Assembly (NCBI RefSeq): GCF_008033235.1
Contig: NZ_CP042432.1
Location: 2,914,001 to 2,978,000, forward strand
Reading direction: 5' to 3'
Length of the DNA: 64,000 bases
Source: Anseongella ginsenosidimutans
Lineage (GTDB): Bacteria; Bacteroidota; Bacteroidia; Sphingobacteriales; Sphingobacteriaceae
The first letter of the stretch is position 1. Each line of letters starts with the position of its first letter. Below, one piece after another: positions 1 to 64,000 of the stretch. The position numbers and the translations under genes were made by a program. The notes under the pieces are model-generated. The model was not told the DNA's origin. It saw only the letters and a list, made by a program, of their open reading frames with translations, and searched no databases.

Positions 1-537
1 CTTATCCTGCTGGATGAGATCGGCCGGGGAACCAGTACCTATGATGGTATTTCCATCGCCTGGTCCATCGCAGAGTATATTCATAACCATCCTTCGGCGC
101 GGGCCAGGACGCTGTTCGCCACCCATTACCATGAACTGAACGAAATGGCTGCCGGTTTGCCAAGGGTGCGGAATTATAACGTATCCATCAGGGAGGTAGG
201 GAATAAGGTCATTTTCCTCCGGAAGCTGGTACCCGGCGGCAGCGAACATAGTTTTGGTATTCATGTGGCCAGAATGGCAGGCATGCCCCAGCTTATCCTG
301 GAAAGGGCAAACGAGATTCTCAGGCGGCTTGAAAAGGAGCGATCTTCGGGGAATTCCCTTAAAAACGGGATCGGACGGGCAACGGCTAAAGAAAACTATC
401 AGTTAAGCATGTTCTCGCTGGATGATCCGGTGCTTATCAGCATTCGTGACAGCCTCCGGGACCTGGACGTGAACTCCCTTACCCCGGTGGACGCCCTTTT
501 AAAGCTGGACACCATCTGCAAGCTTCTGAACGATTAA
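1..537 (+). CDS. mutS: DNA mismatch repair protein MutS, C-terminal part (5' end outside window)
   Basis: MutS binds DNA mismatches and recruits MutL in an ATP-dependent way. The frame is open from base 1, so the gene begins before the window; the Met codon at 145 is internal. The first codons give the Walker B/ABC signature [12 protein letters not shown], followed by the FATHYHEL switch motif and the [10 protein letters not shown] helix that closes the ATPase domain. The tail ([12 protein letters not shown] and [10 protein letters not shown]) matches the short C-terminal dimerisation segment of MutS. The stop codon overlaps the stop of the convergent lipoprotein gene by 4 nt. Family identity is essentially certain. 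Confidence 0.97.
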
Positions 538-1367
538 AGCATTCCTTCCAGGATGCCTTGTCGTTTCAGGGTGCCTTCGACTTTATCGAAAGGTACCTTT
601 AGTACGGTAGACCCCATGGAATAGGGAGCAATGTCGTAGGGATTATAGTAAAATAACAATCCTTCCCGGGTAATGGCAAAGTTCTCCGTCAGGTGAAAAG
701 GGCTGCCCCCGCCGTCATTCTCCATGTAAAAATAGCCCGCATCCTTCAGGGACTGCCCTTCGGGAATACCGGTTTCTTCGCGAAAGAGCGATTCGGCAAT
801 TTTTTCAAGCGTTTCCATTTGTCCTTCCGCCACCAGTTCATCCAGGTAAATGCGATGCCCGCCGGAAGGAATGAAATTGGCGAACAGATGAATATTCATG
901 CCATGCGCGCCGCCAAGGTAATTTTCTTCCGAGAGCTGCAGGGTAATAAAGTGGTCATTATTGGCAATGATCTCCACTTCGCGCCGGATAAACCACTTGG
1001 CGCGGCTGTCGGGGAACTCGCTGCTGAACTTTTCGTAGTCATTGATGAATGCCTTGCCGAACGCTTCGGGCGATAACCCGGTTTCGGCGGTATCTGCCGA
1101 GCCGGTAAGCCATCTTTCGATCTGCAAGCTAAGGGTATCGTTCAGCGCCCTGTTGCCGGACCCTACGATCCTGGGGTAAGAAAAATAAATGGAGGTGCAT
1201 TCGGTTTGAGCGGTATCACAATCGCTTTCCTGCTCATAGGTTTCCATGGTCACGAATTTGACCGTATTCTCTGATTCGTCCCCTGAATTGTTCCTGTTGT
1301 TTCCTCCCCCGCAGGAAGCCGGAACAGACAAGGTTGGAATCAGTATAAGAAGGTATAATTTATTCAT
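534..1367 (-). CDS. DUF3298-containing putative lipoprotein (RsiV/PdaC-like fold)
   Basis: A 277-residue exported protein. The N-terminus is a hydrophobic signal ending at PASC, so Cys19 may be lipidated, although the residue at -3 is not a typical lipobox Leu. The rest looks like the DUF4163/DUF3298 pair seen in RsiV and PdaC: an early region with IYFSYPRI, a central LGGAHGMN segment and a C-terminal [19 protein letters not shown] stretch, which is the DUF3298 hallmark. Members are cell-envelope proteins, some binding lysozyme or peptidoglycan; the ligand here is unknown. It is a single gene, convergent with mutS and divergent from the thioredoxin-fold gene. Confidence 0.82.
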
Positions 1368-1428
1368 ACGGGGAAGCGAGCAAAAAAAAAGCCAGAATAA
1401 ATTCCTAACTTAAAACGTTGAATTAAAT

Positions 1429-1950
1429 ATGATAAAAATAGGTTTTTTTATTCTTTTGAGCGGGGCCGCAGCCGGCAATCTGGCGGCGCAGGCGCCCTCC
1501 GGCGACGTTACAAAGCAGGGCTCCGGCCACGTTGGCCTGCTCAGCTACGACGAGCTTGAAGCGCGGCTTACGACAAAGAGCGATACGACCTATGTTGTCA
1601 ATTTCTGGGCTACCTGGTGCGGTCCCTGCCTGAAAGAACTGCCGTATTTTGATCGCCTGCAGAAAAAATATTCGTCAAAAAATGTAAAGGTACTATTGGT
1701 TAGCCTTGATTTCAGGTCGCAACTGGAAGAGCAGGTGATTCCTTACGTGGAGGAAAATAAGCTGCAGTCTGAAGTTTTGGTCCTGGATGAACAGGATCAA
1801 TCTGCGGTGATCAACCGGGTTTCCCCGGAGTGGTCGGGTGCGCTTCCTGCCACTCTCGTAGTGAATGCGGCTGCGGGATCGCGTAGGTTTTATGAAGGAG
1901 CCTTTACGTACGAAGAACTGGAAAAATTTTATTTGCTCACTCAAAACTAA
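1429..1950 (+). CDS. TlpA-like thiol-disulfide oxidoreductase
   Basis: A 173-residue periplasmic thioredoxin-fold protein. A signal peptide (about residues 1-20, ending near LAAQA) precedes a TlpA/ResA-type domain with the active-site motif WCGPC (Cys64 and Cys67) inside NFWATWCGPCLKELP. Such proteins reduce or exchange disulfides in exported proteins. It lies only 8 nt before a second redoxin gene, so the two probably form one transcript with related envelope redox roles. The cis-Pro region appears as GALPATLVV. The specific substrate cannot be read from sequence. Confidence 0.88.
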   Translation: MIKIGFFILLSGAAAGNLAAQAPSGDVTKQGSGHVGLLSYDELEARLTTKSDTTYVVNFWATWCGPCLKELPYFDRLQKKYSSKNVKVLLVSLDFRSQLEEQVIPYVEENKLQSEVLVLDEQDQSAVINRVSPEWSGALPATLVVNAAAGSRRFYEGAFTYEELEKFYLLTQN

Positions 1951-1958
1951 GTGTTGTT

Positions 1959-2582
1959 ATGAAAAAATTACTTTTCCTTCTCGGTGCAGGACTGCTCTTC
2001 TCCATGCCGTTCGCCTATGCCCAGCCATCCTATTCCGGCGGATACGCGATTGGCGATAAGGCTGTTTCCTTTTCCCTGAAAAATGTGGATGGCCGCATGG
2101 TGTCACTTGATGATTATGATTCGGCGAAAGGCTATGTGATCATTTTTACGTGTAATACCTGCCCGTATTCAAGGGCTTATGAATCGCGGATCAAACAGCT
2201 GCATGAAAAATACGCTTCCGGTGGATTTCCCGTGCTGGCCATTAATCCAAATGACCCTGAGGTCTCCGGCGGCGATGCTTTTGATGAAATGAAACAACGG
2301 GCCGGTGCCGAGGGTTTTGAGTTCCCTTATCTGTATGACGAAAACCAGGAGGTTTCGAAAATTTATGGCCCCCTGCGTACCCCGCATGTCTTTTTACTTG
2401 AAAAGACCGCGGAAGGAAATATCGTACGTTACGTGGGGGCTATTGATAACGATACAGAGAACGCCAATCCTGATAAGGTCCGTTACGTGGAAGAAGCTAT
2501 ATCGGCAATTCTCAAAGGGAGCAAGCCCGATCCGGCAAGCACAAAGGCCATTGGTTGCGGCGTAAAATGGCAGGAAAGCTAA
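1959..2582 (+). CDS. Thioredoxin-family/peroxiredoxin-like secreted protein
   Basis: 207 residues with a signal peptide (cleavage near AYAQ, residues 19-22) and an AhpC/TSA-like redoxin domain. The active-site region is FTCNTCPYS, a CxxC (Cys65, Cys68) typical of the PRX-like/thioredoxin group that follows VIIFTCNTCPY; the LRTPHVFLL segment carries the cis-proline loop. Probably a periplasmic disulfide reductase or peroxidase acting with the TlpA-like protein encoded 8 nt upstream. Catalytic type (reductase or peroxidase) is not settled. Confidence 0.86.
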   Translation: MKKLLFLLGAGLLFSMPFAYAQPSYSGGYAIGDKAVSFSLKNVDGRMVSLDDYDSAKGYVIIFTCNTCPYSRAYESRIKQLHEKYASGGFPVLAINPNDPEVSGGDAFDEMKQRAGAEGFEFPYLYDENQEVSKIYGPLRTPHVFLLEKTAEGNIVRYVGAIDNDTENANPDKVRYVEEAISAILKGSKPDPASTKAIGCGVKWQES

Positions 2583-2662
2583 AGGATACCAGCTGCCGGC
2601 CCTGTTAACACATTAGCGCGACACGACAAAAGGTTTCGGCTTTTTTGCCGATATTTGCCGCC

Positions 2663-3490
2663 ATGACTAATTTTACCGAACAATTAAAACTTAACCTGAA
2701 GCGCCCGATTGTGTTTTTTGACCTGGAAACTACCGGGGTGCATGTTGGAGTTGACCGCATTGTGGAATATTCTTTTCTGAAAGTAATGCTTGACGGAACA
2801 ACGGCAGGGCTTACCCGCAAAGTAAATCCCGAAATGCCTATTCCGCTGACCTCTTCGCTTATTCACGGCATTTATGATGAGGACGTGAAAGATGAACCCA
2901 CATTCCGGCAGCAGGCAAAGAACCTGGCCAATTTCCTGGAAGGCTGCGACCTGGCAGGCTATAATTGTATAAAGTTTGATATCCCGGTGTTGATGGAGGA
3001 ATTTCTCCGGGCGGGAATAGAGTTTGATTTTGAAGGCCGGAAAGTAGTGGACGTGCAGAATATTTTCCATCAAATGGAACAGCGTACCCTGAAGGCTGCC
3101 TATAAATTTTACTGTAATAAGGAACTGATCGCCGCCCATTCTGCCGAAGCGGATATCGTGGCTACCTATGAAGTGCTGCTGGCCCAGCTGGAGCGTTATG
3201 CCAATGTAGAAATCGAGGACAAGGATGGAAAAAAAATTATCCCTGTTCAAAACGACGTGGAAGCACTGCATAAATTTACCAGCCTCAGGGATAATGTAGA
3301 TTTTGCCGGCCGCATGGTCTATGATGAGCAGGGAAGGGAAATATTTAATTTTGGTAAGCACAAGGGGAAGCTGGTGGAAGAAGTGCTTAATAATGAACCC
3401 AGCTACTATGACTGGATGATGAACGGTGATTTCCCTCTTTATACCAAGAAAAAACTGACGGAAATACGCTTGCGGAAATTCAATAAGTAA
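2663..3490 (+). CDS. DnaQ-like 3'-5' exonuclease with ExoX-like C-terminal domain
   Basis: 275 residues. The DEDDh exonuclease fold starts with FFDLETTG (catalytic Asp20 and Glu22), continues with NCIKFDIPVL (Exo II) and ends with HSAEADI (Exo III His and Asp). The C-terminal 60 residues (FGKHKGKLVEEV...YYDWMM) resemble the ExoX-like C-terminal domain. It probably trims 3' ends in DNA repair or proofreading. I choose ATG 2663 over an upstream in-frame TTG at 2645 because a near-consensus -7 box (GATATTTG, 2650-2657) sits 5 nt before this ATG, as for several other genes here. Confidence 0.9.
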   Translation: MTNFTEQLKLNLKRPIVFFDLETTGVHVGVDRIVEYSFLKVMLDGTTAGLTRKVNPEMPIPLTSSLIHGIYDEDVKDEPTFRQQAKNLANFLEGCDLAGYNCIKFDIPVLMEEFLRAGIEFDFEGRKVVDVQNIFHQMEQRTLKAAYKFYCNKELIAAHSAEADIVATYEVLLAQLERYANVEIEDKDGKKIIPVQNDVEALHKFTSLRDNVDFAGRMVYDEQGREIFNFGKHKGKLVEEVLNNEPSYYDWMMNGDFPLYTKKKLTEIRLRKFNK

Positions 3491-3513
3491 AAGGGGCTCC
3501 GGCTCCCGGCTGT

Positions 3514-4227
3514 TTATAAGAGGCTTTTGGTAAGCAGGCCGGCGGCAAGCGCAAAGCTGATACTGAGCAGGGTACCTATGAGGAAGTATTCCGCTTCTTT
3601 TCTTTCTTTGTCCTTCATTATTTCATTGAACCGGAAAACGGATTTTGCCGCAATCAGGAAACCGATGGCTTCATAACGGCTTAGCAAAATAAAAGTGAGG
3701 ATGAGGAATCGTTCCGAGTATCCGATCCATTTCCCGGCTTCCGCCAGGCCCTGCCTGTCCTCCAGCTGCTGACACCATTTCCGGGTAGCGATGCTGATCA
3801 CCACTCCCGCGGGAAACAATACCAGCAGGTAGCCGGTAAGGAGTACCCATGCTGCCGGGTTTGCCAGGAGTTCCCGAAGGGATGCTGCCAGGATGGCTCC
3901 CTGTCCGGTCAGGGCCAGCCAGCAACCGGTAAGTACCGCCAGGTGCAAAACCTGGTCGGCAATAAAAGTATAAAGATTCTTCCATCGCAGGCTTGCCTTG
4001 CCCAGGTCAATCAGCAAGTGGCTGCCCATGACAATTAGCGGCACCTGGTAATTGTCCCATATTCCCAGGAAGAGGTAGGTAGCTGCACCGTGTACCAGGA
4101 CGTGGACGTAAAGATGCGGAGATCGCCATTTGAGATCGTTCTTACTTTTTACCCAGCCGGAGGGCTGCAGCAGGAAATCCGCTATGAGATGGGCCGCGAG
4201 CAGGCGAAGCAGGATGATGATGCTCAT
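3514..4227 (-). CDS. DUF3307 membrane protein
   Basis: 237 residues, nearly all hydrophobic, with about six membrane segments. The N-terminus (LLAAHLIADFLLQP, then HVLVHGAATYLFL and GSHLLIDLGK) has the conserved His/Asp pattern of DUF3307, a family of inner-membrane proteins of unknown function often encoded next to SatD. Its start overlaps the satD stop by 4 nt (ATGA), so translation is likely coupled. The polar residues inside the membrane segments suggest a transport or metal/proton site, but this is inference. Confidence 0.85.
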   Translation of the reverse strand: MSIIILLRLLAAHLIADFLLQPSGWVKSKNDLKWRSPHLYVHVLVHGAATYLFLGIWDNYQVPLIVMGSHLLIDLGKASLRWKNLYTFIADQVLHLAVLTGCWLALTGQGAILAASLRELLANPAAWVLLTGYLLVLFPAGVVISIATRKWCQQLEDRQGLAEAGKWIGYSERFLILTFILLSRYEAIGFLIAAKSVFRFNEIMKDKERKEAEYFLIGTLLSISFALAAGLLTKSLL

Positions 4228-4877
4228 TGTACGTGGCTTTTTACAAGGGTTTGGTATCGTTTTATCAGTTCCTCTACGGCACTCCAGCCTGATGTCTTCA
4301 GGCTGGCGCTGACGGCGGGCTGCGTGATATCCAAGGAAGCGGCGATGGTATTCTGGGTTTTCCCTTCAAGCGTTTCGGCAATGATCCCTGCCTGGATGGG
4401 AGTCCATCGTTTGAGAATAATGTCCATAAGTTTGCAGGCAACGTGCATTTCCTTATTCACCGGCTCCCAGGGAGTAACGATTTTCAAGCGGTCGTCCTGG
4501 TCCATGGCATCCAATGCGGGGCCGGAGTACCGGAAGGCTTCCCCATCCGATTCAAGGGCGTTTGCCGCCATGAAAGTTACTTTACCTACTCCTATAGCCA
4601 GCCGGCAATCATAGGAACCCATTTCCGCATTTGCTTTCATAAGGGTAGTTCTGATCCATAGGGCTGTCCGGAGCGCCTGCGCCGGATCCTGTACAATTCC
4701 CTGGAAACTGTCTCCGCGGAAGATGCTGAATTCCTGCTGGTTTTCCCCCGTCCTGTGGAGCGAGGAAAAAATACGCTTTAATTTTTCGGGCATCTTTTCC
4801 CGTGCGGCCGGTTCCAGCCTGCCGGACTCGACAATATCTCCGGTTATTACGGCAATATGGCTATTTTCTTTTTTCAT
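4224..4877 (-). CDS. satD: SatD family protein
   Basis: 217 residues. The N-terminus HIAVITGDIVESGRL is the SatD family signature; the central part (FRGDSFQGIV, LAIGVGKVTFM) resembles a nucleotide-cyclase/GGDEF-like fold, and the C-terminus (IAASLDITQPAVSASLKTSG) reads as a helix-turn-helix, so the protein may bind DNA. SatD was named from acid-tolerance work in Streptococcus mutans; its biochemical role is unresolved. It forms an overlapping pair with the DUF3307 gene. The unusually dyad-rich AT stretch directly before its start suggests self-regulation through the C-terminal HTH. Confidence 0.85.
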   Translation of the reverse strand: MKKENSHIAVITGDIVESGRLEPAAREKMPEKLKRIFSSLHRTGENQQEFSIFRGDSFQGIVQDPAQALRTALWIRTTLMKANAEMGSYDCRLAIGVGKVTFMAANALESDGEAFRYSGPALDAMDQDDRLKIVTPWEPVNKEMHVACKLMDIILKRWTPIQAGIIAETLEGKTQNTIAASLDITQPAVSASLKTSGWSAVEELIKRYQTLVKSHVQ

Positions 4878-4878
4878 A

Positions 4879-4947
4879 AAATATAACCTTCAGGGCTTAT
4901 AAAGGGACAATATAAACTACAGAGGTTATATTTGCAAAATATAAACG
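4879..4947 (-). promoter_or_regulatory. Dyad-rich control region of satD/DUF3307
   Basis: A perfect 10-bp inverted repeat, AAATATAACC at 4879-4888 and GGTTATATTT at 4924-4933, flanks the presumed promoter just before the satD start codon. Between and beyond the arms lie further TATAA-type copies, including a direct repeat AATATAAAC at about 4910 and 4938. This density of half-sites next to a gene with a C-terminal HTH fits an autoregulatory operator. The plus-strand TATATTTG at 4927-4934 resembles a -7 box but points away from satD. Confidence 0.55.
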
Positions 4948-4949
4948 AA

Positions 4950-5888
4950 TTAGCTTATATTATTGGGTCTTAAAAACCCTATATTTCGTTTCAGGCCCGA
5001 AAATTTTGTGCGTTTTACCGCGGACCCCCGGAAAACTTCCCGGAAGGTTTCTTCCGTGAGTTCTTCCCACTCCTGTTTTTTCATTCCCAGGAGATCGGGA
5101 TGAGGGTCAAAGGCCGGCTCGGAATGCGGTTTGGAAAACCGGTTCCAGGGGCAAACATCCTGGCAGGTATCACAGCCGAACATCCAGTTTTCAAACTGCC
5201 CGTGGAAACCCTCCGGAAGCTGGTCTTTTAACTCAATGGTAAAATAGGAAATGCATTTGCTCCCGTCTATTTCGTAGGGCGCCGAAATGGCCTCTGTAGG
5301 GCAGGCGTCAATACAACGGGTGCAGGTGCCGCAATGGTCCGCCGCCGGGTTGTCGTATTCCAGTTCAAGATCGATGACCAGTTCAGCCAGGAAAAAGAAA
5401 GAGCCGGTTTGCTTATTGATCAGGTTGGTATTCTTTCCTGTCCAGCCCAGCCCTGAGCGCCGGGCCCAGGCCTTGTCCATTACCGGGGCCGAATCCACAA
5501 AAGCTCTTCCGCCTACTTCCCCGATCGCCGACTGGATAAAGAACAGCAGTTCCTTGAGCTTGTCCTTGATCACAAAATGATAGTCTTTTCCATAGGCGTA
5601 GCGGGATATCCTGGGCGCTTCCGGATCTTCCTGGGAGCGGGGTGTATAATAATTCAAGCCCAGGGAAATTACCGACCTGGCGCCCTCCACGAGCAGCCGG
5701 GGGTCCAGCCGTTTGTCAAAGTGATTTTCCATGTACTGCATACGGCCGTGCCGGCCTTCCCGCAGCCATTTTTCAAGCTGAACAGCTTCCTCCTCCAGGA
5801 AATCCGCCCTGGAAATACCGCAGAACAGGAATCCCAGCCTTTTGGCTTCCGCTTTGATCAATTTTGTATATGCCGCTGCCTGGTCCAT
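4950..5888 (-). CDS. queG: Epoxyqueuosine reductase QueG
   Basis: 312 residues, normal length. QueG converts epoxyqueuosine to queuosine in tRNA using cobalamin and two [4Fe-4S] clusters. The cluster ligands are clear: Cys186/189/192/196 in [12 protein letters not shown] and Cys212 plus Cys239/242/246 in CDTCQDVCP. The N-terminal cobalamin-binding half shows the family [19 protein letters not shown] block with the conserved Asp132. It lies 9 nt downstream of ruvB on the same strand, so it probably shares that transcript. Confidence 0.97.
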
Positions 5889-5897
5889 CCTCCGCTT

Positions 5898-6929
5898 TCA
5901 ATCCTCAAATAAGTTTCCCGTCCGTCCGTCTCTTTTAATGCCCAGGTGCGTATAAGTCATGGGGGTAGCTTCCCGTCCGCGGGGAGTGCGTTTGAGATAG
6001 CCTTCCTGTATAAGAAAAGGTTCGTACACCTCCTCGATAGTTCCTTCGTCTTCTCCCACGGCGGTAGCGATGGTCTTCAACCCTACAGGCCCTCCGCTGA
6101 ATTTCTGAACAATGGTAGAAAGGATCTTATTGTCCATCTCGTCAAGGCCATGTTCATCCACGTTGAGCGCTTCCAGGGCATATTTGGCAATAGCGGTATC
6201 GATCTGGCCGGTTCCTTTGATCTGGGCAAAATCACGCGTGCGCCGCAGAAGGGCGTTGACGATACGGGGAGTGCCCCGGCTCCGGCGCGCTATCTCGTAG
6301 GCGGCTTCTTCCGTGATCACGGTTTTAAGAATACCTGCCGAACGGAGAACAATAGTAGTCAGTAATTTGGCATCGTAATACTCCAGGCGGGCGTTGATGC
6401 CGAAGCGGGCGCGCAGGGGAGCGGTTAACATGCCTGAGCGGGTAGTAGCCCCGATCAGGGTAAAAGGATTCAGGCTGATCTGTACAGAACGGGCATTCGG
6501 CCCGGTTTCCAGCATGATATCGATCTTGTAGTCTTCCATTGCGGTGTAGAGGTATTCCTCTACCACGGGACTTAAACGGTGAATTTCATCAATGAATAGT
6601 ATGTCATTAGTTTCCAGGTTTGTAAGCAATCCGGCAAGATCGCCCGGTTTGTCCAGGACGGGGCCGGAGGTGACCTTTATGCCGGCGCCCATTTCGTTGG
6701 CAATGATATGGGCAAGGGTGGTTTTTCCCAGTCCCGGAGGGCCATGGAGCAGTATATGGTCCAGGGCCTCGCCGCGCAGCCTCGCCGCCTGTACAAATAC
6801 CTGGAAATTATCAATTACCTTTTGCTGACCGGTAAAGTCATCAAAAACAGCGGGGCGCAATACCCGTTCTATCTCTTTCTCGGCATTGCTCAGGTTCCCG
6901 GGATCGGCATCTAAATACTGGTTTGACAT
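5898..6929 (-). CDS. ruvB: Holliday junction DNA helicase RuvB
   Basis: 343 residues, the usual size. RuvB is the hexameric AAA+ motor that drives branch migration with RuvA. Walker A is GPPGLGKT (residues 63-70), Walker B FIDEIHRL (112-119), sensor 1 [18 protein letters not shown] (160-177) with the arginine finger, and the C-terminal winged helix carries GLKTIA and [10 protein letters not shown]. Located between the GT2 synthase (10 nt upstream) and queG (9 nt downstream) on the minus strand. Confidence 0.98.
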
Positions 6930-6939
6930 CTTTACAAAG

Positions 6940-7680
6940 CTACGAAGAACGGCTGTATTTTCTGAACCAGCTGCCTATCTTCATTTTAATGACGCCCAGG
7001 GCGGCTTCCTTAAAAATTCCACGGCTCATTTTTGAAACGCCCTCGGTGCGGTCGGTGAAAATAATGGGTACTTCCACTACCCTGAAACCGTGCATAACGG
7101 CTGTAAATTTCATTTCTATCTGGAATCCGTAGCCGACAGATCGTATATTATCCAATTCAATAGCTTCCAGTACTTTCCGGTGGTAACATTTGAATCCCGC
7201 GGTAAAGTCCCGGATATCCATACCGGTGATAAAGCGCACATATACTGAAGCCGAATAAGACATGAGAACACGTCCCATGGGCCAGTTGACTACGTTTACT
7301 CCTTTGATATACCGTGAGCCCACCGCCACATCGGCGCCGTTTAAACAGGCTTCCCGAAGACGCGGCAGGTCATCCGGGTTATGGGAAAAATCCGCATCCA
7401 TTTCGAAAACAAACTGGTAGGGACGGGCCAATGCCCACCTGAAGCCATGAATATAAGCCCTGCCCAGTCCCAGCTTGCCCTGGCGCTGCTCAAGGAATAA
7501 TCGTCCCGGAAATTCCGGCATCAGCTTTTCAACGATTGCTGCCGTGCCATCGGGAGAACTGTCATCAATCACCAGGACGTGAAAAGGAACAACCAATGAA
7601 AAAACTTTCCTGATTATTTTCTCAATATTCTCTTTTTCATTGTATGTGGGGATCAGGACTATGCTATCAGACACGCTCAA
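6940..7680 (-). CDS. Polyprenol monophosphomannose synthase-like glycosyltransferase (GT2)
   Basis: 246 residues. A single GT-A domain of the dolichol-phosphate mannose synthase group: [13 protein letters not shown] at the N-terminus, [10 protein letters not shown], the metal-binding [13 protein letters not shown] and the acceptor-loop FTAGFKCY. It transfers a sugar (often mannose) from a nucleotide donor to polyprenyl phosphate at the cytoplasmic membrane face. No C-terminal membrane anchors are present, as in soluble bacterial DPM1 types. It is upstream of ruvB in the same orientation. Confidence 0.92.
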
Positions 7681-7715
7681 CGTTATTTAAGCGATAAAAA
7701 TAGGATTTATATTCT

Positions 7716-9194
7716 TTATTTTACGTCTCCCATCAGTTTCCTCACAAAGGGGCTGGCCAGGAGGGCAATTATTCCGGCAGCGCCGATAAACATGGCGACC
7801 TTTGAGAACAAGGCCTGCGAGTCCAGTTCTTCAAGCTGGCCGGACAGAAGCCCTGCAAAGAGGTTGCCCAGGGCAGCGGCTACAAACCAGATACCCATCA
7901 TTTGCCCTACGCGGCTTTTCGGGGCCAGCTTAGTCACAGATGAAAGCCCTACCGGGGAGAGGCAAAGTTCTCCGCAGGTATGAAAGAAATAAGTGACGAT
8001 CAGCCAGGCGGGCGAAGCCAGGTTGCCCGGCCCGGAATTGGCTGCTCCCCAGCTGATCACAAAAAAACCTGCCGAAAGGCCAATGAGCCTCAGGGCGAAT
8101 TTCAGCGGAGCGGAAGGGTTTGCGTTGCGGGCGGCGAGCCAGGTCCAGAGCCAGCCAAACACCGGGGCAAGCACGATAATGAAAATGGGGTTCACCGATT
8201 GCAGCCAGCTGGCGGGCACTTCCCAGCCGCCGACCATCCGGTTGGTGTCCTGATCGGCAAAAAGATTCAGCGAGGAGCCGGCTTGTTCAAAGCCCGACCA
8301 GAAGACGGCCGCCAGGATAAACAACCAGAAAATAACCCCCAGCCGCTTCTTTTCCGGGCCGGAATGGCCACCGGCAATAAATAAGTAAATAAAATAGATC
8401 AGTACCAGGATGAGAATGCCGTATCCAAGCCCGCTGGCAATGTCTTCCATGCTGAGCTGGAATATTCCCTGGTTCACCAGGTAGCCAAAGAGGACCAACA
8501 GCAGGATGGCGCTGCCGGCAATAAGGTAAAAATTACGATTTTTATTTTTGAACCGGGTAGAAGACGTGTCTTCGTCCAGTAACCCGGCGTTCCCAAGCAG
8601 TTTTGCCCCTGCCTTGTACTGGATCAGTCCCAGCACCATTCCGATGCCTGCCGCCGAAAATCCCGCGTGCCAGTTCCAGTTTTCGCCAAGTGCGCCGCAG
8701 ATGATCGGCCCCAGGAAAGCGCCGGTGTTAATGCCCATGTAAAAAACAGAAAACCCTGCATCACGTCTGGCACCTCCTTCAGGATAAAGTTCCCCTACCA
8801 TCGTGCTTACATTCGGCTTCAGCAAGCCGGTGCCGATGGCTATGAGTATCAGGCCCAGGAAAAAACTGACGTTCCCGGGGACGGCCATGCTAAAATGCCC
8901 GGCGGCGATAATGCAGCCCCCGACAAATACCGCCTTCCGCTGTCCCCATAAATTATCCGCGATCCAGCCTCCGGCCAGCGTGAGAAAATAGACCGATGCC
9001 GTGTAAAGACCGTAAATGGCAGATGCATGGGCGACACCCAGGCCCAGGCCAGGATTGCTTCCCAGCAGGGGAGTGGTCATGAAAAGCATCAGGAGGGCGC
9101 GCATGCCGTAATAACTGAATCGCTCCCACATCTCGGTGAAAAACAGGGTTATAAGGGCAACAGGATGCCCGAAGATCTTTCTTTCTTGTTCCAT
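7716..9194 (-). CDS. POT/PTR2 family proton-dependent oligopeptide transporter
   Basis: 492 residues with about 12-14 membrane helices. The POT signatures are present: FTEMWERFSYYGMRALL in helix 1 (the ExxER proton-coupling motif) and FSVFYMGINTGAFLGP (PTR2 motif). It imports di- and tripeptides with protons. It starts 33 nt after the stop of a secreted dipeptidyl peptidase on the same strand, which suggests a peptide-use operon: the peptidase releases dipeptides and this carrier takes them up. Confidence 0.95.
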   Translation of the reverse strand: MEQERKIFGHPVALITLFFTEMWERFSYYGMRALLMLFMTTPLLGSNPGLGLGVAHASAIYGLYTASVYFLTLAGGWIADNLWGQRKAVFVGGCIIAAGHFSMAVPGNVSFFLGLILIAIGTGLLKPNVSTMVGELYPEGGARRDAGFSVFYMGINTGAFLGPIICGALGENWNWHAGFSAAGIGMVLGLIQYKAGAKLLGNAGLLDEDTSSTRFKNKNRNFYLIAGSAILLLVLFGYLVNQGIFQLSMEDIASGLGYGILILVLIYFIYLFIAGGHSGPEKKRLGVIFWLFILAAVFWSGFEQAGSSLNLFADQDTNRMVGGWEVPASWLQSVNPIFIIVLAPVFGWLWTWLAARNANPSAPLKFALRLIGLSAGFFVISWGAANSGPGNLASPAWLIVTYFFHTCGELCLSPVGLSSVTKLAPKSRVGQMMGIWFVAAALGNLFAGLLSGQLEELDSQALFSKVAMFIGAAGIIALLASPFVRKLMGDVK

Positions 9195-9227
9195 ACGTGT
9201 TAGAATAGTTTTGGTTGATTGGTATAA

Positions 9228-11405
9228 TTAAAGGTTTTCGAGGATAAAATCTGTGATCATCGTTTGCAAGTGATAACGATAGCGCACCCCATGATGCTCG
9301 TTGGGGTAAAAGAAGGACTGGAACTGCTTGCCGGCCTTGACCAGCGCTTCCGCCATTTCGACGGAATTCTGGAAATGCACATTATCGTCCGCGGTGCCAT
9401 GGATGAGCAGATAATTTCCTTTCAGCTGATCGGCATAATGGATAGGGGAGTTCAGGTCGTAGCCGTCCTCGTTTTCCTGGGGTGTGCGCAGGTACCGTTC
9501 AGTATAAATGGAATCGTAAAAACGCCAGCTGGTTACCGGCGCCCCTGCAACCGCCGCCTTGAATACCTCAGCGCCGCGGGTAATGCAAAGAGAAGCCATA
9601 TAACCGCCGTAGCTCCAGCCATAAATGCCAATCCGGGAGCCGTCCACATAGGATTGCGTGGCCAGCCATTCAGCGGCAGCTATCTGGTCTTCGGTTTCCA
9701 TCTTGCCCAGGTTCAGGTAGGTCATTTTCTTAAATTCAGCCCCGCGTCCGCCCGTGCCGCGGTTGTCTACCGATACGACGATATAACCTTTCTGAGCCAT
9801 CAGCTGGTACCAGAGATCGCCGCCGGCCCAGCTGTCAGTTACGGTTTGGCTGCCCGGCCCGCCGTATACGTACATGAAAACAGGGTATTTTTTGGAAGGG
9901 TCAAAATCCGGCGGCCTGATCATCCAGGCGTTCAGCATAATGCCGTCTTCGGCGGAGGGTATCTGCAGGAATTCCTTTTCTGCCAGGTCGTAATCCGAAA
10001 GCGTTTCCTTCAGGGTACTATTGTCTTCCAGCGTCCGCAGCACTTCTCCCTTGCGGTTGTTCACCGTCACGATGGTGGGAACGCCGGCGGCGCTGTGGTA
10101 GTTGATGAAGTAGGAGAAATCCGCGCTGAATACGGCATCGTTGCTTCCCTCACGATCGCTTAATTTCTTTTTGCCGGTGCCTTTCAGGGAAATGGAATAG
10201 ATATCGCGCTGAAGGGGGGAATTTTCCGCCGACTGGAAATAAATGAGCTTGCGCTCCTCATCGATCCCGTACAGGGCCGTTACTTCCCAGGAACCGTCGG
10301 TCACCTGCCGGATGATCTCCCCGTCCATGCCATAGAGATAGATATGATTATAGCCGTTTCTTTCGCTGGTAAAAACGAAGCCTTCTCCATCCGAAAGAAA
10401 ATGAAGGTCATCGTTTATACTAATATAGGTATCGCTTTCCCTGGTGAGCAGTAGCCGCGTCTGGCCGCTGGCGGCATCGGCCAAAAGGTATTCCAGTTTG
10501 TTCTGGTGCCGGTTCATCCGGAAAATACAAAGTTGGGACGGGTTTTGGGTCCATTTGATCCTTGGAATGTACTGGTTGGTTTCTTCGCCAATATCAGCTT
10601 TGACTGTTTTCCCGCTTTCAAGGTCATAGATATGGATGCTGACAACGGAATTCGCTTCTCCCGGCTTGGGGTATTTATATCGGTAATCGGTAGGGTAAAG
10701 CTGATCGTACACAGCAAAGTTGTACTGCTTTACCTCACTTTCATTGAATTTATAGTAGGCGATCTTCTTTCCGTCCGGCGACCAGAAAAATGCCCGTGCA
10801 AACTCGAATTCCTCTTCGTAAACCCAGTCGGTTCCGCCGTTGATAATATGGTTATATTTTCCGTCGCTGGTGATTTGTTTTTCTTCCCCGGTTTTCAGGT
10901 TTTTGATGAATAAGTTGTTATCTCGTACAAAGGCTACGCGGGAGGCGTCCGGCGAAAAGTTGGCGTATTTTTGACGGCCCTTTTCCGAAAGGGGAGTGAT
11001 GCTGCCGTCTTTTCTGTCGTAGATAAAGTTATTTTCAATGGTTGAGCGCCGGTAAATGGGCTCCACGTCTGTTTTCAGCAGGATCTTGCTTTCTTCGCTG
11101 CTGAACGTTCCGCTTGCGGGCAGCTGAATGCCTTCGTATTTCAGGGAGGCGCTTCGTAAAATGGTGTCGGTGGCTTTCCCGGTTTGGTATTCATACTGAA
11201 CCAGGTACATCTCGCCGGTTGCGGGATCGCGTTCCACGGAACTGAAATGCTTGCCGTCTTTCATGGAATTCAGGCCGTATACGGATTCTGTCCTGAATTT
11301 ACCTTCCACGTAGATGTCTTCCAGGCTTAATTCTTTTTTGCCGGTTTGGGCGAAAAGCGCGCAGGAAGAGCCGGCCAGTAACAAGGTGAGTATTTTTTTC
11401 TTCAT
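9228..11405 (-). CDS. Secreted S9 prolyl oligopeptidase / dipeptidyl peptidase IV-like protein
   Basis: 725 residues from the ATG at 11405; an upstream in-frame codon would add 13 residues before the signal peptide, so I prefer this start (MKKKILTLLLAGSSCALFAQ). The N-terminal beta-propeller includes the DPP IV double-Glu loop DWVYEEEFEFARAFFWSPDG, which binds the substrate N-terminus. The C-terminal alpha/beta hydrolase has GWSYGGYM (nucleophile Ser near 598), HGTADDNVHF (Asp near 673) and NEHHG (His near 704). It removes N-terminal dipeptides in the periplasm and lies just upstream of the peptide importer. Confidence 0.95.
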   Translation of the reverse strand: MKKKILTLLLAGSSCALFAQTGKKELSLEDIYVEGKFRTESVYGLNSMKDGKHFSSVERDPATGEMYLVQYEYQTGKATDTILRSASLKYEGIQLPASGTFSSEESKILLKTDVEPIYRRSTIENNFIYDRKDGSITPLSEKGRQKYANFSPDASRVAFVRDNNLFIKNLKTGEEKQITSDGKYNHIINGGTDWVYEEEFEFARAFFWSPDGKKIAYYKFNESEVKQYNFAVYDQLYPTDYRYKYPKPGEANSVVSIHIYDLESGKTVKADIGEETNQYIPRIKWTQNPSQLCIFRMNRHQNKLEYLLADAASGQTRLLLTRESDTYISINDDLHFLSDGEGFVFTSERNGYNHIYLYGMDGEIIRQVTDGSWEVTALYGIDEERKLIYFQSAENSPLQRDIYSISLKGTGKKKLSDREGSNDAVFSADFSYFINYHSAAGVPTIVTVNNRKGEVLRTLEDNSTLKETLSDYDLAEKEFLQIPSAEDGIMLNAWMIRPPDFDPSKKYPVFMYVYGGPGSQTVTDSWAGGDLWYQLMAQKGYIVVSVDNRGTGGRGAEFKKMTYLNLGKMETEDQIAAAEWLATQSYVDGSRIGIYGWSYGGYMASLCITRGAEVFKAAVAGAPVTSWRFYDSIYTERYLRTPQENEDGYDLNSPIHYADQLKGNYLLIHGTADDNVHFQNSVEMAEALVKAGKQFQSFFYPNEHHGVRYRYHLQTMITDFILENL

Positions 11406-11409
11406 GATA

Positions 11410-12312
11410 CTAATTGTCTTCCGGAAGTTTGGACGCAGGCGCATCCCGCATCTTTTCCGGGTCGTTGAAAAATTTATCCAGGTTGTTTCTATCGTTTTGC
11501 AGTTCCAGATCCTCGGTCAGATGCCATTGGCCGTTCTGCAGGGCAAAGCCGTCGTAAGAGAGATCAGGCCCGTAAAATTCGTAATTTCCTTTTTGACCCT
11601 CCGAGAAAGGTACCAGGTGGTCAAATATGATGGTTTTTTTTTCCGGAAGGTAGTCCAGCATCATTGACGCCTTGCTGCTGTACTGGAAGAGGATCCTGTT
11701 TTTGACCCCTTCTTTCGTATGGAAAACCGGCATGCCGAATACGGGCTTCCCCTGCCGGAAATGCAATACATCGATCACGCGGCGGGACACGGCCGGGCTT
11801 CCGCCGCTCCAGCCCAGCAATACGTGGTATTTCTGTTCGCCTGCCTTCACGGGAATGATCCTGTAGTAATAGGCCCCGTACCAGGACTCGTAGGAGGAGA
11901 CGGTGTCTTCGGGACGATGAAACTCGCTCGCGTGGTCTACCAGCCCGAATAGTTTTAATTCCGGTTCATTCATTTGAATGGCGCCGTAAAAACGTTGAGA
12001 GGAATTTCCCCGGTCCACATACCAGCTCATAATCCTGAAAGAATTATCATCTGCATACAGGATACGCATATTTTTCACTGAATCAAAACCAAAGGAGTAA
12101 GAATCAGGCTCCTGCAGCGCTTCCACAAGGATTTTTATGAACTGGTAATTGGCTTCTATCCGTTCCGGGCTGAAGGAGGATGTCATGATCTTTTTACCCA
12201 GGGAAGCCAGGGTATCCTGATAGGATGCTAAGCGGGCGTTGCCAGCCTGCTGTCCTTCCGCGCCGGCAGCCAGTAGTATAAAAATGATAAGTAATCCAAA
12301 GCCTTTCCGCAT
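11410..12312 (-). CDS. Secreted protein of unknown function
   Basis: About 300 residues with a signal peptide (MRKGFGLLIIFILLAAGAEG). I choose ATG 12312; a GTG at 12333 overlapping the thiolase stop (GTGA) would add 7 residues. No family motif that I recognise. The body is rich in aromatic residues and beta-like stretches (SFRIMSWYVDRG, YYRIIPVKAG, KYHVLLGWSGG, FDHLVPFSEGQKGNYEFYGPD), suggesting a compact periplasmic beta protein. It sits 4 nt before the dipeptidyl peptidase gene, so it is co-transcribed and may share a role in peptide use; that is inference. Confidence 0.75.
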   Translation of the reverse strand: MRKGFGLLIIFILLAAGAEGQQAGNARLASYQDTLASLGKKIMTSSFSPERIEANYQFIKILVEALQEPDSYSFGFDSVKNMRILYADDNSFRIMSWYVDRGNSSQRFYGAIQMNEPELKLFGLVDHASEFHRPEDTVSSYESWYGAYYYRIIPVKAGEQKYHVLLGWSGGSPAVSRRVIDVLHFRQGKPVFGMPVFHTKEGVKNRILFQYSSKASMMLDYLPEKKTIIFDHLVPFSEGQKGNYEFYGPDLSYDGFALQNGQWHLTEDLELQNDRNNLDKFFNDPEKMRDAPASKLPEDN

Positions 12313-12329
12313 ACGTTTGTTTCTGATGA

Positions 12330-13502
12330 TCACAGCCGCCCGATGACTATGGCCGAAGCGCCCCCGCCGCCGTTACAGATACCTGCGGCTCCTATCTTTC
12401 CTTCCCGCTGTTTTAATACCGAAAGCAGCGTAACCAGGATGCGCGCGCCTGAGCAGCCGATGGGGTGCCCGAGTGAAACTGCTCCTCCGTTCACGTTTAC
12501 CCGCTCCGGATTCAGTTTCATTTCACGGTTATTGGCCAGGGCTACCACAGAAAAGGCTTCGTTGATCTCGTAAAAATCAACTACTTCCGCCTGCATTCCT
12601 GCCTTATGAAGGGCGAGGGGAAGGGCCCTGGCGGGCGCCGTAGTAAACCATTCGGGCGCCTGCTGCGCATCCGCGAAGGAGTGAATGCGTGCAAGCGGGC
12701 GTATTCCCAGTTCCCGGGCCTTCCGGGCGCTCATTAAAACCAATGCGGCAGCGCCGTCATTTATCGTTGAAGCATTTGCAGCAGTAACCGTTCCGCTTTC
12801 TTGAAACACCGGCGATAATGCCGGTATCTTTTCAAACTTTACGGTTCCCGGTTCTTCATCTTCGCTGATCAGCAGGCTCCCTTTTTTTGTACTTATCTCT
12901 ACCGGAACGATCTCTTCTTTGAATAGTCCTTTTTCCTGCGCGTTCAGCGCGCGGCGGTAGGAGGCAATGGCATAAGCATCCTGCTCTTCACGGCTGATCC
13001 CGCACTCCGCGGCGCACAATTCCGCCGCATTGCCCATATGAAAATCATTGTATACGTCCCATAATCCATCAGACAGGATGCCGTCACGCACCTGCTGGTG
13101 CCCCAGGCGGTAACCCGTCCGGGCCTTGTCCAGGTAGTACGGCACATTGCTCATGCTTTCCATTCCGCCTGCGACCACTACTTCGTTTTCGCCCGTCATG
13201 ATGGACTGCGCAGCAAGCATGACGGCTTTCATTCCGGAAGCGCATACTTTATTAACTGTTGTGGCGGGGATTAGCGGCAACCCGGAGAACGTTGCTACCT
13301 GTGTGGCAGGCGCCTGGCCTTCGCCGGCTGTCAGCACGTTTCCCATGAATAATTCCTGCACCTGCTCCGGTGAGATGCCCGCGCGTTCCACTGCTGCCTT
13401 CACCGCAATGGCGCCCAGTCGGGTTGCGCTGAGGCTGGAAAGACTTCCCCCGAAGCTCCCGATAGGAGTACGGGCAGCCCCTGCAATGATGACTTCTTCC
13501 AT
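12330..13502 (-). CDS. Acetyl-CoA C-acetyltransferase (thiolase)
   Basis: 390 residues. Thiolases condense or cleave acyl-CoA at the beta-keto position. The nucleophile Cys87 lies in [12 protein letters not shown], the NEAF motif in [11 protein letters not shown], the catalytic His in [16 protein letters not shown] and the second Cys in CNGGGGAS. Length and the [10 protein letters not shown] loop fit the biosynthetic/degradative acetyl-CoA acetyltransferase group. It heads the minus-strand block and is divergent from the HD phosphodiesterase gene with only 62 bp between them. Confidence 0.95.
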
Positions 13503-13552
13503 TTAATAGTGCTTTATTGATTGTTAACGCCGCAATTTATATAAAAATATAA

Positions 13553-13560
13553 TACTTTTG
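13553..13560 (+). promoter_or_regulatory. TAnnTTTG -7 box before the HD phosphodiesterase gene
   Basis: TACTTTTG, a full match to the Bacteroidota -7 consensus TAnnTTTG, ends 4 nt before the ATG. No TTG is seen at the ideal 17-23 nt spacing. If used, the transcript would be leaderless or nearly so. Confidence 0.5.
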
Positions 13561-13564
13561 ATAT

Positions 13565-15649
13565 ATGTTCAGGTCAGGCCTCTCCAGGTTATTCAGGTTG
13601 AGAAATGCAAATCTTATCAGATTTGTCCTCATGCTTTTATGCGTAGTGGCCATTGTGACGGCCCTGCCCAGGGAAAAACGCTTTAAATACGAATACGAAA
13701 AGGGAAAGGTGTGGATGCATCCCGATTTTTACGCTCCTTTTTCCTTCGCAATAGAAAAAACGCCGGAAGAACTCGAAGCTGACCGGCAAGAGGTCCTGAA
13801 TGATATTCTTCCCGTCTACCGCAAAGTTGGCTATATAGGGGAGCGGAATATCGAAAGCTTTAAGCGAAGCTTCGACCTTTTATGGAAATCGAAATACGCC
13901 TCCAACCCCAACCGCAGCTCCAACCTGAAAGCCGGGCTGCAGCTGCTGGAAGAGTTTTATAACACAGGTATTATTGATCCTGCGGCCGGGCCCGGAAACC
14001 GGAAACGCGGGAATTCCCTTACCCTGGTGGAAAATAATGTGGCAGGTAACGTAAACCTGTCCGCGCTTTATACCCATGAGAAGGCCCTGGCCTTTGCCAA
14101 TGTCCGCCTTGAAAAATATGCCGAAACCGATAAGGATTTCCTGATGGAGATCATCGAAGATCACCTGCAGCCCAATGTGATCTTTGACGAAGCCCTGACC
14201 ACGAAGCTGGAGCAGGAGGCCCTGAGCAGCATTTCCCAGAAGCGCGGACTGGTTCAGAAGGGCGAACTTATTGTCCGCAAAGGTTCGGTGGTGACCGACG
14301 AGGTCTACCAGCGGCTGAATTCCATCAAAAACCAATATCAGCGGTCCATTATTTTTTCCGGAGACAGGCGTATCATCATGCTGGGGCAGTTCCTGCTCGT
14401 GGCCACGCCCATGGCCCTGATCATGCTGTTCCTTTATTATTTCCGGAGGGATGTTTTCAAGGATTATCGCAAACTGCTGCTGGTATTGCTGATCGTTGCC
14501 GTCATTCTGTCCATCCTTTCCTGGATACTGAAGACCACCACGCTCGATATTTACCTCATTCCCTACTGTATCGTTCCCATCATCATCCGGCTGCTGTTTG
14601 ATTCCCGGATGGCGCTGAATATCCACCTGCTGGTGGTTACCCTGGCCGGTTTCCTTGTCCCGAACGGCTTTGAATTCGTATTTCTGCAGGTCACGGCCGG
14701 AATGACCGCTATCTACAGCATCCGGAACCTGCTCCGCCGCTCACAATTCCTGCTGTCATCCCTGCTCATTCTGCTGACCTATTACGTCGCCTTCCTGGGC
14801 CTTTCTATCACTCATGAAGGCAGTTTTCAGAATATAGAATGGCAGAAATTCCTTATTTTCATGATCAGCGTGGTATTATCCCTGCTGGCCTATCCGCTTA
14901 TTTACCTGTTTGAAAAGCTGTTCGGGATTACCTCGGAGATCACCCTCATGGAGCTGACCAATACTAACAGCCCGATACTGCGCGATCTTGCTTTCAATGC
15001 CCCCGGCACCTTCCAGCATTCCCTGCAGGTAGCCAACCTGGCGGAAGCGGCCATTTATAAAATAGGAGGGAACGCCCTTCTGGTTCGCGCCGGCGCCCTT
15101 TACCACGATATTGGCAAAATGAAAAGCCCTTCCTACTTCAAGGAGAACCAGAATAAAGGCTACAATCCCCACGATAAACTGACCTATGACGAAAGCGCCC
15201 GCATCATCATCCGCCACGTAACGGATGGCATTGCCATGGCCCGCAAAAAGAGTATTCCGGAAGATATCGTCAATTTTATCCAAACCCATCACGGAACAAC
15301 CCGCGTGGACTATTTCTATCAATCCTTCCTGAAAAATTTCCCGGACCGCATCATGGACGAACAAATTTTCCGTTATCCCGGCCCCATCCCCTTCACCAAG
15401 GAGCAGGCCGTCCTCATGCTGGCCGACTCCGTAGAAGCCGCCTCCCGGAGCCTGAAAGAACCCAACGCCACAAACATAGAATCCCTGGTTGACCGCATAG
15501 TCGATTACAAAATCGAACAAAACCAACTGGTAAACAGCGACATCACCCTGCGCGACATCGCCACCATCCGTTCCATCTTCAAAGAAATGCTGATCAGCAT
15601 CTACCACGCCCGCATCGAGTACCCGAAAGCAGCCAGCGAAATAAATTAA
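13565..15649 (+). CDS. PgpH-type 7TM-HD phosphodiesterase (cyclic-di-AMP-related)
   Basis: 694 residues. Order: a cytoplasmic stub and one membrane helix (about 17-35), an extracytoplasmic 7TMR-HDED-like region (about 40-270), seven membrane helices (about 275-455) and a cytoplasmic HD domain. The HD domain shows FQHSLQVANLAEAA, GALYHDIGKM (the HD pair) and the HHGTTRVDYFY segment. PgpH proteins hydrolyse cyclic di-AMP and so affect potassium and cell-wall control. Monocistronic as far as can be seen; followed by tRNA-Ser. Confidence 0.93.
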   Translation: MFRSGLSRLFRLRNANLIRFVLMLLCVVAIVTALPREKRFKYEYEKGKVWMHPDFYAPFSFAIEKTPEELEADRQEVLNDILPVYRKVGYIGERNIESFKRSFDLLWKSKYASNPNRSSNLKAGLQLLEEFYNTGIIDPAAGPGNRKRGNSLTLVENNVAGNVNLSALYTHEKALAFANVRLEKYAETDKDFLMEIIEDHLQPNVIFDEALTTKLEQEALSSISQKRGLVQKGELIVRKGSVVTDEVYQRLNSIKNQYQRSIIFSGDRRIIMLGQFLLVATPMALIMLFLYYFRRDVFKDYRKLLLVLLIVAVILSILSWILKTTTLDIYLIPYCIVPIIIRLLFDSRMALNIHLLVVTLAGFLVPNGFEFVFLQVTAGMTAIYSIRNLLRRSQFLLSSLLILLTYYVAFLGLSITHEGSFQNIEWQKFLIFMISVVLSLLAYPLIYLFEKLFGITSEITLMELTNTNSPILRDLAFNAPGTFQHSLQVANLAEAAIYKIGGNALLVRAGALYHDIGKMKSPSYFKENQNKGYNPHDKLTYDESARIIIRHVTDGIAMARKKSIPEDIVNFIQTHHGTTRVDYFYQSFLKNFPDRIMDEQIFRYPGPIPFTKEQAVLMLADSVEAASRSLKEPNATNIESLVDRIVDYKIEQNQLVNSDITLRDIATIRSIFKEMLISIYHARIEYPKAASEIN

Positions 15650-15662
15650 TTCCCCCTACATT

Positions 15663-15696
15663 TTTGGCCGGAAATTATCAAAATTCCCTATATTTG
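15663..15696 (+). promoter_or_regulatory. Promoter of tRNA-Ser
   Basis: TTTG at 15663-15666 and TATATTTG at 15689-15696 are separated by 22 nt, matching the Bacteroidota TTTG / TAnnTTTG promoter. It would start RNA about 75 nt before the mature tRNA, leaving a 5' leader for RNase P. Confidence 0.6.
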
Positions 15697-15777
15697 CATT
15701 CCTTTCGCCAAACCGCAAAAGCAGCGCCCACGCCGCCCGCCAGCAAAGCGCACAAACCGGTCCGGCAAGGAAAAAAA

Positions 15778-15867
<90 letters not shown>

Positions 15868-15881
15868 AGCATCAATTTTTT

Positions 15882-15911
15882 CCCCGCCACCGGCGGGGTT
15901 TTTTATTTTTG
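15882..15911 (+). terminator. Rho-independent terminator after tRNA-Ser
   Basis: Stem CCCCGCC (15882-15888) / GGCGGGG (15892-15898) with loop ACC, followed by a T-rich tract. It begins 14 nt after the tRNA CCA. Confidence 0.9.
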
Positions 15912-16243
15912 GAGCGTTGACGAAGCTCGCTTCGGCAAAAGCGGAAAAAATAAAAAATAGCGCGCCTTCGCGCGCAAAAAAAATTGATAGCTTGAACCGC
16001 TCCCCCCTCAGGGGATCAACGGAGGCGCCCCCGGCGCCGTAGTTAATCCCCTTTCCCCCCAACGAGTCAGAAGGCGAGCGCAGCGACGCCGGATTTATTC
16101 CTCAGTAATTCATAACAGTTGTCTTTCTGGTCAAGAAAAATTATAATTGTAATAACTGATACTTGAAGATAAACTTTTGCGTGTTTTTAACCTGATCAAC
16201 GCTATGCCAACCGAAGTAGGGGTGATATGTCAATAAGGAGAAT
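15912..16243. other. Gene-free stretch with GC hairpins
   Basis: No credible gene. It holds a strong hairpin GCGCG-CCTT-CGCGC near 15960-15976 flanked by A-rich tracts on both sides, which could stop transcription from either direction, then a GC-rich stretch with several short G/C runs (15999-16095) and AT-rich sequence leading to the next gene. Confidence 0.5.
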
Positions 16244-16768
16244 ATGAATAGAATTATCCTATCAACTCTGCTATCTATACTTTGTCATTCATCTTTGCTG
16301 GCACAAAAAGATGGAAATCTACTTGGATTTAAAGACGGCGATATACAACTTGCCAAGTTTCTTATAAAAGAAACAAATTATCCCGGCCCAGAAGTGAATA
16401 CTGACGAGATACACTCGTCAGTGTTAGTAATGCTTAAATTTAGGGTTACAAAAGATGGATCAATTGACAGTATCCAGGTTCTAAATCCCTTGCCAACTGA
16501 CGAGATGTTTGTCAAAGCGGCAAAAGAAGGTCTTTTAAGTACCGGGGGAATGTGGTCGCCTCGTAGTACAGCAGAAACAATTATTATTCCGTTCGTTTTC
16601 GTTTTAGAGGAGCGGGAAAGACGTGTCATAAAACGCGATAGCAAATATAATATGAACTTAAATGATTATTTGGCTAGAATACAAGCTGGTGGTGAAAGTG
16701 TGTATGCAGCTAAAATATTAATTCCTGTATACATACATGGGTTTTGGGAAAAACCGCCGATACACTAG
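16244..16768 (+). CDS. Secreted protein with TonB-C-like domain
   Basis: 174 residues with a signal peptide ending near LLAQ (residue 20). The middle part (VLVMLKFRVTKDGSIDSIQVLNPLP, FVKAAKEGL, MWSPRST) follows the pattern of the TonB C-terminal domain: a strand with V.F.V..DG.I......, then a helix and a W.P motif. There is no N-terminal proline-rich linker, so this is a stand-alone periplasmic domain rather than a full energy transducer. Role unknown. Codon use is more AT-rich than in the genes to the left. Confidence 0.72.
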   Translation: MNRIILSTLLSILCHSSLLAQKDGNLLGFKDGDIQLAKFLIKETNYPGPEVNTDEIHSSVLVMLKFRVTKDGSIDSIQVLNPLPTDEMFVKAAKEGLLSTGGMWSPRSTAETIIIPFVFVLEERERRVIKRDSKYNMNLNDYLARIQAGGESVYAAKILIPVYIHGFWEKPPIH

Positions 16769-16828
16769 CGAGCTTAATAACTCCTTGTCTTTATGAAGGA
16801 TCATCGATTGTTGTTAAATCAATTAACC

Positions 16829-16864
16829 TGTCCGTTTCCGGACAAGCTTGTCCATTATCGAACA
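16829..16864 (+). promoter_or_regulatory. Twin dyad operator / enhancer site upstream of permease
   Basis: A perfect dyad TGTCCG-TTTC-CGGACA (16829-16844) is followed exactly 20 bp later by a degenerate copy TGTCCA-TTAT-CGAACA (16849-16864). Their junction also forms the palindrome GGACAAGCTTGTCC (16840-16853). Two sites two helical turns apart are typical for an enhancer-binding activator, here 80-115 bp before the predicted sigma54 start. Confidence 0.6.
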
Positions 16865-16917
16865 CTTTCCCAGAAGTTAAAAGGGCCAAATTAGGTCCTT
16901 CAGGACGCTTTTAAGCG

Positions 16918-16933
16918 TGGCAGCGTTCTTGCA
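16918..16933 (+). promoter_or_regulatory. Putative sigma54 (-24/-12) promoter
   Basis: TGGCAGCGTTCTTGCA matches the sigma54 consensus TGGCAyr-N4-TTGCA in both core elements, with GG and GC exactly 12 nt apart. The expected start point (about 16944) is 14 nt before the permease ATG. Confidence 0.6.
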
Positions 16934-16957
16934 GTTTAACGGAAAAGCGCCTGAACC

Positions 16958-19387
16958 ATGCTCAAAAATTATTTCAAGATCGCAATTCGCAGCTTAGTAA
17001 ACCAGCGTGGCTATTTCTTGATTAATATTGCTGGGCTATCCGTCGGCATCACGTGTTGTCTGCTCATCTTTCAGTATGTAGCCTTCGAATACAGTTTTGA
17101 CGATTTCAATGAAAACGCCCCAAATCTTTACCGTGTTAACGTAACCACCGTGAGCAGCGGAGACGATCCAAATACCACTCCCACCTTTGGATGGGCGATG
17201 GCTCCCATGATGGCGCAGGAGACGCCTGAAGTCATGCGCTTCGCGCGGTTGCATCCGGAGTATGACAATGCCATTGTTTCTAATCCTACTCAGCCGGCTA
17301 AAGCGTTTGAGGAGGAAGGGGTGTACTATGCTGACCCTGCATTTTTACAGATGTTTTCCTATCCGCTGATTTCCGGTGATCCATCCCTAGCGCTTACCGA
17401 GCCAGAAACGATTATTTTATCAGAGTCTGTGGCTAAAAAATACTTCGGCAGCAAAGATCCTATGGGACAAACGCTTGATGTAAGGGGCTGGATCAGTGGA
17501 AAATTCCGGGTGAGCGGTATTTTTCGTGATATTCCGGTTAATTCGCATCTTCAATTCGATATTCTACTCCCAATGGCCGATCTGTTACAGAAAAGCCAAC
17601 AATATAAAGATCCTATATCAGGCTGGGACTGGAAAAATTTCATCACGTATGTACAATTACATCCAGAGATAAATGTAGCAGCGGTCGAACAGAAGTTCAC
17701 AGATGTGATACTTGAGAACAAGGAAGCAGATTGGCGGCCAACAAAAACCACGGCAAATGTAAATTTACAGCCTGTATGGGATATTCATCTGAATAAAGAC
17801 ATAGCCGCCCCGAAAGCAACTATGGGCAGTTACCGGACCGTTTATTTCTTCATCATCATTGGTTTGATTACGCTGCTGATCGCGCTTGTCAATTATATTA
17901 ATCTGGCCACGGCGCGGGCGCTTAACCGAGCGCGGGAGGTCGGAGTCCGGAAGGCGATCGGGGCCGGGAAGAAACAGCTAATTATTCAGTTTCTGTGTGA
18001 ATCGGTAGTCACACTCCTCATAGCTACTACGCTTGGCATTAGCCTGGCTGCTTTACTAATACCGGCTCTTAGCAAGGTAGCGGATACAACCATTACTCAC
18101 CCTTTGTGGACCGGCCCACATTTCTGGACGGTTTTTCCGGGCATCTTCTTGTCAGCAACGTTGCTTGCCGGCCTATATCCAGCCTTTGTCCTCTCCTCCT
18201 TCAAGCCTGTAGCCGCGCTTAAGGGAAAAGCCGGCACATTTGCCGCCGGAGCAAGATTGCGACGTGGGCTTGTTGTATTCCAGTTCGCCGTCTCTATTGT
18301 AATGCTGGTGGGAACCATGATCGTACATTCACAACTCAACCATATGCGGAATATGGACCTGGGTATGAACCTGGAACAAATCCTTACCGTACCCAGCCCG
18401 CGATTTCTCCCTGATGACACGAATAAGACGGACAGAATTGCACCCTTCCTTCAAGAGTTGCGCCAACTTCCTGGTGTTTGGCAAACTGCTACTTCAGGTT
18501 CTGTTCCCGGACGCGATTTTTCCTTCACCGGAACATTTCGTAAAGCCATGGACGATCCGTCTGCAAATGTAAGCGTTTCTGGCGGGCCAATCGATACCAA
18601 CTTCCTCAGTCTTTATGGCATAGAGCTAGTGGCTGGAGATCTTACTGAAATTTCCTATAGCATTCCAGAGGGTGCCACTCCTCCCATGCTGATTAATGAG
18701 ACGGCTGCTCTTTCCCTCGGCTTCGACAAACCAGCAGATGCTTTGGGTGAAAAACTAACCTTTGGCCGGGTGGCTGGTGTTTTGAAAGATTTCAACTGGT
18801 CATCGGGGCACCAAGCGCGTGGAAATATCATGTTCCAACTCTTCCAGCGCAATTCCCAAATTTCTATTAAAGTGAATACCGCGAATCTGTCTCAGACGAT
18901 CACCTCGATAGAAGAGATCTATAGACAGCATTTCCCGAGCAATCCCTTTCAGTACGCATTCGTTGATGAGCAATTCGAGCAGCAGTACAAGAATGACCAG
19001 CGTTTTGCCCGACTTTTTGCGATATTTACCACATTGGCTATTTTTATTGCCTGTTTAGGTCTGTTCGGCCTTACTGTTTTTTCTGTCAGGCAGCGTACCA
19101 AAGAGATTGGTATCCGAAAAGTGATGGGCGCGTCGATAAGCAATGTAGTAGCTCTTCTTTCCGGGGATTACATCAAACTAGTGCTGATTGCCTCTGCGAT
19201 TGCTACCCCCATTGCCTGGTATGTGATGAATCGCTGGCTGGAAGATTTCGCTTATAGAATAGAAATTCGGTGGTGGATATTTGCACTCGGGGCAACTTTA
19301 TCTGTGGGCCTTGCCTTGCTCACTATAAGCTTTCAATCAATAAAAGCGGCGCTGATGAACCCGGTGAAATCACTAAGATCTGAATGA
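16958..19387 (+). CDS. FtsX/MacB-type ABC transporter permease
   Basis: 809 residues. The N-terminus MLKNYFKIAIRSLVNQRGYFLINIAG starts a MacB-like protein: membrane helix 1 (about 20-43), a large periplasmic domain (about 45-280), an FtsX core with three helices (about 285-410), a second periplasmic domain and a second FtsX core (about 690-800) with VRQRTKEIGIRKVMGAS. This long double-core form is typical of Bacteroidota and is thought to export or shuttle lipophilic or peptide substrates in stress responses. The ATPase partner is not next to it. A sigma54-like promoter and twin dyad lie upstream. Confidence 0.93.
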   Translation: MLKNYFKIAIRSLVNQRGYFLINIAGLSVGITCCLLIFQYVAFEYSFDDFNENAPNLYRVNVTTVSSGDDPNTTPTFGWAMAPMMAQETPEVMRFARLHPEYDNAIVSNPTQPAKAFEEEGVYYADPAFLQMFSYPLISGDPSLALTEPETIILSESVAKKYFGSKDPMGQTLDVRGWISGKFRVSGIFRDIPVNSHLQFDILLPMADLLQKSQQYKDPISGWDWKNFITYVQLHPEINVAAVEQKFTDVILENKEADWRPTKTTANVNLQPVWDIHLNKDIAAPKATMGSYRTVYFFIIIGLITLLIALVNYINLATARALNRAREVGVRKAIGAGKKQLIIQFLCESVVTLLIATTLGISLAALLIPALSKVADTTITHPLWTGPHFWTVFPGIFLSATLLAGLYPAFVLSSFKPVAALKGKAGTFAAGARLRRGLVVFQFAVSIVMLVGTMIVHSQLNHMRNMDLGMNLEQILTVPSPRFLPDDTNKTDRIAPFLQELRQLPGVWQTATSGSVPGRDFSFTGTFRKAMDDPSANVSVSGGPIDTNFLSLYGIELVAGDLTEISYSIPEGATPPMLINETAALSLGFDKPADALGEKLTFGRVAGVLKDFNWSSGHQARGNIMFQLFQRNSQISIKVNTANLSQTITSIEEIYRQHFPSNPFQYAFVDEQFEQQYKNDQRFARLFAIFTTLAIFIACLGLFGLTVFSVRQRTKEIGIRKVMGASISNVVALLSGDYIKLVLIASAIATPIAWYVMNRWLEDFAYRIEIRWWIFALGATLSVGLALLTISFQSIKAALMNPVKSLRSE

Positions 19388-19400
19388 AAAACACAGACTC

Positions 19401-19451
19401 ATGTTGAAAAACGATTTCAAAATTGCCTGGCGCAACCTAGATGGGCTTTAA
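19401..19451 (+). pseudogene. Truncated start of a second FtsX-type permease
   Basis: Sixteen codons after a fresh ATG read MLKNDFKIAWRNLDGL and stop. The first 13 match the conserved N-terminus of the same permease family (compare MLKNYFKIAIRSL of the gene 13 nt upstream). The rest of the gene is gone, so a tandem permease partner has been deleted. The next genes differ in type and composition, consistent with a deletion or replacement boundary near 19440. Confidence 0.7.
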
Positions 19452-19615
19452 TAAGGAGCAGGTGGTAGCCCCGACAGGTTATGCTTTTTTAGGTCCAAAC
19501 TTTTTAAGTCCTCATGCTGACAGCTCAAATTAAAACCCCGGCTTGTACCGGGAATTGCGTAAACGACTGAACAGCCTAGTTGATGAGAAATGACCAATAT
19601 TTGACGAATATTTGT

Positions 19616-19623
19616 TATATTTG
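19616..19623 (+). promoter_or_regulatory. TAnnTTTG -7 box of the nucleotidyltransferase operon
   Basis: TATATTTG ends 5 nt before the ATG of the first gene. Short TATTTG repeats just upstream (19598-19614) crowd the region. No TTG at ideal spacing is evident. Confidence 0.55.
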
Positions 19624-19628
19624 TCAAT

Positions 19629-20060
19629 ATGAAAAAGATTGGTAGCAAAGATAAACGGGTAGTTGTTCTGCAATGGAAAGAACCGGCCGGTACGAGGGTG
19701 GAGGTTTTCTCCAACCTAAAGAACCTCTGCTTGAATTATCCTGAGTTTAATTATAACACGTTAAATAACTACCTGGGCAAGGGGAGGACGGCTTATGAGA
19801 AAGATCACGTAAAGATCGAGCGGAAAACCGTGCTTACCAAGCCAGACATGCCTGCTACGATCACAAAAAGAAGCATTGCGCCGGTAGTACGAACGGTGAA
19901 GCTGCACGAGGCTAATGATAGCGAGCGTGATTTGATTTATTGGCTTGCTCAGCCCCCTAAAAAGCGCCTTGAAGCAGTTGCTTTTATCGTATCTCAATCC
20001 CTGACAAAAAACCAAAGAATGGATAAGACTTCCATAAGAACCGTAAAAATCAATGAATGA
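19629..20060 (+). CDS. Small partner protein of nucleotidyltransferase
   Basis: 143 residues, in two parts. Residues 1-65 (VVVLQWKEPAGTRVEVFSNL, YNTLNNYLGKGR, YEKDHVKIERK) look like a small DNA- or ligand-binding module; residues 84-143 (RDLIYWLAQPPKKRLEAVAF...NQRMDKTSIRTVKI) resemble the short helical proteins often encoded directly before MNT-type nucleotidyltransferases. Its stop overlaps the next start (ATGA), so the products are likely made in fixed ratio and may bind each other. A toxin-antitoxin or modifier role is inference; function is unknown. Confidence 0.72.
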   Translation: MKKIGSKDKRVVVLQWKEPAGTRVEVFSNLKNLCLNYPEFNYNTLNNYLGKGRTAYEKDHVKIERKTVLTKPDMPATITKRSIAPVVRTVKLHEANDSERDLIYWLAQPPKKRLEAVAFIVSQSLTKNQRMDKTSIRTVKINE

Positions 20061-20548
20061 TACTGGCAAAAGATTTTGAGGATTTTATCGCGCTGTTGAA
20101 TAAGCATCAGGTAGATTATATGGTTGTTGGCGGATATGCCCTCGCTTTGCACGGTGCGCCCAGGCATACCGGGGATCTGGATATTTGGATTGACGTATCT
20201 AAAGAGAATGCTATCCGTTTAATGCAAGTGATCCGGAACTTTGGAATGGGCTCGTTAGGCCTGACCGAGGAAGATTTTTTAAAGCCGGGGTATATTACTC
20301 AAATCGGTTATCCTCCGTTACGAATCGATATCTTAAATGAAATCGACGGAGTCACATTTGGAGATGCCAGAAAGAACAGGCAACAGGTAGATATGGATGG
20401 GCAAACGCTTTTCTATATCGGCCTTCAGGATTTTATACAGAACAAAACGGCTTCAGGCAGAAAAAGAGATCTACAGGATATCAGGGAGATCAAGGGGAAA
20501 CCCCTAAAGCCAACACAAAACCGGGGAAGGGAGGGACATGGCCTTTAG
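20057..20548 (+). CDS. MNT-type nucleotidyltransferase (DUF6036-like)
   Basis: 163 residues. The polymerase-beta fold is visible: VVGGYALALHGAPRHTGDLDIWID holds the GG and the first two catalytic acids (Asp40, Asp42), and LRIDIL gives the third (Asp91). Related proteins adenylylate protein or RNA partners and act in toxin-antitoxin systems such as AbiEii or MNT-HEPN; no HEPN gene is present here. It overlaps by 4 nt with the upstream small partner gene. Stand-alone housekeeping nucleotide transfer cannot be excluded. Confidence 0.82.
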   Translation: MILAKDFEDFIALLNKHQVDYMVVGGYALALHGAPRHTGDLDIWIDVSKENAIRLMQVIRNFGMGSLGLTEEDFLKPGYITQIGYPPLRIDILNEIDGVTFGDARKNRQQVDMDGQTLFYIGLQDFIQNKTASGRKRDLQDIREIKGKPLKPTQNRGREGHGL

Positions 20549-20579
20549 GCGTGAATGCCCCTCACACCAAACCATGTAG

Positions 20580-20884
20580 ATGGCTACCAATAAAAGTGGC
20601 TGGGATATCTTTACCAAGACCCTGAAGACAATAGGTATTGGGAGCTAACCTTCCCTCAAAGTGAGATGCATGGTGGTGGACCTCCTCATCTAACTAGTTG
20701 TCGGAACCTGAAGCAAGTGATAAATATTTCTTTAAATGACCAGGGAATAGACATAGATACTTTGCGTGTAAGAGACAGTACAAAGGTTGGTTATTATCGG
20801 CACTTTACCTTTTATATTGACGGGGTAAAACAGAACGTTTTAGGGAAAGAAGCCGACGGCTGGAGACAATCGGTTTTTTACTAA
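20580..20884 (+). pseudogene. Frameshifted remnant resembling immunity protein Imm27
   Basis: One frame reads ATNKSGWD (20583-20606); the next frame continues GYLYQDPEDNRYWELTFP then QSEMHGGGPPHL (20603-20694). Joined by one missing base near 20607 they match the Imm27 pattern sGW..LY.DP.D.RYWELTyP.sEMhGGGPP. A stop lies just before the ATG at 20580, so the N-terminal half is lost. The following 60 codons (to 20884) stay open but do not look like Imm27. Imm27 proteins neutralise polymorphic toxins. The identification is from memory of the family pattern. Confidence 0.55.
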
Positions 20885-20956
20885 GTCTGGCTTGAAAAAG
20901 ATCCGTCATTGTGAGGAATCAGGATCATATTAATACATAGGAAACACGTTTCAATT

Positions 20957-21802
20957 ATGAAAAATTACACAATACTGGTATTCCTGATATCCTTTAGCCT
21001 TGCCGCACCCTCCCTGGCACAAAACGCCAGCGAAGTAAAGCAAAAGTATATATTGGCACCGACTTCCAGCATAGTCCCTATGTATGAAACAGTAATTTCT
21101 GACACACACTACAGGATTGCGGTGGATGATTATGTGAAACGCTTATATATATCGTGCAATGACCCCAATTTCAAGATTGACGGTAAGCCGGTTATCGATC
21201 GTCCCTTGTCTTCGTTCAAGAACAAAGATGAGGCGAAGTTAATAATGGGCTGGGGGCATTACCTTATGATGGACGACAACTGGTATGCAGCTTTCGATTT
21301 TAAAGATCTAAATGATGATTCGAAGGTCTGGTCGGTTTTTCAATATGATATGGGCAAAGATCAAAAAAAACTTGAACAGGGTAAAAAGGAGCGATTGCAA
21401 AACAGTTATCAGCGTATGATGGTCTCCGTCCCAAGGGAAGGTGAGTACATGATCTCGCATGCTGCGGAAATAGACGGTATTAAATATGATATCGCAGTGG
21501 ATAATATTTTGAAATCTTTGTACGTGCAAACAAGCGACCCGGATTTTAAATTGGATGGTAAAGCTATCATTGGTCAGCCGTTGTCTTCTTTCGAAAATAG
21601 ACAGAATGTTCGATATATGAGCAACTGGGGGAATTACTTAAAGCTCGATGATCATTGGTATGCGATGTTAGGAAAACAATATGGCATTGATGATGACGCG
21701 AAGGTCTTGTTTGTGTTCCAGTATGATATGGAAAGGGAAGAAAATAAGCTCCAACAGATTAGAAAAGAGAATTTGGAACGGTTAAAAAGCAGTAGCCGTT
21801 AA
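20957..21802 (+). CDS. Secreted protein with two copies of one domain
   Basis: 281 residues with a signal peptide ending near LAQ (residue 22). Two homologous units are clear: about 50-148 (YRIAVDDYVKRLYISCNDP, FKIDGKPVI, PLSSFKN, GWGHYLMMDDNWYA, VFQYDM) and about 172-275 (YDIAVDNILKSLYVQTSDP, FKLDGKAII, PLSSFEN, NWGNYLKLDDHWYA, VFQYDM). Each ends in a charged helix (KKLEQGKKERL / NKLQQIRKENL). I do not recognise the family. The duplication and regular strand pattern suggest a binding scaffold in the periplasm. It lies alone after the Imm27-like remnant. Confidence 0.75.
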   Translation: MKNYTILVFLISFSLAAPSLAQNASEVKQKYILAPTSSIVPMYETVISDTHYRIAVDDYVKRLYISCNDPNFKIDGKPVIDRPLSSFKNKDEAKLIMGWGHYLMMDDNWYAAFDFKDLNDDSKVWSVFQYDMGKDQKKLEQGKKERLQNSYQRMMVSVPREGEYMISHAAEIDGIKYDIAVDNILKSLYVQTSDPDFKLDGKAIIGQPLSSFENRQNVRYMSNWGNYLKLDDHWYAMLGKQYGIDDDAKVLFVFQYDMEREENKLQQIRKENLERLKSSSR

Positions 21803-21886
21803 CACCCCGCGTTCTTGCAAAAATTACCGCCGCAGTGAAGGTGATCCCGCCGCTTTATTTATTAATTTAGGTCAAACTTTATCACA

Positions 21887-22252
21887 ATGGCTAAAACCGA
21901 TTTTAAAACAATTGACGAATACCATCGCACTTTCCCGGCTGAAGTGCAGGAAAGAATGCAGCAGATCCGCAAAGTGATCAAAGAGGTAGCGCCCGACGCG
22001 GAAGAAGTGATCAGCTACCAGATCCCGGCTTTTAAATATAAAGGATACCTGATATATTATTCGGCCTATGCTAAACATATTTCGCTTGCAAGCCCCTGGA
22101 GCGAAGCCTTCTTAAAAGAATTTGAGCCCGAACTGAAAAAACTGAAAGTGACCAAATCTGCTATCCAGCTGCCGGCTAAGAACGAATTGCCCCTGGGCCT
22201 GATAAAGCGGATGGTGTCGTTCAGAAAAAAAGAGAATGATCAAAAGATATAA
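21887..22252 (+). CDS. DUF1801 (YdhG-like) protein
   Basis: 121 residues. The sequence YHRTFPAEVQERMQQIRKVI, PDAEEVISYQIPAFKYKG and YAKHISL is characteristic of DUF1801/YdhG, a small cytoplasmic fold related to frataxin-like iron chaperones (Fra/YdhG). Function is not established for this branch. It is followed 39 nt later by a YdeI-family gene; both families often occur together in stress-related clusters. Confidence 0.88.
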   Translation: MAKTDFKTIDEYHRTFPAEVQERMQQIRKVIKEVAPDAEEVISYQIPAFKYKGYLIYYSAYAKHISLASPWSEAFLKEFEPELKKLKVTKSAIQLPAKNELPLGLIKRMVSFRKKENDQKI

Positions 22253-22291
22253 ACAGCGAAACGATCAGAGCCTGACTAGGTTGTCACCGCT

Positions 22292-22870
22292 ATGCTAAAA
22301 GAGATAGAAACTTTTCGCCCGGCAAGCCGGAAAGAATGGCGGCGCTGGCTGGAGAAGCATCACGAAACCAAGCAATCAATTTGGCTGATCCAAAGCAAGA
22401 AGGAATTCAATTTGCCAACACTCAGCTGGAGCGAGGCCGTTGAGGAAGCCCTTTGCTTTGGATGGATAGACAGTACAAGGAAAACGCTTGACAAGGAAAC
22501 GTTTATACAATTTTTTTGTAAACGAAAGCCAAAAAGTGTTTGGTCAAAAATTAATAAAGACAAGGTTCAGCAATTGATAGAAAAAGGGCTGATGACAAAG
22601 GCCGGTTACGCCAGCATTGAAATTGCCAGGCAAAACGGCTCCTGGGATATCCTGAACGATGTTGAAGAACTAAAAATACCTGAAGACCTCGAAAAGGAAT
22701 TCCAACGTAAACCGGGATCCGGTGATTTCTTTCTGAGTTTAAGCAAGTCGGCCAAAAAAAGCATTCTGCAATGGCTGATACTTGCCAAACGCCCGGAAAC
22801 CCGGCAAAAAAGAGTTGCCGAAATAGCAGAACTTGCCGCCCAAAAGCTGAAACCGAAGCAGTTCAGGTAA
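22292..22870 (+). CDS. YdeI/OmpD-associated family protein
   Basis: 192 residues. FRPASRKEWRRWLEKHH, WLIQSKK, WSEAVEEALCFGWIDS and FCKRKPKSVWSKINK are the hallmark of the YdeI/OmpD-associated (bacteriocin-protection) family. The C-terminal part (RVAEIAELAAQ) matches the second conserved block. Members are cytoplasmic and linked to resistance to envelope stress and cationic peptides, but the mechanism is unclear. Confidence 0.9.
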   Translation: MLKEIETFRPASRKEWRRWLEKHHETKQSIWLIQSKKEFNLPTLSWSEAVEEALCFGWIDSTRKTLDKETFIQFFCKRKPKSVWSKINKDKVQQLIEKGLMTKAGYASIEIARQNGSWDILNDVEELKIPEDLEKEFQRKPGSGDFFLSLSKSAKKSILQWLILAKRPETRQKRVAEIAELAAQKLKPKQFR

Positions 22871-22888
22871 AGCATATGTAAAAAACGA

Positions 22889-23659
22889 TCAAAGGTTCAT
22901 TCCTCCGGAAGCTTCAATACGCTGCCCGTTGATCCAGCGGCCCTCGTCTGAGCATAGAAATGCCGCCACGCCGCCAATATCGTCCGGCAAACCTACACGA
23001 CCCAGGGCGGTCATGCCTGCTATCCGCTGGTTGGTGTCTTTGTTATCCCGTAAATGGCCGCCGCCAAAGTCGGTTTCGACAGCGCCCGGCGCAATAACAT
23101 TCGCCGCAATTCCGCGGTGGCCCAGTTCTTTGGCCAGGTACCTGGTAAGTACTTCAATGGCGCCTTTCATAGAGCCGTAAGCGGAGGAACCAGGGATGGA
23201 AAAGCGTGCGAGCCCCGAAGAAATATTGATAATACGTCCACCGTCATTCAGAAATGGCAATGCTTGCTGGGTAAGGAAGAACACGCCTTTATAGTGGATG
23301 TTGAACGCTTCATCAAATTGCTCTTCGGTAGTTTCCGGAAATGGTGAATAAAGGGCCGTCCCCGCATTGTTGATCAGGAAATCGAAGTTCGCCTTACCGG
23401 TTTGCTCCTTTAACCAGGCCGCCATCTGTGCGAAGAAATCGCCGAACATACGCACATTGCCGGTATCCAGTTGGAAAGCGGTGGCTTTTTGACCCAGAGC
23501 CTGTACCTCGGCGACTACTTCATCCGCTTTTTCCCTGTTGCTGTTATACGTTATCACAACATCAATCCCCTTTTGTGCAAGGCTGACTGACATGTTTCTT
23601 CCCAGACCGCGGCTTCCGCCGGTCACCAGGGCAATTTTGCTTTTTGCTGTTGTCATCAT
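22889..23659 (-). CDS. Short-chain dehydrogenase/reductase
   Basis: About 256 residues from ATG 23659 (a second Met follows directly; longer starts are unlikely). The Rossmann motif VTGGSRGLGRNMS binds NAD(P), NNAG is present, NISSG gives the catalytic Ser and YGSMK the Tyr-Lys pair. The C-terminal WINGQRIEASGGMNL is typical of the classical SDR group. The substrate is unknown. It lies 70 bp downstream of an AraC-type regulator on the same strand, its likely controller. Confidence 0.9.
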   Translation of the reverse strand: MMTTAKSKIALVTGGSRGLGRNMSVSLAQKGIDVVITYNSNREKADEVVAEVQALGQKATAFQLDTGNVRMFGDFFAQMAAWLKEQTGKANFDFLINNAGTALYSPFPETTEEQFDEAFNIHYKGVFFLTQQALPFLNDGGRIINISSGLARFSIPGSSAYGSMKGAIEVLTRYLAKELGHRGIAANVIAPGAVETDFGGGHLRDNKDTNQRIAGMTALGRVGLPDDIGGVAAFLCSDEGRWINGQRIEASGGMNL

Positions 23660-23729
23660 AGTCCAAAGATCAGCTAAAAAGCAGGCAGGTGTTTGCAAAC
23701 ATCAATCTGTTATTTGCAAAAATCAAATA

Positions 23730-24668
23730 TCAGGAGCGAAAAGCCAGGGGAGCTACAGAGGTTTGCTTCTTGAAAAAGTTGGAGAAATGAGGAACTTCTT
23801 CAAAGCCTAAGCTGTAGGCGATCTCCGATATGTTCCAGTCCGTTTGTTTTAGTAATATTTTTGCTTCCTGCAAAATTCTGGCGGCAATAATTTCCGTGGT
23901 GGTTTTTCCTGTGTTCTCCTTTAACACCTTGTTGAGGTGATTTACATGGATGGCCAGTCGTTCCGCATATTCTTTTGCCGACCTTAACATTAATCGCTGA
24001 TGAGGAGACTCCACAGGAAACTGCCTTTCCAGTAATTCGATGAAAAGAGAGACGATCCGGGAAGATGCGTTTTGGCTGGAGCGTAAAGCGGTAGCTGGCT
24101 GTAATTTCTGCCCGTAATGGATGAGTTCCAATACGTAATTCCGGAGCAAATCATACTTGTATTCGTAATCGGATGTTATTTCTTCCCGCATTTTTTTAAA
24201 AATACGTCCAATCTCTTCCGCTTTCTCGTCATCGATCTCAAATACCGGGTAGCCACCTGACCTGAAAATGGGAAGCTCGTCTAAAACAACACCGCTTTTG
24301 TTTTTTATCAGGAAGGCATCAGTAAAGACGCAAAATGAGCCGGCCTGGTTTTCATCCAGCGGGAACCAATGATAGGGCACTTTAGGCGTGGCAAACAGTA
24401 AGGCGTTTTTTGTAACGTCAATGATCTTGTCGGCGTATTCCGCCCGGTTTCTGCCCCTGATAAGGCTGATCTTAAAATAGGCTCTCCGGTTGTAGGGCAT
24501 CGGCTGTTTTCGTTTTACCTGCTGTATCGTTTCAGAAATATCGAACACGTTGAAATGACCTATTTCCTTATTGATACCCGACGGTAAAAGAGTATGGATG
24601 TCTTTCCCCGTAAAGCCCGAAGCTTGTTGATAAAACTCCTCGAGTGATGTACTTTTAATTGCTCTCAT
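23730..24668 (-). CDS. AraC-family transcriptional regulator
   Basis: 312 residues from ATG 24668 (a TTG 18 nt upstream is less likely). The N-terminal part is a cupin-like sensor region, and the C-terminal 100 residues carry two helix-turn-helix motifs (AERLAIHVNHLNKVLKE and WNISEIAYSLGFEEVPHFSNFFKKQT). It probably controls the short-chain dehydrogenase directly downstream. This AraC-plus-SDR pairing is common in Bacteroidota. Confidence 0.92.
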   Translation of the reverse strand: MRAIKSTSLEEFYQQASGFTGKDIHTLLPSGINKEIGHFNVFDISETIQQVKRKQPMPYNRRAYFKISLIRGRNRAEYADKIIDVTKNALLFATPKVPYHWFPLDENQAGSFCVFTDAFLIKNKSGVVLDELPIFRSGGYPVFEIDDEKAEEIGRIFKKMREEITSDYEYKYDLLRNYVLELIHYGQKLQPATALRSSQNASSRIVSLFIELLERQFPVESPHQRLMLRSAKEYAERLAIHVNHLNKVLKENTGKTTTEIIAARILQEAKILLKQTDWNISEIAYSLGFEEVPHFSNFFKKQTSVAPLAFRS

Positions 24669-24843
24669 AATAAAAGCTGGTTGCAAAATTCAAAGGTAGG
24701 GAATTGCGCGTAAAGCAGCGACGGCGATTTTAAATTGGTTTCCGGATATGTGTATGCTGGCCGATTAATTGCTGTGCTTAGAAGGTAAACGCGTGGGAAT
24801 AAATGGAAGTTTATATATTAGTGTTTCAAACCTGAATGTTGCA

Positions 24844-25284
24844 ATGACTGAATTAGACGATACAAGGGATATCCTGCTCGCAGAAGACGACCTGGACGAT
24901 GTTGAAATATTTGAAATGGCCCTGCAGGAACTTGACTTTCCATACATTATGAGGCATGCCGCCAACGGGGATATTCTTTTTATTCTCCTTAAAGAAAGAC
25001 TTCCCTATATCCTGTTCCTCGATATCCGGATGCCTTGTAAGGACGGGATTGCTTGCATTACTGAAATAAGAAAAAACAGGGACTACGATCAGCTTCCCGT
25101 GATTATGTATACCTCCCAGCAGTCAAAGAAGGTGGTGGATCATTGTTTCAGAAGCGGCGCTAATTTATACCTTGAAAAGACGCATACGATCCGGGAACTC
25201 ACGGAAAAGCTTAGAAAGATATTTGCTATCGACTGGAAAAACTATCTGCATTATCCGCCGCAAAATCAGTTTATCATGACGTGA
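24844..25284 (+). CDS. Single-domain response regulator (CheY-like)
   Basis: 146 residues with only a receiver domain. Acid pocket EDD (14-16), phospho-acceptor Asp60 in LFLDIRMP, Thr90 and Lys112 are all in place. There is no output domain, so it works by protein contact or in a phosphorelay. ATG 24844 is chosen because the upstream extension lacks conserved residues. No histidine kinase gene is adjacent. Confidence 0.9.
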   Translation: MTELDDTRDILLAEDDLDDVEIFEMALQELDFPYIMRHAANGDILFILLKERLPYILFLDIRMPCKDGIACITEIRKNRDYDQLPVIMYTSQQSKKVVDHCFRSGANLYLEKTHTIRELTEKLRKIFAIDWKNYLHYPPQNQFIMT

Positions 25285-25361
25285 TTGCCCCGTTAGATTG
25301 TCGCAATAACACAGCCAACCAGATCCGTCAATAAGGTAACTTTACATCAAAACAACACAAG

Positions 25362-25856
25362 ATGGAAACTAAAACAGCAAGTACCAGGACGGAAGGCTTA
25401 CTCGTATTATTCGATATGCACACCACGTTTTTTCCACGGGCAATTGAGGGGATTTCGGAAGAGGACGCGTATAATCGCTTAAACACAAAAGCGAATCATG
25501 TTGCCTGGCTTGCCGGCTCGGCAGTACAGCAGCGGTACCTGATGGTATCGGAAACACAGCCCGGGCTCAGGCAAACCGGCGAAGAGCTTTTCAAGGATAA
25601 CAAAGGAATTCAGGAAGGCGCAAAATACCCTACGATCGCTGATTATGTAAAGGACTGGGAAAAGGTCAGTCCGGCGGCAAGGGAAGCCCTTATAAGCATT
25701 GATGATGAAAAATTGGATAGTGAAATCGATATGGGCTTTATGAAAATGAGCCATTACGATCTCCTGTCTTTTACCATTTACCGGGAAGCCAATATTATCG
25801 GCCAGCTTGCTTTATGGCGCAGACTGCTGGACTATCCTGCATTAAAATACGATTAA
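25362..25856 (+). CDS. DinB-like four-helix protein
   Basis: 164 residues forming a predicted four-helix bundle. LLVLFDMHTTFFPRAIEGI, TKANHVAWLAGSAV (metal-ligand His) and YREANIIGQLALWRRLL fit the DinB/DUF664-like superfamily, which includes metal-dependent thiol S-transferases. The usual C-terminal HxxxH metal site is replaced by REANIIGQ, so metal binding may be incomplete. Function unknown. Confidence 0.75.
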   Translation: METKTASTRTEGLLVLFDMHTTFFPRAIEGISEEDAYNRLNTKANHVAWLAGSAVQQRYLMVSETQPGLRQTGEELFKDNKGIQEGAKYPTIADYVKDWEKVSPAAREALISIDDEKLDSEIDMGFMKMSHYDLLSFTIYREANIIGQLALWRRLLDYPALKYD

Positions 25857-25884
25857 CCGGCTTTGTTGCGTAAGGGCTGTCGTC

Positions 25885-27105
25885 TTAGCGAGCCGTTTTC
25901 CCGTGTGCCAAATCCGGGAGCAAGCCTGCTATGATCCCCATCAGCGGGAGAAAGGCGCAGATCTTAAATACATATTCGATACTGGTTTGGTCTGCCAGCC
26001 AGCCAAGCACGGCGGAGCCGATTCCGCCCATTCCGAAGGCGAAGCCGAAGAACAGCCCGGCGATCATGCCTACTTTACCCGGCACCAGATCCGTAGCGTA
26101 AACAAGAATGGCTGAAAACGCGGAAGAAATAATAACTCCTATTACCGCGGACAGGATGATCGTCCAGAACAAGCCGGTATAAGGCAGCATGAGCGTAAAC
26201 GGAGCTGCGCCCAGGATAGAAAACCAGATAACGCGCTTCCTGCCGTAGCGGTCGCCAAGCGGCCCGCCGATGATCGTACCTGCCGCTACTGCCGCGAGAA
26301 AGACAAAGAGATAGATCTGCGACTGCTGTACGCTAACATGGAACTTTTCAATAAGAAAGAAGGTGAAATAGCTGGTCATGGAAGCCATGTAAAAGTACTT
26401 TGAAAAGATCAGCAGCAACAAGATAACAATAGAAAAAATCACCTTCTTCCTGTCAAGGGCAAAATCGGCGACAGGAGGCGAAGCAGTATTTGCGGACGCT
26501 TTTTTAAGGATTACATTCGCCTGGTACCAGCGGCCCACCCCTATAAGAATGATAATTGCCAGGACAGCTGCCAGGGCAAACCAGCTGATATGCGCCTGAC
26601 CCAAAGGAATCACAATCAGGGCCGCCAGTAACGGGCCTATGGCGCTGCCCGCATTGCCTCCCACCTGGAAAATAGATTGTGCGAGCCCCTTTTTACCGCC
26701 CGAAGCCAGGTGAGCTACCCTTGACGCCTCCGGATGAAAAACGGAAGAACCCATACCTATGAGGCTTACCGATGCCAGTATCATTAAGAAACTGCCCGCA
26801 AAAGCCAGGCAGAGCAAGCCCGAAAAAGTAAAGGACATTCCTATGGACAACGACTGAGGATTGGGTTTTTTATCCGTGAAATGCCCCACAAATGGCTGAA
26901 GAATAGAAGCTGTAAGCTGAAATACTAATGTAATAAGGCCTATTTGCGTAAAACTTAGCCCGTAATTTCTCTTGAGCAGGGGATAAACCGCCGGAATGAC
27001 CGACTGAATCAGGTCATTCAGCAAATGTGTAAAGCTTATCGCGAATAAGATCGCGTAAACGGTAGACTGCACGGATTTTGATGAAGCAGGAAGTGATGTT
27101 TGCAT
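25885..27105 (-). CDS. fsr: MFS efflux transporter, fosmidomycin-resistance (Fsr) type
   Basis: 406 residues, 12 membrane helices. FAISFTHLLNDLIQSVIPAVYP at the N-terminus and GSSVFHPEASRVAH in the middle are the signature of the Fsr group of major facilitator exporters. It lies 12 nt downstream of a GntR/FadR regulator gene and is almost certainly in its operon, so efflux is likely induced by a small effector of that regulator. The true substrate may differ from fosmidomycin. Confidence 0.88.
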   Translation of the reverse strand: MQTSLPASSKSVQSTVYAILFAISFTHLLNDLIQSVIPAVYPLLKRNYGLSFTQIGLITLVFQLTASILQPFVGHFTDKKPNPQSLSIGMSFTFSGLLCLAFAGSFLMILASVSLIGMGSSVFHPEASRVAHLASGGKKGLAQSIFQVGGNAGSAIGPLLAALIVIPLGQAHISWFALAAVLAIIILIGVGRWYQANVILKKASANTASPPVADFALDRKKVIFSIVILLLLIFSKYFYMASMTSYFTFFLIEKFHVSVQQSQIYLFVFLAAVAAGTIIGGPLGDRYGRKRVIWFSILGAAPFTLMLPYTGLFWTIILSAVIGVIISSAFSAILVYATDLVPGKVGMIAGLFFGFAFGMGGIGSAVLGWLADQTSIEYVFKICAFLPLMGIIAGLLPDLAHGKTAR

Positions 27106-27117
27106 TTCTTTTTACAA

Positions 27118-27774
27118 TTAAATCTGACCAATGATCCGCTCCGCGGCGGCGAGGGCTTTTTTCGGGTCCTCCGCCTGGATGTGTCGCAGCAGCTCTTCAT
27201 GCAGCTCCTGGGTCTCCTGGAATTTCAGCGTGTTCGTGAATCTCTTTCGGAATAGTTTTGAAACATGGCGGGAAACGGAACGGTAAAGATCAAGCAGGAT
27301 CTCGTTGCCACAGCCTTCCGCCACAGCGAGATGAAAGTCAATATCCGCCGCTATACATTCCTTTGTCATGCCTTTGCCGGCAAAATCCTTTCTCATGGTA
27401 AGTGCAGATCGCATCTTTGCTAAATGATCAGGGCTGCGATGCAAGGCAGTTTTTTCCACAATCTTTAACTCCAGTAGCTCCCGCACCTCCACCAGGTCTT
27501 CCACATCGGCTCGTTCCAGCCTGTTCTCCAGGGGTTCGCTGGCATGAAGACGTTTTACGAAGGTGCCCAAGCCTTGTTTTACCCGTAAAAAGCCAGAATG
27601 GGCCAGGATTTTCACCGCCTCTCGCACGGTGGACCGGCCCACACCGAATGTTTCCATCAATTCGGGCTCGGTGGGAAGTTTGTCATCCACGGTATACCTG
27701 CCTTCCCGGATTTGTTCCCGGATCTTTTCGGCAACTACTTCTGCTAATGATCTTTTACGGACTATTTGTTCCAT
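27118..27774 (-). CDS. GntR/FadR-family (FCD) transcriptional regulator
   Basis: 218 residues. N-terminal winged helix with LPTEPELMETFGVGRSTVRE and FLRVKQGLGTFV; C-terminal FCD ligand-binding domain with RELLELKIVE, DIDFHLAVAEGCGN and HEELLRHI holding the metal-binding His/Asp. It regulates the adjacent efflux gene and probably itself: a dyad overlaps its predicted transcription start. Confidence 0.93.
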   Translation of the reverse strand: MEQIVRKRSLAEVVAEKIREQIREGRYTVDDKLPTEPELMETFGVGRSTVREAVKILAHSGFLRVKQGLGTFVKRLHASEPLENRLERADVEDLVEVRELLELKIVEKTALHRSPDHLAKMRSALTMRKDFAGKGMTKECIAADIDFHLAVAEGCGNEILLDLYRSVSRHVSKLFRKRFTNTLKFQETQELHEELLRHIQAEDPKKALAAAERIIGQI

Positions 27775-27787
27775 GATAAGTCATCAT

Positions 27788-27810
27788 ATCATCTGATGAT
27801 TGCAAAAGTA
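27788..27810 (-). promoter_or_regulatory. Promoter and overlapping operator of the GntR/Fsr operon
   Basis: On the minus strand the -7 box TACTTTTG occupies 27810-27803. The 13-bp dyad ATCATCTGATGAT (27788-27800) covers the expected start point about 14 nt before the regulator's ATG, a layout for autorepression by the FCD-type regulator. Confidence 0.6.
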
Positions 27811-27859
27811 CTAATTCTATTGAACCTCTAAAATTTTTTAGTTTCAATTTTAATATATG

Positions 27860-27891
27860 TTTGGAAATACGTAGGCGGCTACATAATTTTG
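27860..27891 (+). promoter_or_regulatory. Promoter of the GNAT/MarR gene group
   Basis: TTTG at 27860-27863 and TAATTTTG at 27884-27891 with a 20-nt spacer, a complete Bacteroidota-type promoter 16 nt before the ATG of the acetyltransferase gene. Confidence 0.65.
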
Positions 27892-27907
27892 TGATAAATT
27901 TATAATT

Positions 27908-28420
27908 ATGAATGCAGCGATGACCATTAAGGCCCTTAACAACGCCGATTGTCCATTCATTGTAGACCTTATATTGCCGATTCAGCAGGTGGAATTCAAC
28001 GTTCCTGTTACCCTGGAAGGGCAGCCGGACCTGTTGGACCTTGACACGTATTATTATGCTACCGGAGGGTGTTTTTGGGGCGCTTTTATTGAGGGAGAAC
28101 TAATCGGGACGATTGCGCTTATCTCCACCGGCCACCAGGCAGGCGCTCTTCGGAAAATGTTTGTAAAAAAGGAGTTCCGGGGAAAGGAACATGGGATTGC
28201 CCGGCAGTTGCTCCAGGTTCTCCTGGCATTTTGTAAGGCCCACGGAATTAACGAACTTTACCTGGGAACCGTGGATATGCTCAAGGCAGCCCACCGTTTT
28301 TACGAACGAAACGGTTTTCAACGGATCGAAGCGGCCGCCCTCCCGCCTTATTTTCCCAGGATGGCGGCTGACAACAGGTATTATCACCTTTCACTAAAAG
28401 AACCCGATGAATGTAATTGA
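27908..28420 (+). CDS. GNAT-family N-acetyltransferase
   Basis: 170 residues. The acetyl-CoA binding region is ALRKMFVKKEFRGKEHGIARQLLQ (R/Q-x-x-G-x-A pattern), followed by LYLGTVDMLKAAHRFYERNGF. Substrate unknown. Its 3' end overlaps the MarR gene by 14 nt, so it is probably co-regulated by that protein. An in-frame ATG at 27920 is an alternative start. Confidence 0.88.
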   Translation: MNAAMTIKALNNADCPFIVDLILPIQQVEFNVPVTLEGQPDLLDLDTYYYATGGCFWGAFIEGELIGTIALISTGHQAGALRKMFVKKEFRGKEHGIARQLLQVLLAFCKAHGINELYLGTVDMLKAAHRFYERNGFQRIEAAALPPYFPRMAADNRYYHLSLKEPDECN

Positions 28421-28892
28421 TGAAGCAGGGGTTTTGGCCATTTCAACCAGGCTGCAGCGTTTGAGCGATCTCATACGCAAAGACGGCTTGCAGATTTATA
28501 AAGCGCATGGAATAAATTTCGAACCTAAATGGTTCCCCGTAATTTACGCGCTGCATAAAAAGCCGGTCCTGAGCGTGGTTGAAATTGCGGCGGAAATAGG
28601 CTATACGCACCCTTCAACCATCAGCTTGCTGAAAGAGCTTGAAAAGCAGAAGCTTATCCGCTCCAAGCGCGATAAAACCGATGAGAGAAAGCGCCTGATC
28701 CAGCTGACGAAGAAGGGAAAGGACCTGGTCGGGCAAATGAAACCCGTATGGCAGCTTATTGTCGCCGCCGTAACAGATCTGATCAATACCGAAAACAATT
28801 TGATGGAGGCTGTTTCCGAAGTAGAAGACCAGTTAAAAAAGAAAAGCTTTACAGAACGGGCTCTCTCGCTAATGGAGCATCAACAAGAATAA
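28407..28892 (+). CDS. MarR-family transcriptional regulator
   Basis: 161 residues. The winged helix is clear: VVEIAAEIGYTHPSTISLLKELEKQKLI and the wing RDKTDERKRLIQLTKKG. It sits between two acetyltransferase genes (14-nt overlap upstream, 4-nt gap downstream) and likely controls this group in response to a small molecule. Confidence 0.9.
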   Translation: MNVIDEAGVLAISTRLQRLSDLIRKDGLQIYKAHGINFEPKWFPVIYALHKKPVLSVVEIAAEIGYTHPSTISLLKELEKQKLIRSKRDKTDERKRLIQLTKKGKDLVGQMKPVWQLIVAAVTDLINTENNLMEAVSEVEDQLKKKSFTERALSLMEHQQE

Positions 28893-28896
28893 ATGT

Positions 28897-29349
28897 ATGG
28901 ATATTGTAAAATATAAACCTGAATATCAACCCCATTTCGAACGACTGAACAAGGCCTGGCTGAATAAATACTTCGAAGAGGAACCTGTGGATAAATGGGT
29001 GCTTTCACATCCGGAAGCCGCTATTCTGCAGGATGGAGGCGCAATTTTATTTGCCAGGCATGAAGAGCAGATCATTGGTACGGTTGCACTGCGGGTCATC
29101 CAACCTGGAATAGCCGAGCTTACTAAAATGGCCGTAGATGAAGCATTCCAGGGCCTTGGGGCTGGAAGCCAGCTATGCAAGGCAGCGATTGAAGAGGCAA
29201 GGGCATTGCAATTTAACCGTCTGATCCTCTATTCAAGCACAAGGCTGGCGAGGGCCATCGGTATTTACAGGAAACTGGGCTTTAAGGAAATTCCTGCAGA
29301 AAAAGGAGCATATAAGCGCTGTGATATAAAAATGGAACTTACTATTTAA
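28897..29349 (+). CDS. GNAT-family N-acetyltransferase
   Basis: 150 residues. LTKMAVDEAFQGLGAGSQLCKAAIEEA is the acetyl-CoA binding motif A; STRLARAIGIYRKLGF follows as motif B. The N-terminal LNKAWLNKYFEEEPVDKW is typical of a common Bacteroidota GNAT group, in some genomes fused to MarR domains; here the MarR gene lies just upstream, which supports a shared function. Confidence 0.88.
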   Translation: MDIVKYKPEYQPHFERLNKAWLNKYFEEEPVDKWVLSHPEAAILQDGGAILFARHEEQIIGTVALRVIQPGIAELTKMAVDEAFQGLGAGSQLCKAAIEEARALQFNRLILYSSTRLARAIGIYRKLGFKEIPAEKGAYKRCDIKMELTI

Positions 29350-29357
29350 AGCAGGCG

Positions 29358-30101
29358 ATGAAAATAATCTTGATAACAGGCGCCAGCCGGGGCATAGGAG
29401 GGGCTACAGCAATACTTGCAGCAAAGGCAGGTTATGCAGTCGCGGTAAATTACCGCAGAAACAGGACTGCCGCTGAGCAGGTTGTTTCCGAGATCACCGG
29501 CAAAGGCGGCACAGCAGTAGCTATCCAGGCTGATATAACCCGGGAAGAAGAAGTGATGAAGCTATTTTCAGAAACTGATCGGGTATTTGGCAGGCTGGAC
29601 GTGCTGGTAAATAATGCGGGTATCCTTGAGCCGCAAATGAGGCTCGAAGAGATGGACGCCGCCCGGCTGAGCAGGATATTTGCAGCAAATATCACCGGGC
29701 AAATTCTCTGCGCCAGAGAAGCAGTAAAACGAATGTCGCTGAAACACGGGGGAAGCGGAGGAGCTATCGTCAACGTTTCGTCCATTGCCGCAAAAACCGG
29801 CGCTCCCGGAGAATACATTGATTATGCGGCTTCCAAAGGCGCTATCGACACTTTTACTGTGGGGCTTGCAAAAGAAGTAGCAGAGGAGGGCATCCGGGTA
29901 AACGCGGTTCGGCCTGCATTCATTTACACCGATATCCACGCAGACGGCGGCGAGCCGGGGCGTATTGAGCGAATCAAAGCATCTATTCCGTTGAGGAGGG
30001 GCGGATTGGCCGGCGAGGTCGCTGAAGCGATCCTGTGGCTGGCTTCGGAAAAATCATCCTATTCAACCGGGATATTTATAAATGTGAGCGGAGGCCGGTA
30101 A
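29358..30101 (+). CDS. FabG-like short-chain dehydrogenase/reductase
   Basis: 247 residues. ITGASRGIGGATA binds NAD(P), NNAGIL follows, NVSS carries the catalytic Ser and YAASK the Tyr/Lys. The end (YSTGIFINVSGGR) fits the FabG-like group. It follows the second GNAT gene by 8 nt and is probably the last gene of that transcript. The substrate is unknown. Confidence 0.9.
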   Translation: MKIILITGASRGIGGATAILAAKAGYAVAVNYRRNRTAAEQVVSEITGKGGTAVAIQADITREEEVMKLFSETDRVFGRLDVLVNNAGILEPQMRLEEMDAARLSRIFAANITGQILCAREAVKRMSLKHGGSGGAIVNVSSIAAKTGAPGEYIDYAASKGAIDTFTVGLAKEVAEEGIRVNAVRPAFIYTDIHADGGEPGRIERIKASIPLRRGGLAGEVAEAILWLASEKSSYSTGIFINVSGGR

Positions 30102-30170
30102 GCAGAAAACAAAGCGGGAAACAAGCCGGAAAGAAAGCGGGTAAAAAAGATTATAAAAACAAGTTTTAGT

Positions 30171-30725
30171 ATGGAAAGCAGTTATTTAAAAAGCATACGG
30201 AAGCAGCTGGAGTATTACAAGATGCTTGCTGAAAAGGCAATGGAACAGCTTCCGGAGGAAAAGTTATTCTGGCAATACAACGATGAAAGCAACAGCATTG
30301 CTGTTATTGCAAACCACATGGCGGGTAATATGATATCCCGTTTTACCGATTTCCTGACAACTGACGGAGAAAAGCCCTGGCGCAACCGGGACTCGGAATT
30401 CGAAAACATCCTTTCAAGCCGGGAGCAATTGCTAACACGGTGGAACCAAGGCTGGGCGTGCGTACTGCAAGCACTTGACAACCTCACCGAAGCCGACCTG
30501 GAAACCATCGTTTACATCCGCAACGACGGCCACACGGTAACGGAGGCCATCAACCGGCAGCTCGCCCATTCTGCTTACCACGTGGGGCAGATCGTTTTCA
30601 TTGCCAAAATGATTAAAGATACCGGCTGGAAGAGCCTGTCCGTTCCCCGCAACCGCTCCGGCGAGTATAACCAGCGCAAATTCGACCAGGAAAAAGGCAA
30701 ACGACATTTTACGGATGATCTTTAA
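30171..30725 (+). CDS. DUF1572/DinB-like protein
   Basis: 184 residues. The sequence NSIAVIANHMAGNMISRFTDFLTTDGEKPWRN is split by the family's conserved NHMAGN motif (metal His), and the C-terminal HSAYHVGQIVFIAKMI gives the HxxxHxxQ metal ligands. This is DUF1572, a DinB-superfamily four-helix protein. Such proteins may be metal-dependent thiol transferases; the substrate is unknown. Confidence 0.88.
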   Translation: MESSYLKSIRKQLEYYKMLAEKAMEQLPEEKLFWQYNDESNSIAVIANHMAGNMISRFTDFLTTDGEKPWRNRDSEFENILSSREQLLTRWNQGWACVLQALDNLTEADLETIVYIRNDGHTVTEAINRQLAHSAYHVGQIVFIAKMIKDTGWKSLSVPRNRSGEYNQRKFDQEKGKRHFTDDL

Positions 30726-30734
30726 CGTCCGTAT

Positions 30735-33556
30735 TTATTCGCTATTTCCCTTCCTGCCGGGAAGCCCGAATTTTCGAGGATAGAAGGCCAGGGAAATCAA
30801 ACCATACTGCTGCAATACATTCACTGTACCGGTAGTAATGGAGTTATTCAAGCCATAGTTGATGATACCGGTATTCTGGCGAAGTAAGTCCAGGAAGGAT
30901 AGTTTCAGTTCAAGGTTGTTTCCTTCCAGAAAACGGTAGCCGACGCTGGCATTCCATATAATAAATCCTTTGTTTTCAATACCTGTGGAGGAATTATCGT
31001 CATAACGCAAGTTGCTGCTCAGGGTTAGTTTTCTCGTACAATTGACGCTTGCGCTTAGTCCAAGTGAGGTTCCGAAGTTTTTAAATTCATAACTATTATT
31101 AGTTTGTTTACGGCGTGACCGGAAAAAACTGTTCGCCTGTGTCAGTCGTATCGCAAGAAAATCCTGGTAAGTATATAAAATCGTTAACGCCGCCGCTCCT
31201 TTAATGTTATTAACAAGATGTTTTTCTCCATTTACAAAGCTTGGATTTCGTGAGAAACCATAGTCTGCGTTCAGGCTTACCTGCCATTGATGATCATTTC
31301 TTTTGTAGGATTTATTAACCTCTCCGTAGCCTCTTAGGTACCGGTTCCCGCTGGCATTGACGATGTAATGAATACTTCGTCCTATGGTGTCATATAATGT
31401 GCTATCCGTCAAATGATCCCTGATAGTCCCCGCATTTATCCCGATTGTGTAGTTAAAATGGTTATTAGCGCTAGCGCTGAAATAGGTGTTATTGAAAGAT
31501 ATTTCCTGCTTATATGAGGGTTTCAAATCGGGATTGCCGTAATGAAAATACCAGCCGTTAATACTGTCTACCAGGGGACCAATTGATCAACGGCCGGAAA
31601 GCTTGTAGAGGAGATATATCGTAGGGAGTAAGTTGCATCATACGTATCGAATTGCTGATTTCTGTACACTATGCTTGCTGCCGGCAGTAAAGTCGCTGCG
31701 TTCTTACTGAAAAGCTGAAATTCTTTTAGAGAAGCGTTTTTCTGATTGAAAAACTGGCCTTTCAGATCCAGCTTGAAAGTCAACGTTTTTTGAAATCGTC
31801 CGTGTAGAGACCGGGAAAAAGATCGTTGTACTACTAAAGCTGGTAAGAAGTTAACTGAACGGTAGAGGCTTTTATTGGAAAGATATGCGTTCAAACCAGG
31901 GGATTGAGCTGCACTATCGATGTCATTCACAATGCGGTCCTGTTCTATCCGTTCAATATGCAGGTCCGCTTGCAGGTCAAACAGAAAACCGTTCCCCTCC
32001 GGTTGATAAAGCAGCTGATTCAATTTTTGCAACCGGAATTCAATGACGTGAAGCTGCTCGTTTTCCCTGTCATGGTATATCCTGTTGTAGTACCTGTTCT
32101 TTGCGGAATCGTACAGGGAAGAGAAACGCGTCTTTGTACGGAAGTCTTCATCCCGGTTGTTCGCGGATAAGTAATAATCAATTTGGTAGGCGGGCCCGGC
32201 ATCAAGGTTATGAAGATACCCGGTTGCGAAGCTTAGGCTGTTCGATCTTTTTGTCCGGTCCTGCAGCGCCGTGCTGAAGGTTTCAATACTATTTTCTGCC
32301 TCTGAAATGTTGCTTTCGTTAAAAGACAGTGTCCTGTTATCTTGAATGTCAAGCTGGGGCGCTATATAAAACCGGCGGGATTTAGTGCCAAGATCATACC
32401 TGGTTGACAGGTGCTGCCGGCTTGACCTGGAGTCGCTTGCTGAAGAAGTGTTTTGGATCCTGGCCGCATCGTTGCCGGTATTGATCATTGTACGGGTTTT
32501 TCGGTTCTGAACGGGACTTGTTTGTGAAATAAGAAATTCTCCCTGTATCTCATGTGTTTTGGCAGGCATCAGATGATCCAGAAAGTCATGCGTTATCCTT
32601 ACCCCGCCAGAATGTTGCCTGGTAATGCCCTGCCTGAAAAAATCGGGATAATGATCCACGCTGGCACCAACCCCCTTGAAGGTACTGTTGTCAAGAAAGT
32701 CGTCCACGCTGCCGGCGGTCTTATTTACATTATTGCTTGCGCCTACCAATGAAACCTGTGTCTTAGGGGTAAATACGTTAAACGAACCGTCTGCCTGATA
32801 CCTGGTGTCACTCCCATATCCTGCCATTGTCTTTCCGAAATAGCCTTTGCGCATATGTTCCTTCAACCGGATATTTACTTCCATCGTGGAATCGCGGGTA
32901 TCGTCGTTCTCATTCTTTTTGTATACCTGGATCTTTTCCACAGCAGCCTTCGGAATATTCTGCGTTGCTACCTTCATGTTTCCACCAAAAAAAGGCTTTC
33001 CTTCTACCAGGACAGAATTTACCTTACGTCCGTTGACGGTAATCACCCCATCACCCCATACAGTAACTCCCGGAAGTTTGCGCATCAGGTCTTCTACCAC
33101 CGCATTAGGATCCAGTTTAAATGCATCGGCATTAAACTCAAGTGTGTCTCCATTCATTCTTACCGGCGGTTCTGCTATTACCACCACTTCCTCAAGCGTA
33201 TTCTCACTCATATTCATGTTTAAAGTGCCCAGGTCAATCTTTTTTGCTTCAGCCGGAATGGTAAAATGTCTGGTCAGGGGAGTATAACCTACATAGGTGG
33301 CGACGATGAGCAGGGGAACGCCTACCGGCAAATTCCGATAGCTGAATTCTCCTGATTTGTCAGACAACTGGTAGTTCAGCAGGCTGGTGTCTGATTCCAG
33401 GTAAACCGCAAGAGTGGCAGCGGGAAGTACATAGTTATGGACGGAATCTTTTATAACACCGGAAGCTGTACCCGTATCAATAGCTTCCTTTTGTTGTGCC
33501 GAAAGAAAAAAAGGTACGGATACCAGGATGAAAAATAAAAGTGTTTTGTTCCGCAC
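30735..33556 (-). pseudogene. Outer-membrane beta-barrel (TonB-like) protein, split by a one-base frameshift
   Basis: Two adjacent frames form one 940-residue protein. The first part (from 33556) has a signal peptide, a CarboxypepD_reg-like domain (about 27-115), a plug-like region (GDTLEFNADAFK, LPGVTVWGDGVITVNGRKV) and the first barrel strands; it ends at DQLVPW-stop. Continuing in the next frame gives LVDSINGWYFHYGNPDLKPS, the expected family sequence, then the last third of the barrel. One base is missing in a four-base C/G run at 31574-31577. Intact members sit in the outer membrane. It may be a true mutation, phase variation or a sequencing error. A beta-propeller gene lies 4 nt upstream. 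Confidence 0.82.
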
Positions 33557-33560
33557 CTGA

Positions 33561-34802
33561 TTACAAGCCTTTCTTAGGTTTTAGCTGTATAATGACGGGA
33601 TTGGCGAGCCGGTCAGCCTTTAGGAAGAACTCCTTTAATTCAGACGGATAGTCAACATTTCTCCGGGAATTTTTGGCATGGTAAGAATACATTTTCGGGG
33701 AAGTAACAGCTCCGTAAACATATCCCTTATCGCAAGCCAGGATACGCGAATCATATACCGGAAGAAAAAAAGAAAGCGAGTCCGGATGGATTCTGGAATA
33801 GGAGAGGAGGTTTCCGGATCTGGAATTGTAGATATATTCTTCCCAGTGATAGTCACCTTCCCGCATGCTGAACAAGCCGAATAATAAATAGTCGTTTAAA
33901 GTGTAGGCGCTGAAAATATCAATAATAGGAGAAGGCTGTTCCTTAATGAACTGAATCCGGCTTCCGTCGTATTTTTCATTTGATGTGAAGTCGGCTGGCA
34001 AGCTGTTCGCCAGCGGGAAAATAAACCGGTATGTTCTCTGCAATCCGATGGAGTCCAGCACATGCAGGGTATATTGAAAGCTGTCGTTATACATCGCCTG
34101 CCTGGTGGCGGGATTAAAAGAAAGGTCTCGTCCTGTGCCTGTTTCATCAGCGCCATCTCGCCCTCTCTTATGTAATAGTTCATTTTTATAAAGCACGGAA
34201 TCGCTCTGATAATATCCAAGGCGAAAAAATTGTCCGGCCTTAAATTCTTTAAGTCCCGGAGGACTCACGCTAAAAAGAATCTTTTCCTGCCCGATGGAAC
34301 AAAAATCCCGGAAATAAAAGCTATAGGTATGCTTTTTGATAAAGTTTCCGTTGAAATCAAAATAAAACACGGTCCTGCCATCCTGCCTGATTTTCTCGGT
34401 CATGAAATGCGGACGAGTCACTACAAGCTGCTTTTTTACGGGATCAACCGATATGGCTTTAAATTGCATGCGGGGAAGGCTGACTTTTTCTGCTCCCGGA
34501 AGGCCGTCCAGGCGCCGGTGAAACTTTCCGTTCTTATCAAAAATGAGGATGCTATTCCCGATCCGGTCTAAAATGATGAAATAATCATCAGTAACCAGTA
34601 ATTGGTCAATTCGCTGGAACAAGCTTTCTTTCGTGCTTTCCAGCGGAATGTAATTGATTTCTTCGAATACATCAGATGCAGCTCCGCCGTGTGCGTGATG
34701 AGGGTCCACCCGCAGCGTAACTTGCTGCTGCGACATTGCATCAAATGACAAAGACTGGAAGCAGAATAATAAAGAAAAATAGAAAGTAAAAGTATATCTC
34801 AT
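33561..34802 (-). CDS. Secreted 6-bladed beta-propeller protein
   Basis: 413 residues. Signal peptide (about 1-24, ending at DAMSQ), then repeated blades of the NHL/6-bladed type common in Bacteroidota: INYIPLESTKESLFQRID, YFIILDRIGNSILIFDKNGKF, FKAISVDPVKKQLVV, VFYFDFNGNFIKK. Such proteins are lipid-anchored or periplasmic binding scaffolds near TonB-type receptors. It lies 4 nt upstream of the split outer-membrane barrel gene, so the two probably worked together. Confidence 0.8.
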   Translation of the reverse strand: MRYTFTFYFSLLFCFQSLSFDAMSQQQVTLRVDPHHAHGGAASDVFEEINYIPLESTKESLFQRIDQLLVTDDYFIILDRIGNSILIFDKNGKFHRRLDGLPGAEKVSLPRMQFKAISVDPVKKQLVVTRPHFMTEKIRQDGRTVFYFDFNGNFIKKHTYSFYFRDFCSIGQEKILFSVSPPGLKEFKAGQFFRLGYYQSDSVLYKNELLHKRGRDGADETGTGRDLSFNPATRQAMYNDSFQYTLHVLDSIGLQRTYRFIFPLANSLPADFTSNEKYDGSRIQFIKEQPSPIIDIFSAYTLNDYLLFGLFSMREGDYHWEEYIYNSRSGNLLSYSRIHPDSLSFFLPVYDSRILACDKGYVYGAVTSPKMYSYHAKNSRRNVDYPSELKEFFLKADRLANPVIIQLKPKKGL

Positions 34803-34878
34803 AAGCTTGGTAAGGGTATCTTGAAACTAAGATAATGATTATTTTGCAAATTCGCTTTCTGCTAAATATATTAGCAAG

Positions 34879-36303
34879 GTGAAATCAAAGAATCAGCCGG
34901 CCGAATACGCCATTGTGGATATTGAGACAACCGGGGGCTATGCCTCGGGGAGCAGCATTACAGAGATCGCTATCCTGGTGCATGACGGGGAGACGGTCGT
35001 GGAGCGTTTTGTGACCCTGGTAAATCCGAAAAAGGAGATACCGCTGCCTATTTTTGCGCTTACAGGCATTGATAATGAAATGGTGAGGGATGCGCCGGTT
35101 TTTGAGGAGATCGCCGGGAAGGTCTTTGAGATGCTGCAGGGGAGGGTATTCGTCGCCCATAGCGTTAATTTTGATTATTCTTTTGTCAGGCACCAGTTGG
35201 AGCAGGCCGGATATAAGTTTTCGGCGTCTAAATTGTGTACGGTCAGGCTGAGCCGGAAGATCAGGCAGGGCCTTCCTTCGTACAGCCTGGGTAATCTTTG
35301 CCATGTGCTAAGGATCCCGATTTCGGACCGGCACAGGGCGGGGGGCGATGCGGATGCTACGGCTATTTTATTTTCCCGGCTGCTGCAATGGGATACGGAA
35401 GGTGTTTTGCCTGCCATGCTGAAAAAGAACTCCGGGGAGCAGCGCCTGCCGCCGAACCTGCCACAGGAAGATTTTGATGCGCTGCCTTCTTGTCCGGGGG
35501 TTTACTATTTCCGAGACCGGGGCGGTAAAGTGATTTACGTAGGCAAGGCGGTGAATTTAAAGAAGCGGGTGGCTTCGCATTTTACCGGGCATAACCCGAA
35601 TCCGCAGCGACAGCATTTCCTGCGTAACATCTATAGTATTTCTTTTGAACCATGCGCGACCGAGCTGATGGCCCTTTTGCTGGAATGCCTGGAGATCAAA
35701 CGGCTCTGGCCAGCGTATAACCGGGCATTGAAGCGGTTCGAGCCGAAATTCGGGCTGTATTCATACGAAGATCAGAACGGTTATATACGCCTTGCTGTCG
35801 GGAAACTGGCGAAACATCAACATTGCATTCAACCCTTCGGCAGGCTTTATGATGCGGTGAAAACGCTGAATGCCCTGGTGGAACAGTTTCAGCTCGATCA
35901 TCGCCTGTGCGTTTTCGGGCTCGGGGAACCTCAGAAACCGGCCGGCTTCGTGCAAAGCGCATTGCTTTCAGCCGGGCAGGATACAGCGCTGCCTGATGCC
36001 GGGGAGTACAATGAACGGGTGAACCAGGCGCTGGATCACCTGCTGGAAAAGCAGCCCACCTTCGCTATCCTGGACAAGGGCCGGGATGAGGCCGAAAAAA
36101 GCTGCATTTGGGTAGAAAAAGGTAACTTTTATGCTATGGGTTATTTTTCCGCCGAAAGCGACCTGACCGAACCCGAAGACATCAGGGATTCCCTGCAGCG
36201 ATGCCCATCCAACTATTACTCGATGCAGCTTATTTACACCTTCGCAGAAAGATACCCGGGAAAAGTACTGACATTTGCGCGCAATTCATTTGTCCTGGCT
36301 TGA
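34879..36303 (+). CDS. DnaQ-like exonuclease fused to a GIY-YIG (UvrC/Cho-like) nuclease
   Basis: 474 residues starting at GTG. Residues 10-170 form a DEDDh exonuclease: DIETTG (Asp14, Glu16), NFD (Asp99) and the His152/Asp157 pair in DRHRAGGDAD. Residues 200-285 form a GIY-YIG nuclease with GVYYFRD, VIYVGKAVNLKKRV (Arg230) and the conserved Glu in LLECLEIK. The rest (about 290-474) is a UvrC-like accessory region. This exonuclease-UvrC-N fusion is known in Bacteroidota and Actinobacteria and probably acts in nucleotide excision repair, like Cho of E. coli. Confidence 0.92.
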   Translation: MKSKNQPAEYAIVDIETTGGYASGSSITEIAILVHDGETVVERFVTLVNPKKEIPLPIFALTGIDNEMVRDAPVFEEIAGKVFEMLQGRVFVAHSVNFDYSFVRHQLEQAGYKFSASKLCTVRLSRKIRQGLPSYSLGNLCHVLRIPISDRHRAGGDADATAILFSRLLQWDTEGVLPAMLKKNSGEQRLPPNLPQEDFDALPSCPGVYYFRDRGGKVIYVGKAVNLKKRVASHFTGHNPNPQRQHFLRNIYSISFEPCATELMALLLECLEIKRLWPAYNRALKRFEPKFGLYSYEDQNGYIRLAVGKLAKHQHCIQPFGRLYDAVKTLNALVEQFQLDHRLCVFGLGEPQKPAGFVQSALLSAGQDTALPDAGEYNERVNQALDHLLEKQPTFAILDKGRDEAEKSCIWVEKGNFYAMGYFSAESDLTEPEDIRDSLQRCPSNYYSMQLIYTFAERYPGKVLTFARNSFVLA

Positions 36304-36400
36304 AGCGCTTGTTTGTGCTGTAGTGAAGCGCTTGTCTCCTGAAATAATTAAAGGTGGAGGGATCGGGTATAGAAATTTTTCCAACACCCGCAGATATTGC

Positions 36401-36408
36401 TATGTTTG
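36401..36408 (+). promoter_or_regulatory. TAnnTTTG -7 box before the GxGYxYP gene
   Basis: TATGTTTG, a full consensus match, lies 20 nt before ATG 36429. It supports that ATG over the longer frame that would begin at 36354, because the box lies inside that extension. Confidence 0.55.
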
Positions 36409-36428
36409 CCTCGCCTGACCAGTATAAA

Positions 36429-38372
36429 ATGAAGAATACTACATTATTAATACGTTTTTCCCTCGGAATTCTTTTAACCTGCATTTCCATAAGCAGCATT
36501 TCAGCAAGCGGTATTTTTGAAAACCCTGTTTCCGGCGGTTCCAATCCCCGATTACCACCTATTGGCCTTTTCGACCTGGGTTATACGTTAAAGCTGGATA
36601 TGAGTAAACCGGAGAATGTACGCCGGGCCTGGGACGAGGTACACGCGTTGGCCACCTTGCAGGGGATTGTGAACCGGGAAAAGCCGCTGTTATATTATTT
36701 CTATATAGAGAATGAAGGGATCAATATTGACCGGTACTGGTGGCAGTGGTATCGTGCGGCGGGACGATGGCTGAACGGGAGGGATACCCTCGTGCATCAT
36801 TCGCTGGAAGAAGTGGTGACGGCTTACCTGCCTTATATCAAGGGAGCGGTAATATATGACCCTAAGGTAGCCGCTACCAGTAATGTGGCCTCATCGCTTG
36901 CCGGAGCCGAAGATATAATTGCCGTTCGGTATGATACCACAGAAGGAAGCCTGTACCGCCGGATCATCCTGGAGGGCCCCAGGGTACCGGTGAAGATTTG
37001 GCTGCTGCACGAAAACGATCAATCCCTGTTTACCGGCAGAGGCACCATTCCGGGAACCTCCCTGCCTTCTACCGGTTCCGCCAAGAACGATGCCTACCGC
37101 TGGTACCTGGAACATTATATGAAGGCCGGCCGGTTTAATTCCCGGTATGGCGCTTATTATATTGACCAGCAATGGATGAAGAAGCCTACCGCGACGCGGC
37201 TGAACCATCATACGCTTTCTAATCACGATTTTTTTGTAAGCCGCCGCGGATTTTTCTTTGATCTGAGCCCCTGGGGGGATGAGCCGGCAACCGATGAACC
37301 AGGACAGAAGCCGGGAACCGATCTGGAAACCCTTAAACGTTTTCTGCTCACCGCTTATAAAAAGAACGACGGAAAGAAAATGTGCTACATAGGCGGTTTT
37401 CCGCCCTGGGCTTTTAAATACACGAAACACGCGGGAGGCGGGCATGACGATGTTCCTACCGAATGGGAATATTCGCGCATCATCAGCGCCTATAATGCCT
37501 TTAAAGATGCCGATGCGATCGGCTACGGCGCACTGGCGAATGCCTCCTTTTGGCAGCATTTTCCACTGAAGAAACATTACCGGCAGGAATGGGTAAGCAA
37601 GGCGGAATTAAAAGAACGCGGCTACCTGGACGAGAAAGGGAAACTGCAGCTGAATGGCAGGCAATTTATGATCTTTTATGTAGGCGATTACGATGCAGCT
37701 TCCTGGGTGTCGCAAACTACACCCACTATCTGGGATGCGCCGGGCAGGGGCACGCTTCCTTTAATGTGGTGCATCAGCCCGGTGCTGGAAGAAAGGGTAC
37801 CCCATGCGCTGGCCTACCAGCGGGAAACAGCGTCCCCCAATGATTATTTTGCCGCTGCTGATAACGGCGCCGGTTACCTGATGCCGGGCATGTTGCAGGA
37901 ACCACGTCCTGTCTCCGGACTGCCCGGCGGATTGAAAGCCTGGGGCGATCATTGCATACCCTATTACAAACGCTGGGACCTGAGCATTACCGGGTTTATC
38001 ATTGACGGGGAAGCGCCCGGACTGAATGAACAGGGCCTGGATCAATATGCACGGTTCAGCCCCAACGGAATCGTTCCGCAAAAAGTGCCGCTAACACTGC
38101 TGCATGGAAATATGCCGGTGCTTCGGGCGGATTACGATGTGAATCAAAGCGATCCTGGCGAGGCCGCGCACCTGATCCTGGATCGCATAGATAAGCGTCC
38201 CGTTCCCTTTCACTGGTTCCGGAATATCCTTAAAAAGCCCGGATGGTACACGCAGGTGATGCAGGAGGTAAAAAAGCTGGATCCCAGCGTGGAATTGCTG
38301 GATGCGCCCACTTTTTTCGAGCTGTACAGGATCTGGCTGAAAGAATCAGAAGAAGAGCCTGCCGGAGATTAG
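36429..38372 (+). CDS. Secreted GxGYxYP-family protein (putative glycoside hydrolase)
   Basis: 647 residues with a signal peptide (MKNTTLLIRFSLGILLTCIS). The large N-terminal part matches the family start (LATLQGIVNREKPLLYY), and the C-terminal half has the naming motif as NGAGYLMPG near 472, with GDYDAASW, GWYTQVM and other family blocks. GxGYxYP proteins occur in Bacteroidota and Planctomycetes and are predicted to act on carbohydrates, but no activity is proven. No glycan-use genes (SusC/SusD) are adjacent. Confidence 0.85.
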   Translation: MKNTTLLIRFSLGILLTCISISSISASGIFENPVSGGSNPRLPPIGLFDLGYTLKLDMSKPENVRRAWDEVHALATLQGIVNREKPLLYYFYIENEGINIDRYWWQWYRAAGRWLNGRDTLVHHSLEEVVTAYLPYIKGAVIYDPKVAATSNVASSLAGAEDIIAVRYDTTEGSLYRRIILEGPRVPVKIWLLHENDQSLFTGRGTIPGTSLPSTGSAKNDAYRWYLEHYMKAGRFNSRYGAYYIDQQWMKKPTATRLNHHTLSNHDFFVSRRGFFFDLSPWGDEPATDEPGQKPGTDLETLKRFLLTAYKKNDGKKMCYIGGFPPWAFKYTKHAGGGHDDVPTEWEYSRIISAYNAFKDADAIGYGALANASFWQHFPLKKHYRQEWVSKAELKERGYLDEKGKLQLNGRQFMIFYVGDYDAASWVSQTTPTIWDAPGRGTLPLMWCISPVLEERVPHALAYQRETASPNDYFAAADNGAGYLMPGMLQEPRPVSGLPGGLKAWGDHCIPYYKRWDLSITGFIIDGEAPGLNEQGLDQYARFSPNGIVPQKVPLTLLHGNMPVLRADYDVNQSDPGEAAHLILDRIDKRPVPFHWFRNILKKPGWYTQVMQEVKKLDPSVELLDAPTFFELYRIWLKESEEEPAGD

Positions 38373-38418
38373 TGACGGGTATCGTTAACCTTTTCCCTAT
38401 TGTCTTGTTATTACACCC

Positions 38419-39165
38419 ATGACAAATGCTAAAATGAAGGTTGAAGTATGGAGCGACATCATGTGTCCCTTCTGCTATATTGGCAAACGTAATTATGAAG
38501 CCGCCCTGGAACAATTCACCGGGAAAGAAAACGTGGAAATTGTGTGGAAGAGCTTCCAGCTGGATCCTTCCATCCCGGAGGCTTCCACGGAAAATGCATC
38601 ATCACCTGTAAAGCAAAATATATCGCAATACCTGGCGGACCGCAAAGGGATTAGCTATGAAGAGGCGGCGGAAATGAATGCAGCAGTGACGGAAATGGCA
38701 AAAAGCGCCGGCCTTGATTATCACCTCGACAAAGCCGTGGTGGCCAATTCCTTTAAAGCGCACCGGGTAATCCAGATGGCCAAGACAAAAGGATCAGGAG
38801 ATCTGGCTGAAGAAAACTTCTTCAAAGCCTATTTTACGGAAGGACAGGATCTCGGGAATACAGAAGTGCTGATGGAAGCCGGACTGAAAACCGGGCTTTC
38901 GGAAGCGGAGGTGAAGGAATCCCTTAGTAATGACGAATATGCCTACCGTGTAAAACAGGATATTACCGAAGCAGGCCAATTGGGAATACAAGGTGTTCCG
39001 TTTTTCGTCTTCAACCGGAAATACGCAATTTCAGGCGCCCAGCCGCCCGCCGCCTTTTTGCAAACCCTGGAAAAAGCCCTTGCTGAATGGAAAAAAGAAC
39101 ATCCCGTTTCCCCTTTTGACGTTACGGGCGGGCCGTCCTGTACTCCTGACGGGAACTGTGATTGA
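38419..39165 (+). CDS. DsbA-family oxidoreductase (FrnE-like)
   Basis: 248 residues without a signal peptide. SDIMCPFCYIGKRNYE holds the active-site CPFC (Cys16, Cys19); the helical insertion and GVPFFVFNRKYAISGAQP (cis-Pro loop) match the FrnE subgroup of cytoplasmic DsbA-like proteins, linked to oxidative-stress tolerance. The C-terminal CTPDGNC adds a further Cys pair, seen in some FrnE relatives. Single gene. Confidence 0.93.
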   Translation: MTNAKMKVEVWSDIMCPFCYIGKRNYEAALEQFTGKENVEIVWKSFQLDPSIPEASTENASSPVKQNISQYLADRKGISYEEAAEMNAAVTEMAKSAGLDYHLDKAVVANSFKAHRVIQMAKTKGSGDLAEENFFKAYFTEGQDLGNTEVLMEAGLKTGLSEAEVKESLSNDEYAYRVKQDITEAGQLGIQGVPFFVFNRKYAISGAQPPAAFLQTLEKALAEWKKEHPVSPFDVTGGPSCTPDGNCD

Positions 39166-39227
39166 TTCGCGCCCTCCCTTTATGAAGATTTTTCGGAAAA
39201 GTAACCTTTAACCTATCTGCCGGCCGG

Positions 39228-39335
39228 CCTCCGTCCCTGGCTGGACCTTCGTCCCTGGCTGGACCTTCGTCCCTGGCCGGACCTTCGTCCCTGGCCGGAC
39301 CTCCATCCCCGTCCGTACTTTCGTCCCGGCCGGCC
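39228..39335. repeat. Minisatellite, 18-bp unit, about 6 copies
   Basis: The unit CCTTCGTCCCTGGCTGGA repeats in register at 39228, 39246, 39264 and 39282 with one or two changes (GCT/GCC, CTT/CTC); two further decayed units run to 39335. It fills the gap between the FrnE gene and the siderophore receptor promoter. On the minus strand the period of 6 codons gives an Arg/Gly/Gln-rich frame, which I take as a by-product. Confidence 0.92.
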
Positions 39336-39404
39336 CCTGTTCAGGTGCAGAGGCCCCTTCTTTTCAATTTCCCCCCGGGACATGGGTAAATTCAAGACTT
39401 ATAT

Positions 39405-39412
39405 TATATTTG
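39405..39412 (+). promoter_or_regulatory. TAnnTTTG -7 box of the siderophore-receptor operon
   Basis: TATATTTG ends 29 nt before the receptor ATG. No clear Fur-type dyad was recognised near it. Confidence 0.55.
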
Positions 39413-39441
39413 CCGCTACTTATAATTAGTCTTAATAAAGC

Positions 39442-41910
39442 ATGAACAAATATTACTTTTTGCTGTCTGCATTCTTGTTCGCCTTGGGCGGGAAGGCATA
39501 CGGGCAGGACTATTCAATCAGGGGGACGGTTATCGCGGCCAGCGATCAACGGCCGCTTAGCGGGGTAACAATTTCACTTTCGGAAGAAAGGCCGGGCGGT
39601 GTATCCGAAATGAAACTGCGCCGGGTTTCCGGCAGCGAAGGGGAATTTTCGTTTTCAGGGCTTGAGCCGGGAGCCTACCTGCTGACTTTTTCTTCCCTGG
39701 GTTATGAAGAAACGCGGGTAGAAGCGAAGGTGCCTCAGGACGAACCGCTTACTGTCATTATGGTGGAAAGCGCCAGCCAGCTGCAGGCGGTTGAAATCGT
39801 GGGGCGGAAAGAACAGGACTACAAGAATACTTCCTCTTTTTCCGGCACAAAAACAGAGACGCCGGTTAAATACGTGCCTCAGGCGATCAGTTACGTGACC
39901 AAAGAAGTGATTGAGGATCAGCAGGCATTCAAGGTAGGTGAAGTGCTTAAAAATATCAGCGGAACCAACTATTTTTCTTACTACAACAATGATGTTTCCA
40001 TTCGCGGGTTCCGGGCCGGTAACGGTTTGATCAACGGGCTCAGAACGGCTACCACGAGCTGGTCACAGGCCTTGCTTCCGAACGTGGAACGCATAGAAGT
40101 GATCAAAGGGCCGGCTTCGGCCTTGTTCGCCAATACCGATCCGGGCGGGACGGTAAATACGGTGACAAAAAAGCCCCTGGATGAAAACAGGAAATCCGTG
40201 GCTTTTGCTACGGGAAGTTATAATACCTATCGGGTGACGGGCGATTTTACGGGGCCCATGAACGAATCCCGCACACTCCTTTACCGCCTGAACCTGGCAT
40301 ACCAGAATGCGGAATCCTTCCGGGTACTGCAGGGCGGCGAAGACATGGTGATCGCGCCCTCTGTTTCTTTTATACCCAATGACCGCACCCAGGTTAATAT
40401 TGATTTCGTTTACTCCAAAACCAAGTCAAAGCTGGACCGGGGCCAGCCGATTTTCGCTGCTTCGGCAGGTACCGATCTTTATTCGACTCCCATTTCCTTC
40501 GCCATTGGAAAAATGAACGACTTTGCCAACGAGCTTAGCCTTTTTACGACGGCTTCCCTTCGGCATAAATTCACTGACAAGCTAACCTTCAACGCTTCCT
40601 ATATGAAATTTCTGTACGAGGAAGATCTGCTGGAACACCGGACGTCCAACCGGTATGCGACGGATGCCGATGGAAATGAATTGCCGACTTTGATGGAAAT
40701 GCAAACGATCCGGCGGATGCGCAAGAATTACAGCGATAATATTACCCTTTATTTCGTAGCGGATCTTGAATCCGGACCGGTTAGCCATAAATTACTGGTG
40801 GGGTACGATTATATTCAGAATTTATCCCCGGTGGGGGGGTCAAACTACAACGCAAACGGGTATCGGAACGCGGCGAATACCGCTTCGATCGGGCCCTACG
40901 ATCCTGACCGGCGGAACGAATTCCTGATCGTGGATAATATGCCGGTACCCAATGTGCCCCATTTTAGCCTGGAGGACCCGGATTATTCCATTTCCGAGAT
41001 ATCCGGCTATTTCAACGTTTCCAGCCCGCAGGCCGTCACCAAATATTTTGTCAACGGGATATATATCCAGGATCAGATCAAATGGGGAAAGCTGCAGGCT
41101 TTGCTAAGCCTCCGGCAGGAATATTATACGGATATCCTGAATTACGAGGAAGAAGATGCGGAAGAAGTTCAGCAGAAAGCGCTCATTCCGCGCATTGGCC
41201 TGGTGTACACGCCTGTGGAACCGGTAAGCATCTATGCAACTTACGCGGAAGGCTACCAGCCCCAGGGAGCCGGCGTGATCGGTGATCCGGAAATTTATGG
41301 CGGCCCCTTTGACCCCCTGACCAGCACCATGCTGGAGGGAGGCGCCAAAGCCGAATTCTTTTCGGCCAACCTGGCCGTGAACCTGGCAGTATATCATATT
41401 GAGCAGAATAATATTCTTATCAACGCCGGTGATGCCGGTAATCCTGAACTGTTAAGAGCGATCGGCCAGGAACAGGCAAGAGGGGTAGAGCTGGATGTCT
41501 ATGGTAAAGTGCTTCCCAATCTGAGCCTCACAGCCAATTTTTCGTATAATGAAACCAAAATTACCGAAAGTAAGGACGAATCGGAAATTGGTAAACTGCT
41601 GCCGAACGCCCCGAAAAACCAGGGAGGTCTCTGGGCGAAATATACCTTTACCCTTCCGGCGCTGAAAGGCATTGGCATAGGAGCAGGTGCGAATTACGTG
41701 AGCGAGCGTAATACTATGGATGATAATCTTCAATTGCCCGCTTACGTGGTTTACGACGCTGCTTTATACTATACGGTTGATAAATTCAAATTGTCCGCTA
41801 ACCTGAACAATATATTCAATAAAATTCACTGGGTAGGCGGTTATAATTTCCGGCGGCTGTTCCCGGGAACTCCCAGGAATTTCCTCGTAGGGGTGGCGTA
41901 TACCTTTTAA
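39442..41910 (+). CDS. TonB-dependent siderophore receptor
   Basis: 822 residues. Signal peptide (to about 21, AYGQ), a CarboxypepD_reg domain (about 25-110: IRGTVIAASDQRPLSGVTIS), the plug (about 135-250: VPQAISYVTKEVIEDQQ, VSIRGFRAG, VERIEVIKGPASALFANTDP) and a 22-strand barrel ending in the aromatic VAYTF. This layout matches ferric-siderophore receptors of the FhuE/FpvA group. It is 2 nt from a PepSY membrane protein, which fits iron release or reduction after uptake. Confidence 0.95.
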   Translation: MNKYYFLLSAFLFALGGKAYGQDYSIRGTVIAASDQRPLSGVTISLSEERPGGVSEMKLRRVSGSEGEFSFSGLEPGAYLLTFSSLGYEETRVEAKVPQDEPLTVIMVESASQLQAVEIVGRKEQDYKNTSSFSGTKTETPVKYVPQAISYVTKEVIEDQQAFKVGEVLKNISGTNYFSYYNNDVSIRGFRAGNGLINGLRTATTSWSQALLPNVERIEVIKGPASALFANTDPGGTVNTVTKKPLDENRKSVAFATGSYNTYRVTGDFTGPMNESRTLLYRLNLAYQNAESFRVLQGGEDMVIAPSVSFIPNDRTQVNIDFVYSKTKSKLDRGQPIFAASAGTDLYSTPISFAIGKMNDFANELSLFTTASLRHKFTDKLTFNASYMKFLYEEDLLEHRTSNRYATDADGNELPTLMEMQTIRRMRKNYSDNITLYFVADLESGPVSHKLLVGYDYIQNLSPVGGSNYNANGYRNAANTASIGPYDPDRRNEFLIVDNMPVPNVPHFSLEDPDYSISEISGYFNVSSPQAVTKYFVNGIYIQDQIKWGKLQALLSLRQEYYTDILNYEEEDAEEVQQKALIPRIGLVYTPVEPVSIYATYAEGYQPQGAGVIGDPEIYGGPFDPLTSTMLEGGAKAEFFSANLAVNLAVYHIEQNNILINAGDAGNPELLRAIGQEQARGVELDVYGKVLPNLSLTANFSYNETKITESKDESEIGKLLPNAPKNQGGLWAKYTFTLPALKGIGIGAGANYVSERNTMDDNLQLPAYVVYDAALYYTVDKFKLSANLNNIFNKIHWVGGYNFRRLFPGTPRNFLVGVAYTF

Positions 41911-41912
41911 CC

Positions 41913-43247
41913 ATGAGTTCCGGCAACCCGAACAAAAAAGGGAACAACCGCCTGCTGTGGCGTATTCACCACTGGGCAGGCCTATATACCGGAATTCTGA
42001 TCGGAGTGCTGAGCCTTACGGGCGCTATAGCCGTTTTTATCCCCGAAATTGACGCGTTTATAAAGAAAGTACATTATAACGCAGTTTCCTCACCTTCAGC
42101 AACTGGCCGGCCTGAATTCAGCCGCTCCCTGTCCGGCCTCTTGCAGAAATACCCGGATTTGAAATCACTTTCGGTTGAAATACCGGAACAGGTCGGGGAA
42201 GCGGGCGAAATAAATCTTTTTGTCCCCACCGAAGAAGGCAACCACACACTGGCCTTTTTCGTGGATATGGGAAATGATCGGGTTTTAGGGAGCCGGATAC
42301 ACCAAAACAGTTTAGCCAATTACATGCGGCAGATGCATGTACGCCTCTATGACGGTTACTGGGGCAGGCAACTGGTTGGGCTGGGTGGTGTTGCGCTTAC
42401 CGTCCTGGTCGTTACGGGTTTGCTGATCTACGGGAATTTCATGAAAAGGCAGGCCTTTCCCAAAATCCGGAAGGGGAGGGGGCAGCGAATCGCCTGGGCT
42501 GACTGGCATAAGATACTGGGTATTGGCGCCCTCGCTTTTAACCTCGTGATCGCGCTTACCGGCGCCTGGCTGGGATTACAGCCGGTTTTAATGGACTGGC
42601 TGAATATGAAAATACCCAATGCCTATTCGGCGGAAGTGGTCATGGAGGCCGGTCACGACCGCGAGTTAACGGTTAACTGGGATCAGGCTTTTGCTACGGC
42701 GCACCAGGCCTTCCCCGAACTGCAGATTAGCCAGGCGAGCCCTTCGGTGAACGGATCGGCGACCATCACTTTCCGCGGAAGCATCAGGGGAACCCTGTAC
42801 GAAAGAAGGGCGAATGTATTGGTGCTTTCCAAGAAAACGCTGGAGCCGGTTTATAAATACGATGTCAGGGAACAGCCCGCGGCGCATAAGTTCTTTTATC
42901 TCCAGGAAGCCCTCCATTTTGGCGATTTCGGCGGTCTTGCATTGAAATTGCTATATGCCATTCTGGGCCTGGTGAGTGGCTTCCTTTCCATCAGCGGATT
43001 TGTAGTTTATCTCTGCAGAACCCGGAAGAAGGTGCCCGAACGGTCTTCATTGAAAATAACCGTCGTGTACTGTCTTGTCATTATTCTGCTCCTGGTCATT
43101 GCCGCCCTGGTGAGCCTCTTTATTGGTTACGCGCCCGCCGCCCTGGGGGCCGCTATTTTTATTAACGGTTTGCTGCTGGCGCTGGTACTATCCGCGCTGC
43201 TGAACTATCTGTTCAAGAAATTTAGCAAAGGAAAGGCGGCATTATGA
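41913..43247 (+). CDS. PepSY-associated membrane protein (iron uptake)
   Basis: 444 residues with about 4-5 membrane helices. RIHHWAGLYTGILIGVLSLTGAIAVFIPEID opens the PepSY_TM domain with its conserved His pair; WHKILGIGALAFNLVIALTGAWLG repeats it, and a periplasmic PepSY region lies between. Such proteins sit behind TonB receptors and are thought to reduce or release ferric siderophores at the inner membrane. Its end overlaps the next small gene by 4 nt. Confidence 0.93.
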   Translation: MSSGNPNKKGNNRLLWRIHHWAGLYTGILIGVLSLTGAIAVFIPEIDAFIKKVHYNAVSSPSATGRPEFSRSLSGLLQKYPDLKSLSVEIPEQVGEAGEINLFVPTEEGNHTLAFFVDMGNDRVLGSRIHQNSLANYMRQMHVRLYDGYWGRQLVGLGGVALTVLVVTGLLIYGNFMKRQAFPKIRKGRGQRIAWADWHKILGIGALAFNLVIALTGAWLGLQPVLMDWLNMKIPNAYSAEVVMEAGHDRELTVNWDQAFATAHQAFPELQISQASPSVNGSATITFRGSIRGTLYERRANVLVLSKKTLEPVYKYDVREQPAAHKFFYLQEALHFGDFGGLALKLLYAILGLVSGFLSISGFVVYLCRTRKKVPERSSLKITVVYCLVIILLLVIAALVSLFIGYAPAALGAAIFINGLLLALVLSALLNYLFKKFSKGKAAL

Positions 43248-43492
43248 AGAAACATCATGTACCCACCGAGCATTATTATATTCCGCTGGGATTGTTTTTG
43301 CTCAATTGCTGCCTGGTCCACTTTCTTTTCCTCTTAGTTGCCGGCGCATCGTATGCTGTTTCCTATAAAACAGCCGTGGGAGCAGCGGGTCTGGCGCTTA
43401 TCTTTACCATTGCCGGGAAAAGCCGGTCAGGAATTTTGCTGGCATCATTGTTTTATATTCTTTTACTGCTTTACCCGCTTTTATTTTCATAA
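43244..43492 (+). CDS. Small membrane protein of the siderophore operon
   Basis: 82 residues with three predicted membrane helices (LGLFLLNCCLVHFLFLLVAG, VGAAGLALIFTIAG, GILLASLFYILLLLYPLLF). Start overlaps the PepSY stop (ATGA), so it is the third operon gene and likely an accessory of the PepSY protein. No family recognised. Confidence 0.75.
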   Translation: MKKHHVPTEHYYIPLGLFLLNCCLVHFLFLLVAGASYAVSYKTAVGAAGLALIFTIAGKSRSGILLASLFYILLLLYPLLFS

Positions 43493-43637
43493 TCGATTGT
43501 GCGGGTGTTTTATCGATTGTGCGGGTGTTTTATCGCTTGTGCGGGTGTTTTTACTGCTTGTGCGGGTGTTTTTACTGCTTGTGCGGGGTGTTTTTTATTG
43601 CTTTTGCGTGGCCGTTATCGCTTATGCGGATACTTTT
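43492..43637. repeat. Minisatellite, 20-23-bp unit, about 7 copies
   Basis: Units of the type ATCGATTGTGCGGGTGTTTT start at 43492, 43512, 43532, 43553, 43574, 43597 and 43617. The first two are identical; later ones vary mainly in the T-run (4 to 6 T) and in ATCGA/ATCGC/ACTGC. It starts at the stop codon of the operon's last gene and fills the gap to the convergent hydroxylase gene. Confidence 0.92.
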
Positions 43638-43664
43638 ATCGATTGCTTGGGGCAATTCTTTTTT

Positions 43665-44333
43665 TTAACTAATTTTCTGTTTTCGTTCAAAAAGCAGATC
43701 CCTGACCTTTTGCGGGTCTTCTTTTTCCTTTTTCAGGTCGAAACGGGTTTGAAAAACCCAGTCCCATAAGGTGGAGCTTACTCCGAAACCGAGTTCTTCG
43801 TTTTTATAGTGATGCAGGTGATGGTTTCGCCAAAGGGGCTTCATCCATTTGAAGGGAGGCGCCCATGCATGAATAGCATAATGCATGCTGGCATAAAGCA
43901 GATAGCCGAAAACGAAGCCCGGAAAAAACACAAAGGCATTTTCCCGCATCGCCAGGTAACACAGGGTAAATAAGACCGAAACGATCAGCAGGCTGGGAAC
44001 AGGAGGCATAAAGAGCCGCTGCCTGTCGCGCGGGTACTCGTGATGATTGCCATGAAGCACGTAGGCAAACCGCCGCATCCTGGGTTCGTCGCTTATCCAG
44101 TGAAAAACATACCGGTGCGCGATGTATTCAAAAAGCGTCCAGCAGAATATCGCCCCGGTGAAGAGCAGAAAGATCTTTAGCAGTGAAAACTGAAGGGTAT
44201 CATGACTGTACCAGAGCAGGTATGCGATAGCCGGTAAGTACATTCCCCAAATTATCAGCGGGTTCGCTTTTGTAAGCAATTCCAGGTAAGGATTCTTAAA
44301 GAGTCGCGCCTGCCCTTTATTGTGAATTTTCAT
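43665..44333 (-). CDS. Sterol desaturase / fatty acid hydroxylase family protein
   Basis: 222 residues with about four membrane helices. The histidine clusters of di-iron membrane hydroxylases are present: HRYVFH, HGNHHEYP, HYAIH and NHHLHHY. The order and short length match fatty acid 2-hydroxylase (Scs7-like) proteins, which in Bacteroidota may hydroxylate sphingolipid or ornithine-lipid acyl chains. Its start overlaps the stop of a START-type lipid-binding gene, pointing to a lipid-modification pair. Confidence 0.9.
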   Translation of the reverse strand: MKIHNKGQARLFKNPYLELLTKANPLIIWGMYLPAIAYLLWYSHDTLQFSLLKIFLLFTGAIFCWTLFEYIAHRYVFHWISDEPRMRRFAYVLHGNHHEYPRDRQRLFMPPVPSLLIVSVLFTLCYLAMRENAFVFFPGFVFGYLLYASMHYAIHAWAPPFKWMKPLWRNHHLHHYKNEELGFGVSSTLWDWVFQTRFDLKKEKEDPQKVRDLLFERKQKIS

Positions 44334-44932
44334 TGCTTTTCCTCCAGTAGCTTTTTGAATTGACTCATTGTCTTAAAAAGGTTTTCATGCACAATCGGGT
44401 CGGACACCCACCGGGGTACCTGCCTGCTGCGATCTGTTTTTACCATGTAGGTAACGTTTAACTCCCCGCCTTGTTCTTGCAGGAGCCATTTTCCTTCTGT
44501 TCCGCTCATCCGGTTAAAATTATCGCTCGCCGGGAATTGCGGGCTTTCAATCCCTTTGAAGGAAATTTCAGTTGAGCTTCCGTTAAGCGGATTGTCTTTG
44601 ACTTGGTATGCTAAAAGGCAATCAAGATCTTTCATTGGCCAGGGCAGATCATATTGCACATATACTTGCCAGGCTTTAGCGTCCTTACCTGGAATTACTT
44701 TATACAGGCTCGCATTATTGTTCCACCGGAGTCCTTTCGGCCCGTTTTTGAGGAGCAGTTCCAGCCTTTCAGCAGTTACCTGGCTTACCTGGAAATCCGC
44801 CTTTAGCTCACGGACGCGGTTGCCGTTGTGCAATATCCACCTTTCGTACAGCGCAATGGAATTTTCATTCTTTACGAGTTTAAAATCGTTCGCTAAGGTT
44901 GATTGCAGCAAAACCAGCAGAAGAATTTTCAT
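44330..44932 (-). CDS. Secreted START-domain lipid-binding protein
   Basis: 200 residues with a short signal peptide (MKILLLVLLQSTLA). The domain (FKLVKNENSIALYER, LKADFQVSQVTAERLELLL, VYVQYDLPWPMKDLDCLL, YMVKTDRSRQVPRWV) follows the START-fold pattern with its PWP(M/V)xxRD-like strand. START proteins hold hydrophobic ligands. It overlaps the hydroxylase gene by 4 nt, so it may carry that enzyme's lipid substrate. Confidence 0.85.
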   Translation of the reverse strand: MKILLLVLLQSTLANDFKLVKNENSIALYERWILHNGNRVRELKADFQVSQVTAERLELLLKNGPKGLRWNNNASLYKVIPGKDAKAWQVYVQYDLPWPMKDLDCLLAYQVKDNPLNGSSTEISFKGIESPQFPASDNFNRMSGTEGKWLLQEQGGELNVTYMVKTDRSRQVPRWVSDPIVHENLFKTMSQFKKLLEEKQ

Positions 44933-44982
44933 GGCTTTCTCCTTTTTTCCAATATAACAACCGGGAACCGCAATACCCCTAT

Positions 44983-45080
44983 GGGCTAAGGAAAAAAGCA
45001 GGGCTAAGTAAAAGCAGGGTTAAGGAAATGCAGGGCTAAGTAAATGCAGGGCTAAGAAAAAGCAGGGTTAAGGAAAAGCC
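44983..45080. repeat. Minisatellite, 16-bp unit, 6 copies
   Basis: Units GGGCTAAGTAAAAGCA start at 44983 (18 bp), 45001, 45017, 45033, 45049 and 45065. C/T at position 4 and the A-run are the only variable parts. It lies between divergent START and HipA-like genes, ending about 40 bp before the latter's promoter. Confidence 0.93.
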
Positions 45081-45122
45081 GGTCGGGAATATCCCTAAGC
45101 AAGAAGCGCTGCGGGAAAAATG

Positions 45123-45130
45123 TATCTTTG
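45123..45130 (+). promoter_or_regulatory. TAnnTTTG -7 box of the HipA-like/DUF3037 operon
   Basis: TATCTTTG ends 6 nt before ATG 45137. It overlaps an alternative TTG codon at 45128, which makes that TTG an unlikely start and suggests a leaderless message. Confidence 0.55.
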
Positions 45131-45136
45131 CGGACA

Positions 45137-45934
45137 ATGCAGCAATCGCTTCAACTCCGCACCGTAAACGTTACCCGGTATGTGACTCCCCTGAGAGAAG
45201 GAGGTTCGTTGCCGGCTATTGCCGAAGCGGATGATGATTTTTTATACGTACTTAAATTCCGGGGGGCAGGGCAAGGGGTAAAGGCCCTGATCGCCGAACT
45301 TATCGGCGGCGAGATTGCCCGTATTCTCGGCATGAAGGTACCCGAACTGGTTTTTGCCCGGCTGGATCCTGCGTTCGGACGGACGGAAGGCGACGAAGAG
45401 ATACAGGACCTGCTGAAAGCCAGTACCGGGCTTAACCTGGCGCTCCATTATCTTTCCGGCGCCATTACTTATGATCCTGCAGCGGCAAAGCCTCCGGGCG
45501 CCAGGCTTGCTTCGGGCATTGTTTGGCTGGATGCATTTCTTACCAATGTAGACCGCACCCCGCGCAATACGAATATGCTTACCTGGCATGACGAATTATG
45601 GCTGATCGATCACGGCGCTTCTCTTTATTTTCACCACTCCTGGGATGACTGGGAGAAGCAAGCGCTTCGCCCTTTTGAAAAGATCCGGGATCATGTGCTG
45701 TTGTCCCAGGCTTCGGAGCTGGAAGCCGTGGATGATGAATTCCGGTCTCTTCTTCGCCCGGAAGTTATCAGGTCCGTTGTGTCGTTAATTCCCGCCGAAT
45801 GGCTTTCGGCGCAGCCTGAAGAAGCTTCTGCCGAAGAGCGCCGCCAGGTATATGCTGATTTTTTGATCAGCCGGGTTGAAAATGCGGGTATTTTCGTGAA
45901 GGAGGCACAAGATGCAAGAAAATCACTTATTTGA
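45137..45934 (+). CDS. HipA-like kinase
   Basis: 265 residues. Kinase landmarks of the HipA fold: FLYVLKFRGAGQG (Lys for ATP), ELIGGEIARILGMKVPE, DAFLTNVDRTPRNTNML (catalytic Asp and metal-binding Asn) and LWLIDHGASL (DFG-like). It lacks HipA's N-terminal domain, as in the stand-alone HipA-family group paired with DUF3037. HipA kinases phosphorylate cell targets and cause growth arrest; whether this one is a toxin is unknown. Its end overlaps the DUF3037 gene by 23 nt, showing tight coupling. Confidence 0.85.
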   Translation: MQQSLQLRTVNVTRYVTPLREGGSLPAIAEADDDFLYVLKFRGAGQGVKALIAELIGGEIARILGMKVPELVFARLDPAFGRTEGDEEIQDLLKASTGLNLALHYLSGAITYDPAAAKPPGARLASGIVWLDAFLTNVDRTPRNTNMLTWHDELWLIDHGASLYFHHSWDDWEKQALRPFEKIRDHVLLSQASELEAVDDEFRSLLRPEVIRSVVSLIPAEWLSAQPEEASAEERRQVYADFLISRVENAGIFVKEAQDARKSLI

Positions 45935-46298
45935 ATACGCCGTTATCCGGGTAGTGCCGCGCGTAGAGCGGGAAGAATTTCTGAATACCGGAATTATCCT
46001 TTATTGCAAAGACAAGAAGTTCCTGGAAGCAACCATAGAACTGAACCGGGAACGTCTGAATGCCATTGGCGGTTATGCGGCTGTTCAGGAACTGGAAGAT
46101 CATCTCCTGGGTTTTCAAAAGATCTGCAGGGGAGAAGTATCCGCCGGCCCGATAGCCAAGCTGGATGCAGCGTCCCGTTTCCGCTGGCTGACCGCCGCCC
46201 GCAGCACGGTAGTGCAAACCTCAAAAGTTCACGCCGGTTTTTCTAAAGACCCCCTGGAAACACTTAAACGCCTGCACAGAGAACTGGTACAGTATTAG
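45912..46298 (+). CDS. DUF3037 protein
   Basis: 128 residues. FEYAVIRVVPRVEREEFLNTGIILYC is the DUF3037 signature; the C-terminal SRFRWLTAARSTVVQTSKVHAG and LHREL segments complete it. DUF3037 proteins are regularly encoded next to HipA-like kinases but have no known function; partner or substrate is the simplest idea. The start lies within the kinase gene. Confidence 0.88.
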   Translation: MQENHLFEYAVIRVVPRVEREEFLNTGIILYCKDKKFLEATIELNRERLNAIGGYAAVQELEDHLLGFQKICRGEVSAGPIAKLDAASRFRWLTAARSTVVQTSKVHAGFSKDPLETLKRLHRELVQY

Positions 46299-46302
46299 TG
46301 TG

Positions 46303-46548
46303 TTAGTGCTTCAACATTACGGTACTGTCAAACTCCTGCCGGGTCATCTTACCCTCCAACACTTTCAGCCACTCTGTGAACAGCTTAATGCGATGGTTCT
46401 CGATCTTGTCGTTCCACTTGATCTGGGTAATGTTCCTGGGACCCCTGAACAATAATCTCCGATCTCTTTCAATCAGGAACCTGACCTTCATCGGGGAAGA
46501 AATGGATGTCAGGTATTCGTAAAATGCGAGAAACGTTAATGCTGCCAT
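46303..46548 (-). CDS. Small protein of unknown function
   Basis: 81 residues from ATG 46548 (an alternative upstream start at 46620 adds 24 unconvincing residues). The sequence MAALTFLAFYEYLTSISSPM then KVRFLIERDRRLLF and IKLFTEWLKVLEGKMTRQEF has no motif I know. It ends 4 nt from the stop of the convergent DUF3037 gene. Confidence 0.6.
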   Translation of the reverse strand: MAALTFLAFYEYLTSISSPMKVRFLIERDRRLLFRGPRNITQIKWNDKIENHRIKLFTEWLKVLEGKMTRQEFDSTVMLKH

Positions 46549-46639
46549 GCTGTAAATCTTTGTGGCAGATGTTGTTACAAGGTACGAAAAATACCCACCC
46601 GGACCAATTATACTGAGCAATTGTTACAAAACTGCACAA

Positions 46640-47344
46640 TTAACCAATTCTTCTCCCGGAGAGCGCCTTCATACAAAACGAGCAATCACACCGTACACAT
46701 TTATATTTCCCGCTCAGGGCGGCTTTTTCGGTATTCCCGCACCGGGCACAGGCATAAAATTGTCCGGCTTCTGTTTCCCTGCCCGCCTGGCGTTCCCAGG
46801 GAAGGGTAGGCATTCCCGGACGCACATCTTCATCCGGATAAAAAAAGACGCTCATTTCACCGGAGGTCTCCAAAATAGCGGATTTTACCTGCCCTATATG
46901 TTCCACGCTTCTGATCCTTAATTCCATGCAAACCTCTTCCGGGGAGAAATTCTCCCTTTCTATATATTTCATTACAAAATGACCGTTCTCAATAATACAT
47001 AAAGGCTCGCCCTCCATCCATTTCTCTATTTTCTCGTTCCTCGAGATGAAATATACCGTCACAAAGTAAATCCCGATAATAGCGGCGAACGTGACGATAA
47101 CCGGTACCAGCGGTACGTCTTCATAAAAGATCACATCGCCGCCCGCGGACCCTAGCGTCAAAATAAATACCAGCTCGAAAAGCGAAAGCTGTTTTACCCC
47201 CCTTTTCCCCGTAATGCGGAGGGAGATCATCACCACCAGAAAAATCACCAGAGCCCGGAACACCACTTCCAGCAAAAAGCCCCCCGGGTACTGATCCATT
47301 AATATGCGCTGCCAGTCAAAAGGTACGATTTCAGATTGTTCCAT
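46640..47344 (-). CDS. DUF421 (YetF-like) membrane protein with C-terminal zinc ribbon
   Basis: 234 residues. Three membrane helices at the N-terminus (about 24-42, 56-73, 78-100) with SLRITGKRGVKQLSLFELVF, then the cytoplasmic DUF421 domain (EGEPLCIIENGHFVMKYIERENFSPEEV). Unlike the usual family form, it ends in a Cys-rich tail: Cys199, Cys202, Cys216, Cys219, Cys221 and Cys224, a likely zinc ribbon. ATG 47344 is preferred over a start 45 nt upstream. Function unknown; the B. subtilis relatives are envelope-stress linked. Confidence 0.87.
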   Translation of the reverse strand: MEQSEIVPFDWQRILMDQYPGGFLLEVVFRALVIFLVVMISLRITGKRGVKQLSLFELVFILTLGSAGGDVIFYEDVPLVPVIVTFAAIIGIYFVTVYFISRNEKIEKWMEGEPLCIIENGHFVMKYIERENFSPEEVCMELRIRSVEHIGQVKSAILETSGEMSVFFYPDEDVRPGMPTLPWERQAGRETEAGQFYACARCGNTEKAALSGKYKCVRCDCSFCMKALSGRRIG

Positions 47345-47444
47345 GAACGTAATTTTGTGTTTCCCTAATATAATAGATTTTCCCGGCACAATTTTTCCAT
47401 TATTTTTGAGGAGCCGTTATGGCTCTCATTATATAAATTCAATC

Positions 47445-47897
47445 ATGAAAGATTTAAACCTTCAGCAATTATTCCTGGAACAACTAAAGGACTTTTACGG
47501 AGCCGAGATCCAAATCGCCGCTTTCCTCCCTGAAATGGTAATCGCTTCAACGCCCGGAAAACTACGAACCGTCCTAAGCGGACACCTTCAGATGACCCAG
47601 AATCAGCTAAGTTTGCTGGAGAAAGTCTTCAAAAATTTAAACGAAAACCCTCGCGGGTCGGCGGGCCCCGCCGTAAAAGGTCTCCTGGAAGAAGGGAAAA
47701 AAGTGATAACCGGTGCTTCTGAGCCGAATCATGTTACCGACACCGCCCTTATTATTGCCGCCCGGAAAGTACATCACTACGAAATGGCTTCCTTCGGCAG
47801 CCTCGTAGCCCTGGCCGGTGAAATCGGCGACAAAGAAGTAGCCGACCTCCTCGGCAGCGCCGAATCGCATTCTGCCCTCTCAGCCGCAGGCCTTTAA
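47445..47897 (+). CDS. YciE/YciF-type ferritin-like DUF892 protein
   Basis: 150 residues, mostly helical. LFLEQLKDFYGAEIQIAAFLPEM, SGHLQMTQNQLSLLEKVF and ARKVHHYEMASFGSLVALA carry the Glu/His metal ligands of the DUF892 di-iron fold. Such proteins respond to stress and probably handle iron or peroxide. A -7 box TATTTTTG (47401-47408) lies 36 nt upstream. Start at ATG 47445; a longer frame upstream has no family similarity. Confidence 0.87.
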   Translation: MKDLNLQQLFLEQLKDFYGAEIQIAAFLPEMVIASTPGKLRTVLSGHLQMTQNQLSLLEKVFKNLNENPRGSAGPAVKGLLEEGKKVITGASEPNHVTDTALIIAARKVHHYEMASFGSLVALAGEIGDKEVADLLGSAESHSALSAAGL

Positions 47898-47951
47898 ACC
47901 AAGCTTTTTAATTTATTCTCACACCGGGTAGGAAACCTCAGCAATATTCCG

Positions 47952-47959
47952 TACTTTTG
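47952..47959 (+). promoter_or_regulatory. TAnnTTTG -7 box of tRNA-Pro
   Basis: TACTTTTG lies 46 nt before the mature tRNA. A direct repeat AAGGTCTCAAA (47981 and 47992) occupies the leader between them. Confidence 0.5.
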
Positions 47960-48005
47960 CCGCGTTCTTTTCCAGAAATAAGGTCTCAAAAAGGTCTCAA
48001 AATCT

Positions 48006-48080
48006 CGGGGTGTAGCGTAGCCCGGTCATCGCGCCTGCTTTGGGAGCAGGAGGTCGCAAGTTCGAATCTTGCCACCCCGA
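48006..48080 (+). tRNA. tRNA-Pro (anticodon UGG)
   Basis: Acceptor CGGGGTG (48006-48012) pairs with CACCCCG (48073-48079); anticodon stem CCTGC/GCAGG encloses TTTGGGA with anticodon TGG (48041-48043); T arm GCAAG-TTCGAAT-CTTGC (48056-48072). Discriminator A48080. No CCA is encoded. Its 3' end is the site of repeated insertions downstream. Confidence 0.97.
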
Positions 48081-48081
48081 C

Positions 48082-48132
48082 AAATGAAATAATGCCGGAC
48101 GCGCCGCAGGCGCGCCCGGCATTATTTCATTT
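48082..48132. repeat. 51-bp near-perfect palindrome after tRNA-Pro
   Basis: Outer arms of 17 bp (48082-48098 and 48116-48132) are exact inverted copies. After one mismatch (48099/48115) an inner 6-bp stem CGCGCC/GGCGCG closes on loop GCA. As RNA it would form a very stable hairpin; the 3' arm ends in a T-rich stretch, so it may also terminate tRNA transcription. Confidence 0.85.
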
Positions 48133-48212
48133 AGTTCCCCCCACCACAAGATCAGCGAAGCAAGAGGAGCCGGCCGCAGGCCGGCGGCTTGCGCAGCTAA
48201 TCTTGGCCACCC
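48097..48212. repeat. About 115-bp repeat, copy 1
   Basis: Shared with copy 2 at 48274-48389. It holds an imperfect palindrome around CCGGCCGCAGGCCGG and ends in AATCTTGGCCACCC, a near copy of the tRNA-Pro 3' end (AATCTTGCCACCCCG) with one added G. The two copies differ mainly in length between the GC-rich start and the GTTCCCCCCACCACAAGATC block. Confidence 0.85.
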
Positions 48213-48245
48213 TACCGCCGTTCACAATTTTTTGAATAAGCAAAC

Positions 48246-48288
48246 TCGGACAGACGCGCAAAACGCAAAAATAGGACGCGCCGCAGGC
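48246..48288. repeat. About 43-bp repeat, copy A (inside insertion block)
   Basis: Begins TCGGACAGACGCGCAAAACG and ends in GGACGCGCCGCAGGCG. The related copy B lies at 49525-49569, just outside the right boundary. The last 16 bases also start the 115-bp repeats. Confidence 0.75.
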
Positions 48289-48389
48289 GCGAACGGCTTT
48301 ATTTTATTTAGTTCCCCCCACCACAAGATCAGCGAGCAAGAGGAGCCGGCCGCAGGCTGGCGGCTTGCGCAGCTAATCTTGGCCACCCC
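48274..48389. repeat. About 115-bp repeat, copy 2
   Basis: Second copy of the GC-rich palindromic repeat. It closes with AATCTTGGCCACCCCGAC (48375-48392), closer to the tRNA-Pro 3' end than copy 1. The segment from here to the right boundary carries the kinase gene. Confidence 0.85.
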
Positions 48390-48542
48390 GACTTTTTAGA
48401 CAACATCTGTTACCAAAAAGCCTTTAAATCGTTTATTTAGAGGCTTTTTCTCTTTTAAGATAAGCTAAAGTATTCAAGGAAAAGCAGGATAAATGGGACC
48501 TATTCGGTAACCTATTTCCAGTTTTCGGGACGTGGAAATTAC

Positions 48543-48572
48543 TTGCCAGACAGCTTACAAAAAGTATCTTTG
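48543..48572 (+). promoter_or_regulatory. Promoter of the zeta-type kinase operon
   Basis: TTG at 48543-48545 and TATCTTTG at 48565-48572, 19 nt apart, form a complete Bacteroidota-type promoter 28 nt before the ATG at 48601. Confidence 0.65.
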
Positions 48573-48600
48573 TTTGCTGAGATAAACGTTTTGTGATCTA

Positions 48601-49194
48601 ATGCTGAAGTACGCGATGCCGAATCTTTATATAATAGCAGGTTGTAACGGGGCTGGTAAAACTACCGCAAGCTATACGTTATTGCCACAGATCTTAAATT
48701 GCCGGGAATTTGTAAATGCCGACAGTATTGCTGCAGGGCTTTCTCCCTTCGAACCAGATGGAGTCGCTTTTGAAGCTGGCAGGATTATGCTGCGGCGGAT
48801 TCGGCAGCTAATGAACGAAAGAGAGGATTTTGCTTTCGAAACCACACTTTCAACCCGAAGCTATGTTTCTTTAGTAAGAGAGGCACAGGGAAAAGGCTAT
48901 ATAATTACTTTGGTCTATTTTTGGCTACGATCCTTTGAACAAGCAATGGAGCGCGTTAGGATCAGGGTAAGCAAAGGGGGACACCATATTCCGACGGACG
49001 TAATAAAACGTAGATACGACCGAGGGATTGACAATTTGTTTCACTTGTATATTCCTGCCTGCGATTACTGGTTGGTAGTTGATAATTCAGGCAAAGAGCC
49101 GGATATGGTGGCTGAAGGAGAAACAAATCTACCGGAAGTCATCTATAATACCGATATTTGGGATATCATCAAAGAACAAGGAAGATGGCCATAA
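48601..49194 (+). CDS. Zeta-toxin-like P-loop kinase
   Basis: 197 residues (ATG 48601; ATG 48616 is an alternative, giving MPNLYIIAG). Walker A GCNGAGKT (14-21), then FVNADSIAAGLSPF with the acid that positions substrate, DFAFETTLSTRSY and an Arg-rich lid (RVRIRVSKGGHHIP, RRYDRGIDN). This is the zeta/PezT-related group found chromosomally in many phyla; classical zeta phosphorylates UDP-N-acetylglucosamine. Toxicity is not shown. The stop overlaps the start of a 58-residue gene by 10 nt, a toxin-partner layout with the kinase first, unlike epsilon-zeta. Confidence 0.85.
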   Translation: MLKYAMPNLYIIAGCNGAGKTTASYTLLPQILNCREFVNADSIAAGLSPFEPDGVAFEAGRIMLRRIRQLMNEREDFAFETTLSTRSYVSLVREAQGKGYIITLVYFWLRSFEQAMERVRIRVSKGGHHIPTDVIKRRYDRGIDNLFHLYIPACDYWLVVDNSGKEPDMVAEGETNLPEVIYNTDIWDIIKEQGRWP

Positions 49195-49361
49195 AAAAGG
49201 AAAACCAGGAACTAGGCAGGAAAATAATGGCTGGAATAAAAAAGGCGGTGGAGGAATTGATCAAAACCAGCGCAGCCAATAATGAAAGCCTGATAGTTGC
49301 CGATGAGGATGGCAAAGTGAAGAAAGTTTCTGCGAGAGAATTGCTTCGCTCAAATACGTAA
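49185..49361 (+). CDS. Small partner protein of the zeta-like kinase
   Basis: 58 residues (MAIKKENQELGRKIMAGIKK, then a turn and VADEDGKVKKVSARELL). An N-terminal amphipathic helix and a short strand-rich C-terminus are predicted. It starts inside the kinase gene (10-nt overlap), so both are made together; an antitoxin or regulator role is inference. No family recognised. Confidence 0.65.
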   Translation: MAIKKENQELGRKIMAGIKKAVEELIKTSAANNESLIVADEDGKVKKVSARELLRSNT

Positions 49362-49451
49362 TAGGGATGATTGATGTGCAACGATTTGTTTTTCAATAAA
49401 AATCGGCAATCACTTTTAAAATTCCCAGTAAGTGTTCTAACAGATTCCCAT

Positions 49452-49471
49452 CACCCCGACAAATGAAATAA
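49452..49471. repeat. Right copy of the 20-bp tRNA-Pro end repeat (att-like)
   Basis: CACCCCGACAAATGAAATAA, identical to 48073-48092 at the tRNA 3' end. It carries only the last 7 acceptor bases plus the discriminator, not a whole tRNA. Confidence 0.8.
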
Positions 49472-49473
49472 AG

Positions 49474-49497
49474 CCCCGGCGAAAGCCGGGGTTTTTT
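49474..49497 (+). terminator. Rho-independent terminator, probably the original one of tRNA-Pro
   Basis: Stem CCCCGGC (49474-49480) / GCCGGGG (49485-49491), loop GAAA, then six T. It now ends the kinase/partner transcript. Confidence 0.9.
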
Positions 49498-49524
49498 GCG
49501 TTTGTAGCGGATGTGCGAGCTTGC

Positions 49525-49569
49525 TCGGATAAACGCGCAAAACGCAAAAAACAGGACGCGCCGCAGGCG
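49525..49569. repeat. About 43-bp repeat, copy B
   Basis: Close copy of 48246-48288, differing by a few substitutions and a short indel. Being outside the 20-bp repeat, it shows that this sequence family was present at the locus before or apart from the insertion. Confidence 0.75.
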
Positions 49570-49826
49570 GTGCTGGATTATCTTAATAAAATGTGATGTA
49601 ATCTACGGCTTTCCCCCAGCGAATACGACACACGATTGGTCCGGCTTGCCCCCTCATTCCGGGGACTTTCCAGAATGCATAAATAGGTGCCCGAAAACGA
49701 TATAATTGGCCCCAAGATCGGTTGTATCCAAGAATATTTCGGATAACACAATTGTTGGACGTATCCCAGCAAAAACCATATAACGCCAGGCTGCTAAGTA
49801 GACCCTGAGCAGCCAGCGAGATAAGC
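49570..49826. other. Gene-free stretch
   Basis: No frame here looks like a gene. It contains a small dyad GGCTGCT...AGCAGCC near 49790-49820 after the last frames and otherwise mixed sequence. It may hold decayed material from insertions at the neighbouring tRNA locus. Confidence 0.4.
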
Positions 49827-50201
49827 CTAAGTTAGTCGAGCGGAAATTTCCTTGCCGCCTGCATAAAGTTTTCCCCAATGGCAAAGACCATCCAAAATCG
49901 GAACCAAATCCAGGCCTTTATTGGTCAATAAATATTCAATTCCAACGGGAACGGTTTCGGGGATCTCTTTTTTGACAAGTATGGCATGTGTTTCCAACTC
50001 CTTGAGCTGTCTGCTTAAAACTTGTTCGGAAATCTTCGGTAATTTCTTTTTCAGCAAATGAAACCGGTTACATCCCTGCGAAATGGAAAACACGATTTGG
50101 CATTTCCAGCGTCCGCTTACCATTGAAATCGCTGAGTTCAACTCACACACCTGAAACAGAAATTGCTCATTGATCGTATTGGTGGAATTTTCTTTCCGCA
50201 T
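49827..50201 (-). CDS. HxlR-family transcriptional regulator
   Basis: 124 residues. FQVCELNSAISMVSGRWKCQIVFSI (split by the conserved GRWK) and RFHLLKKKLPKISEQVLSRQLKELE form the HxlR winged helix; YLLTNKGLDLVPIL follows. HxlR proteins sense electrophiles or other small molecules. It is divergent from a RibD-C reductase gene, its likely target, with a 126-bp shared control region. Confidence 0.93.
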   Translation of the reverse strand: MRKENSTNTINEQFLFQVCELNSAISMVSGRWKCQIVFSISQGCNRFHLLKKKLPKISEQVLSRQLKELETHAILVKKEIPETVPVGIEYLLTNKGLDLVPILDGLCHWGKLYAGGKEISARLT

Positions 50202-50327
50202 AATACTCCGGTTTTTTATGGACTAACAATTTTGTTCGTTATTGCGAAGCCCAATTGGCTTGCGGAACTTTATAATAAAGTTACGAAATGGAACTTCTAA
50301 TAATAGAGAAAAATGCTCCGGTCACAA

Positions 50328-50876
50328 ATGAATGAACAAAAAACACAAAAAATGATAAAAATCAGCATTTACATTGCAGTTTCCGTCAATGGGATGATCT
50401 CGAATCGGAGAAATGTTCCCGACTGGCTTTCCCCCGAATATGGCCAGGGTTTTATGGAAATATGTCAGAAAACGAAAGCAGTGATTATGGGCAGGACGAC
50501 CTATGACATTATTGCCCCGGACTACCTGCCGCTCCAACAGGAGGGGACCACCGTGGTACTGACAACGGACGAACGGGCAAAGTCCGGCAATCCGACGGTA
50601 ATCTTTACAAAAGACAAACCCGCTGAAATAGCGGAAATGCTTGCAAAAAAAGGCCATACCGAAGCCGTAATCATTGGGGGTACAGTGACCATGAGTGCAT
50701 TCATCAATGGGGAGTTGGTGGATGATATTTATTTCATAATGGAACCCGTACTTTTCGGAAGCGGTTTACCGCTTTTAAAAAATGTGGAATTCGAATCCAA
50801 GCTCAGCCTGTTGGCAGTAACAAAGTTGAACAACAACACGGTTCAATTGCATTACAAAATCCAAAAGGAAGTTTAA
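50328..50876 (+). CDS. RibD C-terminal/dihydrofolate-reductase-family protein
   Basis: 182 residues from ATG 50328 (50352 is also possible). ISIYIAVSVNGMISNRRNVPDW, AVIMGRTTYDII and AVIIGGTVTMSAFINGELVDDIYF follow the RibD-C NADPH-binding fold. These stand-alone proteins reduce unknown small substrates. It is divergent from the HxlR regulator gene. Confidence 0.9.
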   Translation: MNEQKTQKMIKISIYIAVSVNGMISNRRNVPDWLSPEYGQGFMEICQKTKAVIMGRTTYDIIAPDYLPLQQEGTTVVLTTDERAKSGNPTVIFTKDKPAEIAEMLAKKGHTEAVIIGGTVTMSAFINGELVDDIYFIMEPVLFGSGLPLLKNVEFESKLSLLAVTKLNNNTVQLHYKIQKEV

Positions 50877-50932
50877 CAAAGAAGGCGGCTTATAAGAGTA
50901 AAACGGGAATATTGCTTACCAGCTCTTCACAA

Positions 50933-50970
50933 GGAAGAATGCTGCCGGCATTAATGTGGCCGAGACCTAC
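50933..50970 (+). pseudogene. Remnant tail of a protein, copy 1 (NAAGINV motif)
   Basis: A 38-bp stretch is 30/38 identical to 57237-57274. In the matching frame it reads FTRKNAAGINVAETYG and stops shortly after (TATTAA, about 50988). Substitutions fall largely at third codon positions, so both look like decayed ends of related genes. Upstream frame is interrupted by stops. Confidence 0.45.
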
Positions 50971-51096
50971 GGTTCAATTTTGTATTAACTTACCCAGGGG
51001 CCTGATTTCGGAGTGGTATGCGCTTGTATACAGAAGATTATAGCGTATATTTGAGAATAACGGTCATGGTAGGTAAACACGAGTACGATAGAAAGC

Positions 51097-51912
51097 TTGA
51101 ACGAAAAGATAGACATAAGACGATTCTATAGACCTATTCAGCCTGCGGTAAATCAGTCGGCTGATGGTGTTACCTACTCCGAAATTTGGCCAGACAGCAA
51201 GCTCCAAAATTTAATCTATTGCTATTGGCAGCTAAAAACCACCAAAAAGCTTTCTGAACAATTTAATTACCGGGTGGTAGCAGACGGATGTATTGACATC
51301 ATTTTTGAACTGGGCAATCCACAGGAAAATGCTGTAATGGGATTTTGCAAAGAATTTAAGGAATTCCCACTTTACAATTCTTTTCATTATATCGGCGTCC
51401 GGTTTTTGCCATCAATGTTTCCGCAATTGTTTAAAATAAATGCAATAGAATTGAGTAACCGGGTGGAGGATTTACAGTTGGTCGTTCCTCACCTTTCGCG
51501 GTTTATATCTAATAGCTTCAGCGATAGGCTTAATACGCAAGAAATAAAAAAATTATTTGACAGCTTCTTTCTCAAACAAGCTTCACAATCAAAATTTGAC
51601 AACGATAACAGGTTTTACGCAGCGATAGAAATTGTACTGTACAATTTTAGTGCGATTGATATTGAAAAAGACTTGAATACAGGAATCAGTCCAAGACAAC
51701 TTCGCAGGCTTTTTGAATTTTATGTTGGTGGCACCGCCAAAACATTCGGCAATGTGGTTCGCTTTCAAAATATCCTTAAAACAAATCTCTCCTACGAAAG
51801 CCTGCAGAAAACTAAGGCCTTTTTAGATGCAGGTTATTACGACCAGTCCCACTTTATTAAGGAGTTTAAAAAATTATATGGAATAACACCGAGCAAGGCC
51901 TTTGACAGGTGA
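51097..51912 (+). CDS. AraC-family transcriptional regulator (DUF6597-type N-terminus)
   Basis: 271 residues; the only plausible start is TTG 51097, since no in-frame ATG precedes conserved sequence. The N-terminal half (LIYCYWQLKTTKKL, RVVADGCIDIIFELG, YIGVRFLPSMFPQLF) is the DUF6597 sensor; the C-terminus has two HTH motifs (LNTGISPRQLRRLFEFYVG and AGYYDQSHFIKEFKKLYGI). It is followed by DUF6463 and SRPBCC genes, probably its targets. AT-rich codon use marks the start of the foreign-looking region. Confidence 0.9.
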   Translation: MNEKIDIRRFYRPIQPAVNQSADGVTYSEIWPDSKLQNLIYCYWQLKTTKKLSEQFNYRVVADGCIDIIFELGNPQENAVMGFCKEFKEFPLYNSFHYIGVRFLPSMFPQLFKINAIELSNRVEDLQLVVPHLSRFISNSFSDRLNTQEIKKLFDSFFLKQASQSKFDNDNRFYAAIEIVLYNFSAIDIEKDLNTGISPRQLRRLFEFYVGGTAKTFGNVVRFQNILKTNLSYESLQKTKAFLDAGYYDQSHFIKEFKKLYGITPSKAFDR

Positions 51913-51996
51913 TTTTGTCCGATTTTTACAATAATAATTGTGCCGTTAGCGGGATCGTTGCTTGAGTCAACAACCTTTCCATAAACTGCTTTTAAG

Positions 51997-52470
51997 ATGA
52001 ACTTGACAATGAAAACAATCTTTGACAAATCCACAACAGCGGACTTGATAATAAAATCTACCACCAGCGAAGCAGATGGCTTTAATCCTAAGAAGCACAT
52101 GAAAAAGTGGATGGGCAGAGCTATAATTCTCACAGGTGTAGTCCATTTGATTTATGGCATCACAGTTTACGGCACGGCGTGGTCCGAAATGTTCCATAAT
52201 GGCCTTTTCAATACTGTTGATGGAAACCCTGCACACGAAGCTGCTTTTTGGTTTATCTTTTTTGGATTTCTCATGGTTATTCAAGGAGGTCTAATTGACG
52301 GATTTGAAAACAAAAAGCAGCCGCTACCCTTGTTCCTGGGATGGAGCCTTTTGGCATTATCTGTTGCCGGAGCAGTGATGATGCCCGCTTCCGGCTGGTG
52401 GTTCTTGATAGTTGTCGCTGTCGGAACCATTTGCCGGCAAAGTAACGCAGAAAACCATCATATAATATAA
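51997..52470 (+). CDS. DUF6463 membrane protein
   Basis: 157 residues with four membrane helices (about 40-58, 79-101, 110-128, 130-147). MGRAIILTGVVHLIYGITVYG and EAAFWFIFFGFLMVIQGGLIDGFE are typical of DUF6463. Function unknown. The start may be at Met1 or Met5, or at Met34 just before the first helix. It lies 4 nt before the frameshifted SRPBCC gene. Confidence 0.8.
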   Translation: MNLTMKTIFDKSTTADLIIKSTTSEADGFNPKKHMKKWMGRAIILTGVVHLIYGITVYGTAWSEMFHNGLFNTVDGNPAHEAAFWFIFFGFLMVIQGGLIDGFENKKQPLPLFLGWSLLALSVAGAVMMPASGWWFLIVVAVGTICRQSNAENHHII

Positions 52471-52474
52471 CGAT

Positions 52475-52917
52475 ATGCAGATCAATTTCAGGTCCATCTA
52501 TCAAACAACGATTAAAGCACGGGTTGACAAAGTTTGGGACGCTTTAATTAATCCCGAAATCGTAAGACAATATTTCTTTGGTTCAAGCCAGGAAACGGAT
52601 TGGAAAATAGGAAGTCAATCCTTTGGACTGGAGAATATGAAGGAACCACTTACGTGGATAAAGGAGTTGTTCAAGAATTTATTCCAAACCAAAAAGTTTC
52701 ATATACCTATTTAAGTAGTTGGAGTGGATTGGAAGATAAACCAGAGAACTATCTGTTTGTTTCTTACGAATTAATGCCAGTAGAAAATGGAACTGAACTT
52801 ACAATTACTCAATCTAATTATAGCGAAGAAAATGCAAAGCACTCCAACGACAATTGGGTTGTTGTAATTGATGGATTAAAAAAAAATTGTGGAGGAATAA
52901 AGAACAATGAAGCTTAG
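52475..52917 (+). pseudogene. SRPBCC/AHSA1-like protein with a one-base frameshift
   Basis: The first frame (IYQTTIKARVDKVWDALINP, VRQYFFGSSQETDWKIGSQ) is joined to a second frame (LWTGEYEGTTYVDKGVVQEF, KVSYTYLSSW, LTITQSNYSEENAKHSNDNW). Restoring one A in the CAA at 52616-52618 gives a full 147-residue AHSA1 protein. AHSA1 folds bind hydrophobic ligands. As read, the product stops after 79 residues. Mutation or sequencing error cannot be told apart here. Confidence 0.78.
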
Positions 52918-53031
52918 TGAGCTGCCCGGATATGGAAACTGCCAACATTCGGGTACCTGACCCGATATGAAAGGCGTGCTATATCACAAAAGAAATGAAA
53001 CAAGAACTAAAAAGCAACCGAAGTGGGTAGA

Positions 53032-53829
53032 ATGCACTTGTTCGAGTTTGAGGATCAAACATGGTTCCCGAAGTTGTTTCGTGATTTTACTACCGATTTT
53101 CTTCGCTATGCTGCACAGAATCAAAAGCAGGAATTGCACGAGAAAATCGCGTCAATATTAAACAGCGGATTGAAAAAATCAGGGACTGATTATCTTGTCG
53201 ACATGGCTTCAGGTGGTGGCGGCATGTTGGTCAGCCTCAACACCTTGCTTCTCAAAAAACATCCCAGCCTTAAAATTCTACTCACTGATTTTTACCCGAA
53301 CCTGGAAGCATTTAAAATGAGCAGGAGATCGGCCCTCAACCTCGACTTTATAGGCCGCCCAATTGATGCCAGGGAGGTACCTCCAAGCCTGAAAGGTTTG
53401 AGGACTCAGTTTCTTTCATTCCATCATTTCAAACCAAAGGATGCACAACGCATACTGCAAAATGCGGTTGACAGCCAATCCGGCATTTTTATTTTTGAAG
53501 ACCAAGATCGGAGTTGGTCGGGCATTCTCTGCGAATTGTATGCCCCGGTAAAACTTTTGAAAAGTGTACCGTATATCAAGCCCTTTAAATTTTCTCGCCT
53601 TATTTTCACCTATCTCATACCGATAGTCCCAATCACTTTGCTTTGGGATGGACTTGTTTCTTGTCTCAGAACTTACTCGTTAAAGGAATTAAAATCCTTA
53701 ATAAGCAAGGTGGATCCCGGTGAAACCTACGAATGGGAAATGGGGAGGTTCAAGTATGGCGCCAGGCCAGTTGTCTACCTGTTGGGCACTTTCCCGAAAG
53801 AGCGTTATCAAACAGTTGATGATCGGTAG
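53032..53829 (+). CDS. Methyltransferase-like protein of unknown function
   Basis: 265 residues from ATG 53032 (GTG 53023 also possible). YLVDMASGGGGMLVSLNTLL resembles the SAM-binding motif I and ILLTDFYPN the acidic motif II of class I methyltransferases. The C-terminal half has a hydrophobic segment (LIFTYLIPIVPITLLWDGLV) that may anchor it to the membrane. Substrate unknown. Confidence 0.65.
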   Translation: MHLFEFEDQTWFPKLFRDFTTDFLRYAAQNQKQELHEKIASILNSGLKKSGTDYLVDMASGGGGMLVSLNTLLLKKHPSLKILLTDFYPNLEAFKMSRRSALNLDFIGRPIDAREVPPSLKGLRTQFLSFHHFKPKDAQRILQNAVDSQSGIFIFEDQDRSWSGILCELYAPVKLLKSVPYIKPFKFSRLIFTYLIPIVPITLLWDGLVSCLRTYSLKELKSLISKVDPGETYEWEMGRFKYGARPVVYLLGTFPKERYQTVDDR

Positions 53830-53945
53830 TAGTGAAACTACATAATGTCAACGGAATCAAGAGTTTTTTTTAGCTTTATCACATATATAAGCGGGTTACA
53901 AGCAACCGAAGGCCAGAATTATTAATTTGTCTCAAAAAATAAAAG

Positions 53946-54593
53946 ATGGATATGAAACTCTCTTCACAAGCTGAAAACATCTTGGCTCAAATCAATACTA
54001 AAACTAAGTTAGGGGACTTACGGAAAATTGCGAAGGATATCAAAAAGGACCACGAACTGGCGCTGGAACTATGGTCAACCGGGAAGTTTTTGCCCAGGCA
54101 ATTGGCCATCTTGATTATGGACAACAAGCTTCTTTCACAAGATTTGATCAATAAGCTTAATAACGATATGCAGACTCATCCATTTAATGAGCGAAATCAG
54201 CTGATGGATTGGCTAATGGCCAATCAGCTTACGAAGGACAAAAAGACAACTACATTGATTCAATCTTGGAAAAATAGTTCTTCTTCCCTTCAAAGGCGCA
54301 TTTATTGGTACTATCAGGCAAGATTAAGATGGACGGGGCAGACACCCCCGGAAAATACTCCCGACTTACTTTCGGCAATTGAGACCAATATCGCCATGGA
54401 AGAGCCTGAAGTTCAATGGGCCATGAATTTCACTGCGGGCTGGATTGGAGTTTACGAAAAAAAGTATCGAAACCGGTGTGTCGCTCTTGGCGAGAAAACA
54501 GGTCTTTATAAAGGTGAAATGGTATCAAAAGGCTGTACTCCCAATTATCTGCCAGAGTTCATTGCGATAGAAAGCAACAAACGAAATATATAA
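53946..54593 (+). CDS. DNA alkylation repair (AlkD-like) protein
   Basis: 215 residues, helical repeats of the HEAT type: LRKIAKDIKKDHELALELW, RQLAILIMDNKLLSQDLI, NQLMDWLMANQLTKDK, VQWAMNFTAGWIGVYEKKYR. The family removes bulky or cationic alkyl bases from DNA. The C-terminal CVALGEKTGLYKGEMVSKGC matches the group that ends in a (C/S)TPxYxPEFI motif, seen here as CTPNYLPEFI. Confidence 0.88.
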   Translation: MDMKLSSQAENILAQINTKTKLGDLRKIAKDIKKDHELALELWSTGKFLPRQLAILIMDNKLLSQDLINKLNNDMQTHPFNERNQLMDWLMANQLTKDKKTTTLIQSWKNSSSSLQRRIYWYYQARLRWTGQTPPENTPDLLSAIETNIAMEEPEVQWAMNFTAGWIGVYEKKYRNRCVALGEKTGLYKGEMVSKGCTPNYLPEFIAIESNKRNI

Positions 54594-54673
54594 TTGTGAC
54601 AACAGTGCAACTTACTGGAACGCCAGCTTTTAATACGGTTTCGCGTCAGGCGGGCTGAATTTTAAAATAATAT

Positions 54674-55163
54674 ATGGAAGTAGTTTTAATTGTTTTAACT
54701 GCCATAGTCGTTTTCTTATTAGGGAATTTTTTAGTATACAAGCTGACAGTGGTCTCCGCATTGCGGAAATTCATTAAACCTTATATACAAGAGAAGGGCT
54801 GGCATTTTGTGAAGTATCGCTTTGCCGGGTTTTTGAGTTGCGGAGATTTTGAAGAAAAGGGATTTGTCATTATGCCTGTTCCAGGAATGGGGTAATATAG
54901 TATATAGCACATATATATACGTATATGCAAAAAAAGGTGAAACAACTCAATTTCGTTTTACAGCAAAAATAACTTCGCTGTTTTTACGGGTAAGAAAAGT
55001 ACAATGCAAAAGTCCTGAAATAGAGCGTATCTTGTGTGATTATGGCCTCCAAGAGTCCTCTTTAGTAACATTGGAGGCACTTCGGAATCATAGGGATCGT
55101 GCTTTTGCAAAGAGGAAGAAGAAGGGTAGAATATTACGACTCTTCTTAAGATATTTTAGCTGA
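54674..55163 (+). pseudogene. Small membrane-anchored protein with a one-base frameshift
   Basis: First frame: one membrane helix (VVLIVLTAIVVFLLGNFLVY) and LRKFIKPYIQEKGWHFVKYR up to PVPGMG-stop. Second frame continues NIVYSTYIYVYAKKGETTQF and on to a basic end (RKKKGRILRLFLRYFS). Removing one G from the GGGG at 54889-54892 yields a continuous 162-residue protein. No family recognised. Confidence 0.72.
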
Positions 55164-55393
55164 ACTATCGTTCAAATCGTTTAAGTAGATTTTGCAAAAT
55201 GGATTGTTATGAAATGAGATACTCCCCATTTTCAGGACCAATTTCTCTAAATCTTAATTGAATTTATAGTCATTTGTTGTTGTAGCGGTGTGGGGTTGTG
55301 GTAAACTCGGAGAGTTTTCCACAAATCCACGCCTTTTTTCTCTTTTGGTTCTTTTCTCTTTTTTGCCCATGATCTCCCATTTGTGGATAACTC

Positions 55394-56209
55394 TCATGCT
55401 GCTTTGCCCGTCAGGTACAAACTGGCTGGTTTTCTTCGTCCGATCCCTTGATGGGATTTATAAAAGTTATAACGGTGGAAAAAGGCACGAAGTCCTTGTT
55501 CCAGTTCCCATCCGTCCAGCGCCGGGTTCAGGTACACGTATTCGTACTTTACCGTACGCCACAGCCGCTCAATGAACACGTTGTCAATCGCTCTTCCTTT
55601 GCCGTCCATGCTGATCTTGATGCCCAGCTGCGGAAGAAGCGATATCCATTCCCGGCAGGTAAACTGGCTGCCTTGATCGGAATTAACGATCTCCGGTTTT
55701 CCGTGCCGCTTCACCGCTTCTTTTACCAGTGAACAGACCCACTCGGAGGTCATGCTGTTGGAAAGGCTCCAGGCCACCACAAAGCGGCTATGCAGGTCAA
55801 TAATGGCGGCCAGGTACATGAACCCCTTTTTCATTGGGATGTACGTTATATCCACAGCCCACACCTGATTAGGGCGTTCGATCTTCAGGTTCCGAAGCAG
55901 GTAGGGCCGGATGTATTCGGCCTTGCCCAATTTGGTCAGTATACGCCGGGGATATTGCGCCCGGATGCCCATCTTGCGCATTAACCGCCGGATCCGCTTG
56001 TGATTCACCTGGAGGCCCTCATCCCGAAAGTAATCCTGCAATTGCAGCACGCCTTCGGTCGGGTATTGCAAATGACGCTCATCCATCCTCCGCATCAGCG
56101 CAAGGTTTTTTTCTCCTTCTCCGACCGGGGTGTAATAAATTCCGCTGCGGTGAAGTTCCAGCAACTCACACTGCCGGCGCACGCTCAATCGATGGGAAGG
56201 TGTGATCAT
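55394..56209 (-). CDS. IS3-family transposase OrfB (DDE catalytic part)
   Basis: 271 residues from its first Met. rve integrase core with Asp120 (VWAVDITYIPM), Asp178 (NSDQGSQF) and Glu214 (NVFIERLWRTVKYEYV), preceded by HTH_21 (RRIRRLMRKMGI). The frame is open upstream to the slippery site, so the active protein is the OrfAB fusion. Apparently intact. Confidence 0.95.
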   Translation of the reverse strand: MITPSHRLSVRRQCELLELHRSGIYYTPVGEGEKNLALMRRMDERHLQYPTEGVLQLQDYFRDEGLQVNHKRIRRLMRKMGIRAQYPRRILTKLGKAEYIRPYLLRNLKIERPNQVWAVDITYIPMKKGFMYLAAIIDLHSRFVVAWSLSNSMTSEWVCSLVKEAVKRHGKPEIVNSDQGSQFTCREWISLLPQLGIKISMDGKGRAIDNVFIERLWRTVKYEYVYLNPALDGWELEQGLRAFFHRYNFYKSHQGIGRRKPASLYLTGKAA

Positions 56210-56223
56210 CGCTCTACGATCGG

Positions 56224-56514
56224 TTAATGGAGCTTTTTCAAGCTTTTTTTTAAAAAGTCATTTTCCAGCTCCAGTTGGCCGATCTTAGCATACAGCCGGT
56301 CGGGATCCACCTGTTCTTCTTGATCCGCCTCTTTGTCAAACACGTGAGCGGACTTTTCCAGAAACTCCTGTTTCCACTTGCTGATCATTACCGCGTGAAC
56401 TTCGAACCGCTGAGCCAATTCTGCCAGCGTTTCCTTTTCCTTCAGCGCTTCCAGCGCCACTTTGGCCTTGAAGGCCGAACTGAATTTTCTACGTTTTCCT
56501 TTCATTGTTACCAC
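56224..56514 (-). CDS. IS3-family transposase OrfA (HTH part)
   Basis: 96 residues. RRKFSSAFKAKVALEALKEK and LAELAQRFEVHAVMISKWKQEF form the HTH_Tnp_1 domain, followed by a leucine-zipper coiled coil (LYAKIGQLELENDFLKKSL). It ends just after the slippery run. Met4 is an alternative start. Confidence 0.94.
   Translation of the reverse strand: MVTMKGKRRKFSSAFKAKVALEALKEKETLAELAQRFEVHAVMISKWKQEFLEKSAHVFDKEADQEEQVDPDRLYAKIGQLELENDFLKKSLKKLH
56244..56251 (-). promoter_or_regulatory. Slippery A8 run for -1 frameshifting between orfA and orfB
   Basis: On the minus strand TTTTTAAAAAAAAGCTTG near the orfA end lets ribosomes slip by -1 (AAAAAAAG). The -1 frame is open from here through KLEKAPLTDRRAMITPS into orfB, giving the fused transposase. 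Confidence 0.8.
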
Positions 56515-56546
56515 GAAGTTAGTTACTTATTTTTTTAACTTAACCA

Positions 56547-57125
56547 GTGGTCCTGATTTTGGGGAGTATTACAAAATTAGCGAAAATAAAATCGTTTTTC
56601 CTGTATGCTGTTCTATTGTATTCTTGCAGCAGCGAAAACAAGATAGTTAATGAAGTGAATGTAGTCTATCGCCAAAGAGAAGAATTACTTGATTGTTTTG
56701 AAGGGTTAAGTGTTTTCAGACGTGGCGAGATTATTCAATTAAATATCTATAACTCCAGATTATCGAATGAATATTTTTTCTTGGAAGAAAAAAATAATGG
56801 AAAAAGAAGCATCGCATTTCTTAGAGATAGTTTGCAATTTGACATTTCTACCTTAAGAAAATTCTCTGGCATCAGTAAAGAGTATTCAGATCAAGAGGAG
56901 TTTAGAACACGAATACTGCCGCATCTATTGGATAAAATGCAGGAACTCAATATTGTTTCCTTTACTTCTGAATTTTCTTCACATGGCGTGACCCTTAAAA
57001 TCTATTTACAGGAGTACGAATTATTAGTTATTTCAAACATCAATGCAATTAAAAATGACCAATGGCGAGATTACATACAGGATTCAAGTCAAATCGACGA
57101 TCATTGGTTTTGGAGAAAAATATAG
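56547..57125 (+). CDS. Putative lipoprotein, 5' end altered by the IS3 insertion
   Basis: The frame begins at a GTG inside the IS end and reads through it. The natural N-terminus seems to be around KIKSFFLYAVLLYSCSS, a lipoprotein signal with lipobox LYSC, but no ATG remains before it. The body (EVNVVYRQREELLDCFEGL, YFFLEEKNNGKRSIAFLRD, LNIVSFTSEFSSHGVTLKIY) has no known motif. The IS has probably replaced start codon and promoter; expression, if any, depends on the IS end. Confidence 0.6.
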   Translation: MVLILGSITKLAKIKSFFLYAVLLYSCSSENKIVNEVNVVYRQREELLDCFEGLSVFRRGEIIQLNIYNSRLSNEYFFLEEKNNGKRSIAFLRDSLQFDISTLRKFSGISKEYSDQEEFRTRILPHLLDKMQELNIVSFTSEFSSHGVTLKIYLQEYELLVISNINAIKNDQWRDYIQDSSQIDDHWFWRKI

Positions 57126-57175
57126 AAAGGCAGGCTGAATGGTATATTTGTTTTTTTTGCAAATATTGTTAGATA

Positions 57176-57300
57176 CTTAACGTCTGTAGATTTTACGACA
57201 GAAACGGCTACATAGTACAATCGGCAGTCGTAACGAGGATGAATGCTGCCGGTACTAACGTGACTGGGCCCTACAAGAACAAAGAAAGACCATTAGAATA
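57176..57300 (+). pseudogene. C-terminal tail of a lost larger protein, copy 2 (NAAGTNV motif)
   Basis: After a stop at 57172-57174 the frame reads ILNVCRFYDRNGYIVQSAVV then TRMNAAGTNVTGPY and KNKERPLE, and stops at TAA overlapping the next ATG (TAATG). No start codon fits. It resembles the 3' end of a toxin-like gene placed directly before its immunity gene. The motif recurs at 50933-50970. The toxin reading is inference. Confidence 0.5.
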
Positions 57301-57690
57301 ATGGTAAAAATTACAGAAAAGGAAATAGAAGCGGTGTCAGCATTAGCTCCTTACGAGCGCTATAAATATTTCATTAAGCGTGTCGCTGATACGGAATTGA
57401 TGTATTCTCTTAAAAGTCCAGATGGAAATTGGGCCATATCGGAAGTCGAGGCCTCTAAGTTATTCCCTTTGTGGTCAGCGAAGGAGTTTGCTGAACAGTC
57501 TAAGACCGTCTGGTTGGTTGGACTTTACATTGAGGAGATCACTTTGGAAACTTTTGAGGATGAACTTTTGGAGTTTGTTCATTCACAGGGTTATCTTTTG
57601 AATGTTTTTGCAGTTGGGCAAAACACAGGCTTTGTGGTTGATATAGTTGAATTTGCAAAAGACTCGAGCGAAGAAATGAAAAATTACTGA
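57301..57690 (+). CDS. DUF2750 protein
   Basis: 129 residues. LAPYERYKYFIKRVADTELMYSL, GNWAISEVEASKLFPLWSAKEFAE and ITLETFEDELLEFVHSQGYLLNVF follow the DUF2750 pattern. The family is often found among immunity genes of polymorphic toxin loci. Its ATG overlaps the stop of a remnant tail (TAATG), which implies coupling to a vanished upstream gene. Confidence 0.85.
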   Translation: MVKITEKEIEAVSALAPYERYKYFIKRVADTELMYSLKSPDGNWAISEVEASKLFPLWSAKEFAEQSKTVWLVGLYIEEITLETFEDELLEFVHSQGYLLNVFAVGQNTGFVVDIVEFAKDSSEEMKNY

Positions 57691-57709
57691 GATAGCACTT
57701 AAAGAAGAT

Positions 57710-58189
57710 ATGATAAAGAAGCAAAAACCGGTACCGGGAGATATTGTAAAAGTGAAGATTGATGAGTCAATGCATACTTACGCAAGAATATTAAATTACA
57801 CCGATTTTGCATTTTATGATGCACTGACTAGCGAGGACATAAAAGCCGTTGAGGAGATTGTGTCAAAGCCAATCCTGTTTAAGGCAATAGTTAATGATAG
57901 AGGAGTCGAAGATGGCCTTTGGCCTATCATTGGAAATGTTCCTTTGGAAGATTCCTTAATGAATTCCACATACTACCTTCCGGATATTGTAGATCCAAGT
58001 CATTTCCGGATACGAGAAAACGTTAAAATTCGAGAAGCTTCAAGAGAAGAATGTGTTGGATTGGAGGTGGGTGTTATTTGGGATCCTATCCATATAGAAC
58101 AACGGTTAAAAGACCATTACGAAGGAAATGAAAATATTGGCTTAAAAACGCTCGACATACTTGAAAATTACAAACTTGGTCGGGATTGA
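57710..58189 (+). CDS. Immunity protein 26 (Imm26)-like
   Basis: 159 residues. VPGDIVKVKIDESMHTYARIL, GLWPIIGNVP, YLPDIVDP and ASREECVGLEVGVIWDPIHIEQRL match the Imm26 layout: an N-terminal beta part and the ECxGLE...W.P.HI end. Imm26 proteins bind and block secreted nuclease-type toxins. It follows DUF2750 by 19 nt; no toxin gene is intact nearby. Confidence 0.82.
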   Translation: MIKKQKPVPGDIVKVKIDESMHTYARILNYTDFAFYDALTSEDIKAVEEIVSKPILFKAIVNDRGVEDGLWPIIGNVPLEDSLMNSTYYLPDIVDPSHFRIRENVKIREASREECVGLEVGVIWDPIHIEQRLKDHYEGNENIGLKTLDILENYKLGRD

Positions 58190-58524
58190 AGTAGCTGCTT
58201 TTTTAGTTGCTCCAATATTATCTTTCTCCCGGTATAATGGTCCGGATCGGAAAGCCATCTTTCCAGGTCACTTTCAGAAGAGATAATATCTAAAGCTCGT
58301 TCCTTTACAACATCTAAAAGGGTGCAGCTTTCCATTTGTATAGCTGCTAAGGATAACCAAATTACATGTGATTCATCTGGATCTTGCATTTCATCCTCAA
58401 ACTTTTCCACAATTAATGAGGTGGCTTCCTGGGCCGAAAGGCCTATTTTAGTGCTATTATTATATTCATCACGAATATCCATCGCGAGATCGTCGTCAAA
58501 AATATTTATTCCCCAAACGCCCAT
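58168..58524 (-). CDS. DUF4259 protein
   Basis: 118 residues. MGVWGINIFDDDLAMDIRDEY is the DUF4259 signature (MGxWGxxxFdnDxAxD). The rest is helical with VIWLSLAAIQMESCTLL. Members are found in immunity-gene arrays; activity unknown. The 3' end overlaps the convergent Imm26-like gene by 22 nt. Confidence 0.87.
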   Translation of the reverse strand: MGVWGINIFDDDLAMDIRDEYNNSTKIGLSAQEATSLIVEKFEDEMQDPDESHVIWLSLAAIQMESCTLLDVVKERALDIISSESDLERWLSDPDHYTGRKIILEQLKKQLLQSRPSL

Positions 58525-58612
58525 AACTTATGCAAACTTTATTAACTCTCAAATATGTACAATACCTTTGGAAAATAAGATTATCTGAATATAGTAGATC
58601 TGTTTAATCCGT

Positions 58613-58618
58613 TAACGC
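58613..58618. repeat. Left copy of IS21 target-site duplication
   Basis: TAACGC directly before the left IS end; the right copy is at 61201-61206. Confidence 0.85.
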
Positions 58619-58710
58619 TGTAACCGGAAACTCAAAGTGCACAGTTTTTGGCAATTAGGAATGCACAGTTTTTGGAAACAAGGGTGCACAATTACCGGGT
58701 CAAATATAGG

Positions 58711-59472
58711 TTAAGCAGTGGAGTGTTCAAAGATAGATTTTCGATGCTTTAAACGATAGCTTTTTCCGGTGAGTGTGATGGCTTCGCACCGGTAGAGCAG
58801 GCGGTCCAATAGAGCGGTTGCCAGGACCTCGTCGCCCAGCAGGCCTGCCCATTCAGCCGGCATCTTATTGGTAGTGATAATGAAGGAAGTGCTTTCATAC
58901 AAATGGTTAATGAAGTTGAACAAGGCGACGGCCTGAGCTTTTTCTACCGGGAAGAGCATCATATCGTCGATGACGATGAGTTGTGCCTTGGTCAGGCGTT
59001 TATAGTCGGCCATGGCAGATCGGGTCATGTCTTTCATTTTCAGCATATTCATAATATCCTCCATTGTTCGGAAGAAGGCATTGTACCCTCCCTGGATGGC
59101 GTCTCTGCAGAGACCGGCCGCCAAATGTGTTTTACCCACGCCGCTGGGACCGAGCAGGATGATATTATAGATTTGATCTAACCAGTTAAGCTCCCTGAGC
59201 TGATTTAAGCGATTTTTAGGAAGGCCGTTCTCCACGGTGGCATCGTAGGCTTCCAGGGAAGAGGAGGCAGGCAGGCGGGCGGTTTTTAACCGCCTTTCCA
59301 TTTCCCGCTGCTGGCGATGGGAAGCTTCTGTCTCAAGAAGATTCCAGGTGAATTCGGTCAGGCCCATTTCCTGGGATTCCCCCTGGGCGATGAGCGTGTC
59401 CAGGGAGTGGGCGATCCCGCTCATCTTAAACTGCTTGCACAGGTGTTTGATCTGTTCTTTTTTTTCTGTCAT
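58711..59472 (-). CDS. istB: IS21 helper ATPase IstB
   Basis: 253 residues. AAA+ ATPase with Walker A GPSGVGKT (108-115) and Walker B AQLIVIDDMM (Asp169, Asp170), preceded by the N-terminal IstB helical domain (HLCKQFKMSGIAHSLDTLI). It selects target DNA and activates IstA. Located 21 nt after istA. Confidence 0.96.
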   Translation of the reverse strand: MTEKKEQIKHLCKQFKMSGIAHSLDTLIAQGESQEMGLTEFTWNLLETEASHRQQREMERRLKTARLPASSSLEAYDATVENGLPKNRLNQLRELNWLDQIYNIILLGPSGVGKTHLAAGLCRDAIQGGYNAFFRTMEDIMNMLKMKDMTRSAMADYKRLTKAQLIVIDDMMLFPVEKAQAVALFNFINHLYESTSFIITTNKMPAEWAGLLGDEVLATALLDRLLYRCEAITLTGKSYRLKHRKSIFEHSTA

Positions 59473-59493
59473 GATCTAATAGTGAAGTGGTTA

Positions 59494-61053
59494 TTATTTA
59501 CCGTTTAACAATTGCTCGTAATCATCGATATTACTTTTATCGGGGGCTGTCAGGGCCGCCAGCGGAAGCTTCCCTCCTAAGGGGTTTAGATAGCGGATGT
59601 TGCTTTGGCCGTCTTTCTGCTCCTTTTGTTTGCCATAGTGTGCTACCAGAGCCCGAAAATCGGTGGCGCTGACGATCTGCCGGGCAAGGGCATATTCCAG
59701 GGCTTGTTTCACGATCTCCTTATCGGCTCCCTGGATGATCTCCCTGAGCAGTAGCAGCTGATCGCGCACGTAACGGGGCTTGTCTTTCCGGATCCGCTGC
59801 AGCAGCTGCCGCCCCAGATCCGGCTCTTCCAGCAAAGCGGCTACCTCTTCGATAAGTGCCGAGATGGGCCCTGACTTATCCCGTTTGTGATCGTTATTGA
59901 TGATCTTCTGTCCCTTCCCCGCAGAGATGGTATGCTTGCAAATCAATTTGCCTTCTTCCCCCCAGATTACCAGCTGAGTGCCCTCCACCTGAAGGGTGAC
60001 CTGACTTCCCCTGCCCTGGTAGGTGCCCAGGGGAAGAGAGTAGTAATTACTTTTGAAGCAGATGGTGTTGTCTTTTCGCACGGTATAAGCTGCCTTCACC
60101 GGGGTAACGGCAATGGGTGTGTAAGGAACCAGGAATGGCTGCTCAGTGACCCATTCGCTGTAAGGGACCTTGCCGGTTCCCTCGTGGGTGAGGGCATTGG
60201 CGGTGCGCCCCAACCAGCCTAATGCTTCTTCCTGCAGGGTGTCCGGGTCGTAATAGGTACGGTTATACAGGAAGTTCTGCTTGACATACCGGATCACGTT
60301 CTCCACCTTTCCCTTGCTCTGGGGATCTGCCTTGCGGCAGAAGTGGAGGCGGAAGGCGCGCAGACGGACATACTGCCGGAAGGCATCGGTCAGGATCAGG
60401 TCACCATGGTTTTCACTGATAAGAAACAGCCGGTCCTGGTCATAAACGGCTTCCCCGGCGACTCCGCCAAAGAAAGCAAACCCTGCTTCATGAGCGGTGA
60501 TGGCCTCCTCAGTAGTAAACGGATGATCCAGGAACCAAACATACTTGTAGCGGGACCGGGAAAGTACCATCGTCAAAAAAAAGACCTTGGCAGTACCGCC
60601 ATCACTTCTGCGCATATTGTATTGCCCGAAATCAACCTGGACCTGCAGCCCATAGGGAAGCTCAGGGACGGGGCCACAGTCTCTCAACATTTTGGTGCGG
60701 GGGATGTTGTATTTTTCCCGCATGGAGGCGACGAAATTAAAAACAGTTCGGCTACTAACCGGGGGGAGATCAGCATGATGCTCCTTCAGCCAATCAAACA
60801 ACTGAGCGGCTGATGTGTCCGGGTAAAGGGTTAAGCGTTCTTTGATAAACCCTTCATAAGGCAGCAGTGTTTTGGGGCGCCGGGTTCCACTGATCAGGTG
60901 CTGCTCATAGTCCTGCTCGCTCATGAGCAGGTACTTTTTGACGGTTCGTCGGTTAATGCCCAGCGTTCGGCTGATGTAGGACACGGAACAATCTTCGCGG
61001 TCCATGCGGTGAATCTCGTAATACATCATAAATTTGTTCAAGAATACATTCAT
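59494..61053 (-). CDS. istA: IS21 transposase IstA
   Basis: 519 residues from ATG 61053; the longer frame from 61116 adds 21 residues without similarity. N-terminal HTH (SVSYISRTLGINRRTVKKYL), DDE core with VQVDFGQYNM, VYDQDRLFL and KVENVIRYVKQNFLY, and a C-terminal Mu-like beta barrel. No internal stop. Confidence 0.95.
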   Translation of the reverse strand: MNVFLNKFMMYYEIHRMDREDCSVSYISRTLGINRRTVKKYLLMSEQDYEQHLISGTRRPKTLLPYEGFIKERLTLYPDTSAAQLFDWLKEHHADLPPVSSRTVFNFVASMREKYNIPRTKMLRDCGPVPELPYGLQVQVDFGQYNMRRSDGGTAKVFFLTMVLSRSRYKYVWFLDHPFTTEEAITAHEAGFAFFGGVAGEAVYDQDRLFLISENHGDLILTDAFRQYVRLRAFRLHFCRKADPQSKGKVENVIRYVKQNFLYNRTYYDPDTLQEEALGWLGRTANALTHEGTGKVPYSEWVTEQPFLVPYTPIAVTPVKAAYTVRKDNTICFKSNYYSLPLGTYQGRGSQVTLQVEGTQLVIWGEEGKLICKHTISAGKGQKIINNDHKRDKSGPISALIEEVAALLEEPDLGRQLLQRIRKDKPRYVRDQLLLLREIIQGADKEIVKQALEYALARQIVSATDFRALVAHYGKQKEQKDGQSNIRYLNPLGGKLPLAALTAPDKSNIDDYEQLLNGK

Positions 61054-61200
61054 CTTCGACGTGTTTTGGTGAACCGCCGAAGCTCGGGAAATCCGGGAAT
61101 GGGGCCGCGGCCCCATTCCCGGAAAACCTGTGCATTCTTGTTGCCAAATTCTGGGTATTCCTATTTTCTATTTTTTGTGCATTCTTATTTTCCGTTTACA

Positions 61201-61206
61201 TAACGC
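61201..61206. repeat. Right copy of IS21 target-site duplication
   Basis: TAACGC directly after the right IS end, identical to 58613-58618. Confidence 0.85.
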
Positions 61207-61318
61207 ACTCTTGAAGCACTTTTCATATTTGAAAAACAAATGTTGGAAATGTTTGGAACACAGAAATAAATTACTAGTCGTCTTGTCTCAAAAGCGCTCT
61301 TCAGTGAGCGATTAGCAG

Positions 61319-61792
61319 CTACTTAGCGGTAGGAGGAAACATTTTCATGTTTTTCATTTTTGGCGAAGGAGGATAAGGCACTTTGAATTCAAGTGTTATA
61401 AGGTCCTCTAGGCTTAAATCGTACCGTCTTAGAATTTTATAATCTTCCCTAATAGTTTGCCAGGGAAATTTTGTTAACGTGTCGGCGTGAAAGATGAAGA
61501 GGGATACGGTGTCGTGAGGGACACTTACCTCAAACGTGCTTTTCCATGAAGCTTCACTGCCTGGAATTACTACTTCCCGATTGTTCGCAATTATCTCAGC
61601 GCTAAGTCTTTCTTCAAAATCCGATATTGAAGTGTCGGGATAGAGCGCAGAATAATTTTCGTCATTATTAACGTATACTCTTACCGATTGGCCAGACTGG
61701 TTCACTACATATAACGGATCGTCTTCTCGATCCATTGCAACTTCACACTGAGATAGGCAAAGTACAATAGAAAAAGCTTTAAGAATATTCAT
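61319..61792 (-). CDS. Putative lipoprotein of unknown function
   Basis: 157 residues. The signal MNILKAFSIVLCLSQC ends in a lipobox (LSQC, Cys16), so it is probably anchored in the envelope. The body (LYVVNQSGQSVRVYVNNDENY, FEVSVPHDTVSLFIFHADTL, LEFKVPYP) suggests a small beta domain. No family recognised. Confidence 0.68.
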   Translation of the reverse strand: MNILKAFSIVLCLSQCEVAMDREDDPLYVVNQSGQSVRVYVNNDENYSALYPDTSISDFEERLSAEIIANNREVVIPGSEASWKSTFEVSVPHDTVSLFIFHADTLTKFPWQTIREDYKILRRYDLSLEDLITLEFKVPYPPSPKMKNMKMFPPTAK

Positions 61793-62062
61793 AGCATTGA
61801 TTTTACGTGTATGCGTTTATTTTTATCTTTTACTTCTGGGAAAATACGTTTCATACGTTCCTTCTCGCCATGTTTCATTCCAATCTACGTTGTAATGTTT
61901 GCCAAAATATCACCAGCATGTTCATTTCTTACCACCGAAAATCATGGGTTGAAACACCGTATGGTTCTCAGGCTTTGCCGTCATCAACGACCAAAATAAC
62001 CCAACTTCACCCCATACAAGCAAAAAATCCAAAAAAAATTTGCGAAATCAAATGATTGCATA

Positions 62063-62084
62063 TATATTTGCAACCATATGTTTG
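62063..62084 (+). promoter_or_regulatory. Two TAnnTTTG -7 boxes before the ArsR gene
   Basis: TATATTTG (62063-62070) and TATGTTTG (62077-62084), 14 nt apart. The second ends 4 nt before ATG 62089, again a leaderless layout; both fall inside the longer frame that begins at 62056 and argue against that start. Confidence 0.55.
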
Positions 62085-62088
62085 CGCA

Positions 62089-62418
62089 ATGGAAGCGAGA
62101 CGAGACATTTTTCAAGCCGTATCCGACCCGACAAGACGGGCAATTATCACCTTAATTGCATTACAGGCAATGACACCCAATGCCATTGCTGAACATTTCG
62201 ACACAACCCGACAGGCCGTATCCAAACATCTGCGCATTTTGACAGAATGCGAATTGGTAACGCAAAAACAACAAGGCAGGGAGATTTATTACCAGCTCGA
62301 AATTGACAAAATGAAAGAAATCGATAAGTGGCTGGAGCAGTTCCGCAAGATCTGGGAAACAAGGTTTAATCAATTAGACAACTTACTGGCAACGATTAAA
62401 AACAAAAAAAATGAATAG
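62089..62418 (+). CDS. ArsR-family transcriptional regulator
   Basis: 109 residues from ATG 62089. IFQAVSDPTRRAIITLIAL, AIAEHFDTTRQAVSKHLRIL and the wing QKQQGREIYYQL form the winged helix. The metal-binding Cys motif of ArsR/SmtB is absent, as in the group paired with AHSA1 genes. Its end overlaps the first SRPBCC gene by 8 nt. Confidence 0.93.
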   Translation: MEARRDIFQAVSDPTRRAIITLIALQAMTPNAIAEHFDTTRQAVSKHLRILTECELVTQKQQGREIYYQLEIDKMKEIDKWLEQFRKIWETRFNQLDNLLATIKNKKNE

Positions 62419-62917
62419 TAGTTTCTTGTTTGATTTTTCCATAGATAGGGAAAATAAAACCATTCACATCAAACGTGAATTCGATGCCAACCTCGAATTG
62501 GTTTGGCAGGGCTGGACAACCGCTGAGCTGCTCGACCAATGGTGCGCTCCAAACCCGTACAGAACAGAAACACAAACGTTGGATTTACGTGAAGGCGGCT
62601 TCTGGCATTACGCAATCGTAAGCCCTGAAGGGAAAAAACATTGGAGCCGGTATGATTACAAAAAAATTGAAACTGAAAAAAGCATTAGGGAATCGCGGGC
62701 ATTCAGCGATGAAAACGGACGGGTTAGCCCGGATTTTTTGCGTACCGAATGCATCATAGATTTCAGCGAAACGAGCGGCAAAACACTCGTAACAATTACT
62801 GAAAAATACGGAAGCACCGAAATGTTTGACAAAATGGCGACGTCCAGCCACAAAAAAGGTTTTTCCTCACATCTTCAAAATTTGGACAAATTACTACTTA
62901 CACTAAAAAATAAATAA
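62411..62917 (+). CDS. SRPBCC/AHSA1 protein, first tandem copy
   Basis: 168 residues. IHIKREFDANLELVWQGWTT, LDQWCAPNPY and LREGGFWHYAIVSPEGKKHW are the AHSA1 pattern; the C-terminal HKKGFSSHLQNLDKLLLTL helix closes the ligand cavity. Closely related to the next gene (1 nt apart), a tandem duplication. Probably regulated by the ArsR protein; ligand unknown. Confidence 0.92.
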   Translation: MNSSFLFDFSIDRENKTIHIKREFDANLELVWQGWTTAELLDQWCAPNPYRTETQTLDLREGGFWHYAIVSPEGKKHWSRYDYKKIETEKSIRESRAFSDENGRVSPDFLRTECIIDFSETSGKTLVTITEKYGSTEMFDKMATSSHKKGFSSHLQNLDKLLLTLKNK

Positions 62918-62918
62918 G

Positions 62919-63422
62919 ATGAAACCGACATTAGTATTTGACTTCATTGTCAACAAAGAAAACAAAACCATTCACATAACCCGCGAATTTGCAGCAAGCC
63001 TTGAACTGGTTTGGCAAGCATGGACAACACCTGAGCTGCTCGACAAGTGGTGGGGACCGCAACCCTGGAGAGCCGAAACCAAGACAATGGATTTTCGCGA
63101 AGGCGGCTTTTGGCACTATGCAATGGTAAGCCCTGAAGGCGAAAAACATTGGAGCAAGGCCACCTTTCTTGCTATTAAGAAAGAAAAATCATTTGCCTCA
63201 AAAGGCGGAATCTGCGATGAAAACGGCACGTTAGATCCGGCGTTTCCTCAAAATTTATGGGAAAACAATTTTAGCCCTAAAGATAATAAAGTACAGGTAG
63301 ACATGCTGCTGACATATGATACGCTTGACGACCTCGAAAAAGAGATAGAGATGGGCTTTAAAGAAGGTATGACCATAGATTTCCAGCAACTGGACGAATT
63401 GTTACTGACACTAAATAAGTAA
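62919..63422 (+). CDS. SRPBCC/AHSA1 protein, second tandem copy
   Basis: 167 residues. Same layout as its neighbour (IHITREFAASLELVWQAWTT, LDKWWGPQPW, FREGGFWHYAMVSPEGEKHW), retaining the usual W-W-G-P motif that the first copy has changed to W-C-A-P. The central part differs strongly, so ligand preference may have diverged. Confidence 0.92.
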   Translation: MKPTLVFDFIVNKENKTIHITREFAASLELVWQAWTTPELLDKWWGPQPWRAETKTMDFREGGFWHYAMVSPEGEKHWSKATFLAIKKEKSFASKGGICDENGTLDPAFPQNLWENNFSPKDNKVQVDMLLTYDTLDDLEKEIEMGFKEGMTIDFQQLDELLLTLNK

Positions 63423-63484
63423 AAAGCTCGTCTTTTGGCCAGCTGAAATGCTGGCATTCAATTGAAGAAGGGGATTGTTACGCT

Positions 63485-63922
63485 TTGCGCTTCCCGATCA
63501 TTGTACAACTAATGACACGAATGGCAAAAGAACAGCTGAAATTCCGGTCGCTGGTAGAATTGTTCGAGTTTCTTCCAAGAGACGAAGCCATGCTGACGGA
63601 CATTTTACGACAGATAACAATAGAAACCTTAAACGGATACGGAAAGGAGAAGCTGTCCTACAATGTCCCGTTTTTCTACGGCAATAAATCTATTTGCCTG
63701 ATATTTCCCGCCTCCGTACCCCGCAGTGGTGTAAAAAGTGGTGTGTTGTTCGGCTTTTGGTATGGCAATCGCCTGAAAGACGAAAATGGTTATCTGGCAC
63801 ATGGAACAAACAAACAGATTTTCTACATGGTATATCAATCGGCTAGTGAAATTGATATTCCCGCTTTAACCGGGCTAATAGGAGAGGCGGTTGAGCTGGA
63901 TAAAAGTTTTTATGCCCATTAA
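63485..63922 (+). CDS. DUF1801-like protein
   Basis: 145 residues from 63485; ATG 63521 is the more conservative start. LSYNVPFFYGNKSICLIFP and GVLFGFWYGNRLKDENGYL correspond to the DUF1801 core (a (K/S)Y.(I/V)PF(F/Y) strand, then a GFW...G strand). The N-terminal helix (RSLVELFEFLPRDEAMLTDIL) leads in. Role unknown. The last 78 bp of the window after it hold no gene. Confidence 0.7.
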   Translation: MRFPIIVQLMTRMAKEQLKFRSLVELFEFLPRDEAMLTDILRQITIETLNGYGKEKLSYNVPFFYGNKSICLIFPASVPRSGVKSGVLFGFWYGNRLKDENGYLAHGTNKQIFYMVYQSASEIDIPALTGLIGEAVELDKSFYAH

Positions 63923-64000
63923 AAATCAGCTTCGGGAGTGAGCGGTCAATGCAAAGGAGCAATAGCAAAATATTTATAAAGAGGTAATGGGAGAAGTAAT

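Follow-up and report, generated by a model that had tools for sequence, protein, structure and literature searches.

The pair of genes described here lies in a window of 64,000 nucleotides, the whole stretch of DNA that was analysed, from the 4.32-Mb, one-contig genome of Anseongella ginsenosidimutans. Both open reading frames (ORFs) of the two-gene nucleotidyltransferase (NTase) system announced by the original prediction were found on the forward strand. The upstream ORF (19629..20060) encodes an antitoxin-like partner protein of 143 amino acids, consisting of an N-terminal module and a helical tail, with relatives in the loci that we numbered L107 to L184. The downstream ORF (20057..20548) encodes an NTase of 163 amino acids of the DUF6036/DUF2204 type, proposed to be a toxin on the basis of its Pfam matches, a MenT1-like model and invariant residues. 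The two genes overlap by 4 bp (ATGA), an overlap shared by 23 of the 29 named relatives whose NTase is intact. The module covers approximately residues 7-70 (19647..19838, + strand); it also occurs without this tail, in DUF6922 proteins, and is the proposed DNA-binding domain. The tail (residues 81-143; 19869..20057, + strand), proposed to neutralise the toxin, was modelled as helical and has stand-alone relatives of 53-80 amino acids adjoining NTases. Upstream of the partner gene, sequence comparison revealed a palindrome, TGACCAATAT-N7-ATATTTGTTA (19591..19617), which is a candidate operator and putative binding site of the module. It is overlapped by a -7 promoter box of the TAnnTTTG type, TATATTTG (19616..19623, + strand), ending 5 nt before the ATG.

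The context of the pair had been called foreign-looking, for which the signal was weak, with GC contents of 0.438 and 0.449 for the two genes and 0.473 for the whole window. Just upstream of the pair, a second FtsX-type permease start (19401-19451) runs for 16 codons to a stop; it resembles the beginning of the intact permease at 16958 and is a deletion or rearrangement scar. The region 3' of the NTase gene (20549-20884) holds an apparent remnant of an immunity-type gene, which we take to resemble Imm27, and the 72-amino-acid ORF within it (20666-20884) had no Pfam match. Farther away, an ORF with a P-loop (GCNGAGKTT) at 48601-49194 resembles a zeta-type toxin, and ORFs within 55394-61116 look to us like IS3 and IS21 (IstA/IstB) type transposase genes.

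The pair is accessory: the partner was matched in 6 of 296 genomes of the phylum, its own genome included, and the one genome of the same genus that was examined (G296, 92% complete) had no match to the pair. It is thus far from a universally conserved core pair. The flanking permease, sought in G296 as an anchor for an empty-site comparison, had no match there either. The whole partner matched none of 72,556 plasmid records and none of 50,697 phage records, and a plasmid or phage home for the pair was rejected on this basis; likewise, the module of locus L102 had no match in the plasmid records and that of L185 none in the phage records. Relatives of the NTase, all below 60% identity, were present on 20 plasmid records, including those of Synechocystis, Geminocystis, Acidisarcina and Spirosoma.

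The NTase scored above the Pfam cut-offs for DUF6036 (30.3 bits, cut-off 23.6) and DUF2204 (21.8 bits, cut-off 20.3) and below that for AbiEii (PF08843; 13.6 bits, cut-off 22.5). Its best match in PADLOC was AbiEii, with an E value of 0.0051. The top structural match of the predicted NTase model (pLDDT 85.1) was MenT1 (Z 13.5, 3.3 Å over 134 residues), tied with TM1012 (Z 13.2) and followed by LnuA (Z 11.1) and ANT(2'') (Z 10.0-10.3). Among solved structures, the NTase profile also matched MenT1 best (E 3.6e-4), with no other match at E 0.01 or better. T38-x-D40-x-D42 of the NTase aligns to T39-x-D41-x-D43 of MenT1, and K130 and D141 to K137 and D152 (numbered as in the MenT1 paper; the chain as printed is numbered one lower). 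The residues T38, D40, D42, D91, K130 and D141 are invariant in 30 of 30 sequences. As modelled, the NTase has the fold and active site of the MenT type.

Searches of Pfam, NCBIfam and PADLOC gave no convincing family match for the partner. An AbiEi-type partner was rejected, since no such model matched at E 10 or better in these three collections, and so was a HEPN partner, HEPN being absent both from the matches of the window's protein and from the families listed for 36 partners. The six phylum genomes in which the partner was matched were informative as to its architecture. Besides its own genome, two had matches confined to residues 5-76 or 7-76, in 167-amino-acid proteins that carry another tail, contain DUF6922 (80.2 and 75.3 bits, cut-off 27) and are encoded directly behind a tyrosine integrase. 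Two others matched residues 81-140 alone, as short proteins, and the sixth match (31% identity inside a 377-amino-acid protein) looks like chance. The two parts were therefore matched separately and in different proteins, which bears out the proposed two-module reading.

The likeness of the tail to small proteins encoded alone, also part of the original prediction, was upheld by a search led by the NTase, in which 31 of 100 relatives had a match. We fetched 29 of these loci and scored 28 by script, leaving out L036, in which a small partner is kept beside an NTase fragment. A stand-alone partner of 53-80 amino acids adjoined the NTase in 22 of the 28. The other six comprised the fusion itself (L008), two loci with a small frame overlapping the NTase start (L024 and L030), one with a small gene downstream (L035), one with a decayed NTase start (L017) and a divergent one in which the NTase had no recognised partner (L033).

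Confidence in the partner model (mean pLDDT 79.3) is concentrated in the module, with values of 85-95 across residues 11-70. It is predicted to fold as strand (10-16), strand (24-27), helix (30-36), helix (42-51) and strand (61-67); the tail contains helices at 102-107 and 110-124. The module matches no known family, and structure database searches gave no significant fold match for it; with Foldseek, nothing in the PDB matched the partner at E 0.001 or better. The best fold matches of the module, both weak and both to DNA enzymes, were I-HmuI 109-174 (Z 4.8, rmsd 5.2, 63 residues) and a phage HNH endonuclease (rmsd 2.2, 61 columns, E 0.015). We take the matched segment of I-HmuI to be its helix-turn-helix part. 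These matches raised the idea of homology to the NUMOD1 modules of homing endonucleases, which sequence comparison did not support: a NUMOD1 sequence profile had no match in 17 module members, and hhalign gave a probability of 0.1% for the module against 8 NUMOD1 stretches. Homology of the tail to MenA1 was not found either. Its profile retrieved 17 matches at E values up to 10, none of them a MenA1 chain, for proteins that are very short and divergent, and the top-ranking haemagglutinin and antibody chains look like chance.

The module was matched in 52 of 400 genomes of the order. A scan of a species-genome collection, using two peptide patterns taken from an alignment rich in sphingobacterial sequences and hence favouring close relatives, resulted in 78 module loci, all in records with Bacteroidota names. 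A script assigned a tail of the window type to 35 and a DUF6922 tail to 42; the remaining locus, L181, is truncated, was left without a tail call and was counted in the DUF6922 class (43 loci) for the site and integrase analyses. The neighbourhood analysis showed that the type of gene downstream goes with the type of tail. An adjacent DUF6036-type NTase longer than 140 amino acids follows 29 of the 35 window-type tails, and an AbiEii-type NTase of at least 190 amino acids is present in 35 of the 43 DUF6922-class loci, the others having NTases that are shorter, split, at contig ends or missing. The single DUF6922-class NTase compared with Pfam matched AbiEii with 59.3 bits (cut-off 22.5). Both classes coexist in some strains, such as Pedobacter sp. 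L105 with loci L112 and L136. A scan of viral contigs yielded one stand-alone relative of the module, 69 amino acids long (L185:4980-5189), which lacks an NTase tail, has a promoter of near-leaderless type and may be a free regulator.

Side-by-side reading of the upstream sequences brought out an element absent from the original prediction, a palindrome of approximately TGACCAATAT-N6/7-ATATTGGTCA at the promoters of both tail classes. Sites were scored over two half-sites of 10 bp (20 positions), with dinucleotide shuffles as controls, and the window site departs from the half-site consensus at 2 of the 20. At most 4 mismatches were found in 71 of 80 module loci versus 2 of 1600 shuffles, and at most 6 in 79 of 80 versus 143 of 1600, with a consensus derived from the same loci that were later scored, a bias from which the module-free controls described below are free. 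In these counts L184, split by a frameshift, was scored once, and L185 was included; the best upstream candidate of the latter (5 mismatches, spacer of 8) was unconvincing and was rejected as an operator. The sole locus above 6 mismatches, L160, has a long palindrome approximately 30-80 bases 5' of position 4971, with an AATATT-N4-AATATT core and other outer bases. Over 785 kb of sequence (loci and window), all 57 sites with at most 3 mismatches and a spacer of 6-7 bp lay at a module gene. The exact core pattern occurs once in the 4.32-Mb genome, both strands considered, and this occurrence is the window site; since five other places carry the core with one mismatch and a backward control pattern gave 8 matches, only the exact core match is informative.

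Most of the module loci are related to each other, and dereplication left 15 in the window class and 9 in the DUF6922 class. In the former, the half-sites hold 1.51 and 1.28 bits per column versus 0.15 and 0.40 for the flanks. The contrast is weaker in the latter (1.02 and 1.09 versus 0.43 and 0.54), in which the 9 loci provided 8 aligned rows, two of them misfits, L182 being dropped for lack of a flank. A spacer of 7 bp separates the half-sites in all 36 window-class loci, and one of 6 bp in 40 of the 42 scorable DUF6922-class loci, as if module protein and site had become adapted to each other in each class, to judge from these sequences.

TAnnTTTG is the -7 element of Bacteroidota. Such a box ends 0-12 nt upstream of an in-frame start codon in 68 of the 80 module loci versus 62 of 4000 shuffles (51 of 4000 in an earlier control with a narrower start rule), in agreement with the leaderless-type promoter predicted for the pair. 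No clear -33 element was identified for the window promoter. Because the operator overlaps the -7 box, a protein bound to it would cover the promoter.

Crossed controls showed that the site tracks the module. All 24 stand-alone loci, which encode a tail of this kind and no module, had at least 7 mismatches and hence no palindrome. For DUF6922 proteins, a control set of 30 loci provided 29 frames from 27 loci (phmmer found no frame in L216, L217 and L220): among the 26 module-free frames, 25 had at least 7 mismatches and one had 6, and the three module-bearing frames from the same search had 3, 3 and 5. Fifteen of the 26 module-free frames begin with a stretch resembling an XRE-type helix-turn-helix; the one tested matched HTH_3 with 18.4 bits, below the cut-off of 23. 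Since either the module or an XRE-like stretch stands at the same N-terminal place, this seems to be a place where DNA-binding domains are exchanged. The control loci (L193-L222) thus display DUF6922 antitoxin-like proteins that are bare, have an XRE-like N-terminus or have the module, three solutions at one place. As in an autoregulated operon, an inverted repeat over the promoter accompanies the putative DNA-binding part of the antitoxin.

The NTase is broken or absent, with the partner frame open, in 6 of the 35 window-type loci of the species-genome collection: frameshifted in L115, internally deleted in L179, cut to its first 15 codons in L134 and not found in L126, L130 and L180. These loci were found through the partner, so that partner loss could not show among them, and in the NTase-led set an NTase without a partner occurred at most once (L033). 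In a second copy of the pair in genome G320 both genes are broken.

We consider it probable, at about 0.72, that the locus encodes a MenT-like toxin-antitoxin pair whose antitoxin has gained an operator-binding, autorepressing domain, toxicity and DNA binding both being putative. The MenT-type fold and active site, the gene overlap, the patchy distribution, the NTase losses and the module-linked palindrome all speak for a toxin-antitoxin pair with a DNA-binding N-terminal module, as originally suggested, and the family is a poorly described one. The downstream NTase would be the toxin and, by analogy with MenT1, would most likely add nucleotides to tRNA 3' ends or a similar RNA. The helical tail would keep it inactive, as its position and the example of MenA1 suggest. 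Two subunits of the module would bind the palindrome at 19591-19617, over the promoter, and so repress the operon; a fall in the antitoxin level would then abolish repression and neutralisation together. As the stand-alone relatives of the tail lack both module and site, the fusion appears to have brought transcriptional control to a short, non-regulatory antitoxin. The same module and site also occur with DUF6922 antitoxins of AbiEii-type NTases.

The module might instead be an excisionase or another recombination factor for tyrosine integrases, its link with NTases reflecting life in integrative elements and not autoregulation. An integrase is encoded within 3 kb upstream of 37 of the 43 DUF6922-class loci, the window-type fusion locus of G320 follows and overlaps its integrase gene, and the module-free DUF6922 control frames have no integrase upstream on the same strand within 1.5 kb, all of which would fit such a role. 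We nevertheless judge it improbable, because only 1 of the 35 window-type loci has an integrase upstream and none adjoins the pair of the window, yet the site is kept, and because every one of the 57 close sites belongs to a module promoter and no integrase promoter in the loci has one. One DUF6922-class element (L093:2717-7888), probably mobile, encodes an integrase, the module-DUF6922 protein and an AbiEii-type NTase, with a DUF5712 gene farther along; in L095, which is similar, there is an HTH_17 gene.

It is similarly doubtful that the NTase modifies a small molecule, like antibiotic adenylyltransferases, with the partner as its regulator or accessory subunit. The fold is common to the antibiotic-modifying LnuA and ANT(2''), and the Pfam match to aminoglycoside adenylyltransferase reached 18.9 bits, under the cut-off of 21; MenT1 nonetheless scores higher in structure and stands alone in the profile search, some loci retain the partner after loss of the NTase, and the module is common to AbiEii-type pairs. 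That the palindrome serves another protein or is a promoter feature, the module binding RNA or protein, would suit a module without significant fold match whose DNA binding is only proposed, but is most unlikely given that module and site go together with either tail and either kind of NTase, that module-free relatives lack the site and that the spacer follows the fusion class.

The autorepression reading can be carried further, into a speculation that we hold to be rather unlikely. Module and palindrome might constitute a portable control cassette, passed on whole between two different NTase toxin-antitoxin families; where an integrase is linked, it might also couple control of the toxin with the integrase, in which case a single circuit would join mobility or loss of the element with toxin release, and the 6-bp and 7-bp spacers would keep the classes from cross-talk within one genome.

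Several known systems resemble the pair in part. MenAT1 (MenT1/MenA1, Rv0078A-Rv0078B) shares the NTase fold, the active-site residues and a short helical antitoxin part encoded by the upstream gene, and differs in that the present antitoxin has an extra module and a candidate operator. MenA1 is a protein of 68 amino acids that blocks MenT1 and lacks an apparent DNA-binding domain (PMC10435456). It induces MenT1 phosphorylation at T39, and a reporter assay showed no transcriptional autoregulation by MenAT1 (PMC11375011). AbiE and Rv2827c (type IV; COG5340 antitoxin, DUF1814 toxin) combine a two-domain antitoxin with an NTase toxin, and AbiEi and Rv2827c autoregulate via inverted repeats in the promoter (PMC7319586); in contrast, the present partner has no AbiEi-type match and its NTase is below the AbiEii cut-off. 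The enzyme of the pair, a MenT-like NTase, thus recalls MenAT1, and the logic of the pair, with putative control by an inverted repeat, recalls AbiE; neither the MenA1 nor the AbiEi antitoxin family was detectable in the partner by sequence search. The module-bearing DUF6922-AbiEii pairs of Bacteroidota share the N-terminal module and the palindrome, but differ in the tail (PF21956), the NTase family (PF08843), the 6-bp spacer and the position, mostly behind an integrase. HEPN-MNT pairs also join a small NTase to a helical partner, in their case a HEPN protein, for which the present partner has no match; fusions of HEPN antitoxins with a DNA-binding domain were reported in 2009 (PMC2701414).

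In the open-licence full-text literature, which was the scope of the search and excludes subscription papers, we found no title on the module and, by title, nothing related to DUF6036, DUF6922 or DUF2204. What is new is probably, on the sequence comparisons made here, the antitoxin with an operator-binding module, the MenT-like NTase toxin-antitoxin kind being known. The short antitoxin of this kind that has been studied best, MenA1, lacks a DNA-binding domain and is encoded in an operon without autoregulation (PMC10435456, PMC11375011). Since the same kind of tail exists with and without the module, and the module comes with a recognisable site, the addition of autorepression would be testable on natural relatives. 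The palindrome provides a DNA signature for finding more such loci, and groups of Bacteroidota proteins listed as unknown, namely the partners of DUF6036 NTases, DUF6922 and the module itself, would acquire roles that can be tested.
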